Shown here in pieces: positions 1 to 64,000 of a stretch of 64,000 bases of DNA (positions are counted from its first letter, which is position 1; each line of letters begins with the position of its first letter). The DNA is from Ettlia oleoabundans (lineage: Eukaryota; Chlorophyta; Chlorophyceae; Chlamydomonadales): contig JAAMXP010000611.1 in the NCBI GenBank assembly GCA_019693395.1, positions 1 to 64,000 on the forward strand. Direction: 5' to 3'. The notes beneath the pieces are model-generated. The model was given only the letters and a program-made list of their open reading frames with translations. It was not told the origin of the DNA and searched no databases. A program made the position numbers and the translations under genes.

Positions 1-2021
1 CCCCCCCAGCCACCCACCCCCGTGCCCTGCCTTGCAGGCTGACAGGCGGCACGCTGGGGTTCATGGCACTGTCCAGTGTCATCATGCTCTTCATCCTGTA
101 CAGGTGGGTGCTGGTGCTGGTGCTGGGGCAGTGCCGGGCCTGGGGTCAACACAGTCAGCCAACACATGCAGCTCAGCTCATCTTAGTGCATGTGGTGAAT
201 GTTTGCACGGGTGGTGGCTTTGATTTGATTCATCAATGTCAGCACCGGGTACAAGGTGCTTTAGACTGGCAGGGGAAGTGTGAACAGGGGTCCTTAGCCT
301 GGCGCTGAATCCCGGTTTGGCCTTTGCAGGAAGGTGCCTCACAAAGGCAAGCTGCTGGCAGGCACAGCTGTCTTTGGCAGCAGCTTTGTGGCCGCGGTGC
401 GCTGGCTCTTTGGCGTGTGGCTCCCCTCCCTGCACCAGGTGAGCTGCTACGCCTGCTGGACGTGAGCGTGGGTACATGTGTATTGCTGCCCTGGCACAGG
501 AAAGCAGCCCGGTGCCAATAGAATGCCAACTGCCTGCCTGGCGAGGTTCCTAGTTTTTTTGGGCAAACCCGCCAGAAATGCCCCGTGATCATTTTAGCGT
601 CCTGCGCCCTGCACACGCCGACGCCTCTTCTGCAACCAAGCCCACCCCAGCTTTCCCCCACAGGTGCTGCGCCACCCTGTCACTCTCAGCTACCTGGCCC
701 TGTCTGGGCTGTCTGGGCTGGCTCTCACCTACTACTACAACGATGCCTCCAACCGCAAGGTCAACACCATGCTGCGGGTGGCACTGCAGCTGGTGGGCCT
801 CGCCTCCGTGTACCTCAGGTGGCGGGGTGGGTGGGTGCTGTACTGCCCGCATGCTGGAGTGTGGTGTTGGCATCTGTTGTCCCTGGAATGTGTTGCTTGC
901 ATGTGTCATTGACTCGTGTTGCTTGCATGCTCACTGGCTCATAGCAGTGAGTGATGAGGGCAGAGGCTTGGCGCGGTGAGCAAGGTGATGTCTGCGGACC
1001 TCTTGACTCGATGCTACAATTTGAGGTCCTTCGCTGGCTTGCGCCTTTCCTCATGTCCCCTTCGCCGTACATATCCAAAGTTACTTAGTTACTTCTAAGT
1101 TGTGATATGCCGCCGCCGCGCCCCCCCCCCCCCTTTCATCCAGCACCACAATGAACGAGGCCAGCCTGGCAGTGTGTGTGGGCCTGCTGGGTGTCAAGGC
1201 CTTTGAATTCGTGCGCCAGCATCGCTCCCTGTCCTCGGCTCTGGCCAGCGCCAAGCACGACATGCAGGAGCAGCTGGCCGACGGTCCAGCGGGGCCCGAA
1301 GCTGCTGGCGCAGAACTGGCAAAGGCAGGGCGGGCAGCAGGGCGGATGGTGGCAGGCGCCGCGCCAACCATGGCAGGCACGGCGGCAAGCAGCGGGCAGG
1401 AGCACACCCCTGTGGTGGCGCACCCAGTTAGGTCGCATGCGCCTGAGATCAGCCCCCTGGTGCAAAGAGGTGAGCTGTGGAGAAAACAAGGAGGGCAGTT
1501 CTGGCAGATGAGCAAGGTTGCTGTATGGCGCTGTGCCGCCACACAACCGCAATCTTATACACACTTCACGGAATCTGTAATATCGTGCCCGCATTGTGTG
1601 CAACAGCTGACTCCCAAGCCTTGTTGTGCACAGCCAACATGTCATGCCGTGCTGTGCTTGCTGCAGGCCTGGTGTTGAACGAGGAGACGGGTCACATCAT
1701 TTCCATCGGCAAGGCCACATACAACCGGTTGGGTGCGTGTGCTGCTGCCTTTGCACCGCTGTTAAGGCCTGGGAGTTCATTGGTATCACATATAATGTGC
1801 ATATCAAGGTATTGTGTTTGCATTTAGTTGATTATGCCTGTTCTACATGTCTGAGAGAAGCTGCTCATTCGTTGCTGCTGTTGATGCATGCTGCCCCTTT
1901 GTTGCGTGCAGTTGATGCTGGATATGTTGTTGACCGAGTGGCTGGCACGATCACCCCGCCACCCCCCAGTCCGGACTCTCCTGTGCGGTCAGGCAGAGGT
2001 AGGCGGCGCCGGGCATCCTGA
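1..2021 (+). CDS. NEMP/PNET2-type nuclear envelope membrane protein (5' end missing)
   Basis: The gene enters at the left edge. Exons read 38-103, 330-438, 664-818, 1144-1469, 1667-1732 and 1912-2021 (TGA), all with GT/AG borders and matching phases. The protein shows a membrane segment (GFMALSSVIMLFILYR), then KVPHKGKLLAG, a second hydrophobic exon, and a third with LALTYYYNDASNRKVNTML followed by ALQLVGLASVYL. The pattern aromatic-loop-R-x-x-N-T/L-L-x-W/A-LQL-GL is that of NEMP1 and plant PNET2 (DUF2215), inner nuclear membrane proteins that bind chromatin or lamina. The tail ends with LNEETGHIISIGKATYNRL and GYVVDRVAGTITPPPPSPD, as in plant relatives. The Ala/Gly-rich stretch encoded in 1144-1469 is a linker. 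The N-terminal signal and luminal domain lie outside the window. Family call is from motif memory; strand and exons are seen directly. Confidence 0.8.
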
Positions 2022-3610
2022 GCCCGATTCACAGATGGGGCTGGGGAAGCGCTGAGGTGGCATTTGGCCCAGCCAGGCATGTGGGCTGACATGAGGCTGC
2101 CAATGCTGCTCCTGTTGCGTGCAGTCATGCGTGCAGCTTTTCTTGTGCTTTGCCGTGTGCGTGTTATTTGGCAGTAGCCGAATTGATGTGCCTTGGGGTA
2201 TTTACGCCTCGGGAACCTTTCCTTGTTACCTTTCATGTCCCCTGACTACCAGACAGCAAGACACAATTGGCAGCCTCTGCACAGACCTTACTTCATGTCG
2301 CTTTCACGCCTATGCCTGCAAGCACGGTGACCGCTGCAACTTTTGTTACACCCAGCAACCAGTTGAAATAATAGTGTCAAAAGGAGTTGGGTTTCCGTAA
2401 TGTGGCAATGGCCCTAAAAACTTGGTCATGCGTTGAGCTTGCCCAAATTGCCAATCATTGGAGGAAAACAATATTTGCGGAGTTTTTTGCACAGGAGGAA
2501 GGAATTAGTCGCCGTGCAGATGCAATCAAAGTACAGGTTTGTATTGCAGTTGTCAGCGAGTGACAAATTTTGCGGTGGCAAGTGTCAAAATTGGTTTTGG
2601 GCAGCCACTGTCCATGGTTGGCTGCAGCTGCAGCTGGGCAGTTGAGGGAAGCGGAATAAAATGAAACAATAACGATGCAGTATACACTGCAGCACAGTGC
2701 CAGCCATTGCCAGTATGTGGCAATCAGCCTGCCCGTGACATCTCCTGATCTGCTGGCGGCGCATCCCCGCTGCTGCACTGCCCCTCACCAAGCACAGCCT
2801 CCCCGCCTGCCTCCCCCTCTTCTTGTGCCACCTGAATTGCCACTGCCGCTGCTTCTTCCGGAGGCGACAGCTGCTGCTGTGCGTGCGGTTGATCCAGTTT
2901 GTAGGCGCCGGGCCCGCGGGCTGTTATGGCGCGGCCCTCCTCCGCCTCTTCCTCCAAACTGGCTGTAGCGCTGGACTTGGCAGCGTCACACAAGTCGCAC
3001 ACTGTGCACCACGAAAAGTCGCAACCCTGTCGCTCAGAAGCCTGCACAGCAGAGATGCAGCACCACAACTTCTCACCAGCATTGTTTAGGGGAGGCAAAG
3101 GCATGACAGGTGGCGGTGCCGCTTGCTGCGCTGTGGGGCAGCGCAGATGTTGCACTTGATGTGGCAACAGGAGTGCAGCAGGCACGGTCAAGACAATACT
3201 CCGGCACATCACAGTACGTGTAGGCTGATAACCGCTCAGCCAAATTCAACAGTCCAGTGGACAAAAGGAGAGACCCATGGCACAAACCAGCGCTTGCCTG
3301 AGCCTTTGTCCCCAGCACTCCCAACCACTCTGGCTGTGCTGCTGGATCCCGAAATGAGATTGGGTCCATCTTGGAGAGCAGCAGGGTTTTCCCCAAGTCC
3401 AGAGCTTTGCCCAGCGCCTCAGCCCCCTCCTCACCGCCAGGCAGCGCCTTGCTGGTGCTGAACTGCAGCAGCAGGCAGCGCAAAACCCTAAACGCCAGCA
3501 ACAGCAAGATAGAATAGATAGCGTTCCCTGCAGCATGCACGCTCACTACCCATGCGTGCACCGCCCCAGGCGCCGGCGAGAACCAGCGTGTCTGTCAGCT
3601 TCAGCAGCAG
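2022..3610. other. Convergent intergenic/3' UTR region
   Basis: This separates the NEMP-like gene (+) from the lipase gene (-). TTACA at 2346-2350 could be a TGTAA signal for the minus strand. On the minus strand two partly overlapping open frames (3561-3073 and 3212-2724) show a hydrophobic stretch and an acidic EEEAEEG stretch. I found no start codon, splice pattern or family match that makes them convincing, so they are either lipase 3' UTR or an undetected small gene. Confidence 0.4.
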
Positions 3611-6600
3611 TCAACTCAGTGGCGGCCGTCGTGCCTGTGCCTTGATGATTTGCGCGATGCTGAGGGCATAGCGTGACATGCGGTGGTGCGCAGGGCTGCC
3701 TCCAGACCTGCAACAGGGAGGATGGGTGGGGGATGCAAGGGAACAAATGCACAGCCTTGAACAGGGGATGTATGACAGGCACGGCAGTGTTGTTGGTCAG
3801 AGTCTACAGCCCCAGCATTGCGAAGGTCAAAACTGTGCCAGAGCAGGAGGTTTGGACCAGGACCAGCAAAGCAGCAGGCTTCGTACCTGCTGATCACGCT
3901 GCGCTCAAAGTAGGAGGGGCGCACGATGATGTCACCCCTCCCGTTGATCACCACCCGCCGCCCGCAACATCGGAAACCTGCACCAGACAACAGGGCAGTG
4001 ACTGGACCCTAAGCATCAGCATGCGCCGGACCACCAAAAAGACCTTAAGAAATAGGAACTGTGTGAGCTGAACCTTTGCTGCCGATGGGGCATGAGCCCT
4101 ACATATGCGAAAACCACAAAAGCACCAGGCAGCCAGTACGTGTGCCACTGCAGATTTGCCTGAAGTCGGCAGCATTCAACACATGAGCTAGTGCGGTGCG
4201 AGACCACCTGCCCACCTGTGCTGGGTATACGTGGCACCGGATCCTGGTCATTTATGACGGAAAAGCTGTCTCGGACGAGCTTATGAAATTCAGCAGCAAA
4301 GGCGCTGTTGCCCACCTGCAGCCCAAGGTTGTGGGATTGGAGGAACACAAAAAGCGTTATACAAATGTGGCAAAAACTCTCTGTGTATCTCAGCCAGCTT
4401 GCCAGGCGCACCAACCCATCACGCTGCCACTTATCCATCACTACAGGGGGGGTGGTCAGTAGTACCAGCGACTCCTCTCAAGCAGACAAGTCGGCACTGC
4501 CACCCACCTTGGGAGCCCCAAAGGTGCAGCAGCTGATCTCAGCATGCGGGTAGCTGCGAGCCAAGTCCTGGGCAGCCAACACTGCCAAGGCTCCTCCCAG
4601 GCTGTGGCCTGCGAGGGCATCACGGGCACAGTCAAAATATATGGATGAGTGCAGGAGCGAGATGCAAATCAGGGAGGGAGCAATGCTGATTGACGAATAG
4701 ACACGTGCAGGCGCTCATTCTTAAATGAAGAAGCAGACCGGCAGGCAGTACGACAGCTGACAACCAAAGTGCATACGATCTGGTGGGGCAGGCAAGACGG
4801 ACCCGTCACGTAAATCCTCAGCCCTGCGTTGGGGCTAAAGCCCCTCATGATGTCTTGTATCCTCCCAATCAGTCCTAGCTGCTCCTCGTTCATCCGATAC
4901 GCTTGCAAGAAACCTGCGCAACGGTGTCTCAGTAAAGGCAGTGGGCAGGAATTTGGTAATGTGCAAGCGCTGAACTGCCTGGCGCCATGCTTGTACAAAC
5001 TTCTGGACCATCAGCTGCAATCAACAAGTCGCTGGCCAACCCGGCGCGCTGCACCCAGCAGAGTGGCTGCTTACCGGCATGCACACGCACTAGCACGCCA
5101 TGATGGTACCGCTTGGGCAGCAGCGGCACCATCCATGCCTGCAGACGGGGAACAGCAGGTGGGATCGACGTGCTTGAAACCAGTGAAGGAGCAGCAGCAC
5201 CAGCATCCTTGCAGTAACTGCCCAACAAGATGCTGCCCCCCCAGCTGAATGGGGCTGCCTGACTCACCTTTACATCCGTGACCGCATTGGCTGTGCTGGC
5301 CGTGCCTCGGAAAGAGAGCAGGAGGCATCCATCCCTCCAGGCCAGCACAGAGCGTGTGTCCGACTTTTCGTCCCGGAACGCGTCATAGTCTGTGAATCCA
5401 TACAGCCCTAGCAACCAATTGATGTCCATGCCACCATCTACCCACTGATACACAGAGAGAGGGAAGAGGAAGGGCATGGCACAGCAGGGACAACACAGGG
5501 GAAGAGATTGATTATGTTGGCAAAACCAGCGTAATGGCCAAGTACAGAAAGCAAAACAGCACAGAGTACGCGTCCGAAAAACAATAGCTGAGGCTCCTGC
5601 CGCTCCCTGCCCAGTCAGCAGATCGGCAGCAGGCAAGCATCCTGTTTCAGATTTCCATCAGGTTAATGAACGCCTGCCTGCTCACCCAATGGCGGTACGC
5701 GTACTGCGCCCAGCTCCACAGCCGTATCGTCTGCTCCATGCAAAACATGGGCTCCTGCTCCCAAGCTGCGTGCCCCCCCTCCATCTCCTCCACCAATTTC
5801 TGCGCAAACGATTCCTCCTGCCCCGCCCCCTTGTCGTGGTGCGTGTTGCCGTTGTCATAGTTTGCAAGTGGGGCTGAGCCCCTTGCTGAGCCTAGCCTCA
5901 ACCGAAGACTTTCCAGGAACCCCTTATGCCCGGCAATACGTGAGGCATAGCGCTTGTGCCGCGATAGCGCAAACATGTCGGTGGAAAGGGCAAACTGGGC
6001 ACGGCGCATACGGTAGTTGCGGCGGAGGATGGCTGCTGCCAGGTCGCCCTCAGTCCAGCTCAGCTCTTGAAGCCAGGCCTGCACATCAGAACAAACGAAG
6101 AAGAGCGCGTAGTCATGGTTGCAGAAGGGATGAGGCTGGAGAAGGGCGTGGCAGGGCAGAGCAAGAGCAGGCAAAAGCAGTTGTTGACCGGGTCCCTCAC
6201 TTATGAGGTTGGCTGTAACCATGACTAGGCGTACAAACAACTGCGTGCTGTGATCCGGCACAGCACCTGGGACTGCGTCACCTCACTTACCATCAGCATG
6301 TCATGGCTGCGCGGGCTCTTAGGCATCAACAGAATGGCCTGCACTGACACCAGCAGCGCCATGGCAACCTGCATAAGAGGAAGGGAAAGGGAAGGCAAGC
6401 TCCGCACTGTTGTGCCTGGCAAGTCACTAGCACCACAAGTGTCTGCGCATCTGGGCTGCCCTTACTGAAATGCATCGAAGATGACTGGCGCAAAAAGCTG
6501 ATGCAGGCAGGCAGGCATGCACGCACGCGCACACATGCACATGCAGGCAGGCATCGCTTGCCTGGATGGGAAGTGCACCCATGGCCATGTCTGCATGGCA

Positions 6601-9176
6601 GCACAGCAGAGGCAATTAAGCATGCAAGTCATGCACCTCTGTTTCATCCGAACAACGCCGCATGTTGCGGAATAATGCCCCTCAAAGTTGCCAATGGGTG
6701 GGCATGACTCAGTGTGTATGCCTGCTTTCTGTAGAGATGCCCCACACCAGTCACACATGTACACTAACACCCGCTGCCACATACCTGTGTAGCTCCAGCA
6801 GCTGTCATAGTGAATGAGCTGCAGCAGAACCTGTGTGACACCAACTGTGAAGAAGGCGGCCGGACCGTGGCGCGTCTGCAGGCACAGGAGGAAAGGTCAC
6901 GCCAGGTGTCAGGCATGCCAGGGTGGAGGTGTTGATGGCGACTGGTACAGCTGTGTGTGGCACACACGGATTAGTCTGCCATCCAGGAGCCATGCACAGG
7001 CGCGGACATCAACGTAGTGTAAAGGTGCTACCATTTGCTACTATGGTAACCTGCTATAGCTGGGGTATGCAGATCTCATTGAATGCAGAGGAGGTTCATC
7101 GGCCAGTCCAACCACCAAAACACACTGCTGTCAGCCACGACAGTGCAGTGACACTGCAGCCCGTATAGGGACAGCTGCCCAGCCCGCCCACCATAATGCG
7201 AAGGTAGATGTTGGAGAGGCGGTAGTGTGCAAATGGTAGCTGCGCGTGGTCCCAGAAGGCGCGGCGCATGTACGCCAGGTAGGTCACGCCGTAGGCAACC
7301 GTGAACACCAGCTGCATTGCAGGCGGGCAGGCAGGGTACGACAGCTGAGGTGCATGCGAGTCATCAAACAACAAGCGAGATTGGGGGTCACAGGGCAGGG
7401 CAGAGGCTGCAAGATGAACCTAGCCTGCCGCTTCATGTGGGCACTGCCTGGGACGATTGACACGCAAGTCCGGCCAGCCTGCGTTGCCGCCAACTGCTGG
7501 CGAATGCGCGAACGTATTGCACAAGGTTCTGGTATCATTGGTTTCAGGCCACCAAAGCGTAGTGTCTAGAATTGTTTCGCATAGCGGTATAAAAGGTAAG
7601 CTCCCATTCCCGGTTGAAGAAACTCGTTCCACCGATACTCACCATCAGTATTGTTGTCGCCAGCCCTAACCCCGAAGAGGAGCATACGTAGTCATGTTCT
7701 TCACACAGGTCCACGCTGTGCCTGTCATTGGTGGTGTGAAGCCTGCAGCCACAATCAAGGAAGAGAGCCAGTGGTGCATGATGCAATGCAAACTCACTGA
7801 GCACAAGCTCAAGCAAGGTGACGTGAACAAGTAAAGCCATTGCAAGTTCACACGCCCCCAGTGCAACACCTGAAAGCTTACCAGTCCTCCAATTTGAGAA
7901 TAATGCAGGCCTCCATAAGCACCCACAGAACAAGCTTGGGCAGATGCAGCTTCAGTTGGCGGCGCCTTGGTGCATCCATCAAGAGCTGCAGCAGGGGGCA
8001 TAGCATGGGGCAGTGGACAAGGGGCCAACCATGTGCTAACTCGCGCAGCCTGCAAAACTGGGATGAACCCTGCAAATTTCAGTACCTGCAGATTGAAAGC
8101 CGGCTAACAGCCGTTTTGCTTGCCAGCACAGAGAACAGAGCGGCTGCGAACGTCTTGCCTGATAGTCGGCCTCTGGATCTCCAACACCCCTGTATCGTGT
8201 GCTGCCATGCGCCATAATGAGCATCCACAGGAACTGACAGTTGAGGCAGGTCCACCTGATCGCTGCCAGCCAGGCCACACCATCTCCAAACCAGTAACAT
8301 TTTCGGACCAGAACGAGGGAATAGGCGGTGAGCCAGGTGATCCCGCTGCATACCTGCGAGCATGGCATGGCACGGCATGGCACAGCAGGAGGGTAAGCAA
8401 AGAATGTGGGAAAAAGCTGCCGCCGGTCTGACGTGCGGAAAACATATGCAAAGATAGCTGTGTTGCTCACTTGAATGCCCAACATAGTTGCTGCGTCTCG
8501 CGTCAAGGCCCACCGCCTTTGGTTCCTGCAGTGCAGCCGCGGAAGCCAGGAAGCAAAAGTGCGGCAAACCTCAGCAACTTGCCTGGCAGTTGTGCGAGTG
8601 AAAATTGCACGCCGGCAGCCACTGCTGCATTGTCGCTTGCACCCTCCCTGCAGCAACGCCAAAACATGCAAGCCACACACCAGTGGGAGGCTGCACAAGG
8701 CGAGAGGGAATGCGCACCAGACTCTGTTGTCCCGCTTGGTGAACCAGAGGTTTCGCAGGAAGAGGGCTGATTGGGTCAGGAGGACCAACATGACAAAGCT
8801 TGCGGCAGCCACGTGGGCATCATACCTGTCATGGCAGGTATATAGAAGCAACAGTCGGATATGGGGCAGGGTTATTGACAAGGGTGAATAGAGCCATCAA
8901 CTGCACCCACAACAAGACTGCCAAACTGCCCCACCCACCAACAGCCTACCAGTCGTTGTTGTCAAACAGAACTGGTTCTGGCTCCATGATCCACTTCATC
9001 ACTGATGCCGCCACAATGCCGCCAAACATGACGATCGTCACGCCAAACACGGCCCAGCTGAGAAGCGAGGCCTCCAGGTTAGTGACATACTCGACACGCA
9101 GGCGCACTGGGCGCACGAGCGTGCCACCACCAGGCGTGATCTCCACACTACCTCCTGAAGACTCGAGGGGTTTCAT
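3611..9176 (-). CDS. Multi-spanning membrane protein with C-terminal class-3 lipase domain
   Basis: Eighteen exons close in phase to 789 residues: 9176-8950, 8825-8643, 8525-8471, 8353-8159, 7985-7882, 7796-7643, 7311-7192, 6875-6785, 6590-6562, 6368-6291, 6078-5686, 5444-5268, 5138-5075, 4913-4803, 4608-4508, 4315-4216, 3977-3887, 3707-3611. About the first 410 residues hold many hydrophobic segments (for example LLSWAVFGVTIVMFGGIVAA and LVFTVAYGVTYLAYM). The C-terminal part is a fungal-type/class-3 lipase: LLSFRGTAS (oxyanion region), VHAGFLQAY, YVTGHSLGGALAVLAAQDL (nucleophile Ser), CCTFGAPKVG, DQDPVPRIP (Asp), SYFERSVI, and HHRMSRYALS (likely His). This layout resembles sn-1-specific diacylglycerol lipases but with more membrane segments. 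The predicted role is membrane lipid hydrolysis; the substrate is unknown. Two introns start with GC (after 8159 and 6562), and exon 6590-6562 is only 29 nt. Confidence 0.87.
6501..6553. repeat. GCAG/CA-rich simple repeat
   Basis: An imperfect run of GCAGGCAG, GCACGC and CACA units lies inside an intron of the lipase gene, just past its 29-nt exon. It is low-complexity sequence with no coding role. Confidence 0.7.
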
Positions 9177-10304
9177 CTTGTCTGTATCTGGTTAGGCCTT
9201 CATACCAGATTACCAGATCTATATCAGCACTGCCAGACTCGGTTCTGGAGGAGTGGGAGGGCTGCTGGCCTCTCCCGCTGAGCAAGGGAGGTTCTTGGGC
9301 GGTGCCACAAGAGGTGGCGGCGGGTGGGTTGGGTTGGGCTGGCCCGGACAAACCCGCCCTCCCGGCGTCCTTAACGACTACAATGTTGAAAACAGTGCAG
9401 CAACGGCGCTGCGCTGTCTTGCAAGCGCGGACTGCGGCAGAGCGGGTGGTGTGACGCCTGGACGGCTTCACGACGGGGCGCGTGGTACAAGAAGCGATGT
9501 GCGTTGATAGCGCGCATGGAGCATGTCGTCCAGCAGGGGTGCCCGCAGGGTGACCTGTCCAACAGCTCTGTACTGCACAGGCTGACATTTGTACAAACCA
9601 CGGACGGGTAATACTTGCCTCGGAAGATCCCTAACAAACGCACCCTAAGTGGCTTGTGTGATGCCCGAACTCCTGCAGCCTACGGTGGGAGCGCCCATCT
9701 ACTCATCTACCATCCCCACCGTTCTTCTTACCGTCCTAAACGAAGAAGGCTGCCAAGGAATGTAACTGCCACAGCGTGGCGTACATCGCGTGTCCTTCTG
9801 ACTACGTCTTTTGCTTGTCTTACAATTAAACAGCCGATTGCCAGGTGCAGCCCGCCAGTGGGCTTCGATTGTTGGTGTATACCGATGCGGCGTGGCGATA
9901 AGTGACTGGAATAAGAATTGCTTTCCGAAAGCTTCATGCAGATGCATGTGACTAAGCAGGAAGCTGAGCAGGTTACATGGAGGAAAAGCGGAAATTTTGA
10001 TTGGCACCAGAGCCCACACTGCCCGCACCGGCCCCCGTGCCACTAGCAAAGTGCCTGTTTTTTGCCGCATAGGACTACACCGTCTGCCTGTCGTAAGCCA
10101 AGGTTTGGATGGTAACGAAAGTAAAGGAGGTTCAACACGTCAATGCGAGGGAAGGTCTCGTAAAGATGCATGCCTTTCCGCATGTCAGGTACTGCCGGTG
10201 CACTGCTGGCGGCAGAGCCTACCACAGGTAAACCTCCGATTCGACCTTTGGTGGTTGGGTCCGTGATTGGTGTCGTTTGGTCAGCAAGCGATTGTGCAGG
10301 CGCT
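9177..10304. promoter_or_regulatory. Divergent intergenic region between lipase (-) and LCIB-family gene (+)
   Basis: About 1.1 kb separates the two divergent start codons and must carry both promoters and 5' UTRs. I see no clear TATA box, no RNA gene and no convincing coding exon. The frame upstream of 10305 is open back to about 10170, so the LCIB start could lie further upstream. Confidence 0.4.
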
Positions 10305-13300
10305 ATGCCTCAAGTTCTAAGCTCGGCAAGAGCGGCCTCGTGCCGCACTTGCGTTTGCAGCGCATCGCATGCCGATAGTTTGCATCGATGTCAATCAGGG
10401 CAACACAAGCAGCCACAGAGAGCTACAGTCAGCAACGCCGCCACAAGGTGCCGCCGCCGGCGCCTATCCTTGTATGCCGCCACCTCCCCCAACGGTGAGG
10501 CGTCGCAGCTCTTCAGCAGGCCCACATTCGCTGATGCGAAGTGGTGATGTCCAACCCTCTTTCCGAGTGATAATGGAGAGCAGCAAGTGGGATTAAGGAT
10601 CGCGCCAAGGCACAATGAGACCGGTTGGGTTATATACCTTTACCAGTCGCGCAGCAACTCCGCCCACCGCAGCCGCTTATACCCATGCTTCACCTTGCCG
10701 CCCTCTTGCCACGCAGTGGACATCCGCACCGAAGGAGATGAGACAGTGATAGAGGCACACGGCCATGCCCTGAGGATTGACAGCAGTGGCAAAGTCGTTC
10801 TTGTAGGTGCTGGCAACGGAACCGTCGTGTATGCAGATGATTACAGCACCAGCAGCAGCAGCAGTGCAGCAGCGGCGGGCACACAAGGCGCAGCGCAAGA
10901 GGACGAGCCAGTTAGCGAGAGGACGGAGGTCATGTACCTTACAGGTGCGCTGCTTTCTGCCTGGGAAGGAGCAGTTGTGCACGCAGCAGTGGGACATGGG
11001 TGCATGCACCTCGCAATTTTGGTCCACAGTGGTGCACATGTGTAGCAGCATGAGCCGTTGCACCAGGCATGCTACATGCCATGCCCAAGTCAGCTCAGCA
11101 CAAGCTGTTGGTTGGCCCCGCCGCCACCTGAATTCCTCTGCAGGCCGTGCCAACGCGGTGCAGCGGCATTTCGAGGGCGCCATTGGCACCGATGACTTCA
11201 TGCAGCGGTTGGAGATGGCGCTCTACGCCTTTGGGTTCAACGGGGAGAACTCCATTGGTGTGTGAGGATGTGGCTGGCTGGCTCATTGTGGCCGCAAGGG
11301 AGGGTGATAGGCCAGCTGGTTGACAAGAAATGATGGACAGGACAACTGTGGATAAATATGATTGTGCGGATAGAACAGTCATGTTGCTGCTCCTTGTCTT
11401 ACTCATCGAGACAAACTGCCTGCAGTAATGTCGGCCGCCCACCCTCATGCTACTTGGTGTGCNNNNNNNNNNNNNNNNNNNNATGGTGAACCTGTGCCGT
11501 GATGAGGTGACAGTCACGCTGAAGCACCGGATTGAGCAGATCTTCGGCTCATCCTTCTCCACCAATGGCCTAGGGGGTGTGCTGACCTGCGGCAAGACTG
11601 GCATGGGCGCTGGGTTCAGCCACTCGCCTTTGTGCACTACTAGCGGCAAGGAGCGCTACGTCTTCTTTTCCTTCCCACACATCAGGTGGGGAGGCGACGG
11701 CTCTGGCAAGTGCAGCGAGTGTTGGACCTTCCTCTGGTTGCCATGTAAAAGGAGATATTTTGAGCATGTCTGGTGCACCTCGTTTTGGCACTCAGCAGCA
11801 TCCCACCCTGACCTGAGTCTCGCCCAGTCCCCAACCCCCGGCCTGCAGCATCAACTCTCGGGGGGAGGTTGGCCCCATGGCTCGGCCCGGCCGTCCCGAG
11901 GCCTCCTGTGCCTGCGGAGCGCTGATCAAGGCGTACAACGAGATCCGTACGCAGGGGCTCATGTGCAACTGCAAGATCCCCGGTGGTGAGCTCGGCTGCT
12001 GTGATTGAGCAACCCCGCTCACATCTCTGCCTGATACTCGTGCAGCTGCTAACAGCATGCCTCAATTGCTAGCCTAGCTCCCCTCGATCGTGCATGCACA
12101 GATGCACGATGGGGAGCTTTGTGTCTGCGCTTTGGTTGCCTCAGATTGCTGGCATGTTGAATTTTGGTGCCGCAGTGCACGAGCCGCTTGAGCCCGAGTA
12201 TTCGATACTGAAGCAGCGCATAGCACGGCGCCTACGGCACGAGGGCAACACTGACGAGTCGGTGAAGAGCCTGACACTGGGTGGGTGGATGGGTGCTTGT
12301 GGGTGGGGGCATGAGGGGTTGGCTGTCTGCAGCTGGATGACTGTAGTGGCTTCGTTCAGTGGCTGGCAAGCTTCACGTGGGCGGATGTGGGTCTCTGTTG
12401 TAAGCGAGGCGCTGGCTGGGTTGGGGCTGGTGGGGCTGAGTGCTGGCGGTGGCGGTGCCAGTGAAATGCCGGTGTGACGACGTGTTGTATGCCCACCGTG
12501 ATGCTTCACCTGCATTCTTTGCTGACCATATGCTCCTTCTCACGCTTCCTGGCACGGACTTGTGTGCCCACAGCGGAACTGACCAAGGTAGCTGAGCGCA
12601 CCATCACCGACGACCTGGAGCACCTCATCTCAAAAACGGTGGATGCAAGCAAGGCAGACTATGCGGGTGGGTGGGCGGGTTGACAGACCGTGAATGCCAC
12701 CAAAGCACGATACCCAATCCGTGGTGCATTGGCTGGCCAGCATCAGCGACAAGTGCCTTGTGGCAGTGGGATGCAAAGTCCGGATGTCAACCCTGCTACG
12801 TAACGGGCTTGTTGGGAGATGAGCATGCCTGCCAGCATCTTTGGGCCCCTACATACCTCGACACCCTCCTCTTTTGTTTCTTTTGGCCCTGCAGTGATCA
12901 CGGGTGTGCAGATCCACAACTGGTCCACAGCTTTTGAGGATGACTCGCCCAACCTTGAGTTTGTTGCACCCACGTCTGTGTATGTGGTGGTGGGCGGCCA
13001 AAAGACTCACCTGGACCTCTCTGCCATGCCGGTGCGTGCTGATGCTAAGCTTCATGAAAACAGTCATCCATGCTGGTGTATGACAGTGTATGTGGCTGGC
13101 TGGCAGCTCAAGGATGGGGCTTCTGCGCATCCACCTGCCTTCCTTTCAGACACACCATTTGCCTGCCCCATGCAGTCCGTGACGCCCCGCCAGATGCGCG
13201 CCATTGCGGGGCCTGCTGATGTGTGCAACCAGGGTGGTCAGACTCTGCTGCGGGAGGAGGCCTCACCATATGCATTTGACTCAAAGGACGCACGGCGGCG

Positions 13301-14143
13301 CAAGCGGGAACGGTTGCTGAGGTGAGACATGGGAGGCGGTTTCTGCTGAGGACTGACAGCCAAAAAGCACAAGTTATGTGATACGCTTGTTTTGCGGGCC
13401 TCTTCTTGCACACCTTAACATCCGTCAGCCTTTTCTTTGCCTCCGGTCTGCCTTCAGCCATCGCAAGTCCCCTGTAAGTAGGGCGGCAACTCCTTGCCCC
13501 TGCCTTTCCCAAATAATAAATCGCTATTTTGAGCCTCTTTCAGCACCCTTAATCCCTTTGTTGCCCAGCACCACCGCGGACCCGCCCACCCAACCGACCA
13601 ACCAAACATTTCCTTGCAATCCCCCAATCGCCTAGGTACATCACCCTGATGCGGGAGGAGGGCCTTGAGGCGGAAGCATCACTGCTGGAGTCAACGCTGC
13701 AGAGCAAGATCGCACGTGGGAGTCCCACACGCTTGGAGGGAGATACATCCATCGTCATAGACCAACGGGCAGCGGCAGGTGGGGGGTTTGTCACAGCTGG
13801 TTGAGGGGGTGGCGGGGAGCAAAAGGCTGGTTGTGTGGATCGCGGCAACGTACTCGAGCTGTTGCTGCCAGGTAAGATACATGTGTCGCAAAGGACAGTG
13901 TCCCAGCTTGGTTAACTCCCTGGTTTGGACCATGAGGTTGTTGTCCGTGGCAGCTGGCAGGCTCCCGCTCATCCTGACTTTCTTCCTGCTCTTATTGCTG
14001 TTGTTGTCGCGAATGCTGCTGCAGCCAGCGTGCGGGAGCTGCAGGAGATCCGTCAGCTGCTGGAGGAGAAACACAGGCAGAAGCAGCAGAGGGCAGCAAC
14101 CGAGCAGCAGCCGCAGCAGGGGCCGCAGCAGGCTTCCAACTGA
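10305..14143 (+). CDS. LCIB-family (limiting-CO2-inducible B/C-like) protein, plastid-targeted
   Basis: Eleven exons close to 538 residues: 10305-10494, 10717-10944, 11144-11257, about 11481-11685, 11849-11985, 12176-12280, 12574-12666, 12895-13031, 13176-13321, 13636-13778, 14025-14143. The first exon encodes an Arg/Ser/Ala-rich transit peptide. The core has the LCIB signatures NLCRDEVTVTLKHRIEQIFG, STNGLGGVLTCGKTGMGAGF, SHSP, ERYVFFSFPHISINSRGEVG, CACGALIKAYNEI, EPEYSILKQRIARRLR and ERTITDDLEHLI. LCIB/LCIC proteins have a beta-carbonic-anhydrase-like fold with a Cys-His-Cys zinc site; the TCG Cys, SHSP His and CACG Cys are candidate ligands (inference). In Chlamydomonas LCIB/LCIC act around the pyrenoid in CO2 recapture. 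The C-terminal Gln-rich coiled-coil-like tail (ELQEIRQLLEEKHRQKQQ) is extra. An assembly gap hides the acceptor of exon 4. Confidence 0.93.
11463..11482. other. Assembly gap (20 N) in the LCIB-family gene
   Basis: The gap covers the 3' end of an intron and about two bases of the next exon. The frame resumes at 11483 with MVNLCRDEV. One codon spanning the junction is uncertain. Confidence 0.98.
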
Positions 14144-15259
14144 GCGGGGCTTGCCGGAGGATTTCAATCCCAACACGTGCCAGCAGTATGAGAGTCGACA
14201 GCTTGAGAAGTGAAGAGGCAGGTGCATGGTTGCCAACACAGCTTGCTGCATGCCGGTCTGCCATCTTCTCTGTGGGTCACCAAGAGCCCATCACAAACTT
14301 GCAAATGTATGCCCTCAACCAAACCGAACCCACTACAGTTTATTCCGAGCCTGATGTCATATGACTGAAAACCCCCTTTTCCTGTGTTTTATGTGTCATT
14401 GAGCAACACCCGCCTCCCCAACTCAACTGCCTGCCTTTGCAGCTCTTATGGCTGCTTTGCGGCGTTCTTCCCGTTCATTGCACGTTTCCCGCTCCCTGTC
14501 ATACCTTTGGGGGGTCAGGGCCTGAGTTTTGGTACTGCTAGTCCATAGTCCCCTGGCACTGTATCGTTGGCAGTGTACTGCCCATCCTACCAAGGTGTTG
14601 TCTATCAGTCAAACTGTTGTTCGGCAATCTAATCTGCTCTGTTAGCCACAGCCTCATTGTAAGCTTTTCGAAAAGGTGGCTTGCCCGTGATTTGTGCACT
14701 GATGTAGTGTGGGCCCCGGGAGTGAGGTTTGTGAAGGCACTGCCTCAACTGAAGCGGTATGTCGGGTGTCCTGTTCGGAGGAAGGAACCGAGCTGGCCCA
14801 AGCAGTTACAACGCCCAAAAGCCTGCCACATGATGGAGGTTTCATTCCGGAGTTCTGCAAGAGCATGCAGCCTGCAAGCACGCATTGCAACTGTCTGCCG
14901 CCAGGTCCCTGCTTTGCCACGCAGCAGGCGCAGCAGGCAAACGTAGCGCTCTGCCGCTTCTTCAAGTAGCGACCTGATTGAGGTGTCAACGTTCGATCAC
15001 TCGTGTAAATACTTATTGCGAGGCTGCAAGCCAGGTGCGCCCCAGCTTCCCACCCTTCAGAACACTTTTGGCAGCGACAAAACAATTGTGGGCCTTGCTC
15101 CGCTGTAAGCTGTAGCACCCATTCCCTGAATCGCGAAAGTCGCGGATCAGCCCGCCTGCACAGCGCGGCAAGGCGTTGATATCACGCCTCCTGCCACACA
15201 CGCCCGCTCAGCACCCGCCCAATCCTTCTCACTCCCTCGTGCAGGTGTTGCTGACCAGC
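14144..15259. other. Intergenic region, LCIB 3' UTR and protease promoter
   Basis: TGTAA at 14658-14662 is a candidate poly(A) signal for the LCIB gene, though 515 bp past the stop. A second TGTAA occurs near 15004. Short open frames in this stretch show no splice pattern or recognisable motif. I see no RNA gene. Confidence 0.45.
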
Positions 15260-17370
15260 ATGCCAGCATTTCAGTGCATCAAGGCCCAGTATCATATTCA
15301 GACATCAAAACAGGCCGCTGCCAAGCCTGCCCCACTCCCACTGCTGGCCACACGCCGCGGCCTGCTGCTGTCTGCCCCGCTGTTGTCGCTGCCGCACCTT
15401 CCCGGCAAGGTTCATGCAGCGCCAGCCACAGCCACACGCCCGGTCCTTGATCAGCCCATGAAGAGGTAAGCAGATGAACTTATGCACTTGCAACATTGCA
15501 TGATTTCACCATTCTCCTTGCAGCTTGTTGATACACCGCCACCCCGAGTTTTACATCGCAGACAAGCCCGCGCCTGAACCACTTGCCACCAGTCCCGCCC
15601 ACCAGCTCTCCGTCGCCTTGGCCTCACTGCAGGTTGCGTCTTCCTGCCGGCACCATGGGGCGTGACTATGTGCTGCTTCAGCTGCGGCTGGGCCAGCAAC
15701 AGGCGCCTTACGATTTCGTGGTGGATACAGGGTTGACAGCTGAGCTCATCACCCCTCACCTGAGGGAGGTGCTGGACCTCCCTGCACCCAGCAAGATGCT
15801 GCAGCAGAGCGTGGGCGCAGGCGGAGCAGTGCAGTTGCCGCTGGTTGAGCTGAAAGGTGATTTGGTTAGTGTGGTGGTGTAAGGCTAGTTGATTGTTGGG
15901 TGGTGATTGGGGCGATGAGGGGCAGGTGGTTGTTGCCGTCAAGGCGGTTGTGTGGCCAGCATGTGGTTGCCTGCAGGGGGCAGGTAGGTTTGCAGAGCAG
16001 CTTGGGGCAGCGAGCATTGCTCATTTTCTCTACCCCCGGCCAAACTATCCTGCCCCCCATCCTCACACTTCTTCCATCTCGCTTGTCCCGGTTGCCCTGC
16101 AGATGCTCACCTCGTGGGGGCAGAAGATCTGCCACTGCCCACCCTCAACGCAGTGGTCACCTCTTTTGTGCAGGTCAGAGCTGCTCAGCCTGCACTGCCA
16201 TCACTGTTGCTAGCATGATTTTCCCGCTGCCCTTTCTACTGTTAGTTTCGGTCAAAGTCGCCTTAACTGCCCTCCCACCTTCCCAATCAATTGTGTACTG
16301 GTTGTCAACAATGTTCCACCTGGGGTGCGTGGCACATCATGTCAGTGCTGTTCACCTGGTATGGGAACATCATCAGCCTGTTCCCTTCACCATTGTGTGT
16401 GCAGGAGCAGCTGGACCCCCAGCACCCAGTGGAAGGCATGCTGGGCATGGTGGGTAGTGTTGCTGTTGGCTATGCATGGAAGTGGCAGTCAAGTCTGTGC
16501 TACCGATGAGAGGAACGGTGTAGCAGCTCAAGGGCTGGCTTTTGACTGCTACTAAAACACACACATCCACTTCCCACCCAAACCCAGGTGCTGCCTTTCC
16601 CGTTTGCCCCCGTCCTATCTGGCTGACCTGGGCTTCCCTACCCTTCCCGCTTGTCACATGCTCCGAACGTTCCTGCTTGCTGCCTGCCTTCCCCCCTCCT
16701 GCAGGAGCTCCTAGAGCTGTGGGACGTTGACTTTGACTTTCCAGCTGGGCGCATCCGTCTGTACAAGCCCGGGGAAGGCGCCGCCGCCGCCGCGGCGGCT
16801 GGCCTCATCGAAGTGCCGGCGGCGGTGCTGAACGAGACTGGCATCCTAGGCATACGAGCCACCTCACCTTCCGCGCCCAGCCGCCAGCCCTTTGTGGGGA
16901 TCATCGATTGCGGGGCCTCCTTCAGTGCAATCAACTGGAAAGCTGCAGCGCTGGCGGGGCTGCCTCCCAAAGGAGATGCAGCGTATAAAGCAGCCGCCCC
17001 CCGCCAAAAAGACTCTGCTCCAGCGGCTAACGGCGGGTCCCCTGGCGGCGTGGCAATCGTGGGCATGGATGGCAAGCCTCAGGTAGCGCCTACCACGCCC
17101 GTCCAGTTCAGTTTTGTGGGTGCTGCCATCAAGGACGACGGCAAATACCGCTTTGAGCCGCCACCACCCGCCTGGAAGCCCTGGCAGCCTATTGTGGCCG
17201 CAGTGGGCGACCTGCCCGCCTTCTTGCAGCTCTTGGGGGATGGCAGCAAGCCTTTTGATGGCCCTGCTGCCCTGCTGGGACTGGACGTGCTGTCGCAGCG
17301 TCGAGTTATTGTGGGCGCCGGCGTGAACAAGCCTGGACGCGCACGGCAGCTGTTCTTCAGCCCTTCATAG
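15260..17370 (+). CDS. Two-lobed retropepsin-like aspartic protease, predicted thylakoid lumen
   Basis: Five exons close to 403 residues: 15260-15465, 15633-15856, 16103-16173, 16405-16449, 16705-17370. The start at 15260 opens a bipartite targeting sequence: a Lys/Ala-rich transit region, then TRRGLLLSAPLLSLP and an AHA/APA-like cleavage area (VHAAPATA), which looks like a twin-arginine lumenal signal. The first lobe carries YDFVVDTGLTAELITPHL, with the catalytic DTG, plus a downstream LVELKG strand. The second lobe carries FVGIIDCGASFSAINW, where DTG/DSG is replaced by DCG, followed by PAALLGLDVLSQRRVIV, a typical second-half LGxDxL motif. Clan AA plant and algal plastid proteases of this kind exist, but substrates are mostly unknown. 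A long open stretch at 15524-15632 is excluded because including it breaks the frame. Confidence 0.8.
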
Positions 17371-17581
17371 TATACTTTCTTTTTATGGATGGATTTTCCA
17401 TGTGAAATTCCTTGTTCCTTGATTTGTTGTTTGTTGTTTGTTGAAAAAGTCCGAGAGATGGGACATGTATGTTGGCTAAGGCATGTATGAAAGGTTTCTG
17501 ATGGCGTCGGATCACAGCCTTTCAGTGCCCCAATAAATGTTAGATATTGCACAACTGAAGCAACAAGTAAATACACCTACA

Positions 17582-17586
17582 TGTAA
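17582..17586 (+). terminator. Putative poly(A) signal TGTAA
   Basis: TGTAA lies 212 bp after the protease stop, in the short convergent gap before the aminotransferase stop. TGTAA is the usual chlorophyte polyadenylation signal. The gap 17371-17625 holds no gene. Confidence 0.4.
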
Positions 17587-17625
17587 TCCGGACAGGTGTC
17601 GCACCGCCACCTCTCTCAACAACGC

Positions 17626-20600
17626 TCACTTGGCGGCCGCTGCTGCACTGCCCACCCTGTAGCCCTGCAGCTTGAGCCCCGAGCGAAAGGCAGCCAGCAC
17701 CAGCTCCACATTGGCCGGCTTGGCGTTGTAGCCTGAAAAAGAACAGCAGCACAGTAGGAGCAGCGACAGGTGCAGTTAGGCTGTGTTGAATGCCGTGGGA
17801 CGTGCGCACATCAGCAGGGAAGTTGAGGGCATGGGTCGCATCAGGCGGGCCAGCACTCCTCATCGCTTAGTCCTGCATCTTCAAATTGCAGCTAGCACGT
17901 CAACATGCACAGATTGAATGAGCTCGTCATGCCGCCGCTGCGGCTGACTGCCTGAATTGTGGCGAAGGCACCCAGGCCTAAGGCACACCCTCTGTCAAGG
18001 GCTGCGCTTGCACCGCACAATTACAGCTGTCCCCCCTTCTTACCGATCAATCCCACACGCCAAACCTTGCTCGCCGTGGGTCCAAGGCCGCCCGAAATCT
18101 CCACATTGTACCGATCCATGGCGTGTTTGCACAGTGCAGCCCAGTCAATGCTCTCGGGCACCTGCAGACACACGCGGATGGGGTGGCGGCGCCGTTGTGA
18201 GATTTTGCAAGAGAGAGCCACAACAGTCATGCGGCTGCTGGTGAAGTGATGCCAAACCATGAAATGCTGAACCACATGCGGGGGGGTATCCACTGCAGGT
18301 TAGCTAACCGGTTGAGATGTCAGAGCCAACAGCAGCAGAGACTTGATGTGCACTGCATGTTGTTGATTGTTGTGCTCACCTGCCAGCCTTCAACCATCCG
18401 CAACAGTGGTGGGCAAGGCAACAGCTGCCTGCGCGCCCCCACCCCGCCCACACGCACAAAGTTACTGAGTGTAACGAAACCTGTCCAGTATATTCAAAAG
18501 CCTTGCAAACATTGGCCTGCCCACCAGCCTGCGCACCTTGATTGTGTTCACTGTGGCCAGCCGGTCCTTGGGGTCCTCAACAAATGGCTCCAGTCCCAAC
18601 TCAGACAGACCCTGCCACAGCTGCATCATGGGTTGAAGATATAACTGAGCAGTTGAAAGGCGTGGCCATGGTGTCTGGGATCATGCCTGCAACAAAGGCT
18701 ATAGCCCAACCCTCCCTCCCTCAAACCCGTGGTAAACAGGCCACCGCTCAGCACCACCTGCCTCTGCCATGGCTTTTGGAATCCTGACACAGCCACACCC
18801 ATTCTTACCCATTTACAACTAGGTGTCCTCATTTTCACGCCATTTCACACCCAACCACCCACGCACCCAAGGTGGCAAGCACTTGACACATGCAGAGACC
18901 CACCTGCTTGTGTGCCGCTTCATGCCGCACCCAGCTGGCTTCCAGCCCCTCCTCCGCCATGATAGCCAGGGCCTCGCGCATCGCATACCACGTGCTGACC
19001 ATGCCGGTGTGGTGGTAGGAGCGTGAGCCATACCAGCCCCAGTAGTCACCCACCAGGTTGAGGTCAAAGTAGTAGGAGCGGACCTGCACGCACATGCATG
19101 GTGGAGGCAGGGTGTGGGAGGGCAGGACGGAGGCTGGCCTTGGACTGAGACACCCCAAGCTGATAAACAGGTGAGCATGGGAGAATAGAACAGTGATGCA
19201 GGTGAGGGACTTGGTCGCAGGTGGTGTGCACTGGAACAGTAAGCGTACCACAGCTGACATAGCATGCAAGCACAGCAAGCCACACCTTGGTGCACACTGT
19301 TTGCTGTGCCTCTTGTGTGTGTATGCCTGTGCTGCACCACACGTCCCACCTTGCTCTTTCTGCTGCGAACCTTCTGCAGCGCCCGGTCATTCAGCATGAG
19401 CGGAGCGCCCCCAGGCGGCGCCGACAGGCATTTTTGGCTGCCGCTGTACACGGCATCAATGGCCCAAGCATCTGCCATCAGAGGCACGCCGCCCAGTGAC
19501 GCCACGGTGTCCACCAGCAGCAGGGCGCCGTTCTTGCGGCACATCTCACCCACGCTGCAGTGACGAGTTGAGTCAGGGGCCAGTTTAGGGGGCAAATATG
19601 GCTACAGCAAATGCGGGACAAGAGAGCACAGAGGGACACAAACTGGGATGGAAGAAGGGCCTACGGGCTAATCCCATGGCTTGCGCGTGAATATCAGTGA
19701 AGAGAAACTGAGTGTCTATTTTGGATCACATGTCAGGTATGCTGCCATCGCAGCTGTGCTAAGCCCACCCTGCATGCCCCGCCAGCAGACTTATACCGTG
19801 CAGAAAGCAGGAACACAGCAGCAGGCACAGCAGGCACGGCACCTTGCTCACCCTGCCAGGCTCTGCCGCACACCCGTGGAGGACTCGCCCTGAGTGATGA
19901 ACAGCAGAGCAGGTTTGTGCTGCTCCACCGCAGCCGTCAGGTCCATCAGCGGAAAGGTCTTGCCTGCAAGATGATAGAGAGAGAGGAGGAAAGTCAGGGT
20001 TTGGCACCCAGCTGGTGAGGGTAAGGGCATTTGACTGAACAGCAAGGCAGCGTGCAGCGGAAAGCGAGCAAGGCTTGGCGAACAAGCTGGTTGTGGCATT
20101 GCGATTAGATGTATTCCACTACTTCGCTCTCAGCTGCAATTGTTGGGCCTCAGAGGGAATGAAGGAGCGCTGTAGCATATCCAGCAGCCCCGGAGCCCTT
20201 CCCACAAGCCACATAAACAGATCCAGCCGGCTCCCAATCCCTAGGCCCAAATGCAGCCCTTGCCTGCCTCCGCTTTGAGCTCAACCACTGTGGCACCAAA
20301 CCGCTCAGCCATGTCAGCAACACGTGCCCCCTGCAGCACGGCTCAGCAGGCAGCGCAGGCAGGCGTCAGGCCTGAAGCAAACATTTTCACTTCAATCGCT
20401 AGTTTTGCAATCAGCCTAGCACTGCATCTGATGTGAAGGCTCCACTAGCAGTTCCAGCCATTTGCCAGGCTGGCAGTTGGGAGCTCAGTCAACTGCCGTT
20501 GCAGCCAGCCTTCAGCACTCACCCAGATGCCCTTGTTTCCCACCACCACCGTGTCCCCAGGCTCAACCAGGTTGGCAATCGCCATCTCCATGCCAGCATG

Positions 20601-21765
20601 ACCAGTGCCCGATGCCACAAGTGTATAGTTGCTGGATGTCTGCAGAAAGAAGGAAGATGTGGGCAGGGCAGACGCAGTGGGATGGAAATATGAGCTTGGC
20701 GGCAGCCAAAGGCAAGGTGGGCATGCAAGGGCACAGGAGCATGTAGGTTTGGAACTGGTTTATCAAAAACTGGTCGAGGTCGAGGGCTGATATGGCCTTG
20801 CAATGCAGTTCCCTAGTATGTTGGCGCGTGTTCAAAACCAGGTTTTCCCCAGTCGGCTGTCTACTGATCACAAGGCAGTCAACCTTGCCATGCTGTGCTG
20901 GACTTCCCCAAGGTGCAGGGCGCCAGGTGAGGTATGCACATGCCAGCATGATGCTTCCCTCAGCGTTATGTGACTGTTCCTTGCAAGTACTGAGTAGGAC
21001 ACGCCATGCACAGTTCATACCTGGAAGAGGTAGCGCAGGCCTTGCCGAATTTCGTCCATGATGGTCAGGAAGGGAGGGTGCCTGCGGACGGGTTTAGGCA
21101 ACCATAGTAGGGAATGCAAGCCAGGTCAAACAACAAAAGGGAGCGGAGGGGAGTGCTAGGGAGTCCATTCACCACCCTGGGGGGCGTTGGCGCCAACCAG
21201 CGGTACCGCAAAATGGTGCAATTACTCGCAAGGTTGCGTCCACACATATACTATCTGAGCACCAAACAGGAGTTGTATTCAAGTCTCACATGTGGCCTAG
21301 CAGGGGCAGGGTCTGTGCTGCGAGGATGCGGGGGTCGGCGTTGCCCGGGCCGGGGCCCATGAGGAAGCGCTGCGGGATCTCCAGCGTACCGCCTGGTCCA
21401 CGGTGTGTGTTGTCAATCGCGGCAACATACTCCCCTGTTTTGTAAACCATCGTGTCAGATTGGCCGTCCACACTGCAGCCTACACCGCCGCATTGGCCCT
21501 GGCCTGTGGGCAGGCACAGGTGAGGCGGCTGGCGGCAGGACGGTATGTCAGAGATGCCCAAGGGCTGGTGCAGCAAGCAATTAGCGGGGCTGAATTCCGC
21601 AATCCTCCTAATCACACGTTTTACAAGCAAATGAACACTCCTTGCATAAGTTGCCCCTGCAAAAAGTGACAAAGCGGTCAGTGGCCCCAACCCACCAAAA
21701 CCAGCGCCCAGGTGGCCAGCGGCCAGCACCGCTACCAGCACGGCCAGCGCTCGCTTGATTGGCAT
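17626..21765 (-). CDS. AGT1: Alanine:glyoxylate aminotransferase (AGT1/AGXT type)
   Basis: PLP-dependent transamination of glyoxylate to glycine. Exons: 21765-21290 (the 5' part may contain an in-frame intron), 21081-21021, 20639-20523, 20330-20264, 19963-19852, 19554-19350, 19083-18904, 18620-18537, 18161-18044, 17732-17626. Motifs in order: RFLMGPGPGNADPRILAA, LLGHM, SGTGHAGMEMAIANLVEPGD, LLLVDTVASLGGVPLMADA, VYSGSQKCLSAPPG (Lys is the PLP Schiff-base residue), SRKSK, YHHTG, ISGGLGP. SRKSK and the C-terminal SGGLGP/RVGLIG match animal AGXT rather than plant serine:glyoxylate aminotransferase. A start at 21450 would give 403 residues, close to the family's 390-400; the open frame to 21765 adds a hydrophobic N-terminus that could be a targeting sequence. 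The C-terminus (AAAAAK) is not a peroxisomal PTS1. The intron after 20264 starts with GC. Confidence 0.93.
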
Positions 21766-22164
21766 CGCCACGGATATTTGAGGTTGTACTATTTTCAGGT
21801 ACGTGCAAAGCGCAGCAATGCCGCCAAGGTGAACTTCCCGAGACCTGTATGACCCTCCCTTGTGAGCTGCACAGCTGCAGTCCGCTGGAATACACCGTAT
21901 AGGGCGTTGGAGAAATGTGTAAGATGGTAGCAGTAACCATGCGGTGACCCGCGAGATAAGAATCCTCGCGACGTGCGCAGCGCTGCCAACGCCGCCTACA
22001 CACGTTTTGCCTCACTCAAGTCAACTGTTGCACATGCTGGTTGACACTTCTTCGTGATTTCTGTCAGCATGCCAATCAATGACATTTATTGCTTGCAGTA
22101 CACAATCTGCCTGTCTGAAAGGATTTTACCCCGTCACTTGTATGCCTGACATCACAATTGTAGG
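21766..22164. other. Short tandem intergenic region between RPN7 and aminotransferase genes
   Basis: About 400 bp contain the RPN7 3' UTR and the aminotransferase promoter (both genes on the minus strand). No further coding or RNA feature is visible. Confidence 0.4.
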
Positions 22165-25100
22165 TCACTCGATGTCAATGATTTTGCTCAGCTTCTGCAA
22201 CCGGTTGAGCAGCAAGTCTCCTTGCTTAATCGTCTGCTGGTACAGAGCTGTCTTAACGTCGGCCCTGCATGAACGCACACGACAATATAGCACACCAAAC
22301 TAGAGAGGTGAGTGGGTGTTGGCGTAAAGCTAGCCGAAACTCTCGTAAGGGACATCTGTTGCAGCAGCCACCAGCAATATCTTGGCTTCCCTCTGCCCCA
22401 GCCAGCAAGATTGTGCAACCGCCCCTTCCCATTAGCCGGCAGCTCACCTGTTGGTCTCCACCACGCCCGCCACCTTGTCGATCTTGGCAGCCAGCCGTCC
22501 TGCCACAATGAAGTCAGCCTGCAACAAAATAAAAGGTGTGCTGAAGTGTAGACAGAGGCGCAATTCTGCTGGGCAGGCAGGCAGATTGAGGCTCTCCCAC
22601 CGAGCTGCTCCAACAACCAAACTCAGTAATCCCACGCTGCACTCATCCACCCACCCACCAGCTCCGCATCCAGGAAGTCTGTGGAGACGCCAAAGGTGGC
22701 GGCCATGGCGGCCAGCGTCACACTCTTGTAAGACTCGAGGAACTGGAACAAAAGGACGAACACAGGATACGAACCGACGTGTGAGGCCGAACCGACGTGT
22801 GAGGAATGGTCCCAAAGTATATACCAATAGCAGGGTATCGCTCGGGGCGCATTCTTGTTCCACCTTTAACATCTGGTCGACTAGTGCCAGCAACAGGTTC
22901 CAGGCAGAGATGCAGCTGCAGAGCGCTAGAAAGTAGGCTGGCTGTATCGTCCAGTTCCCCAAAGCGCCAGTCAAAAGTGAGCTTTCTGGCCACACGAAAC
23001 AAAGGGGTTTCCTCAACAACCATTGCTGATCTGATGATCTCTCGCAAGACTCCCCTCACCTGCATGTACGCGACCGCCCGTACCTCCCGCATGTAGTAGC
23101 GGAAGTGTGGGTGCAGGTACATGTCGGCGCGAATGTCGTCGGTCAGCCCTCTGAATGCCTGCAGCACCACAATTCAACAGGAAAAGAAAACAACTGGCTG
23201 CAAAATCGAACCGGTGGGAATGGTTGGGCCAGGAGCCAGAAAAGCCATGGTGCCAGCTATGCTCCTCTTGCACGAACCACCACCGAAGAATGCAACTGCC
23301 AAACCACCGGTCGTCTCAGAACAACGAGTTATACTGTCAGAGATTTAGGGAAACCGCATACATATATGCACTGGGCGACATGGCCTGCAGCACCCCCGCC
23401 CACCTTAAAGAACTCTGCATACTTGCAGTCGTAGAGCGAGGAGAGGAATGAGCGCAGGTGCGGCAGCGAGTCAATGACAGACAGAACCTCAGGGGAGTCA
23501 ATGACCTGACGAGGAAAGAGAAGAAAGGACGCAGGTATCACTATTAGCATATTTCTTGAGGAAAAGCTTGGATGAGGGATTTTGTGCCAGGGGTATTGCT
23601 ACCAACCAGCGAGAGAAACACAATCTGTCGAAACTGCCAGGGTTGTGCCGCGGCAAGGTTCGCCAGCAGCCTTGCACCCACAACCGCTGTAATAATACAA
23701 TATTTGCAGTCGTGCAGACATGCTGCTGAGGGGTACCCTGCTTGCCTGCTAGCCCCCAGCATCTGCTCACCCCAACCTGGCAAGCAATCAACTATCCGCA
23801 CGGCGCAATCTGCCTTTTTGGATGGGGCCAGCATGGCTATCCCAGCCACCTGACGGTTCTGGTTCTTTGCGAATTGCGACAAGTTGCAACGACAGTTGAT
23901 TCACCTTGCTCTTCAGCGTAGGGCGGTCCAGCGCCACCACCGCCAGCAGAACAGTATAAAATATACAGCGCTCATATGGCATCAGCTCGCCGCTGCAAAG
24001 GAAGGCACTTTCCGGATCTTAGGGTGTGGTGAGAGGTAAATCAACCACAAAGTAGTGCAAGGCGACCAGGAACCTTGCTTTTGTTGCCTTCCTGCACCAT
24101 CAATTGATGCCACTAGCAGCGCAGGCAATTCAACTCAAAACCAGCCCCACCCCGCCCTTCACCTGGTGAATGTGGCAATGGCATCAAGCAGCAGCTCTGC
24201 AGCGCGCTTAAACTGGCGAGTGGCCATATAAAAGACGGCCTCATAAACCTGAGGGCACCAGTGCAGGCAACGCAATTATTGGGTAATGAGGAACAAGATT
24301 AACATGGCGGCAGAAAATGTGTGGTGCGATGCAAATAACAGTTGACGGCAATCAATGCTTTTAGCAACCTGACTTACATTGCCATGAGTACGTGCCAGCA
24401 TACAAGATGCATCAGCTTTGAGCGCATTTCTGACCACCACTGCAAAAAGCTGGCCAGAAGCCCACCTTGAGCTTGTTTTTGCGCTCCCAATCGCCCCCCT
24501 TGTCGCACAGCGCCCGCGCTTTCTCAAGCCCAGCCTTCACCGCTCGCCAGTCGCTGCGGCTCAGCTCAAGCCTGCGTGCGGGTTGAGGGAAGGGACGAGG
24601 TAGGCAGCCAGGTGGTGGCCATGGGTCAATGTTTGTAAGCACCCTGCCACTACCTCCAGCTACAATCCCATCATTTGAACACATGTTAAACATAAGCACA
24701 GCTTTGAAATAGCAGTAATGCAAGTATTCTAAGTCGCAAGCATGGCAAGCATGGCTGGTCAGTCAACATGCGGGGATATGGGAGCGCCAGGCGTGCACTG
24801 TTGCACTGGTGCTGCATCCCCTTGCAGGGGCGCCTGGATTTGCTCTTCATGCTCCAGCAAGCCAGCACCCACCTGATTTGGCTGAAGGCAAGATCCATCT
24901 TGGGTCCCACACCCGCTGTCTTGGCTTCTGCCGCTGTGTATGCAGCCAGAGCTGCTGCGTGATCGCCAATGCTGCAAAGATAGTCGGCTCGTGCCTGCAG
25001 AGCATCCCGCACCTCCACTTCTCCGGCGTTGGCCTCTGCATGGTACACAGTTAACGTTGGAAGTGACGAGGCGACCAGAAATGTTGATTGGGAACACCCA

Positions 25101-25657
25101 TGCCAAGGGTGCACTACGGCGGTATGGCAGTCCCGCAGGCTTCATCAGCTTGCACAAAAGCTGCCGAGCACGCATGTTATGCCTCTTTCAGCTCACAACC
25201 CCTTGACAGCCACTCACCTGCGTCCTTGATCTTTTCATCCAACTCGGTCAGCTGCTTGGCGTTGCGCTCCCGCATCTGTTCCAGCGCTGCAGCGTTGCCG
25301 CTGACCCCTACCTCGGCACACACCTCCTCATACATTGGAGCCATGTCTGCATGAAGAGTATCGATGCACAACAAGAGCATGAAATACAACTGGATTGAGA
25401 GTGCAGAACAGACCTAAGTTGCTGCATCGCCCGCCCGCTGACCCACCATGGGCCTGCAAGAGGTTGACGATGTCTTGCTGCAGCTGGGCCCGGTCATCCA
25501 CAGGTACGTCTTGGGTCCGGTAGAGGAATCTCTACATGACGGAGGGACAGGATGGGTCAGGCGGGGCAAGACACAACCGAGCGCAAGGTGATCACGAAGG
25601 ACTGACCTTGTGGGCGAGCACCACCTTGAAGTCCTGCTCCTCCTGTTGCTCCCCCAT
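22165..25657 (-). CDS. RPN7: 26S proteasome regulatory subunit RPN7 (PSMD6)
   Basis: This is a lid subunit of the 19S regulatory particle. Twelve exons close to 387 residues, the usual RPN7 size: 25657-25607, 25531-25447, 25346-25218, 25035-24873, 24571-24466, 24248-24163, 23992-23905, 23505-23404, 23158-23060, 22742-22659, 22518-22448, 22264-22165. The N-terminal half has the helical repeats ([72 protein letters not shown]). [20 protein letters not shown] and YDCKYAEFF follow, then the C-terminal PCI/winged-helix part ([49 protein letters not shown]). The start at 25657 is the first ATG before the [17 protein letters not shown] exon. It is divergent from the RSH fusion gene. Confidence 0.96.
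22771..22804. repeat. 18-bp tandem duplication
   Basis: The unit GAACCGACGTGTGAGG(CC) occurs twice back to back inside an RPN7 intron. It looks like a recent slippage duplication with no visible function. Confidence 0.85.
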
Positions 25658-25985
25658 TCTGCCGATGGGCTTCAAGCCTCAGGTTGGTTCCCGATCACCG
25701 ATTCTCACTAAGGCAGCTGCAGAGCTGGTTGGCCCTGTAGAGTTTGTGGATGAGCAGACGTACTTTGCCGCAATGCTGCGTACGATAACGGCTGCATCAG
25801 CCAAGCGAGCTCAGTACCTCGGCAGCAAGCACTACAAATCGGGATACATCCCGTGCACCACTGCACCAAGGCAGGGAATCAAATTTCTTGGCAGTGTACC
25901 TGATTGCTGCCTACCAAGAATGGCAGGCCAGGTGCACTGCGGCCCGCAGCCAGGCCTTGGCCGGCCTGTGGCGGGCCGGCTGCAC
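25658..25985. promoter_or_regulatory. Putative bidirectional promoter, RPN7 (-) / RSH fusion (+)
   Basis: About 330 bp lie between the chosen divergent starts, or about 450 bp if the RSH gene starts at 26106. No TATA box is obvious. The frame upstream of the RSH start is open across part of this region, so the 5' limit of the RSH gene is uncertain. Confidence 0.45.
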
Positions 25986-28900
25986 ATGGCAACAGCAGGA
26001 TTGATTTTGAGGCCTGTAACGCCCATGAGGGAGGAAGCTCCTACCACCAGCGGCCGAGCTCCCGCAGAACGCCTCCTACCGCCCAGACGTAGCTCCTCGC
26101 GGTCTATGGCCTACTTACAGCCATCTGGACAGCTTGTAAGTAATCTGCATGGCAGCATACGCGCGTCCACTGGCTGCGAACGAGCACTGTGGACGGCCAC
26201 GCCGTGCTTGCGCCCTGCGAGCGCCGCCACCTACGCCTTGTGTTGCGCTGTTGTAGCTATGCTGCCGGTGCCAACTTGAGACCTCGCTGCTCCTGCAGGA
26301 ATCTTTGGACCCATCACAGCACGAAAACAGCGGGTCTGCACTACAACATCGCTCCGCGGCACTGGTGCCAGCCGCGCCCGCTGGCGGGACGATGGCAGTG
26401 GCTCCTTCGAGAGCTGCTGCCTCTTCGCTGGCGGTGCAGGAGCAGGGTGGTGCCAGCCTGCTGCAGCTGATGGCCGCGTGGGACCAACTGGCAGCACGGC
26501 TCCCACCTCAGGCGGGTGCAGGGCGTGCAGCCGAGGTCATCTTGAGTGCGCTCAAGCTGGCGCTGGCTTACAGTCCTGCGCCAGCGCCGCTGCAGACCAG
26601 CGCGGCAGCAACGGCAAGCAACAGCAGTAGCAGCAGCCATACCGACGAATTGCAGCAGCAGCAGACAACACTCGCTCGCCCTGTGGCACGTGCCCTGTCG
26701 CTAGCTTCCCGCCTTGCTGACCTGGCAGCAGCTGGGCTGCCAATTGATGCTGAGAGCATAGCTGCAGGCATACTTGCAGAGGTCCTAACTGGTGGTGCGT
26801 ACTCACAGCCGCTCCCGGCTTGGGGCTCCCGCCCCGGGAGCACTACAGCTCGCATCTGCGCTGGCCGCAGCGGTTTGACACTGCAGGTGGTTGAGGAGCG
26901 TGTGGGTCCCATTGTGGCGCAGCTGGCTCATGACATACTGCGGGCACGGCAGCTGCCGGCACGGGTTGAGCTGCTGGACGACACAGCCGCCAGGTGTGAG
27001 GCACACCCCTCATTCTGATGGTGTGTGCTGTTGCCTCAGTATGCTGGCTGTGCGCCGTGCACCATGGAAAAGGCACCGCTGGCAGCCAGCACCACTAATT
27101 CGCTGAGCTAGTGCTGATGCATGCTTTGCCCCTTGCCTTGTTCCAACTGGCATGCCTTGTGTTCTGCAGCGCATTGCGTGAGCTCTGCCTGTCCTTTTAT
27201 GATGTTCGAGCTACCGCTGTTGAGGTGGTCAGCCGCTTGGATGTGCTGAGCAGGTGCGGTGGAACTCTTGTGCGTGCTGCTACTGTCAGAATGGGTGCGG
27301 GTTGTTGCAGTTCTCGGTTGCCCTTCCTTGCTGCCAAGCCCCCATGCATATCTGACATGCACTGATACCAAACACGGGACCCAAAGTTGCGTAATTAAAT
27401 ACTTGCCATTCTTTCCCCTGCTCCGCTGTTTTCCTTGCCTACTTGCAGCTCTGATGGGCTGCCCAGCTACGAGCAGCAGGTTTGTGCCCTGGAGGCATTG
27501 CAGATGTACGCCCCCATGGGCCACGCCTTGGGTCTCACTGCGGTGGCTGCCCAGCTGGAGGACCGATGCTTCCAGGTGAGAGCGAGTTAGGCCGAGATTA
27601 GGCGGGAGAAGAAGCGGCTCACTTGCCACGCTGTTCCTCCATAACATGCTTTGCTTCGTGGTAGTGGCTGGCTAGGACGGGTTGTGGGTCTTGGAGTAGA
27701 TGGTGTCCCTCTCCTATTTCGCAGCCCCCTGCAGCATTTTGTCAGCCCCACCATCTATATGCGCACTCCACCCGGCATTTCCAACCGACCGACCACCGCC
27801 CTCGCACGCTCGTTCGTAGATATTATTCCCGGAGAGCTACCTGCGCACCGCGGCGTGGCTGCGGGAGCAGGCGGCAGCCAATGCGGAGGTGTTACAGCGG
27901 TGCCAAGCAGCGCTAGAGGCCGCAGTGCGTGCCCAGCCGCGCTTTGCTGAGCTGGCTGCTGGTTTGACGGTGACTGGCCGCACCAAGTCGCTCTTCTCCA
28001 CGCTAAAGAAACTCTTGCGGCTGGGCAACACGGCAGCAGGAGGCCGCGCCCGTACCCAGCTGTATGATTTGATGGGCCTGCGTGCTGTGGTGCACCCTCG
28101 GGATGACCTGCCGCCGGTGAGTCATTGCAGCTGCTGCAGCCACTGGTGATGCTGCTGTGGTTCTATGTATTATGTTGCACGCTGCATTGGACAACAGTGT
28201 ATGATGGTGTTCACTACGTTGGTGGGCTGCAGGAGGAGGCTGAGGCACTGGCAGCAGAAGCGTGTTACTTAGTGCGGGATGCCGCCTTCCAGTTGTGGCC
28301 GCCGGTGGCTGGGCGCTGCAAGGACTACATTGCTGCACCCAAGTCCAACAGCTACCAGAGCCTGCACAGCACTGTCAGGTGAAGCTTAGGGGTGGCAGTC
28401 AGTAAGCATTGGGGGACACTATGCAAGACGCAGTAGGTGGCGAGTTCATGTTGTGCTTTTAGGGAACACTGAACGCACACTGCTCTATGGGTGTCAACAT
28501 TCTAGGGAATGAAGATGAGAACCTTATCAAAACGCTGAGGTATGCTATGCTGTGATGCTGCTCTACAGGGTGCCCTCTGTGACAGTGAGCCTGGACCCAG
28601 AGGGCGGCAGCGGGGAGGCTGAGGTCAGCAGCCATGCAACGCTGGAGCTGCAGATCCGCACACAGGGTGAGGCACATTGATTTAAAAGCATTCATGTGAT
28701 TGTTGCCGGCTTGGACTTTGTTTGGTTGCGTGTCCTTCAATGTGGGAGGCATGCTCGAGCAGCTTGAAACTTAGGGCGCGGCATGCAAAAGAAAGCATAC
28801 CCACATGTCGTCTAGTGTACGCATTCATGTCAATAATTGCACGTGGGCTTGCACTCCTGCCCTGCAGCCATGCACGATCGGGCAGAACGCGGCGAGGCGG

Positions 28901-31900
28901 CTCATGCGGCGTACAAGGGTGGCTTGGACGCAGCTCAGGCACTGCAGTTGAAATCTGTTACCGAGGTTGTGTTGCGACGCACAGCAGCCGCAGCCGCCGC
29001 CAGCGCACGTGCCGCCCTGGGCAGCAGCGATGCTGCAGCTGAGGGCCTGTTCCGCCACTTAGACCAAAACAATGACGGGCGCATCAGGTGCAGAAACCTT
29101 GCCATCGGCGAGCGTGGCTGGCGTGGGTGGTGCGCGGGACAAATACAGTAATACGCTACCTTGCTTGTGATGATGCTCTCGCAGCCAAGGCCAGAGCGGA
29201 GCAGAATAATGCTTTGCCCCTATCTCACATCTTACATTTTCCCTGCATTACCTGACCCCCCTATGCTCCCTGCATAACTCATCCCCATGCATTGCTGCGC
29301 TGCGCCATACATGTGGCATGCTGTGCTGCAGCCTGGAGGAGCTTCAATTTGCGCTGCAAGAGCTCGGGGTGCAGGAGGCGCAGGCACAGAGCCGCGCGGC
29401 ATCGGAACTGCTGCAGCTGGCGGCAGCAGACGGTGGCGAGGGCGGAGATGGCACCATTGGGTTTGAGGCGTTCATGGCTTTCCAGCGAAGGGTAAGCAAG
29501 GAATGGTGAAGTTGGTGGCAGATTTGCCAGCTGCCTTTTGTGTTTGCAGCCAGGCATGTACCTCAAGGTCACTTGAAGGGCAAGTCTCACATAAGCTGCC
29601 GATGGCTAAGTGGTGCAGTGGAAGCTGAAGTGTGGTGCAGTGCACCAATTGCATTGCCACCTTGCTGCATGGTCACTCACGCCATGCGCATTGCTTGCTG
29701 TCTGCCTGGGGTGCAGGTGGGGCTGCTGCAGGCCCTGTCCTCAGTAGATCACCAGCAGGCACACCTGGTGGAGCAGCAGCAGCAGCGGGAGCAGCATCTC
29801 AGTGAGACAGCGGGAATGGCGGCCAGCCTGTGTAGCAACTATCCCAGCAGGGAGGGCATTGCTGGCACACCCCCGGGCATCAGCGATGGTGCCAGCAGTA
29901 GCGGCAGGCTGGCAGCCGGTGCGTGCCGGGCGCATGGCAGTGGCAACTCGCTCTGCTGGCAGCCAGCTGGCGGGCAGCAGCTTGGCGGCAGCTGGATGCG
30001 GCCATGCGGGCGCGACGCCGCTGTTTCTGCCCGAGCATATCTAGAAACTAGCAGCGCAAGCACCAGCAGCAGCGACAGCAGCATGGATGAGGACGGTGGC
30101 AGCAGGAGCCATGCCGGTTGGGCACCCAACGGCAGCGCTGTGGCTCTGCAGAATCGCCGGCATGGAAGCAATGGCAGCAGTAGTGAGGGCGCCTATGAGC
30201 ATCCCCACAGCGGTAGCAGCAATGGTTCAGCACCCTCGACCCCGCATGCAGCAGGAACAACTCCGGAAACACTGTTAGCAGGCAAAAAGCTACTTCAAAA
30301 GCCGGAGCGGATGCCGGTTCCTGCCGAGCATCCAGCGGGCCATGCCCTCACAACAGCCGAGCCGGATGCTGCTGCAGCAGAAGCTGCATCTGGTGACAGC
30401 AGGCTAGGGTGGGGTGGCTCGAGAGTTGTACAGGGAATTATGCGGCTGATGGGGCAGCAGGGCACGCCGCCCGCTGCTGCCACTTGGCAGCTAGTGGCCA
30501 CCGCAAACAACCCCCACCGTGTGTTCAATGCAGCGGGTGGGGTGGTGCCTCCCGACACATGCGGGCGGCGGCAGGTGCTGCGGCTGCCCGACCTCGGCCC
30601 CTGTGTGATTGGCGCTGTGTTTGACCGGTGAGCCGTTGAAATGACGCCCACCGTGAGTTGACCACTCCCATGAACAATGCGGTTATGCCGCTCTGGCATG
30701 CTGTTGTGTGCATCGGACCTTTATCGCAGCTTTTCTATCCCTTGGTTGCCCTCGTTGTGCAACACCCCCCCCACCNNNNNNNNNNNNNNNNNNNNNNNNN
30801 NNNNNNNNNNNCCCCCCCACCCGTTGCTTGCAGCGACTGCGACTATGTGCTGGATGTGCCCACTGTGTCGGGGCGCCACGCTGTGCTGGAGGTGGTGCGC
30901 CGACCCGACGCACGGGGAGGGCACAGCAGGCTGGTTCTCACAGACCTGGGCTCAACCAATGGCACACGCATAAACAGGTGCGAGTGGGAGGAATAGGTGG
31001 CGACCGGGTGATCCAGGGTGCGGTAATGTCACGTTGAGGTCTTGTGCCTCCGTGGTTTTTATGCTTGCTGAATGTGTGTCTCATGGCTGCTATTTCATTC
31101 TTTTTGGTTCTCGTGTCATTGCAGGGCCCCCATCCAGCCTGGAAAGGAGGTGACCCTCCACCCCGGTGACCTGGTGTGCCTAGCAGAGGGGGACATCACA
31201 TTTGAGGTTCAGGTGCTGCCACCCGAGCTTCCTTCACCCGCCGTGGCAGCCAGCAACGGTATGTCAGCCAGAGCAGCAGCAGTGGCGCCCAGCCGTGCGG
31301 GCCCAAGTGCTGCAGACGTCCCAGCTGACGCCAATGGCAGCCACTCCGGCTTCAGCAGCAACCATGTGGGCGGCATTGGGAGCCTAGCAGAGGTGGAGGA
31401 GGCCCAGCAAGCAGCTGCCACGCTGCCGGCGGTGGTGGCGGCACTGCGGCTGGCGGGGGTGCTCGAGGCTGCGGCTGCAGCACAGGGCCACTTTCCTCCC
31501 GGGGGTGCCGTCTATGCAGACCTGCAGGACCGTGCCCGCCAGCTCATGACGGCTGGCAGCCACGACCAGGCGCATGCGCTGCTGCTGGCAGGAGTGATGC
31601 AGCAACCATGGCAGGGAGGTGCGCCATGCAGCGTTTCGCTTCATGCTGCGGGCTGGCGGTTTGTGTGCTACGCCTGGCTTCCCTCGAAGGCTTTCTGTCA
31701 TTGGTGCACATTTCCTGATTCACCCTCACGCAGCTATACTGAGACCACCCTAGTTTGTGCGTGTTTGTGTGTGATATGGGGTCTGGTGGGTAGGGGGAGG
31801 GGTGCCTTGTGGCCTCCCTACTTTTGGTTATATTGCAACCTGCCTTGCCTCCCACTTGCCAGCAGGCCTGTGGTCCCAGCTGGCCAATCTGGAACGGCAG

Positions 31901-33500
31901 CGTGCGCGGCTAGGCGGGCGGGGGGCCAGCTATGGCGTGGCGCGCTCATTCTACGCCGCCGCAGCCGCCTGCTTTGCTGCTCTGACCCCAGCGGCGGCGG
32001 GCGGCGCGCTGCGGGCTGAGGCTGAACGTGCCGAGGGGCTTACTCGCACCCTGGGTGGCTGGGCTCAGCTTGAGTTAGCCATGGGCCTGAGGGGGCCGGC
32101 GCACACGCTTTTCCGCAAGGGTGTGGCGGCAGCGCAGCGGCACCCTGTGCCGGGCGCGGGTGGTTCTGCTGCCGCACGCCTTCTCTTCACGTGGGCTCAT
32201 AAGGAGTGGAAGGCTGGGGACCCTGCCCAGGCACAGCGGCTGTGCGCTGAGGCACTTGAGAATGAGCCAGACAACCCCTTTGCGCTTTGCCTGCTGGGCA
32301 ACATTGAGGCGCGAGCGGGGCAGACGCACCTGGCCCGCCACCTGTTTGAGCGAGCCCTAGAGGCACGCCCGGGCTTTGTGTCGGCGCTGCAATCGCTGGC
32401 ACGGCTGGAGGCCTCGGAAGGTGCGCTGCATGGATGGAGGCTCAACGGTGTCTGGTCTTGAGCAGTCTCTGATTGCTGGAAGCAGAGCCTGTGTTGCCCG
32501 CTGCTAGCCTGTATCGCTTGCCCGCCTGCCTGTCCCTGCTGTAACTTGCCTTCCTCAAATTCCACATCCGACATTGCTTTGACAGCACTGTATCACATGA
32601 TTGATTGTTGCTTATGCTGTTGAAGTCCTCCAACATCCCCCCTCCTCCTTTCCCTGCTGCAGGCCACCTGCATCTCGCACGGCCGCTCTTCCAGCAGGCT
32701 CTCCGTCAGGAGCCCACCAACGGGCACGTGCTGCAAGCCTGGGCGGTGGCAGAGGCACGAAGGGGCGATCGCGAAAAGGCCCGCGCGCTGCTGCGGCGCT
32801 GCACAGCGGCAGACCCCAAGTGCCGCGCTGCCTGGCACGCCTGGGCGAAGCTGGAGGAGCAGGAAGGCCACGTGGAACTTGCCAGGAAGCTGTATAATGC
32901 CGCGCTGGGCGTAAAGACAGACTCGGTGCCCACGCTGAGTGCGCTGGGGCGGCTGGAGCGGCGGCAGGGGCGTCTGCAGGAGGCGGCAACGCTGCTAAAG
33001 GCTGCACTGGCTGCCGAGCCACACCACGTTCCTGCTATGGCTGAGCTGGCGCTCACCCTGGAGGCGCAGGTGGGTGAGGGATCGTTGCATGGTGTGGTAT
33101 GTGGGAGGCCAGGATGGTGGGAAAGGTATGCACAGATTCTGAGCTCGCAGTCGTCGGTGTGACAGTCGGGTAGGCAGATGGGCAGCAAGGCAGGCTTGAG
33201 CGAGGTGCTTCCCGGGATACAGACCAAACTGCAGAAGGGCTGGTTATGGCTGTTGCACGTAAAAGTGGGCTGAGCATTGCACCTGGTATAAGTCCATTGG
33301 TGATCTCGCACCCACTCATGCTTACTCTGCAACCGCTTGCGCTTGCCTTGTGTGTGCAGGGCAACTTGGTGGAAGCGCAGCGGCTGAGCAAGGCGGTGCG
33401 TCGCCTGAATGCCAGCAGGCGTGCCTCTTTGCATGAGGTAGCCACGCAGAAGTTGCCCACGGGAATACAAGCCACGCCCTCTCAGCCTCAGCACGCTTGA
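25986..33500 (+). CDS. CRSH: RelA/SpoT homologue (CRSH-like) fused to EF-hands, FHA domain and HAT/TPR array
   Basis: Fifteen exons close to about 1,542 residues: 25986-26135, 26299-26993, 27170-27253, 27449-27575, 27820-28116, 28233-28378, 28569-28666, 28868-29087, 29332-29491, 29717-30627, 30834-30977, 31125-31618, 31866-32420, 32663-33069, 33360-33500. Order: transit-like N-terminus; degenerate HD region (AGILAEV where hydrolases have a His-Asp pair); (p)ppGpp synthetase at about 375-570 (GRTKSLFSTLKKLLRLGN, LYDLMGLRAVV, CKDYIAAPKSNSYQSLHSTV, LELQIRTQAMHDRAERGEAA); a canonical EF-hand (DQNNDGRISLEE) and a weak second one (GGDGTIGFEAF); a 280-residue Ser/Gly/Ala linker; an FHA domain (VSGRHAVLEV, LTDLGSTNGTRIN, CLAEGDITFEV); then about ten HAT/TPR repeats (AWAKLEEQEGHVELARKLYN). 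The first parts match plastid Ca2+-activated RSH, predicted to make ppGpp. The 911-nt exon 29717-30627 joins the EF-hand part to the FHA start, and 31125-31618 joins FHA end to the repeats. The start may instead be 26106. Confidence 0.9.
30776..30811. other. Assembly gap (36 N) in an RSH-gene intron
   Basis: The gap lies wholly in the intron between 30627 and 30834. The splice donor (GAC CG|GTGAGC) and acceptor (GCAG|CGAC) on either side are intact and their phases match, so the gap does not break the model. Confidence 0.95.
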
Positions 33501-34507
33501 AGCTCCCGCCCACCTTCGGTCCTGCTTCCTGAACTTTCCAGTTTTGTGTTCACTCTTCACATCCCACACGTGCCCTTTCATCGCACCATTTTCATTGCTG
33601 TTAGGCTGCTGTTCCGTTTCATGGAAACCCTCCCTTTCGTTGGCATTTCGTTGTCAGCTCCATAGTACCATTACCTATTTCACCAGTCGAGCAGTCAAGC
33701 AGCAGCTCTTCTCAGCACCCCACAGCTCCAGGGCTGATCAGTCCCCAACTTCTTTTGCACACCATTGTTTGTTTGCTTGCGTCAATCTCCATTTTCCCAG
33801 TCTGCCTCCCTTGCTTCGTGTTGATTGAGAAGATCCATGTCACGAATGTGGCAACTGTTTGCTCGCTGTGCCCTCTGTCAGCCCCCAGCACTGCCTTTCC
33901 CTCTCTTCCCCTCCCCCCTTCACACCCAAACACCCCAACAACCGAGAGCAGCCCCCTGTGGCATTGTTGCTACCGGCCATGTTTGTACCATCAATGCCCC
34001 CGATGCCCCATTTCCGTTCCCTGGCTGGTCCCATTTTATGTTGCTACCTTGCCGCCTAAATTTTTCCTTTCGCTTGCTGATAGGGCAGAAGCCTTGCAAC
34101 GACCGATCCCACTGATCCCACGTGTAAAGGAATGATCAAGGAGTGTGTATACACATATTTGATGGGTAAGGGTAAAGAGAGGGGAACAGGTAGCTTGATC
34201 AGTGCTGCATGGACTGCATACTGGGCGGGAAGTCTTGCAGCACGGTGCGTTGAGCAAGTGGTGTGCCTGGGTTACGTCCACCCTGCATGGGCTGCGCTTG
34301 TTGCCCCGCAAGCTGTTGAGCATCAGACAACAGCCCTGCGTCCCCAATGGTGTAACCTGCTGAGGCCCCCGTGGGCAGCAGGGCGCTGGCTCGTAGGGTG
34401 GCAGTGCACCGTTCTGATGCGCTGCCTGGCGGTGGCCGGCTCAGCTGTATCCTGCAGCACAGCTTGGATGGAGCAGGCAGGGCAGCAACATGGGATGACC
34501 TAGGGAG
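33501..34507. other. Convergent 3' region, RSH (+) and RAD51D (-)
   Basis: About 1 kb, pyrimidine-rich on the + strand over most of its first half. TGTAA at 34123-34127 is a candidate poly(A) signal for the RSH transcript. No gene is visible. Confidence 0.45.
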
Positions 34508-35342
34508 TCAGAGGAAGTGCGTTGAGTAGCGGTTTGCAGCCTCTACATTGACCCACCATTGAGGGCCTGCCGCTTGCCCCTGACCCCGGTTGGAGTCAGA
34601 AGCAGCGGCGTAGAGGCTGGGTGGGACTGTGTGGGTGTGGATGGGTTGGTGAGTGGTGGTGGTCGTGGTGGTTGGGTAATGGTGGGGATGGGGGCGTGGC
34701 AGCTGCAGGCACGGGGGAAGCACGCACACCCTGGACAGTACCTGACACACCAACCTGATGTGTGGCTGATTGCGCCAGCTCTCCCCCATGGCCGGCCGCT
34801 TCTCGTGCCGCCGGTCGTCGCTGCCGCCCACCATGTGGTTGGTCACCAGCACAGCTGCAGTACATACATGCCGCAGTACATTTGAGCCGTAGGGTGGAAT
34901 GCCGCGAGCAGAGGGCGCAGGGCAGCAAGCAATGTTGACAATTTTATTCGTGCACCTAAAACAGGATCTTGACAGTCGACTGGGATAGTTGCTCAACCAT
35001 GCGATCAGCGAAGCGTGTTTGCCCGCTGCGCATCAAAACCAGGTGCCCAGCAGCTGTGGCACTACACAGGCGTCTCAGTCAGGTTCACAGCAACACAGTG
35101 CGTCTGGGTCAGGGATCCCTCACTCAGACGCACCTGCCCCACTGTGAGCGGCAAACGCCTTGAGGCTGGAAGCCACCGCCGCCAGCAGCGCATGCCCCTG
35201 GTTGTGCTGCCCGCCACCCAGTATGGGTGTGATTAGCGCCGACAGGCAGTCAACCACCAGCAGCCCCACAGCGAGTTCCTCCAGGCGCCGGCGCACCACA
35301 CCAGACGGAGGCGCTGCCGCTGCTTGCGCGTGCTGTTGGTCA

Positions 35343-35377
<35 letters not shown>

Positions 35378-36827
35378 TGGTCCTTGTCCTTCCTGTTGTT
35401 GCTGGGCTTGCTGCTGCTGCTGTTTTTGCTGTGTTTGCTGCGCCTGCTGCTGCGCCTGCTGCGACAGTTCATCCAGAACCCGCAACAGCGAGTGCACGTC
35501 GTAGCACCGCCGCACCTCCACGAACTTCAGCGGCCTGGTAAAATAGTCCTGCAGATGGGGCACAAGCAGTGGCCAAATGGAACCACAACACAGCAAAGCA
35601 CCAGTCAATGTAGCATCAGGTCAGGCAAAACAGACTGCACCAGGCAGCCCATGCAAAACAGGACAAAGCCAACGCAGGCAGCCAACTGAAGGCGAGACAG
35701 CACGCTCACCTGCAGCACGTCTGCACCTTGACCCGCCTGCTGCTGCTGCTGCTGCATCACTTGCCCCAGCCGCCGCCCGCTGAGTGCGTTGCTGGTGTCC
35801 ACATACACCACCCGCAGGCCTGACCGGGCTGCATGGGCTGCTGCTGCAAGGCACAGCTGGGTCTTGCCGGATGCTGCAGGAACGGTGAGGGTGATGAGAT
35901 GTTGAGAGCACATTTTGCTACGCTGCCGCCGCTTGAACTAGGGGAGCATGTCCGAGCCTAGAAAACGCAAAGAAATGCCGTTGTGGGCCTGCATGCACGA
36001 TCTCAGCCAGCCAGCCCGCTTCCATCAACTTTTCAGAATTCTAGCTGCCACCCACCCGACTCTCCGCAGATCTCCACCAGCTGACCGCCCCGAATGCCGC
36101 CCCGCAGCAGCTCTGAGTCAATCCCCTCACAACCCTGCAGCTAGGGGAGCATTCACGGGTAAGGCTGGGACTTGGGTAGGCTAACAGGGGTGGTGGACAG
36201 CAAAGTCAACATGCAGCAACGGTTACGGCTGCAGTGGTTTGTGGCGATGGCTGCTACTTGGCAGGCTGTCAGGGTGGCCCGCTGGGCAACAGGGCTCTTA
36301 GCCTGCTGCAGCAAAGTCTGCAGGATTCATCTGAACAAAGGCTGCATTAGGATGCAGGCAGGGTGGAGCACTTGCCGTCTCCAGCAGTCGGCAGGCCGAC
36401 AGCTGCTCGTACAGCTGTGTGCCGCTCAGCACCGGGGGCGCATACTTGCGCTGCACCTCGTCATACAACGTCTGAAGCGCCTGCAGCCTCAAATCATCCA
36501 CCGAACATTGTGCAGCTTCATTAAGCTCAATAATTCATCTGTGTTGCTGGACCACTCAGTGGGAAACAACTAGGCTCGCGTTTGCACCCACACGACGAGT
36601 CCAGCTGTTTGTAAGATGCTTGCAACAGCCGCCATACTAAGCTGTGACCCCACCTCTTGTTCCGGTGGGAGCACACCGCCCTCAGCGTGGGCCAGGGACT
36701 CAATATTTGTGGTGAGGTAGGCCTCGACTGCAGCGTGCAGCGAGCTTGCGGAAGAGGCACGGTGAGCACGACACCGCCCAGCGGCAGGCGCAAGCGGAAT
36801 GAGCGAGCCAACAGGACGGGTCCGCAT
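34508..36827 (-). CDS. RAD51D: RAD51D, RAD51 paralogue for homologous recombination
   Basis: RecA-like ATPase of the RAD51-paralogue complex acting in recombinational DNA repair. Seven exons close to 396 residues: 36827-36654, 36525-36376, 36134-36056, 35873-35710, 35548-35134, 34854-34755, 34616-34508. KYAPPVLSGTQLYEQL matches the RAD51D linker (human FPVNGADLYEEL). Then come GGIRGGQLVEICG, Walker A (GESASGKTQ, split across two exons), VVYVDTSNALSGRRL, Walker B (GLLVVDCLSALITPILGGGQ), AVLVTNHMVGG and PAMGESW. A poly-Gln insert sits between LLRVLDEL and the Walker B strand. The N-terminal exon (36827-36654) does not clearly align with family members and is the least certain part. The intron after 36376 has a GC donor (ACG|GCAAGT). 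Confidence 0.88.
35327..35470. repeat. CTG/CAG repeat tract encoding poly-Gln
   Basis: Several CTG (minus-strand CAG) runs, the longest around 35347-35374, lie inside a coding exon of RAD51D. They encode about 45 residues that are mostly Gln, interrupted by Ala, Lys, Thr and GQGP. The frame stays open, so this is a translated expansion and not an intron. Confidence 0.9.
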
Positions 36828-36998
36828 GGTGATTTATGTGCGCGCACCTGTTGAAGGGATTCTGCTGCTACCTGCAGCGGCCAAGCCCGGCAGTGGACAG
36901 TCTATTCGGGGCATGTGTATCTGATCCAATCAACACCACAACCTCTGTCAGGGTGGAACACGAATGCGGGAAATAGAACCGCGAACTACACCTTGTCG
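36828..36998. promoter_or_regulatory. Putative bidirectional promoter, RAD51D (-) / Cys-rich gene (+)
   Basis: About 171 bp separate the two proposed divergent start codons. Both first exons are the weakest parts of their models, so the true distance may differ. No TATA box is clear on the plus strand; minus-strand CATAAAT just upstream of 36827 is a weak candidate. Confidence 0.35.
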
Positions 36999-39940
36999 AT
37001 GCCAGGATTTGGGCCCCAGTTTCGGGGTGCAGGCGGCATAGCATGCTCATCTTGCCAACTCACCGTGGGTCAGCTGTGTGTGCGCAGAGCATATGCTGAG
37101 GGATCGGCCGTACGGTCCTTACTGGGCGGCTGATGTACGCAAGCATTGGACATATCACAACAATATACCTTTGAGTTGCTGCAAGGAGTCAGGGTCGAGC
37201 CTGGCAGTGCAGGGTCCGGCACGGTGTGGCGTTCAAAGGAGCCTACCGGGTTATTTGTATCCAAGCCCTTGCCTGGCTTGTCAATAAAGAGGGAGCAGCG
37301 CTCCCAGTCCTGTGGGGGACCTTCTGTCCCTCCTGCGAGCACCCGATGGGACAGTGTATCAGTGTCATCGATGGCAAAGTGAGCAATCCAGCAGCACTGG
37401 GGAGACAGTTTGTGCGGGGGTGTACTGCGCCGCTCAAAAGCCGTGGACACCTGCCTGGTGCTTTGCTGCGGTGCCAGCTGAGAATGCAGCCTAACATATG
37501 TTGCACTGTGCAGGCGGTGCCCCGCTGTCGTGTCTGCGGCACAGAGGGCCCAGCGCCATGGTCAAAGATGGATGCCGCGCAGGTGCTCAAGGCTGGGTGT
37601 GGTGCAGAGTACTGGGGACGTGTCGCGGGTCATGCTGCCCATTCTGCTGGTTAATACTCCACATGGTTTGTGTGTCTGCCACACCCCACCCTCCCGCATC
37701 GTTAGGTTGGCTTTATGTCGATAGCCTCCCTGATTCACAGAATACTCTACCTTACAAATAAAGCATCAAGTGCTTGTGCCCGTTCACCTGCCGATGTGAT
37801 CACCGGCACTGCCTGAATGTGTGCAGCGGGCGGGTTGGACCTGGGATGGAGAGGTCGCTGTCTGCCGCAAATGCATAGTCACAGAGCGATTGGATAAGTT
37901 GCAGTATGAGAAGGTGCGATGGCAGACTGAGGTTCCCTTTCCTGCCTAGCGCCTCTCAATATCTTCAACTTTCGTTGTGGTTGGGTGGAGGCCAGTATTG
38001 TCACGCAATGTGCTGGAGCGTACTGATGCTGTCTGAAGCCCAGCTCGTGGGAAGGGGGCCCAACGTTGTCATTCCGGTTGTTGTATGCGCGTGTACCGCA
38101 GGAGCGGAAGCGGTACCAGAAGGTCAAGGAGGAAATATGTAAGTGACGCAGGGTGGCAAGGATGGTCACTGGTTGCACACTGTTTCTCGAGCCATCGACA
38201 GGCCGGCCAAGCTCGTCAGGTGTTGCTACGGGCACGGCTAACCCACCGCCCACCACAGTACGACCGCCCGCTCTGCTTGTGCTTTGCTGTGCAATCATAG
38301 CCACCGTCACTGCCATTGTCACGCCATCGACACTGCTAGATGGATACTGCATGCAGACCCGAAGCCCTCCAAGCTTGGGGAGCCCCAGTTGAAGCGTCTC
38401 AAATCTGGGGAGAAGTGGGAGGGCAGCAGCAGCTTCTACTCAGCCTGGAAGTGAGTGAGGGCTGGATTGGCGGGCCACTAAAGTTGTTCTTGCGGGTCAT
38501 GCCAAACTGCCAGGGCTCCAGCCCACTTGGGGGTATTGTGAGATGTGGACCCACGTGGCAGCCTCGGAAGGCACGTAGCGGCTCTGGTGAACCTTACAAA
38601 GGGCCCCATATAACGGAAACCTTTAGCTGTTCAGCCCCTCCATTTTCCGCGTGCGAGCAGGAAATATTTACCAGATACCACTGAAGCACCTGATTCACCC
38701 TGCAAATTGCAACCGCAGGCCTCCCTCCACCCTGAAGCGCCTGCTGTCGGCCATCAGTCTGGCACAGGCGATAGACCCCAAGCAACATGTGGGCATGCAG
38801 CGCAAGCCTACAGGCTTTGTGCCTGCCAGCACGCCTACGGCTTTGGTGGGTGCTGCTGCCTGAGACTGCGGCACCTGCTTCTGCTGTCGTGCTGTCTGGG
38901 GCTGCTGCCGCCATCGATCAGCGTCAGCAGCTGGGCTGTTGGTGTATCAAAGCTGTTGTGCCACGTCTGGCAGCAGACTTAAGCCAGGCAGCCAGCCAAC
39001 CAGCCAGCCAAGTCTTGTCTACGAACTGCCTGCCTGCCTGCCTGCCTACAAGCGCGTCCCCACAAGAAGCAACCCGTTTGATTAGTATGCCGGTGCAGCC
39101 TGGTGGTAGCGAAATTAGCGGACCATCCCCCTCTGAGCCTCACGGTGTGGGTGAAAAGCACGCCGATGCCACGGATGTCGGGGACTTGACTGCGGAGGAG
39201 GTGGAGCAGCAGAGAGAGGCGGAGCATAGGGCAGCAAACCACCGCCAGCTGGCAGCGATGGAAGGCAAGTGGGATGGATACGGTTTGGGTGGATGGGTTG
39301 CGGGGTGGGGGAGATCTGGCATTGTGTGTAGCACAGAGCGGGAAGACACACCATGCGCCATGCAAGCGGTTCTCGTCGCCATGTAAACCACGGGTGATGT
39401 GAATGCCCGGGCGCGGCTGTTTGGTGCTTTGAGAGGCCCAGAGTGGCAGCATGGATGAGTGAAATCTGTTTGCTGAACTGTGCACAGTGGTATTGGTCGT
39501 GTTTGCTGTTGTTGCAGAGGACTATGGGCTTGAGGTCGTGGAGGAGGAGAGCTTGGGTGGAGACAGCAGCGGCCCCACGCCAGGTGAAGGCCTGAGTGCC
39601 AGGGCAGCTCCCTCCCACTGAGCCAATGCCCCCGCTCTGCCCGCACAGTCAAGCCTGCTATACTTCTGTTCCCCCACCTCTTCTACCTGCAATGCCAAGC
39701 ACTATCTTTGCATGTTGGAGCCCAGAGCACTGGGTACATGAGATGACTGGGCACTGCTACTGTGTGTTGCCTGCTGCAGCACTGCATACGCTCCTTGAGG
39801 GCGACGAGGAGGAGATAGAGGAGGGGGACGTTGCAGCGACAAATAAAAACGGCGGCAGTGCAGCAGCAGCATCCCAGCAACAGCATGGCGCCAAGCAGCC
39901 CCCCCGGAGCAGCAGCAGCAGGCGGCACATCGCAATGTAG
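36999..39940 (+). CDS. Uncharacterised protein with four CxxC pairs and acidic C-terminus
   Basis: I do not recognise this family. Well-supported exons with matching phases: 37514-37582, 37827-37931, 38102-38138, 38357-38450, 38719-38845; and near the end ...-39264, 39518-39583, 39780-39940. Less certain: 36999-37064 (ATG, IACSSCQLT) and an exon ending at 37380 (FCPSCEHPMGQCISVIDGK). Cys pairs CSSC, CPSC, CRVC and CRKC suggest two zinc ribbons. The middle is basic and helical (RLDKLQYEKVRWQTEERKRY, QKVKEEIYPKPSKLGEPQLK, RLKSGEKWEGSSSFYSAWK). The C-terminal part is acidic (LTAEEVEQQREAEHR, DYGLEVVEEES, LEGDEEEIEEGD) and ends SSSSRRHIAM. Splicing between 38845 and the exon containing 39089 is unresolved. 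The intron after 39264 has a GC donor (GAAG|GCAAGT). A nuclear nucleic-acid-binding role is only a guess. Confidence 0.6.
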
Positions 39941-41390
39941 CATGCACGGCAAGTGCCTGAACCAAGGTGGAGCACGGCGCTCCCTCCATGCAGAGCCCTG
40001 AAGCATACCCCCTCCCACTACAACCAGTGCGTAATAAACCTGGTTCGTAAGCCTGAAAATGCTTACTCTTGTTACTCAACCTCTTGCTCCGCTCAACCTG
40101 TTGTTGTTCTTGTTGGAGACCAAAGCTCACACATTGACAGACAGTCGGCTCAAATCTACAATCACAGTCGCGAGAGGTAAAAGATGACGTAAAAAATGGG
40201 ATGCGATGGTTGGGGTAAACAGCGGGACAGCACTAAAAAGGCGGGTCAAAGAGCGGTAGCATTGCCCCCCCAGCAAGTCAACCGAGCGCATGGTGGGGGC
40301 AAAGCGGCTTATCAAACAAGAAAGCAGAAGGCGTGGGTGGAGCGTATGAGGGTGTGCGTGGTGAGGCAGGTGGGCGGTTCAACAAGAACAGGTGCGCAAG
40401 ACAGTCTCAGACAGACAGGTGCATCGGATCAACAGGGAAGAAAGGAACAGTCAAGCAAAGGCCAAATCGGATCAACAGGCAAAGCTACGAAACGGGTGAA
40501 GGTGAACAGCATCGTTGCTATGCTGCACAGCATAGCAGCGGTGAAGCGGTATCGGCATCATCGCATTGGCATATCGATCGACTAATATCACAGGGAGGAA
40601 AGCAGGCAGGAGGGGTTCATTCGGACAGCACCGCATTGCATCAAAAGGGAAGACAGGCAAGAAGGGTGCTGGGTGGGGATGAGGTGGGGTGGGGTGGGGC
40701 AGGGCAGGCGAGGAAACTGGGGTAGCCTGAGTTGAGTTGAGAGGGACCCAGCTGCAGCCAGCGGGAGGGAAAAAACCACAGCGTCTAAGGTACAGGGATG
40801 GGGCATGGACGGCCCATGCATTGCATTGCACACATGCATGCCAAGCAGCGGGCGCTGCGGCAGGAGCGAACAAAGCTGCATCGCTGTTAGGAACGGAGGC
40901 CAAGCGCCTGGCGGCGTTGCAGCCCTAGCACAAATCAAATCGAAATCAGAGCAAAGTGAGTGGAGAGAGGTAAGACGCGCAACGCGAAAACACGGAGGCA
41001 GGGCAAAGAGGCGCTGTTTTGCCCAACAGAAAAGAGGGGTATTAAAAAGCCTAGTAGAAATGAAAACACATCCGGGGAGTCTACAGGGAGAGAGAAAGGA
41101 AGAGAGAAAGGAATGCAGGAGGAGCAGGGCTCCTTTAGGTGCAAAGATGTGTGTGTGTGGCATTGTTGAGCATGCCAGTAAGGGCTGCCTGTACCATCTA
41201 CCGATCTGGGCCGGTTCGTTTGATATGTTATCGTCTCGGCTGGAGGAAGAAAAACAGCTGGAGGAAGAAAGAGAGAGTTGCGTGTATGTATGCATGAATG
41301 TGTGTGGAGGCGGAGAGGGCACGTGGCCTGTGCCTAACAGGAGCAGCTGGTAAAGCAGGGTGTGCTGCCAACACCGCCAAATTAGTGGCA
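39941..41390. other. Convergent intergenic/3' UTR region with purine-rich tracts
   Basis: About 1.45 kb between the Cys-rich gene (+) and the MYB gene (-). The + strand is purine-rich, with GAGAGAAAGGAAGAGAG-like tracts at 41087-41115 and again around 41240-41275. Long open frames here look compositional. No RNA gene is visible. It may be a long MYB 3' UTR. Confidence 0.4.
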
Positions 41391-43239
41391 CTAGAAGGCT
41401 CGCACCAGGGCCGTCCCCGGCAGCTGCAGGGGGATGCCTTGCGCCCCGGCTGCCGCCTCCTCGTCGCTCTGAGCCTCAGCCTCAGCCAATGAGGCCAGGG
41501 CATCCAGAGCAGCAGTGGCAGACTGCACACGCCTCATCGACCACTGCTGCTGTGGAGCCTGCGCCTGCTGCGCTGAGAGGCCAGACTGGGAGGTGCCGCT
41601 AGGCTGAAGCTGTGCAGCGGCTGCTGCCAAAGCGTCGCCGCCGCAGCTGCCCCGGTCTGCTGCAGCCAGCTGCTCGTTGAGCTCGTTCAACTCCAGCAGA
41701 CGCAGCAGCTGCTGGGAGCGGCCGCTGGGGGCATACTGCGCAGGGTAATGTGCCGCACCGCTGGGCGCACCGGTAGCTGCACACTCTGCAGCTGCAAATC
41801 GCGGCAGCGGGCCCATTGGTGCTGGTGAGGGCGGCTTGCTGGCTGTGATCTCGCTGCCGCTGCTGTCGCCGCTGTAACTGTGGCTGTAGGTGGGGCCGGC
41901 AGCCGGGGCCGGAACCGGCGGTGCGACTGAGGAGGTCAGGGCATTGATGCGTCCGGGCATGACGGGCAGAATGGGCAGCTCGGTGCCACCTGCAAGCGCG
42001 CAGGGCGATGGGGAGATAAGGCGAGAACATAAAGTGGAGCACGTCATGATCACCAGAAGCACGGTGGACGGCACATGGGCTGCAATCTCTCAGCAATCCC
42101 AGAACAAGCGGCCGGCAACCGCCCTTGAAGCGGGTTTCATGCCCACAAACTGTGCGATGCGTGGTGGGTGGCACTCACTTGCGGTGGTGATGGACGGCAG
42201 CGGTGGCAGCACTCCGATTGGCATACCCATGGCAATGCCGCCCCTCATGGTGCCTGGTGCTGGCAGCGTGGACCGCATGACCAACCGCGGCTGCTGCGTC
42301 AGCATGCTGAAAGGCTGCGGGGCACAGGCGGCAGGCGGCAAAGGGCGTCCAAACAGGCCTGGCACACCAGTAGCCGGCGGCGGCATTGCTGCGGCATGCT
42401 GCAGCGCCGCCAATGCAGGGCCCGGGGGTGCTGCGGCGGCTGAAGCCATAGCTGCCTCCTCCACGGCTGAAAAGCGTGACCGCCGCTTCTGTGCGCCGCT
42501 CTGCCGCAAAAAGTGCTTCTGAGCGTGGCTGGCCACCTGTGTGGGCGTGCGGCTCGGCACATAGTAACGCGAAATTTGCTTCCATTGGCCCTGCAGGACG
42601 GCGGGATGGCAGAGAAGGTTGGGAGAACGTCAGGTGAAGGCACCCCACCTGTGGTGGAGAAACTACCACTGCTGCAGGCGACAGACCTGCAAGATGCCTG
42701 GCTGTCGTAACCGGTGGCTCTGCAACCTACCCGTCCATACATCTTTAAGCCGTTCAAGAACGCCTTGTGTTCTTCATCAGACCAAGGAGCCCCTGCAGGG
42801 CACACCAAGGGGCACCTATTTAAGGCGACAGGACGGGGAGGGCACAAGACTAGGGCGGCGGGCGGGCACCCCCTTGGCAGTGGGTTGGCTCGGCCAGCAG
42901 TCGGCTTTGCCCGAGTTCTGGCTCATTGCAGACCCTGCTAGGCCTGAACCACCGCAGTTCCGGGCATTTGTCAGCAGCTCAATTTACGCGGGAGCCGCTT
43001 CACAAGTCCAGACAAACCAAGCGCCAGCACCGCCCGAGAGCAGTAAACACTTCGCGAGCTCTACTGCGCGACTGTGTTTTAGTTTGCGCTCCGCCGCCGC
43101 CTCCGCTCCCCACACCTTTTTTGGCGGCTTGGACCACTTGGTGCTTTGGCCCAGGTCGCAATCCCGCGTTCTGCTGCGTGTAGAGGTCCAGACTCAAGGC
43201 CGAAGGCAGAGCGAAGCCCGTGCCTGGGTTGAGCGTCAT
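41391..43239 (-). CDS. SHAQKYF-class single-MYB transcription factor
   Basis: Four exons close to 398 residues: 43239-43116, 42792-42731, 42590-42179, 41989-41391. The DNA-binding domain spans three exons: AAKKGAPWSDEEHKAFLNGL, KMYGRGQWKQISRYYVPSRT and PTQVASHAQKHFLR. That is the plant/algal 1R-MYB type with the third-helix motif SHAQK(Y/H)F, which binds GATAA/I-box-like sites in known members. Here Tyr is replaced by His. The first exon is fixed by phase, because KK G|GAPW restores the family's KKGxPW motif. The rest is low-complexity (Pro/Ala/Met-rich), typical of regulatory tails. Targets are unknown. Its start lies 171 bp from the divergent UPF0426 start. Confidence 0.9.
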
Positions 43240-43410
43240 TTAATTGTGACTGCTTTGGTACTATGCATTCATAACACTTGCGGGCCCCGTACCCCGAAAT
43301 GGGCGAGGGAAACAAGCAGCAAGATGCAGGAACCTAACTTTTCACTGGCCGCCGCGCCGTCCTAGCTGGCAGGGCGCGCAACCTTTGGCGACCCTGAAAC
43401 CCGTCTTGCT
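43240..43410. promoter_or_regulatory. Putative bidirectional promoter, MYB (-) / UPF0426 (+)
   Basis: Only about 171 bp lie between the divergent start codons, or 237 bp if UPF0426 starts at 43477. Both transcripts must start inside or very near this interval. Confidence 0.5.
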
Positions 43411-43940
43411 ATGCAAAGCCTTAAACCGCCCTGTCTGGGATCTCCATCTGCATCGCTGTGGCCCTGTGTGCGCGAGATGGCTACCTGGAAGTCTGTGGCC
43501 CAGCAACAGCCACTCAGGCTTGTTGATTCACGCATGTTTAAGTCAAAGGCTGGAAGACGCCTGCGAGTTGTGGCCAGCAGCAGCAGTATGCGGGCCGGGG
43601 GCAGCAAAGACTTTGACAGTCGCCTGACGGAAGCTGCGTTGCGGGAGCCCGTCTCTTTTTTGGGCGGCATGTTTGCTGGCTTCCTAGCGCTAAACGTGCA
43701 GCAAGGTATGGACCTGAACGCTCTGTAATTGCTACACACAGGCCCTGCCCTGCGATGTGCAACCCATGTGCCCCAACCGCCCACGACAACTTTGGCCCTC
43801 TTTGGCGGATTTTAACACCACTGCTCTCGTTTGTTACAGAGCCATTGCGGTCATGGGTTGAACAGACAGCGGCGGAGGCAGGCCTCAGGTACCAGGCTGC
43901 CTTAGAAAGGCTAGAGCAGGAGCGCAGAGCCCGCTCCTAG
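43411..43940 (+). CDS. UPF0426-family small plastid protein
   Basis: Two exons: 43411-43705 and 43840-43940, giving 131 residues, or 109 if the second in-frame ATG at 43477 is used. The N-terminus is Ser/Arg/Lys-rich and looks like a transit peptide (SKAGRRLRVVASSSSMRAG). The mature part has LTEAALREPVSFLGGMFAGF, then EPLRSWVEQTAAEAG, matching the conserved EPxxFxGGMFAGxL...DPLxxWV core of plant UPF0426 (Arabidopsis At1g28150 type). Function is unknown; the family is plastid-predicted in plants. The tail is a short charged helix (ALERLEQERRARS). Confidence 0.85.
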
Positions 43941-44217
43941 CCAGCCCAGCTTCACCCCATATGTATCTGCCTATCAGCAGCAGATGTGTCCAGCGTTAAC
44001 ACCCCTTCGATGCATCATAATCAACACATCATGTTAAAACCCCTGCAATTATCGCTGCCGCTCTGCTGTCCTCTCTTGAAACATGTGCTATCTGTACCGC
44101 TGCTCTCATTTAATTTGATTGCTGCTTTGCTTTATGCCAGGTGATGAAAACTAGTGGCAAACTACTCAGCACCTCACGCATCCACTAGCCGTTGACTCTT
44201 TTCAAGTTGATACATGA

Positions 44218-44222
44218 TTACA
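44218..44222 (-). terminator. Putative poly(A) signal TGTAA for Acinus (minus strand)
   Basis: TTACA on the + strand reads TGTAA on the minus strand, 152 bp past the Acinus stop at 44374. The convergent gap 43941-44373 otherwise holds only 3' UTR sequence. Confidence 0.45.
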
Positions 44223-44373
44223 TTGTGACTTAAACACAGCGGCGCAACTCCTGACAGGCACAGCGGGCAGGGCCCATTGGAGCATTGGCTCGTCCGGGAA
44301 CCCAAAACACAAAACAGCACGTTGGGCCTGCATAGGCCTGTGCATTAGAACTAGGCAGCACCAGGCCTGCCGC

Positions 44374-47300
44374 TCAGTTGGCTGCAGCAGTGCCGTTCTC
44401 TGCAGCCTTCTGGCCGCCTGCAGCTGCGGCAGCCGCAGCCGCCTCTGCAGCCTTCCGCTTCTCCGCCACTTGTTCATCTGCAGAGGCGATGGGGAGAGTC
44501 GGAGCCTTGGTGGAAGGTAGTGGCTGGATGATAAGGCCTTGCAAGGCTGTGCCAAGGGTCCTAGGTGCTCTCCAGCTCCCTTACGCTGCGATCGCCAGAA
44601 GACATGTGTAGGATTTACAGGTGCGCCGAGGTTGCTGTCAAGCCCCTGTCCGGTTTGACAGCTGGTCGATTCTCTTTTGCTCAGCCAAGCCCACCTGTTA
44701 GCGGCAGCCAGTAGATGCAGGGCTTGCTGGTGGTCTTCTTAAACAGTTCATCAAGGGTGAGCACACGATCTTCTGGGCGTGGCTCTCCACCCCGCCCGCT
44801 GCAATTTAATGGCAAGTGAGAAACCATGCTGACAGGCAGATCTCAATTTGCATGCCACATCTGGACGTGGGAATAGGTGTTGTGAACATCATGCCATAAT
44901 GATTCTTGCTCCCGCGGCTTTAATCGCCAAGCACAGAGCCCGGCAGGTGGGTTGCGGAATGTGGCAAACAGCCCACATCAGCGGTTGAAAAAGTTGCATG
45001 TGTCGCAACCCACTGCTTAACAGACGAGCATATTGCCCCAGTGCACCTCACCCACCTGTGCCGCCGCTCAAGCTCCCGCTCACGGTCATGCCGCCGCTCT
45101 GGCGGCAGGCCAATGCCTGGTGGCAGCTCACGCTCGGCAGCAGCCCGGGGACTGCGAGCCGACGCGGCGGCAGCCGCTGCAGCGCCCATGGCAGCGGCAG
45201 CGCCGGCATCGCTGCTGCGCCCGCTGAGCCGCCGGCTCAGCATTTCGCGCAGGTCGCGCACGCCCTCCAGTGGCGGTGATGGGCTGCGCCGGTTGCGATT
45301 CCACTCACGCTGGCTGCACGTGGAACGCAGTTGGGGTGGATAGGAGGCACACAGCACACACTATTCAGCAACAGGCTGGAGAGACTGGCACCAACAGCTG
45401 TGACATGTACCAATACCTTGGCGATAGCAAATACTTAAAGCAAAATCCAACATCAAGATGCAACTTCTCAGGCAGTCATTGCCATGTCGTAGCTCCCTCC
45501 CTCACCTCCTATCTGGTACGGCTGCCTCCTGCTTGGGGTCCTTTGCCGCTGGCATTGCTTCTTCAGCTGCAGCTGCCTGCTCCTCCTCACCATCCTCCTC
45601 GGTGCGCTTCAAGCGGAAATCGGGGTTGCCCGCGCCGGTGCCAATCGCTGCAACACACCAAAAGGGAGACGGGCGGAACGTGGGCAACGGTACTGTCAGC
45701 TAGCAGCAAGCCGCGGCACCCATGCAGCCGGCATCAGCAGCGTGAACAACAGAGAGGTCCAGGCAAATGTATATTCAAGCAGCAGGGCAAGGGCTATTAT
45801 TGGGTAAGAAATGGTTATTTGCAAACAACAAGCACCTGTCTCGGCCTCAGACAGAGAAACAAAGCGCGGTGCAAGGCGCTTGGGGTTGGTGGCCGGCCAC
45901 TGCAGCTGGTAGGTGGCCTGCACGGGTGCGGCGCAGCAGACGGCACAAAGGTCAACACATCCATCAGCGCTCGCACTGCTTAACCCGCTTTAAACACATG
46001 TTACCACATGCCGCACCCAGATTCCTTGTGTTCCGAGACATCGAGTTCCAACCAGCTGGGTGCTGCCATGCAGTCCAAGGATAGCTCACCCTGCGGGTCG
46101 TCTCCGCCTGCTCCTTGCTCTCAAACACAGCGTAGCAGTGTGTCTTGATGCTGGGCATCCACATCGCCAGCACCTGTCCCGTCTCACTCAACAACTCTCG
46201 CACCTGCAGGCAGGCAGGTAAGCAGGCAGGTGGGTCAGGAAACGGGCGGGCCAAACAAGAAGACAGGCCAGGGACATTACAGGTGGCGCAGCCTGATCAC
46301 TGGAGATTTGGTTGCGCAGGTGAGCATAACACCAGGTGGAACAACACCCCCTGCGCCTGCTGCATCTTGTGCCCAGCTGAGTGGCTCGCGTGGCAGCATT
46401 TGGCAGCATGTGTAGACCCGAGAGGCTGCAGGACAGCTTGCCTGTCGCTCAGTGAAGGGGCGCACAAAGCCGTCGATGCGCAGGGCGCGTGTGGTGGGCT
46501 CGCTTGCTGCCGGCACATCCTCTTGTGCTGGAGCAGCGCCCTTCTCTGCAAGTACAAAGCATCCAAGCGTCGTGGGCTTCATTCCAGAGACTTGAGCTGA
46601 CAAGAATGCAACATAGCTCCACGGCAGACACACAAGTAGCACATATGGTGCAAGGGATTTCACAGCAGAAAAGTGCTATGTTCAAAGAGCGAGGTTTCAT
46701 GCCATACAGCAAGACAAAGCTTACACGCACCTGCATTGCCAAGACCAAACCCACTGCCACTACGAGGCACCTTGACTGGGCGGTCTGCAACACCCTCTGC
46801 GCCTGCCCCTGCTGCCTTGCCCCGACTGGCTCCGCCAGCCTCTTCCTCACGCTTGCGCTTGCTGCCTGCTGCACAAAGCACAGGAAGCATGGCAGAATGG
46901 TGTTGCGAAGCATAGATCTAAAAGCTGTCCTACTCATTGCACTTTAAAAACTCGACAATAGACGATGCAACGCACATGCAACTTGCTGAATATTGCCCTT
47001 GTTTTGCAGCCCTCGGCTGCTTGCCCCTCAGTCACTCACCGTCAGCCTTGTTGCCCTGCTCTGCCTCTTCACGCTGTTGTTGCTGCTCGGCTGTAGCTGG
47101 AGCACCCTCCCCTTCGCTGTCCTCGCCATAATCCAAATCCACGTCAGCAGCTGCTGCGGGTGCTGGTGCAACCAGTTGTGACGGCGCGGGTGGAGGCACA
47201 GCGGCAGATGCAGGCGCGGGCGCCACAACTTCCTTGGTTGATGCGGGCGCGTCCTCATCCATTGCAGCTGCTGGCTGCTCCGGCTCCGTGGCTGGCGGGG

Positions 47301-47895
47301 CGCGCTTCCCCTCAGCAGCCTTGGCAGCAGCCTCGTCCACAGCAGCAGGCTCAGCAGGCTGCTCTGCCTCCATGGCAGCTTGCTGATCCTCCCTTGCAAC
47401 AGCTGGATGATCCTCCTCTGCCTCTTTCGCCTTCTCTGAGCCCTCCTGACTCTCAGCTGGAGGGACAGCAGGCTCTTCCGCCTCCTCTGCAGCAGCAGCA
47501 GCAGTGGGCTCTTCTTGCTCCTCCTCTTCTTCCTCCTCTCCGTCTGCCATGGGCTGCTCATCTGCATCTGCTCCTGGATCCTTCTCCCGTGCCTTGGTAG
47601 CCGGCTCTTCAGATGGGCTTTTCTGCAGTACAACCAGAACAGCATTCTACAGCTTGGTATGGGGTGCCTTCCCCGCAGGCGGGACTGGCGGCGGCGGCGG
47701 CGGCGGTGAGAGGGCTCCCCCTTGCAATTACCGGCGCATGTCTACCCTGCACCATCTCACCTCGTTTTCCTGGACGTGCTCCAGCAGGCGCTCCACTAAC
47801 TCTGCCTTTTTGCCCGACACCGCCAGTCCCCGCTTCCTGCACTCATCCTTCAGCTCCGCCACCTTGAGATCGTGGATCCACTCGGTGTTGGGCAT
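44374..47895 (-). CDS. ACINUS: Acinus homologue (SAP-RRM-RSB splicing factor)
   Basis: Peripheral exon-junction component that with RNPS1 and SAP18 forms the ASAP complex. Ten exons close to 587 residues: 47895-47761, 47622-47040, 46868-46731, 46545-46442, 46203-46090, 45917-45836, 45647-45506, 45313-45056, 44798-44695, 44477-44374. An N-terminal SAP domain (DLKVAELKDECRKRGL, SGKKAELVERLLEHV) is followed by a 190-residue acidic Ala/Glu/Pro region and KRKREEE basic signals. The RRM-like fold comes next (RALRIDGFVRPFTERQVREL, GQVLAMWMPSIKTHCYAVFE, SKEQAETTRRATYQLQWP). A Ser/Arg-containing stretch (RNRRSPSPP) precedes the diagnostic RSB motif, LDELFKKTTSKPCIYWLPLT, which binds RNPS1 and SAP18. 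The intron after 46442 has a GC donor (CAG|GCAAGC). It is head-to-head with eS31 across 282 bp. Confidence 0.93.
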
Positions 47896-48177
47896 CCTGC
47901 GAGGCCGCACCCGCTCTACCAAACTCGATCAGCGTGCCAGACGATCGAAGATGCGGGCAACAGAGCGGTGCGTGTTCAAATGAGAGGCTCCAATCTTCGT
48001 GAGGGCCTTTTTCGGGTTTGCGTGGGCCAAAGCGCAGGCAAACGGGTGCTGAGGAGCGACCCTGGGAGCGCGCCTTGCGAAGCATTTGTGGCGCCATTTG
48101 TGCGCGGGGACTCGCCAGACAGTGTCTCTTTCGCTTGAGGACGGCACTTCTGTGCTGAGAGCGAAACCAGCAACATT
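47896..48177. promoter_or_regulatory. Putative bidirectional promoter, Acinus (-) / eS31 (+)
   Basis: 282 bp separate the divergent start codons. No TATA box is evident on either strand. Confidence 0.5.
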
Positions 48178-49426
48178 ATGTTGTTCGTGCGGACGGGTGA
48201 GCGGCGGCTGCACCATGTCATGCAGCGGCGGTGCATCACACACAAAGCAGCGCGCGACGAAGACACTCTGACAAGCTTTTTTCAGCGGCTTGGGCCATTG
48301 TGGGCTGGTGATGGCCAGCGCGCCTGTGCTTGCTGATTTTGCTCTCTGCTTCTGCCTGCAGACCGCACTCATGTGCTGGAGCTCGGCTCCACGGCTACCG
48401 TGGCCGATGTGAAGGCGGCCATTGAGGCTCGCCAGGGTGAGGACCGCTGCTGTCCTTCGCGTGGCGCTTGCCTGCCGCTTCATATCTTTTTACCTGTTTC
48501 TTGCAGGTCTGGGCATTATGGATTTTATGATTGTTCAGATATTCCGTTCGTCGATGTTTTAAACCCATCCATCGTCCTGTATCGTGCCTTGCAGGCATCC
48601 CCGCTGAGGAGCAGCGTGTGCTGTTTGGCGGTCGCCAGCTGGAGGATGCTGCCAGCCTGGAGGCCTGCGGCGTGTCTGACGACTCCCAGATGTACATCCT
48701 GATGCGCCTGCTGGGTGGTGCCAAGAAGCGCAAGAAGAAGACCTACACCAAGCCCAAGAAGCAGAAGCACAAGTGCGTGCCCGCACGCCCGTCTTCCGTG
48801 CTGCAACCTCCGCACCTTCTTGCGTGCTCTGCTGCTGCTGCAAGCGCTGCAAGGCAGCATTATCTAGCAGAGCAGTGTATGAGGCACCTGCATATGTGTG
48901 CCGCACTGGCGCTGGAGGTGGACTGAAATTATGCTTGGGGAGATGGCGTGGCGGCTCAGCCAGCGCGTCTTACGGTGCTTTTGCTCAGAGCACTTCCCCA
49001 CACTGTTCTCACAACACCTTCCCATTGCTGTGGTGTTCCTGCCCTCATTCAGGCACAAGAAGGTGAAGCTGCGGGTGCTCAAGTTCTACAAGGTGGACGA
49101 CAGCGGCAAGGTGCAGCGCCTGCGCAAGGTCTGCCCCCAGTGCGGCCCCGGCATCTTCATGGCCACGCACTTCAACCGCGTCTACTGCGGCAAGTGCCAC
49201 CTCACCTACGGTAAGCTGATGTCATGCAGACGGCGCTGCACAGTGGAACTTGCAACCAAGTGCGCAGCCCAGTTTGCGCAATGCAGCACAGGTTGCAGTT
49301 GCATTTTGCTTGGCGTGAGCAGGTTCCACCCTAGTTGTAGATCTGCTGCTTCCCTGTTTTTACCCGCCTGCTTATACGTTGGTGCCTCTGCCTGCAGTGT
49401 ACGACAAGGAGGGCCAGACTGCCTGA
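48178..49426 (+). CDS. RPS27A: Ribosomal protein eS31 (RPS27A) with divergent N-terminal ubiquitin-like domain
   Basis: Five exons close to 152 residues: 48178-48196, 48362-48436, 48595-48772, 49053-49210, 49398-49426. Residues 1-73 are ubiquitin-like: [44 protein letters not shown], ending MRLLGG where ubiquitin ends LRLRGG. It is three residues shorter than ubiquitin, and by eye it resembles FUBI (the FAU/S30 fusion partner) about as much as ubiquitin. Residues 74-152 are a normal eS31: [40 protein letters not shown] and a C4 zinc finger (CPQC...CGKC). Gly-Gly before AKKR is the expected cleavage point. The six-codon first exon is fixed by phase. The small-subunit role is established for the family; the fate of the freed N-domain is unknown. 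Confidence 0.92.
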
Positions 49427-49803
49427 GCCACCTCAGTAGGTGCATGGCGTCTGACTCAGCCCTGCTGTAGCATGGTCACGTGATCAGAGGCAGCGGTGGC
49501 CTGCAGTTGGCAGTGTCGTTTGGCTGTGTTTGGCTGTGACTTGAACTTGTCGCTGCCAATGCAGTATATGTAAGGCTAATTTCTACGAGTCAATTAAAAC
49601 ATGGGAGAGCGTGGACAGCGGAACGAGAAGGCACAAAGATAAGGGAGTACCAGGAAGCATGAAGTGGCACCGGAATGGACGGTTGCCACCTCAGCAGCGC
49701 TGCCACCGCTTCAAAATAACGTGGCCGCATTCCAATGTTGGCGATCACTGACTCGGTTGTAACTTGAGTTTATCTTCGTGGGGAGAAGCACCGTGTCGGG
49801 CAA
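49427..49803. other. Intergenic region, eS31 3' UTR and reductase promoter
   Basis: TGTAA at 49569-49573, 143 bp past the eS31 stop, is a good candidate poly(A) signal. The remaining 230 bp should hold the promoter of the downstream reductase. No other feature is visible. Confidence 0.5.
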
Positions 49804-51576
49804 ATGGGTCTGGTAGAGGTCGCGTGGGCCATCCCCACCTCAACATTGGCGTACGGTATGATGGCAGCAGCGGTTGCGACATTCTTCACGCTACTCGTCG
49901 GGCCGGTTGCGCCATACGGCAGGTTCGATTGGGTGCAGACCCATCTCGCTGCCTTGTTGCGCTCCCTGACATCATCAATGAGCGAAACACGATTGAAGTC
50001 TCATACTCTAGCCTGCTTTCGGCCAGCTGCACCTGTGGCTCGCCTGTGACCTCCCTTGACGCGCAGGTATTCAACAACGGGCTGGGGATTTTTCATTGGC
50101 TCAAAGCTGGCATGGATCGTAAGTGGATCTTGTCCCCTGCAAGCTTAAGCCATGCCACCATGCCGCCCATTAGTCTGTGAGTCAGTTGGCACTTGTACCT
50201 TTGCCCATGGTTTCTAGCTCGTGCCCCGTTGCGATTGCTCCACCCGCTCCACAGACACAGGAGATATGGAGCTTCGCCGTGCCAGCCATTTGGCTGACCT
50301 TTCTTGCCACGGTGGAGCAGTGGGAGCGGCTTGGGCAGCCCGCCAACGCCCTCCTCATGTCCATGTTCCTTGTGCACTACTTCAACCGAGACTTCATCTT
50401 CCCGCTGCGCCTGCGTGGCGGCAAGCCCACGCCCTTCATTGTTTGGCTCATGGCTGCCGTATTCTGCATCTATAATGGGTACATGCAGGCAAGCCATATT
50501 TGTGCTGGTCGGACGCTGCTCTTCCCACGATTCAGCGACCGCATGATGTGCATCTGCTGTTGGAGGAGCAGGCCGCGGCAGGCTCACATCCCCCACCATC
50601 ACATCCGACATTCCACGTTGCTTATCACCTTTGCAGACTAAGTATATTCTCACAGAGGCCCCTTCTAAGGCTCCTATCACAGTGCGCACCCTGGCAGGCA
50701 CTTCTATCTGGCTGATGGGCTGGCTCATCAACCTGCAGGCAGGCAGGCAGTTAGCTAAAGGCCATTCTGGCAGTGCATGTGTGCGGCACCGGCAGGGAGC
50801 AAAGAATGTTGCTGCCATGGCCTAGACCTGCCTGACATACCCGGCATTTGGACGCATAACTGCTGCCCCTGATGTGACTGGCTGCTCAATACTGCAGGCG
50901 GACCACATTCTCATCAACCTGCGCAAGCCTGGGGAGACAGGTGACATACAAGGAATGCATTGCTACAAATAGATGCTGTGTGCTGTCTGGACACCGCTGC
51001 TGGCTACTGCTGCGAGCCAACATTGCCTGCTCCAATCACTTTGCGCACCATGCACAGCCATGCCCTGCAGCCACTGCCTGTGACGCAGGCTACAAAATCC
51101 CACGAGGCGGCGCATTTGAGCTTGTCTCGGCTGCCAATTACTTAGGAGAGATAGTGGAGTGGTGCGGCTACGCTATTGCCGCCTACCCCAGCCTGCCAGC
51201 AGGTAGATATTTGGGCCGTCATGTGGAGGACAGGCTGCCTGGCTGTGGTTGCTGGCTTGCAGACCCCCGCTTGCTTTGCAGCAGGCGGGTAGCTGCCATG
51301 AAACGGATATGGAATCAAACTGACGTCCCAAGCCGCACCAATCCCCGTGCAGCCGCCTTTGCCATTTTCACCTTTGCCAACCTGGCGCCGCGTGGCTGGC
51401 GGCACCACCTGTGGTGAGTTGAGGAACCCCTGCCAAGATGCTGTCGATTGCCCGTTTGAACTTGATACGAATGAGGTGCACACATCCCTTGGCCTCTCAC
51501 AAAGTGCAGGTATAAGGCCAAGTTTGGCCCGCGCTATCCCCCAAGGAGGAAGGCTGTGATCCCAGGCATCTGGTGA
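49804..51576 (+). CDS. Steroid 5-alpha-reductase family protein (SRD5A/DET2 type)
   Basis: NADPH-dependent reduction of a steroid delta-4 double bond in the ER membrane is the family reaction. Eight exons close to 261 residues, the usual size: 49804-49922, 50067-50118, 50261-50488, 50637-50738, 50898-50940, 51089-51202, 51353-51413, 51510-51576. Motifs: [66 protein letters not shown] (cofactor-binding region), [20 protein letters not shown], and the C-terminal [20 protein letters not shown], where families have RKAxIPFxF. Several hydrophobic helices are present. Algal members may act on phytosterol precursors; the true substrate is not visible. Introns after 50488 (CAG|GCAAGC) and 50738 (CAG|GCAGGC) have GC donors, required by the reading frame. 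Exon 3 could begin six bases earlier at 50255. Confidence 0.92.
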
Positions 51577-51981
51577 TCGAGCGTTCTGGGAGTTGGGAGC
51601 AAACATGGTGCTATTGCCTCTACCTGTTGCAATCCTTAGTTTATCGTGCCTCTGCTCTGAGCTGGCGTTGATCTTCTGCTGCCTGTGGTTTACCGTATAT
51701 AAATTGAAACGCAAATGTGGGTAAAAGGAACAGCTCTGAAGTGCAGTATAGCAGTGGTGCATGGCATGGCCTGCTTCAATGCTTGGACCTCAGTGCCTTG
51801 ACCAATGCTGGAACGCACTGCTGGCACTAGTGAAGCATATACAAACTAGGCTACAAGGCAATAGGGGGAAGGGTGATAGATTCATGCCGCGTATTGAAAA
51901 ACACTCTGTACAGGCTTTCGTTTCCCTTTATTATCTGTTCTTGTTGCTCTGGCGTGGCAGCACTGCCATGCCTAACCTGCC
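51577..51981. other. Convergent 3' region, reductase (+) and expansin-like gene (-)
   Basis: About 400 bp of 3' UTR sequence. No TGTAA is found on either strand. GTATATAAATTG near 51694 is AT-rich but has no assigned role. Confidence 0.4.
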
Positions 51982-54900
51982 TCAGCTGGATGAGGCACTC
52001 AGCAGCCGTATGCCGTCAAGGCACACGCTCTGCCTGCCTTTGCCAGCATTCTTGAACTCCACGGTAGTCAGATCAAACCAGCCATTACCACCGCAGCCGT
52101 TGAAACTGGAGTAGCTGCAAGGGTGAGCATGTAGTTGTGTGTCTCCCTCTTACTAGCATGAGCAGGTTGATAGAATGAATGTCAAGAGGGCTGCATCACG
52201 CGGGGGATGTACAGCCACCTAGCACAGAGTCAGCAACACACGTGTGCGTAGCCTTGAATGCCAGCCAGCAGCCATGTTGCTGCTGGCGCAGGGATTAACT
52301 GACCTGCCACCAAAATCTCCCATATGGACAGCAAACTTGGACCACCCTCCGCTGCTGCTGAGTACTGGCAGGGACTGCAGGGAAACTTGAGAGCAATACT
52401 TCTGCAGGTAGCCGGCAGGATAGCATGGCAACGCAAGGCATGTCAGCTTAGCAATGCGATGGTGGGAGATCAGCATGCACTGCTGGGATGGCTCAAGAAT
52501 AAATCATTGACGTTGCTGCCTACAAGGCAACTACTGCCAGCCATTTGGTAGCTCACAGAGGGGCCACCAAGGTTGATGGAAAGGTTGGGCTTGCCGCCAT
52601 CTGTCTTGACCCACCACTCCAGCACATCCAGCCCTTTGAAGGAACCCTTGGTGTTCCTAACTGCACCACATGTACCGCAACGGGAGCTATATAACAATGC
52701 AGCTTAAATTACCCACCTGTCTGCATTTTCAAGCTGCCACCTCTGCACCAGCCAGATTCACCATCTGCTGCTGGGCTGCTTGCTGTTTTGCGCACCTGCC
52801 AGCACTCCCCCAAGGAACAGCTCTGCGCAAACAGCATTGCCTCTGGCAGCGCCGAAACGGCCTGCCTGCCAGTTGACCTTGGCGCTGAAGCTTGCATCCT
52901 GCCATCCGTTCTGCAAGCACGCAGGTTGGGACAGTGTAGCCGAGCACACTGCTGAGCTCTGTAGGCCCTACCATGCAACTCATGCACAGAAGACAGAATG
53001 CTGGACACGCCCAGCAGATGACAGATGGGCTGCCCACACGCACCTGGAGCTTATCCTCATAAATCAAGCCACTGCCAACAGAAGCCTTAGTGTCAGCTGC
53101 AGAAATGGCGGCATGGTTGGTGCTGTCATTGCCCGCTTCTGACTGGTCGCTGAAGCCATCAAAAAGGCCACCAAAACTGCCACCGCTGGTGCTGCTGAAG
53201 GCAGAACTGGTGGGTGTGGGGGCGGAGCCAGAAGAGGCGGCAAGCGTGGAAAAGATGCCGTCTGCGTTGTCGCGCACCATGGCACTGGCGATTGAGCTGG
53301 AACTGGTGCTGGCTCTAGTGTTCGCAGTGGCGCCAGCAGTGCCAGCGGTGGCACTAGCGCTGGTGATGGCACTATCGGTAGCGCTAGCAGCGATGCTGGA
53401 AGCAAAGGGGCGCGCAGCAGAAGAACCTGAGGAGGAGGAAGAGGTCGAGGAGGAAGCCGGTGAAGCGGACCCTGCTCTGCTGCTGCTGCTGCCGGTTGGG
53501 TCGCCAAACGACCAGCCCTGCACCATTATCTCAGTCTGCTGCCTGTTCCAAATCTGCATGATGGAGCAGCAGCATCGTCTTCAGTAGCACCAGCACCAGC
53601 TAATCACACAGGCACTGACCACCAGAATGCCTAAACAGCCCAACAATGCTGTAGCCACCAACCTTGGGCGTCTTGAGGTTGCCAGTCTCCATGAAGTTCT
53701 GCAAGTACAGATACCATGGGCGGTGTCGATGTTGCTGCATGCTTCATGCACCATCGCATATCGATAGAAAGCATTACTAGTAATCTTTGCAATGCAATGC
53801 CGCCATCATGATCTACTGGATCACTCACCGAGTGGCCCGACCAGTACTGTCCAGGCGTGCGCTTTGCAACGTCTGGAGCCGGGTTGGCAGGCACATGGTT
53901 GCAAGGCACAGGGCGCCACTGCAGGACCAGGTGCAATCAGTCGCAGCAGTACACAGAGATTCAACGTGTGTGAAGACACAACTGCACAACACATACGCAA
54001 TATGTGATATGTCAGGATTACCCGTCTGAAGCCCGACATGATAGGTGTGCAAGTTCACAAATCTCACCCGCAGCCCAATCATGCCCCACTTCTTATCCGC
54101 CAGCTTTTCAAAAGCCCATACACTGCACCATTACAGGCAGCTCACAGCAGTTGTGCTTGTTGGGGAATGTGTGATGCTTCCCATGCATTTTGGATTTGGT
54201 ACTGATGCGGATGGGCAATCCGCCGTTCCCACCTGATGTCCATGTGTGGCATGTCTCCACAGCACCAGCGCTTGTTGCTGTACCTGCACCACAGCCAGCG
54301 CTAGCTGGCATGAGCATAAAATGCGGACTAGCAGCCAGGAAGCGGCAGTTGCCTATCTCACCAGTTGTTTGGATAGTGGCAATCGCACGAGTCGACCACT
54401 CGGACCAGCAGGGATGCATCAGAGTCGAGGCAAACTTTAGTGCGATCAAAGGATTTGCCATACCTGCACACAGCACAAGGGAAGTGCTAATGGGGGTGCA
54501 TGGGGAGATGGGCAGCTGGGTGCATCGTGCAGGCCAGCAGGCATTATCTGCTGATGATTCAGCCACCCACCCGTCCTTGACCACTGCAGGGTTGCAGGCA
54601 ATCTCGTAGCAGCGGCCACAGCTGCCGGGGTAGTCTGGAAACTGGTCAGAGAGTGCCGCCACGTCCCAGCCCTGCGGCATCAGAGCCCAACTGACCTCAG
54701 TGCCTGAGGTGTTTGAGACACAGTCAATCTGCAGCGGGGCACTTACCGCAGGCTGGTCCTCGCTGATATAACCAAAACCACAGTTTCCACGGTGGATCGG
54801 CCATCTGAATTGCAAGGGGGCAGCACAGGGCAGCGACAGGTGGCCAACCGAACGGCGGCCGGCAGCTGCTGCCTTGCAGGGCAGGTGTTTCTCAGCCATC

Positions 54901-55069
54901 CGCATGGCCGGCGCAAATCAACACATCGCAGCAGTGTTGTAAGCGCTCACGCGTCGTTGCCATAGAATGTAGCGCGGCCTGTGCGCCACTGGCAGTCGAA
55001 CTTGGCCGAGACCAGGCCTGCCCAAGCCAGCGCCAGCAGCGCCATGCGGAATGGCCCGGCAATTCGCAT
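51982..55069 (-). CDS. Secreted expansin-like protein with Ser-rich linker and extra C-terminal beta-rich module
   Basis: Thirteen exons close to 523 residues: 55069-54951, 54804-54747, 54671-54571, 54463-54362, 54283-54233, 54122-54068, 53918-53829, 53698-53663, 53553-53044, 52910-52796, 52660-52557, 52401-52304, 52114-51982. A signal peptide (MALLALAWAGLVSA) precedes an expansin/GH45-like double-psi barrel: GRATFYGNDAWPIHRGNCGF, GWDVAALSDQFPDYPG, SCGRCYEIACNPAV, VRVVDSCDCHYPNN, KRWCCGD, HMDISVWAFEKLADKKWG. The HFD triad of expansins reads HMD here. An expansin-domain-2-like part follows (VPCNH...IWNRQQTEIMVQGWSFGDPT), then about 110 Ser/Ala/Thr residues. The final module (IYEDKLQNGWQDASFSAKVN, LEWWVKTDGGKPNLSINLGG, GGWSKFAVHMGDFG, CLDGIRLL) resembles carbohydrate-binding beta-sandwiches (inference). 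Wall loosening or glucan binding is the likely role. Confidence 0.85.
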
Positions 55070-55589
55070 TGCTTCACAGGTCTATGGCTGCCAGGAAGCG
55101 TCTAGGAGGATAGCGCGCCTCGAGATCAGGTCAAGTCAGTCGGTCTGATCTTGGGCAGACCAGCATAAGCGATATGTTGGAAGAGCACAATGACTCACAC
55201 ACTGCAACAACGGGAGAATTACCGCGAGTGTCAGGCCGGTGACGGCCAGGCTGGCCGCCAGCTGTAGTAGGATGACGGCGGGGATTTCGGGTGGCTCATG
55301 CAGTGGCGGCAACACCTGCTACTCAACGGGTCCTGCCCTGGTTTGTACTGTGACGGTTCCTGCTGTGCCTGCCAAATAATGAGCAAAGCCGCGCTGCATG
55401 TTGAAGAGCAGCAATGGGCAGGGCAGCGCTTGAGCTGGGAGCCTGCTCCACTGTGACTTGACTAGGGTTGGTTGGGTGCTGCAGGCAGGGCTGCCTACAC
55501 AGCCTAACAGTCACAACTCCGGCAAATTGCGACTTGTTCTGATGATTCTGAGGTGCCCCGTGCTTGCAATACGCAGGGTATCAAGATTG
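55070..55589. other. Upstream region of the expansin-like gene
   Basis: About 520 bp carry the minus-strand expansin promoter. No coding exon or RNA gene is visible. It borders the retroelement relic. Confidence 0.4.
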
Positions 55590-56150
55590 TTACCACGGCG
55601 GGCAACCATGCACCCACGTCACGTGGGCGCATGGTGCCAGTTGTGTCGCCAACCACCCATGCCATGCCTCCGCGAGCGCCTTGTTCCACAGCTTGGCGGC
55701 TCTCCGCAGCCACTGCTGCCACAGTGGTCGCTCACCCGTCTCCGCTGACACCACCATGTTGGGCGTGCCCTGGCGGACGCCAAGGACGTGGCGTAGGTAG
55801 CTGAGCTGGAGCTGCTCTGCCTGGCTCCCAGCACTGCCGCCGTCGCTGCCAGCTGCGTTCGCTGCCAGTTGCACCCCCCACTACACCTCAACACCATAGG
55901 ACAGCACCGCGTCCACCATGATGCTGAGAAGGTGCAGCTGCACCGCTGCTGACTTAACTCCCAGCTCAACACAGCGTGCACGGCAGTTGTGCATTGCCAT
56001 GCGGGCCAGCTGCGCCCGTGCCGATGCTACTGCGCCAGCTAGGCATGTGCTGGCGTGGAGGGTGATGCCGAGGTACATGAACCTGGTGACCGCCTCCAAC
56101 CGCTGGGCAGCAAAGCGCCGGCGCCAAAGATGCTGGGCACTGCAGAGAGG
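55590..56150 (-). mobile_element. Decayed LINE (non-LTR) reverse-transcriptase fragment
   Basis: Read on the minus strand, conceptual translation gives WRRRFAAQRLEAVTRFMYLG, ITLHASTCLAGAV, LSYGVEV-stop-WGVQLAA, then QLSYLRHVLGVRQGTPNMVV, SAETGERPLWQQWLRRAAKL. The FxYLG, AE/VEVWG and LR-x-LGVR-x-TPN...E-x-G-x-x-P-L-x-x-W pattern is that of the C-terminal part of LINE-type reverse-transcriptase ORFs. An in-frame TAG between YGVEV and WGV breaks the frame, so it is a dead remnant. No poly(A) tail or target-site duplication is apparent. The nearly palindromic CCCACGTCACGTGGG near its end may be coincidental. Confidence 0.65.
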
Positions 56151-56926
56151 GGCTTAGGCACAGCACAGCGTGATGCAAGTTTGGAGAAGCGACAGGCTTT
56201 ACAGACCTTGCCAAACTCCCTTGCTAGCTGGACTGGGCAGGGCACCTTACTGCTGCTTCCACTGGGTGTCAAGAGACCATTTGCGGCCTCACCGCCAGGT
56301 GTGTATGCTGCATCCTGACGACCTCAACTTATTTGCCTCAGATTACTCTGTGGACCTAACTTTACGATGCGAGAAACCCAGCACCACGCCAATGCAAAGA
56401 ACACTTGAGGTGAAACATTCCCGCCGCTGTACCTTCTGCCCTAGCGGGACCTGCAACGGAAGGTGCGGCAGCACTCCTCCAGCGGGGGTGAAGTCCTGGT
56501 ATGGCTGCTCCGCCGTCTTTAGTTACTGGAAACCGCTGAAGGAAGGTTTGGAGGGACGACAAACAGCAGACAAACAGGTGCACCTTGTATGACGTGCATC
56601 GCTGCTGAAGCGGCTCGTGAGAGCTCGTTCGCAGTGGTCAGTGTTCCGGCATCACAAGTAGATTTTGTGGTCGTGTAAAGTATGGCAAGAACAAGGGAGG
56701 AGAGCTGCACTGTTTGTGGGCGCTGTATTGGAGTAGGGCTCACGCTGCTATGACAGCAGGTCGACTATTTCCCAGCCCAGGAAAAGCGCTTCAAGCAAGT
56801 GCGAGGGCAGTAGCATTCCAAGAGGGCGCTCAACAGCGCTCCAACGCAAGCCGCTCCTGACCGCCGCCTGCCACACTCCTGCCCGCGCCCCCTTTGCTGC
56901 AACCGCCTGTCGTGCAGACTTCTGCC
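56151..56926. other. Intergenic region between LINE relic and ankyrin gene
   Basis: About 780 bp. Short open frames occur on both strands, but none shows a family motif. The part next to the relic may be further degraded element sequence. The end carries the ankyrin gene promoter. Confidence 0.35.
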
Positions 56927-57715
56927 ATGGACCCCTTCACGCTGTTTGGTGCGATGGCTGAAGTGACAATTGGCGCCTTACAACTCCTGAGCCGTTCAAG
57001 CAGTCGCGGTGGTCGTTGCAGCGGCCCTGAGATGGTGCGCAGGGTGGATGCGGCAGTGCGCAACCCGGCAGCCCTGATGTGCGCTATCAAGGCAGGACAT
57101 GCTGACGTGCTGGATAAGTTACTGGGGCTGGGGGCAGCTGACAACGTCAATGTGGGCCATCAGGTTCGCATTCGGAACAGGATCACGGTGGATTTCACTC
57201 CCCTCATGGCTGCGGCTTTGAAGGACAGCGCAGTCATGATACGTGTGCTGGTGGGCTATGGCGCTGATTTGAATGCTGAGGCGGACATCCCAGGAAAGGC
57301 CTGCAGCGGCCTAACTGCGCTGGCCTATGCGGTGGGTTTCAATAAATACCGTGCGGCGAAGCAGCTGCTGGAGGAGGACGCTGACATGGATGTATCGGAT
57401 GACGGGGGCATGACACTGCTGATGTCAGCTGTGGAAAGGAGCGACGAACGCATGGTGCGGCTGCTGCTGCAGTATGGTGCAGATGTGGATGAAAGCGACA
57501 TGTGGATGACCGGCTGGACAGCCCTCATGTATGCCTCATTGTACGGCAAAGAGGGCTGTGCCGCCGAGCTGCTGAATGCCGGTGCAGACACCGGAGCACA
57601 GAGCACACGTCGCCACGAGCGCAAGGGGGTGAGCGTGGGAGCGGGTCGCACCGCCTTTGATATTGCCCGCGGCAGCGGCAACAATCGCATCGCAGCTATG
57701 ATTAGGGCATATTAG
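56927..57715 (+). CDS. Intronless ankyrin-repeat protein
   Basis: A single open exon of 262 residues, starting MDPFTLFGAMAEVTIGALQL and ending IAAMIRAY. About five ankyrin-type repeats are visible: ALMCAIKAGHADVLDKLLGL, FTPLMAAALKDSAVMIRVLV, LTALAYAVGFNKYRAAKQLL, MTLLMSAVERSDERMVRLLL, WTALMYASLYGKEGCAAELL, plus a last partial one (RTAFDIARGSGNNRIAAMI). Helix-helix-GAD turns (YGADLNAEAD, YGADVDESD, AGADTGAQ) confirm the fold. Ankyrin repeats bind proteins; the partner is unknown. All other full-length genes here contain introns, so the lack of introns suggests retroposition, expansion of a recent family, or transfer. The start at 56927 is the first ATG in frame, preceded by a pyrimidine-rich stretch. 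Confidence 0.85.
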   Translation: MDPFTLFGAMAEVTIGALQLLSRSSSRGGRCSGPEMVRRVDAAVRNPAALMCAIKAGHADVLDKLLGLGAADNVNVGHQVRIRNRITVDFTPLMAAALKDSAVMIRVLVGYGADLNAEADIPGKACSGLTALAYAVGFNKYRAAKQLLEEDADMDVSDDGGMTLLMSAVERSDERMVRLLLQYGADVDESDMWMTGWTALMYASLYGKEGCAAELLNAGADTGAQSTRRHERKGVSVGAGRTAFDIARGSGNNRIAAMIRAY

Positions 57716-58456
57716 TATGCTGCATTTGCACAGCTAGTAGCCAAGCAGCTACACTTCTCTTCATTGTTATTCACTCAAGGCTGCCACGTGTAGTAGCTGT
57801 TTGAAAGTTGGCGAATCCCTTCAGTTACCTAGCTTGAAAATGCCCTTTTTGCTAACATCCTATATCCTGCCCTACCAGACTCTTGTCGAAGCAGTGTGAC
57901 GATGCCAAAGTTTCATCGCTGTGGGTTAACTTCCTCTGTGCATTCCAGGGTTTTGTTGCTTTTCTGTCGCCTGTTCTGGTGCTGGGTTCATTACTTTCAC
58001 AAAATGCAGTATTTGTTCATACAAGCTCCATATTACGGAAAGCTACTCTCATGAACCAGGGACACCAATTGATATTGATACTGGTGCATACGTGTACTTG
58101 CATGCATGGTGCCCCGACTGGTGCTGGCCCTACAACCCTATTTTCTTTAATTCTGAGAATGAAGTCAGTTTGAACTCTTGTCAATTTTGCCGGGCTGTAT
58201 CAGGGCTGTAGCAACCGCCTATACCAAGAGTCAATGCATGAACAGACGCTTGTGCGTGCGCTGCCGGCTGCCCGCCTCGCTGGCAGGCGGGATGCCTGGC
58301 ATGGCGTGGGATGAGCAGCAGCCCGTTTGCACTTTCTCCTGAACACATTACCAGCCTCTTTTCGCACAGCGCCGGCTACCTTGATATTTCACACCTGAAA
58401 GCTGCAGCCATAGAAGAAGCGACGCGAGTTGGGCTGGTTTTAGCCGATTCCCCGCC
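57716..58456. other. Intergenic region between ankyrin gene and RPF2
   Basis: About 740 bp of AT-richer sequence than its surroundings. No exon or RNA gene is recognisable. The last 100-200 bp should include the RPF2 promoter. Confidence 0.4.
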
Positions 58457-60953
58457 ATGGTGAAAGCGGCTGAGCCGCAGACCAAGCTGGTCAAGCCCCG
58501 CACCAAGGCCGGCAAGCGAGCACTTGAGAAGCGGGCTCCCAAGCCGGTGCGAGGGCAGAATGCATGCGTTTCGTGCTGGAGCAATAGCTATCGGCAGCAT
58601 GCATATGCGGCCGACACACCGGAGGACACATGCATGCCTGCTCCTGCTGGTCATCTGCCCTTCGGTATCGGTGCCTTGCTTCACACGTTGGCTTCACACG
58701 TTGTGGCCGCAGGTGGAGGAGCCGAGGCGTGCGCTGCTGTTGCACGGCAACAAGAGTAGTCAACTGATCAAAGACCTCGTGGTTGACCTGCACAAACTCA
58801 AGGGGGTGCGGCTGACCTGCCGCTGCTGGACCCCTACTGCGCGGTGCACCGCTGATGCTCGTATATTGCGCTGCTGCTGCCGCCAGCTGCTACTGCAGTT
58901 TTGCTGCTGCTTGTCCGAATTGTAGGGCAGGATCGACGTGTTGTATGCCTCACCAAGCTGCGGCTGCACCACGCTACTCTGCTTGGCTTAGCTGCCCACT
59001 GCTGCTGCGGCCCACCGCCATCTCCTTCGTTGCCTCCCTATGCTGCTGTACTTGGGTGCTCAATGAGGATTCCATGTCGACGGGCGGACTGAATGCGCAC
59101 TACGTTGCGCCTGACGAGTGTCGACTGTTGGCAAGGCTCGCTGTCCCTCGGGGCACCGCGCTGCGCCCTGAGAGCTCCCAATCTTACTCTGCCGCCTGTG
59201 CACTCTGCAAACTCTAAATGGTGTGGCTGGTTGACCCAAATCAATGGCTGCCAAGCACATCCTCTATATGCCCGCCCACGTTGCACTGCCGCCACCTCTG
59301 TTTTATGGCTTTCTGCCGTGCAGACGGACTGTGTCAAGTTCTCTCGCAACAACCCAGACATGCGGCCTTTTGAGGCTGGGGGGGAGGCTTCTGTGGAGCT
59401 GCACTGCTCACGGCACGATTGCTCCTTGTTTGCACTGGGCACCCACCAGAAGAAGCGGCCGCACAACCTGGTGCTGGGGCGCCTGTACGACTTCCGGCTG
59501 TACGACATGGTGGAGTTTGGGGTGCAGCAGTACAAGTCGGTGCAAGCGTTCGGACGCGGCGCAGCGCTCGCGCAACTGGGCAACAAGGTGCGGTGGCGTT
59601 GGGGCAGGGAAATGTGGGCGGGGCGGTCCTTCATGGGGATGGGCTGCTTGATTAGATGTGGGTCTGCTTAAAGTGGCTTTGGACGAATTGAGGCAGGCGG
59701 TATTTTCTTGTTTCTTTTCTCCTGCGCAAGCCTATCCCAACCCTGTTTTTGCTGCCATTTCTGTGCCTGCAGCCTTCCTTTGTGTTTGTGGGGGACGTGT
59801 TTGAGACTGATCCCGCAATGCGGCAGGTCAAGAGCCTCTTGTTGGACTACTTCCGCGGCCGGCAGGTGGGCTGGGGGGCATGCATGCCGGGTGGGACAAT
59901 CCACAGAGGCCACGTGCAAATTTCTGCCGTGGTTGTACGTTGCCTGGATCGCCAGTCGCTGATATTCTTCCTGGCAGAAAATGCATCTGAGCACTTCCTC
60001 GCCTCAAACACTCACACCCGTCGCAGCCTGTCTAATGAGTTGGTGCTGGGCATGGCATGTTAATGCAGGTGGAGAGCATTAACCTCAAGGGGCTGGACCG
60101 CGTCATCTTTGTGACTCAGCACCCAGATAGCAAGCTTGTGCTGTTCCGGCAGTACAGCGTGCGATACAAGAGGAGCGGTGCGTACACAGCAGCGCAAGCC
60201 AAACGGGCGGCCAGTCAACTAGACACCGCGCCACCTAGTCGGCCAGCAACCAACTCATCTGCTGCTGCGGCGCTGTGGCAGTCCAACTCCTGCCTGGGGT
60301 AAAACCTCGGGGGTAGGCACGCTGCCATACCGCAAGTTGCTGGTTGACTGACAAAGATAAACAGACGTTTTGCTGATTATGTGCTTGTTCGTACTTGTGC
60401 TTGGGTTGCTGCAGGCACGAGGGTCCCCCGCATGGAGCTGACTGAGATGGGGCCTTCGCTAGACCTGGAGGTGCGGCGGCGGCGAGAACCGCCCGTGGAG
60501 CTGGAGAAGGAGGCCACGAAGCAGCCTAAGCTGGACAAGAAGAAGGTGGGCGATGAGTTGTGGTTGACAATCATGGTGACCAGGGTTCGGTGCCGGGTGG
60601 GATGGATAGCTTCGCATGGCTTCTCGAGCGCCAGAATAGACGCAAGCGACCGCGAACAGCCTATATGCAGAGATATGTAGGATGAGTTTTTAAGTATCTA
60701 TGTTCACCATCACTATGTTCGTATTTAATCCACTTGCCTGCAGGAAAAGAATGTTGGCAGCGATATGTTGGAGGGCAAGGTGGGGCGTATCTACATGCCC
60801 AAGCAGGACGTGTCAAGCATGGCACTGGCAAAGCCCAAGGGCGTCAAGCGAGAGCGGCGGCAGGCAGCGGCAGAAGCAGCAGCAACAAAGAAGCAGCGCA
60901 CGACAGCAGCAGCAGCAGCAGCGAATGCAGCAGCAGACGGTGGCAGCGAGTAG
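58457..60953 (+). CDS. RPF2: Ribosome biogenesis factor RPF2 (Brix domain)
   Basis: Nucleolar protein that with RRS1 recruits 5S RNP (uL5, uL18, 5S rRNA) to pre-60S particles. Seven exons close to 329 residues: 58457-58546, 58713-58805, 59324-59587, 59773-59865, 60069-60177, 60415-60545, 60744-60953. A Lys-rich N-terminus (MVKAAEPQTKLVKPRTKAGK) precedes the Brix domain: RRALLLHGNKSSQLIKDLV, DMRPFEAGGEASVELHCSRH, CSLFALGTHQKKRPHNLVLG, RLYDFRLYDMVEFGV, PSFVFVGDVFET, VESINLKGLDRVIF and LFRQYSVRYKRSG. The C-terminal signature GRIYMPKQDVSSMALAKPKG and the following KRERR are specific for RPF2. The protein ends in a Lys/Ala-rich low-complexity tail. The second exon's acceptor is preceded by a small tandem repeat (CTTCACACGTTGG twice, about 58678-58704). 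Confidence 0.95.
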
Positions 60954-61205
60954 CCTGCGGGACGGGCCCGCCGGATGGGCAGTGGGCAGGCTGCCCCGCG
61001 CACTTGCGGTGCTCACAAACTTGTTTATCGATGTTGTGAGGTTCTTCGCCCCCTAAACTCACTGCAATGCTTCAGGAAGGCAAAAGAAGCTCCTGGGGGC
61101 GAGGTAGTGGTGAAGTACAGCAGGTGCTATAGGGGTAAATATCGGCTCATCCGCTTGGCACAGCGCTGATTACAATCAAGATCGCAGAGCAAGCGCCGTT
61201 TGCGC

Positions 61206-61213
61206 TATAAAAA
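61206..61213 (+). promoter_or_regulatory. TATA box (TATAAAAA)
   Basis: CGCTATAAAAACGCC lies 34 bp before the LACS start codon at 61247. If real, transcription starts only a few bases before the ATG. It is the clearest TATA element in the window. The gap 60954-61246 also holds the RPF2 3' UTR. Confidence 0.6.
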
Positions 61214-61246
61214 CGCCAGCCGCGCACCGCAACAGCGTCAAGCGAT

Positions 61247-64000
61247 ATGAAGGGCCAGCCGACCTCGTTTATCACCGAGGTGGCTCCCGCCATCCCTGCA
61301 CAGGGCGAAGTTCCCGCCAGAAGCCCCGAGTACAGGTGCCGCGATCCAGCTCGGTCGACGCCCCGAGCTGGGACAACCCCGCGGTGTTTGCACGCAGGAT
61401 ACTCTACATACAGCACAAACGTGCATTTGAAATTGCCTGCCCGGCCATTGCGGCCCGGGGGGGCCGTGCACCAGCCCCACCCGCCGCCGCTCTGCCTCCT
61501 CCCCCCTGATTGCTGCCATAACCTCTCCACTTGCTGCAGGGCCACCATTGCCAAAGATGGCCCTCCTGCCATTCCGTTCAACTCCCTGTACGAGATGTTC
61601 ATGGCCTCTGTTGAAAAGTTCCCCAACAACAAGTGCCTGGGCAAGCGGGAGGGCGCCGGCTATGCCTGGCTGTCCTACAAGGAAACCGCGGAGCAGTCAG
61701 CCGCAATCGGCAGCGCCCTGGTCAAGACCGGTCTCGAGCCCCATGGCCGTGTGGGTGTCTATGGCGCTAACAGCCCTGAGTGGATGATCGCCATGCAGGT
61801 GGGTAGGTGGATGGGTGGATGGGTGGATTGCAACGCCATTACGGTCCCTTTTCCTGCAGGACGGTTGGCAGGCCACCAGCTTATCAGATAGCCTGCTGCT
61901 GGCGGACACTCACTACGGGCAGTTGTATCGCCTCTGTTACTGGCCATGATCGGCTGCCATGCCAGATACTGCAACATTCTTTGTTCAAGATGTTGGAAGT
62001 GGGACCGGAGATATGAGCAACTGATGCTTGTTACGCTTGCAAGCTTTCGCCTGAAGCTTCTGTTGTGTGTCAAGCAGCATGCTGGCTAAAGAAGGCTGGG
62101 CCGCCGGTATCTTCTTTCACACATGTTTCTGGTTCACAGACATCCTTGCAACACATGTTCACGTCGCATGCACCATCGAACTCACCCGATGCTGCTGTCT
62201 GGTACACCCCAAAAACTACCCGGCCTAACCCTTATCCTCATTTCCTCCCGCACTGTATCAGCTCACAAACTCTTGGGCTGCCTTCAAGCCTGTTTGATGT
62301 CATGCGTCTCTGGCCTGCTTGGCCAACACTCAACAAGGCCACCCCGAAGCGCTGCTGGCAGCCCTTCAACCCCCCCTCCTGTTCCTCCCTGACCCCTGCT
62401 GTAGGCTTGCAACCGCCAGAATTTGTACTGCGTGCCTCTGTACGACTCCCTGGGCGAGAATGCCATCGAGTACATCGTCAAGCACTCCGAGGCAACTGCC
62501 GTAGTTGTTCAGTCGGAGAAGTTGGGCACTCTGGCCAAGAGCCTGCCACATGTGCGTGGCATGCTTGCTTGTTTTGCTTGTTTCAGGACGTGCTCGCTAT
62601 AGAGATATGCGCACTGTTGAGTGTGGAGGGTTGCTGGAAAGTCTGCACCAAACCTCTGCGCCTGATCTCCAAATGATGTTCCTGCCTGTGTCCAGTTTGG
62701 TCCGCAGATTGCCGAGTTGTGCGCTCGTAGGCTGTCATTTGTTCCGCAGCGCTGCGACCTATGCACCTTACGCGTTGTGGCATGTCCCTTATCATAAGGC
62801 AATATGGCACCACCTGACCAGCTTTGTTCCATATGCTTCTGACGCCTGCAACCTTGCCCACGTGCATGTTATTGCAGGTGAATGGCCAGGTCAAGACTGT
62901 AGTGTACTGGGGTGGGGGTAACGCTCCGGCTGCTGAGGTGAGACTTTGGTTCATTACAACCACAGCTACTCCTACCTGAACATTCAGAGGTCGTGCCAAG
63001 CCTGTGCATTAACCTATCATGCCCATGCATTGCTCCTCGCTGGGTGTGTGCCATGCCTTGGACAATCACCCAGCGTATCAAGCATGACACCGCCATATGG
63101 CCAGTTGCCTGCTCCTGATACATGGGTGTGTGCCTGGTTTGCAGGAGATCAAGGCGGCGGGTGCCTCTGTCTACTCCTTCCAGGAATTCCTGCAGCTGGG
63201 CCGCGACACCCCTGCACCACCATGTAAGCCCATCAGCGCCCTCACTGTTCTGTTTGCTACCTGGATGTCAGCTACAACGAAGTGCCAGCTTTGCCTGCTA
63301 CCTGCGAGCTATACCGGGTGGCATGCGGTGTATTGGGCAACCGCGTACACTTGCTGCTACCCAGTTTGACGAGCAGCACTTCAATTTCTTGCCCTGCAGC
63401 TGCCCCCAAGGCCGAGGACCTCTGCACCATCATGTGTAAGTGCCACCGGTTCCTGCTCTTGCAGCTGGCATAGCTAACATAGCTCTCATATACTGAAGCA
63501 TTAGCCTGGACCCGACAGTAACTGGGTGCTGTCATGGCGGCTGCCTGGTCTGGCGCTAGTTAGAATTTTCTGGTATGTCTTAGCGTTGTCGGCTTTCTGC
63601 CCAGGCTGATGCATGCTTTGAGTGCTACCGCCTGCCCTTTCTGTACTGCAGACACTAGTGGCACCACCGGTGACCCCAAGGTAAGTGCCCTTACCAAGAT
63701 TCCAGCACAGCAGCCACAGAAACAGCATGGCAGTTGGCAGTATGGCAGCATGCAGTATCGCAGCATGCGGCTCAGCCTGGTGAAGCAGCAGCGCAGCAGC
63801 AACCTGCCACGCCTTGTCCGTCCCGCCTTCCGCTCCCTGCCACCCCATATCCCATAAAACCCATGCATGCCGACCTGGACCACTTGCTGCCGCCATTCCT
63901 GCTGCTGCTGCCACCTCTGGTCCACTGCCTTGCTGTGCTGCCTGCCTGCTGCCCGCCCGTTTGTCTTTGGTGCCACACTGGGCTGCAGGGTGTGATGCTG
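61247..64000 (+). CDS. LACS: Long-chain acyl-CoA synthetase (LACS), 3' end missing
   Basis: ATP-dependent activation of fatty acids to acyl-CoA through an acyl-adenylate. Visible exons, all in phase: 61247-61335, 61540-61798, 62405-62551, 62878-62937, 63145-63223, 63400-63435, 63652-63680, 63989 onward. Motifs: GPPAIPFNSLYEMFMASVEK, KREGAGYAWLSYKETAEQSA, GRVGVYGANSPEWMIAMQAC, NRQNLYCVPLYDSLGENAIE, YIVKHSEATAVVVQSEKLGT, VKTVVYWGG, and the AMP-binding P-loop TIMYTSGTTGDPKGVML, assembled from the last three exons. This order matches plant LACS and animal ACSL. The adenylation core, fatty-acid gate and C-terminal domain lie beyond the window, so the isoform and location (ER, plastid envelope, peroxisome) cannot be told. 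No obvious transit peptide is seen. Confidence 0.93.

Follow-up and report, generated by a model that had tools for sequence, protein, structure and literature searches.

Gene structure and domain order

The window, that is, the whole 64,000-nucleotide stretch of DNA that we analysed, carries on its forward strand a single gene of 15 GT-AG exons (25920-33500) that join into one open frame. The encoded protein has 1564 aa (with the ATG at 25920 and exon 13 from 31866), and its parts follow one another in the order degraded hydrolase, conserved ppGpp synthetase, EF-hand, low-complexity linker, FHA fold and HAT/TPR superhelix. The nearest relative is Chlorella vulgaris, whose protein (P0001, 'putative GTP diphosphokinase CRSH1') has the same domain types at 59% identity along the full length, and differs in small insertions and in a linker that has diverged more. 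An earlier note on this DNA had read fifteen in-phase exons and the order synthetase, EF-hand, FHA and repeats; the GT-AG junctions and the open frame confirm the former, and Pfam together with alignment confirms the latter.

With regard to the start codon, which the note had put at 25986, the in-frame ATG at 25920 (66 bases further 5') is most likely the correct one, and is preferred because its 22 added codons align with the C. vulgaris N terminus. The upstream frame is open across the 300 bases examined, so this choice rests on homology. Exon 1 (25920-26135), which holds the start codon and the N-terminal region, is 47% identical to C. vulgaris. For exon 13, comparison with homologues makes the acceptor at 31866 more likely than the alternative at 31863.

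RSH4/CRSH identity of the catalytic part

A Pfam scan, run on a 1543-aa model of the window protein, matched HD_4 at 46 bits (cut-off 27.2), RelA_SpoT at 76 bits (cut-off 27) and EF-hand_1 at 25.6 bits (cut-off 25.4); these scores and the conserved motifs agree with the CRSH-type synthetase with EF-hand that had been proposed. The HD domain starts in exon 2 (26299-26993; HD_4 match, GT-AG, open frame), continues through exon 3 (27170-27253) and ends in exon 4 (27449-27575), the latter two each being 93% identical to C. vulgaris. This hydrolase is degraded: AAGLLHDTLE of 6s2t, the solved structure of Thermus Rel, is replaced by AAGILAEVLT, with AE at the HD pair. Taken by itself the aligned stretch scores only 3.2 bits, but the family alignment agrees on AE. 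The synthetase residues are conserved along exon 5 (27820-28116; GRTKS and YDLMGLR, from RelA_SpoT and motif columns), exon 6 (28233-28378; KDYIAAPKSNSYQSLH) and exon 7 (28569-28666; LELQIRT), the last two assigned by the RelA_SpoT profile and motif alignment. Exon 8 (28868-29087) contains the synthetase end and the first part of EF-hand loop 1 (about 29062-29087), and exon 9 (29332-29491) contains the remainder of EF-hand 1 and, by second-loop alignment, EF-hand 2. C-terminal to the synthetase there is one canonical Ca2+ loop (DQNNDGRISLEE); in the window, as in C. vulgaris and Micractinium, the second loop is degenerate, and Ca2+ control could be weakened as a result.

Judged by its sequence, the gene is an RSH4/CRSH orthologue and no new system. 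A degraded hydrolase, a conserved synthetase and an EF-hand behind the synthetase are described for this family in the cited sections of PMC10107265 and PMC6881373, and plant CRSH shares all three with the algal protein. Plant CRSH is described with two C-terminal EF-hand domains, and neither FHA nor TPR is mentioned in that section of PMC10107265, whereas the algal protein has one degenerate EF loop and continues into a linker, an FHA fold and a HAT/TPR tail. In our RSH tree, the window protein formed a group (100/100) with those of C. vulgaris and Micractinium, nested in a clade of 33 rows (100/99) in which every named member is a chlorophyte, and fell together with plant and green-algal CRSH; the tree comprised 46 rows, including moss and liverwort CRSH-like rows and no vascular-plant row, and several of its forks are open or weak.

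The earlier statement that no RSH with this domain set had been described was too strong. Full orthologues are present in databases, some under names such as 'CRSH1, chloroplastic', and the extra domains are already in print: the cited part of Avilan 2019 (PMC6881373) describes a Chlorella variabilis RSH4 with a 'forkhead' domain and, citing Ito 2017, green-algal RSH4 with C-terminal TPR. Compared by description only, these very probably represent the same family and architecture. Our literature searches found no functional study of an RSH with EF-hand, FHA and HAT/TPR, and a search on the forkhead-associated domain with ppGpp synthetase in algae found no paper.

The FHA fold and the helical arm

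Exon 10 (29717-30627) holds the low-complexity linker (pLDDT <50 in the relative P0024) and, at its end, the first FHA strands matched by the FHA profile. The FHA core (VSGRH, STNGT) lies in exon 11 (30834-30977; PF00498, 39.5 bits on the exon), and exon 12 (31125-31618) contains the FHA end and the start of the repeat region by Pfam and FHA profile, which for exons 10 and 12 agrees with the note. Over the window protein the FHA profile scores 51.1 bits (cut-off 20.7), and in a structural search the P0024 model matched the DDL FHA 3vpy (rank 43, E 5.5e-6). The Arg that coordinates phosphothreonine after the conserved Gly is absent from all 34 family rows (which include near-identical ones), its position being occupied by Ala (25, among them the window), Gly (8) or Met (1). 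The same Arg is kept in four of the six readable other FHA matches of this genome. Of the 29 rows readable at the column of MDC1 K73, 26 have Gly there. Most rows retain the SxxH and NG motifs, and an Arg or Lys stands two residues ahead of the conserved Cys/Asn in most of the 34; this shifted basic residue is missing in P0010, P0016, P0017 and P0059 and displaced in four Trebouxia-type rows.

The repeats continue through exon 13 (31866-32420; TPR families) and exon 14 (32663-33069; Pfam and C. vulgaris alignment) to exon 15 (33360-33500), which carries the last repeat and the stop codon in open frame and shares 20 of its 46 residues with C. vulgaris. Pfam and the P0024 model both show hairpins of helices in tandem, each about 34 residues long; TPR_2 scores 61 bits in the window protein (cut-off 27) and HAT_PRP39_C 25 bits, under its cut-off of 33. 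The model of P0024, which is truncated, has 16 helices (8 hairpins), and inspection by eye suggests about three further hairpins where the window sequence runs on past its end. The arm is thus modelled as a HAT/TPR superhelix of about 11 hairpins, and the 'about ten' repeats of the note were a fair count. In P0024 the superhelix is modelled with confidence, and TPR superhelices head the list of its structural neighbours. A spliceosomal chain (8h6j_4G) comes in that list only at rank 50, a low place that does not show such kinship to be absent.

In the tail search the best matches were other CRSH tails, with the Tetradesmus tail (4e-22) scoring below the non-CRSH protein P0029 (4e-24). Among the proteins compared, the nearest non-CRSH kin are the HAT-type P0029-P0031, which stand apart from 11 other TPR proteins (98/99). 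Streptophyte CRSH tails group with P0029-P0031 (81/93, 90/91) in a tail tree with many long branches.

Proposed function and alternative readings

We propose, with a probability of roughly 70%, that this protein is an RSH4/CRSH-type, Ca2+-responsive plastid (p)ppGpp synthase with a docking arm, in which the FHA fold aids docking without phosphothreonine. The enzyme would work in the plastid, where Ca2+ on the EF-hand would switch synthesis on, by analogy with plant CRSH. The linker, predicted to be disordered in a relative, leads to the FHA fold and the HAT/TPR superhelix, and the latter may serve for docking, carrying the synthase to a partner. The lack of the phosphate-binding Arg in the rows examined makes docking without phosphothreonine the most likely role of the FHA fold. 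The Afadin (AFDN) FHA offers a precedent, being described in the cited part of PMC9355967 as phospho-independent and as likewise having no basic residues to coordinate phosphothreonine; Afadin is an animal protein of unrelated architecture, and the likeness is one of analogy, not homology of function. The trigger and place of plastid ppGpp synthesis are still being worked out, and an RSH that combines a Ca2+ loop with a conserved putative docking arm would give a direct handle on both.

It is very unlikely that a CRSH and a neighbouring FHA-HAT gene were merged, either by our reading or by assembly. The gene model was read from genomic sequence, intron 10 does contain a 36-N assembly gap (30776-30811, entirely within the intron) that the note does not mention, and in P0020, P0021, P0024 and P0025 the FHA and repeats come with no synthetase (P0024 begins without Met). 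However, alignment to C. vulgaris shows no gap within six residues of any of the 14 junctions, and 16 of the 23 database matches, spread over several genera, each combine all four domain types in one protein, which upholds the single gene of the earlier note. An artefact at the N gap is itself unlikely, since the FHA crosses it in frame (GAVFDR followed by DCDYVL, versus GAVYDKDCDFVL). A weaker point against a merger is that TGTAA, the green-algal poly(A) signal, does not occur between 26136 and 32539; five copies were found in the 8.5 kb scanned, versus about 3.9 expected by chance. We also regard it as improbable that in this lineage FHA and tail are leftovers that have lost their function. 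In Trebouxia-type rows the FHA is indeed degenerate, and Volvox-group models have no tail; but here the frame is open from end to end, and identity to C. vulgaris is 85, 53, 66 and 59% in exons 11-14, lower than in most catalytic exons (62-93%, exons 2-9) and higher than in the linker exon (45%).

The obvious phospho-signalling hypothesis, raised in the earlier note, would have the FHA still read phosphothreonine and so dock the synthase on phosphorylated proteins of the plastid; the shifted basic residue near the phosphate loop would then take the place of the Arg. The retained SxxH and NG motifs are in its favour, and that residue could compensate in most rows. The missing Arg argues against it, as do the mostly Gly K73 column and the rows in which the shifted residue is itself lost or displaced, and Arg substitution is reported to abolish FHA-dependent interactions (PMC11326605, cited section). 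We therefore rejected canonical docking as the default and consider the usual mechanism, like a compensated one, unlikely. A less remote, though still tentative, possibility is that the arm binds plastid RNA in the manner of HCF107, MBB1, NAC2 and MAC1, so that ppGpp would be made at a particular transcript or ribosome. The HCF107/MBB1 HAT-TPR proteins are stand-alone, unlike the fused algal arm, with which, compared by description only, they share a helical repeat arm with HAT-like features. In the cited sections, HCF107 and MBB1 are described as RNA-binding factors and HAT-TPR proteins of Chlamydomonas as binding the 5' UTRs of plastid mRNAs (PMC8635915), and bacterial long RSH proteins contact ribosomes by their C terminus (PMC10107265). 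HAT models exceed their cut-offs in the relatives P0066-P0069 and P0071, and the HAT-type kinship of the tail points the same way. Against this, TPR models beat HAT models in the window, the nearest folds among those listed are protein-binding, and this genome has a separate HAT-type gene (C7:32942-34039).

History of the tail and the FHA

Returning to the preferred reading of a Ca2+-responsive synthase with a docking arm, it is possible that the CRSH tail had a single ancient origin. A more far-reaching version, which we find doubtful, is that the ancestral green-plant CRSH had a HAT/TPR arm to plastid RNA, a ribosome or an assembly factor, that chlorophytes added an FHA fold, which became a phospho-independent interaction module, and that the arm disappeared in vascular plants and volvocaleans. 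The short Arabidopsis CRSH would then be a reduced form, and the algal protein would show the original placing of Ca2+-driven ppGpp synthesis. In the tail tree the CRSH tails do not all come together, an outcome that weakens this ancestral-arm reading and strengthens the RNA-binding one. Volvox, Sanguina and Haematococcus models have no tail by their Pfam lists, so the tail is not needed everywhere.

The FHA may be younger than the tail. A HAT/TPR tail without FHA is present on CRSH of Mesostigma, Klebsormidium, Riccia and Sphagnum; an algal-FHA profile search with filters off gave no match in the streptophyte proteins P0066-P0072, and a permissive Pfam scan of seven proteins (best 25 families for the longer ones) found no FHA in those of this set that it covered, P0066-P0069, P0071 and P0072. 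This tail without FHA on streptophyte CRSH, and the FHA without its phosphothreonine-binding Arg, may be new details. The FHA was seen only in chlorophyte-type relatives; the date of its gain is uncertain, with P0061 and P0063 putting an FHA beside Chlorophyceae.

A conserved single gene

The CRSH gene comprised 15 exons that closed in a single frame with GT-AG introns, as the earlier note had modelled it, but its start was shifted from 25986 to an in-frame ATG at 25920 (22 codons 5'), as the 22 added residues could be aligned with the N-terminal end of P0001 from Chlorella vulgaris (annotated as 'putative GTP diphosphokinase CRSH1'). The final model spans 25920-33500 on the forward strand and encodes 1564 aa. 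The frame stayed open under eight combinations of exon boundaries, which differed by one codon at either of two acceptors or right at the C-terminal end; homologues backed the acceptors at 28233 (start of exon 6) and 31866 (start of exon 13). Identity to C. vulgaris was 47% in exon 1, 62-93% in exons 2-9, 45% in exon 10 (mostly linker), 85, 53, 66, and 59% in exons 11, 12, 13, and 14, and 20/46 residues in exon 15, with no alignment gaps within 6 residues of exon junctions. The Micractinium model missed most of exon 1 and showed a one-residue gap near intron 3. Runs of N occurred in the window at 11463-11482 (20 bases) and 30776-30811 (36 bases), the latter within intron 10 of the gene.

Two neighbouring frames, both on the reverse strand, were also noted. 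The divergent neighbour at 24686-25141 matched the 26S proteasome subunit RPN7 (PF10602, 42 bits), and its start, by eye ~260 bases from that of CRSH, would set the upstream limit of the gene. The frame at 35605-35937 contains a P-loop-like stretch (AASGKTQLCLAAAA) and resembles, by eye only, a RAD51-type ATPase; Pfam returned a weak IstB match under the cut-off.

Searching with the 1543-aa version of the model, with scoring limited to the 7984 candidates sharing most words, recovered 23 proteins. According to precomputed Pfam lists, RelA_SpoT, EF-hand, FHA, and TPR domains were found within one protein in 16 of these 23, including Chlorella vulgaris, Micractinium tetrahymenae, Parachlorella kessleri, Myrmecia bisecta, Coccomyxa, and Nannochloris (two models, P0006 and P0009); the orthologues are therefore not always two separate genes. 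As for the others, P0018 was without an EF-hand model, yet the loop was present, and P0011 was without EF-hand and FHA models, with an EF-hand loop and two FHA halves present. The FHA was degenerate in P0019 (Trebouxia), the synthetase was missing from P0020 and P0021, P0022 carried RelA_SpoT and EF-hand only, and P0023 was a bacterial TPR protein.

Avilan et al. 2019 (PMC6881373) credit the report of C-terminal TPR domains in green-algal RSH4 to Ito et al. 2017; for Chlorella variabilis RSH4 they themselves list a 'forkhead domain', presumably the FHA of the family seen here. A 2022 review (PMC10107265) describes domain acquisition as frequent in algal RSH4. The reading of the gene in the earlier note stands, as that of a member of a conserved gene family, but the protein is not a new kind of RSH. 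We found no functional work on a synthetase-EF-hand-FHA-HAT/TPR protein in the literature searched, and this conserved family is apparently unstudied.

Catalytic core and EF-hand

In the window protein the hydrolase HD pair was replaced by Ala-Glu and the ppGpp synthetase signature was complete; the solved structure with the best sequence match was 6s2t (E 3.2e-37). Judged by its residues, this layout is that of RSH4/CRSH, for which PMC10107265 and PMC6881373 describe a degraded hydrolase, a kept synthetase, and EF-hands C-terminal to the synthetase. Another RSH gene of the same genome (contig C239) aligned to two separate regions of P0085 (Micractinium conductrix RSH, 1821 aa), which could represent two tandem RSH copies or a merger of gene models.

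EF-hand loop 1 was canonical in the window protein (DQNNDGRISLEE) and in all tabulated relatives reaching that region except Tetradesmus P0071, for which no EF-hand loop was found in the loop table. Loop 2 was canonical in streptophyte and many trebouxiophyte rows and not in the window protein, C. vulgaris, or Micractinium, and Ca2+ control of the window protein through one site only is plausible. In P0074 (Volvox africanus), EF-hand loops lay at 1189 and 1225, near the C terminus and ~370 residues past the end (821) of the synthetase region used in the tree; the Pfam lists of P0074 and P0075 (same species) were without a HAT tail.

An FHA fold without the phosphate-binding arginine

The FHA of the window protein was a strong Pfam match. 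At the phosphate-binding Arg position, however, none of the 34 family rows (window included) carried Arg: 25 had Ala, eight had Gly, and one had Met. These are not 34 independent events, because some rows are near copies (e.g., P0006/P0009 and four Trebouxia-type rows). The Gly-Arg of MDC1 and kanadaptin aligned opposite Gly-Ala of the window FHA, and the residue aligned with MDC1 K73 was Gly in 26 of the 29 rows readable by our pattern (Arg, Asn, and Ala in one each; 5/34 unread). Among nine other FHA matches in this genome, a small control sample, the Arg position was readable in six, with Gly-Arg in four (L011, L012, L013, L019) and Gly-Ser in two (L016, L021), and unreadable in L017, L018, and L020.

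This Arg is described as critical to pThr recognition in PMC11326605. The Afadin FHA misses the phosphate-coordinating basic residues and, according to PMC9355967, binds its partner independently of phosphate. The window FHA is best described, from its aligned residues, as a fold predicted to be devoid of the usual pThr chemistry. In P0019, P0056, P0057, and P0058 (three named Trebouxia), the FHA region was alignable and intact Ser-x-x-His and Asn-Gly-Thr motifs were missing, the pattern of a decaying FHA.

Origins of the FHA and the tail

A profile built from 12 homologues recovered 221 proteins, and domains were surveyed in the best 120 of these 221. Among those 120, RelA_SpoT, EF-hand, and HAT/TPR occurred together without FHA in Mesostigma, Klebsormidium, Riccia, and Sphagnum; Volvox models had RelA_SpoT, plus EF-hand where complete, and no TPR; and the Tetradesmus model had RelA_SpoT and HAT, with EF-hand missing. 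In the RSH tree (46 rows; class membership checked for Micractinium, Myrmecia, and Tetradesmus), the window protein grouped with C. vulgaris and Micractinium (100/100), the named Trebouxiophyceae formed a clade of mostly FHA-bearing rows, and FHA-bearing P0061/P0063 adjoined Chlorophyceae (95/82). This distribution suggests that FHA was gained in the stem of these chlorophytes and lost or decayed in several lines.

The history of the HAT/TPR tail is less clear. In comparisons with the window tail, E values for streptophyte CRSH tails ranged from 1e-36 to 1e-25; the non-CRSH HAT protein P0029 reached 4e-24, and the Tetradesmus tail scored lower, at 4e-22. A tail tree (36 rows) placed 22 CRSH tails together with three HAT proteins, apart from 11 other TPR proteins (98/99). 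Streptophyte tails grouped with the three HAT proteins in that tree, so a single fusion, with a tail ancestral to CRSH, is only one possible history.

In Sphagnum magellanicum, P0068 and P0080 share a locus tag and are annotated as products of 1356 and 920 aa with the first 806 residues in common. The shorter omits ~210 linker residues and continues for 102 residues, identical to 1017-1118 (tail) of the longer, before a stop. The pair of products suggests alternative splicing of the arm, and it places CRSH core and tail, as annotated, within one transcription unit. A separate HAT-type repeat gene in the Ettlia genome (contig C7, 32942-34039; L009, L010, L014) shares ~36% identity with the CRSH tail and is a candidate MBB1/HCF107-like factor.
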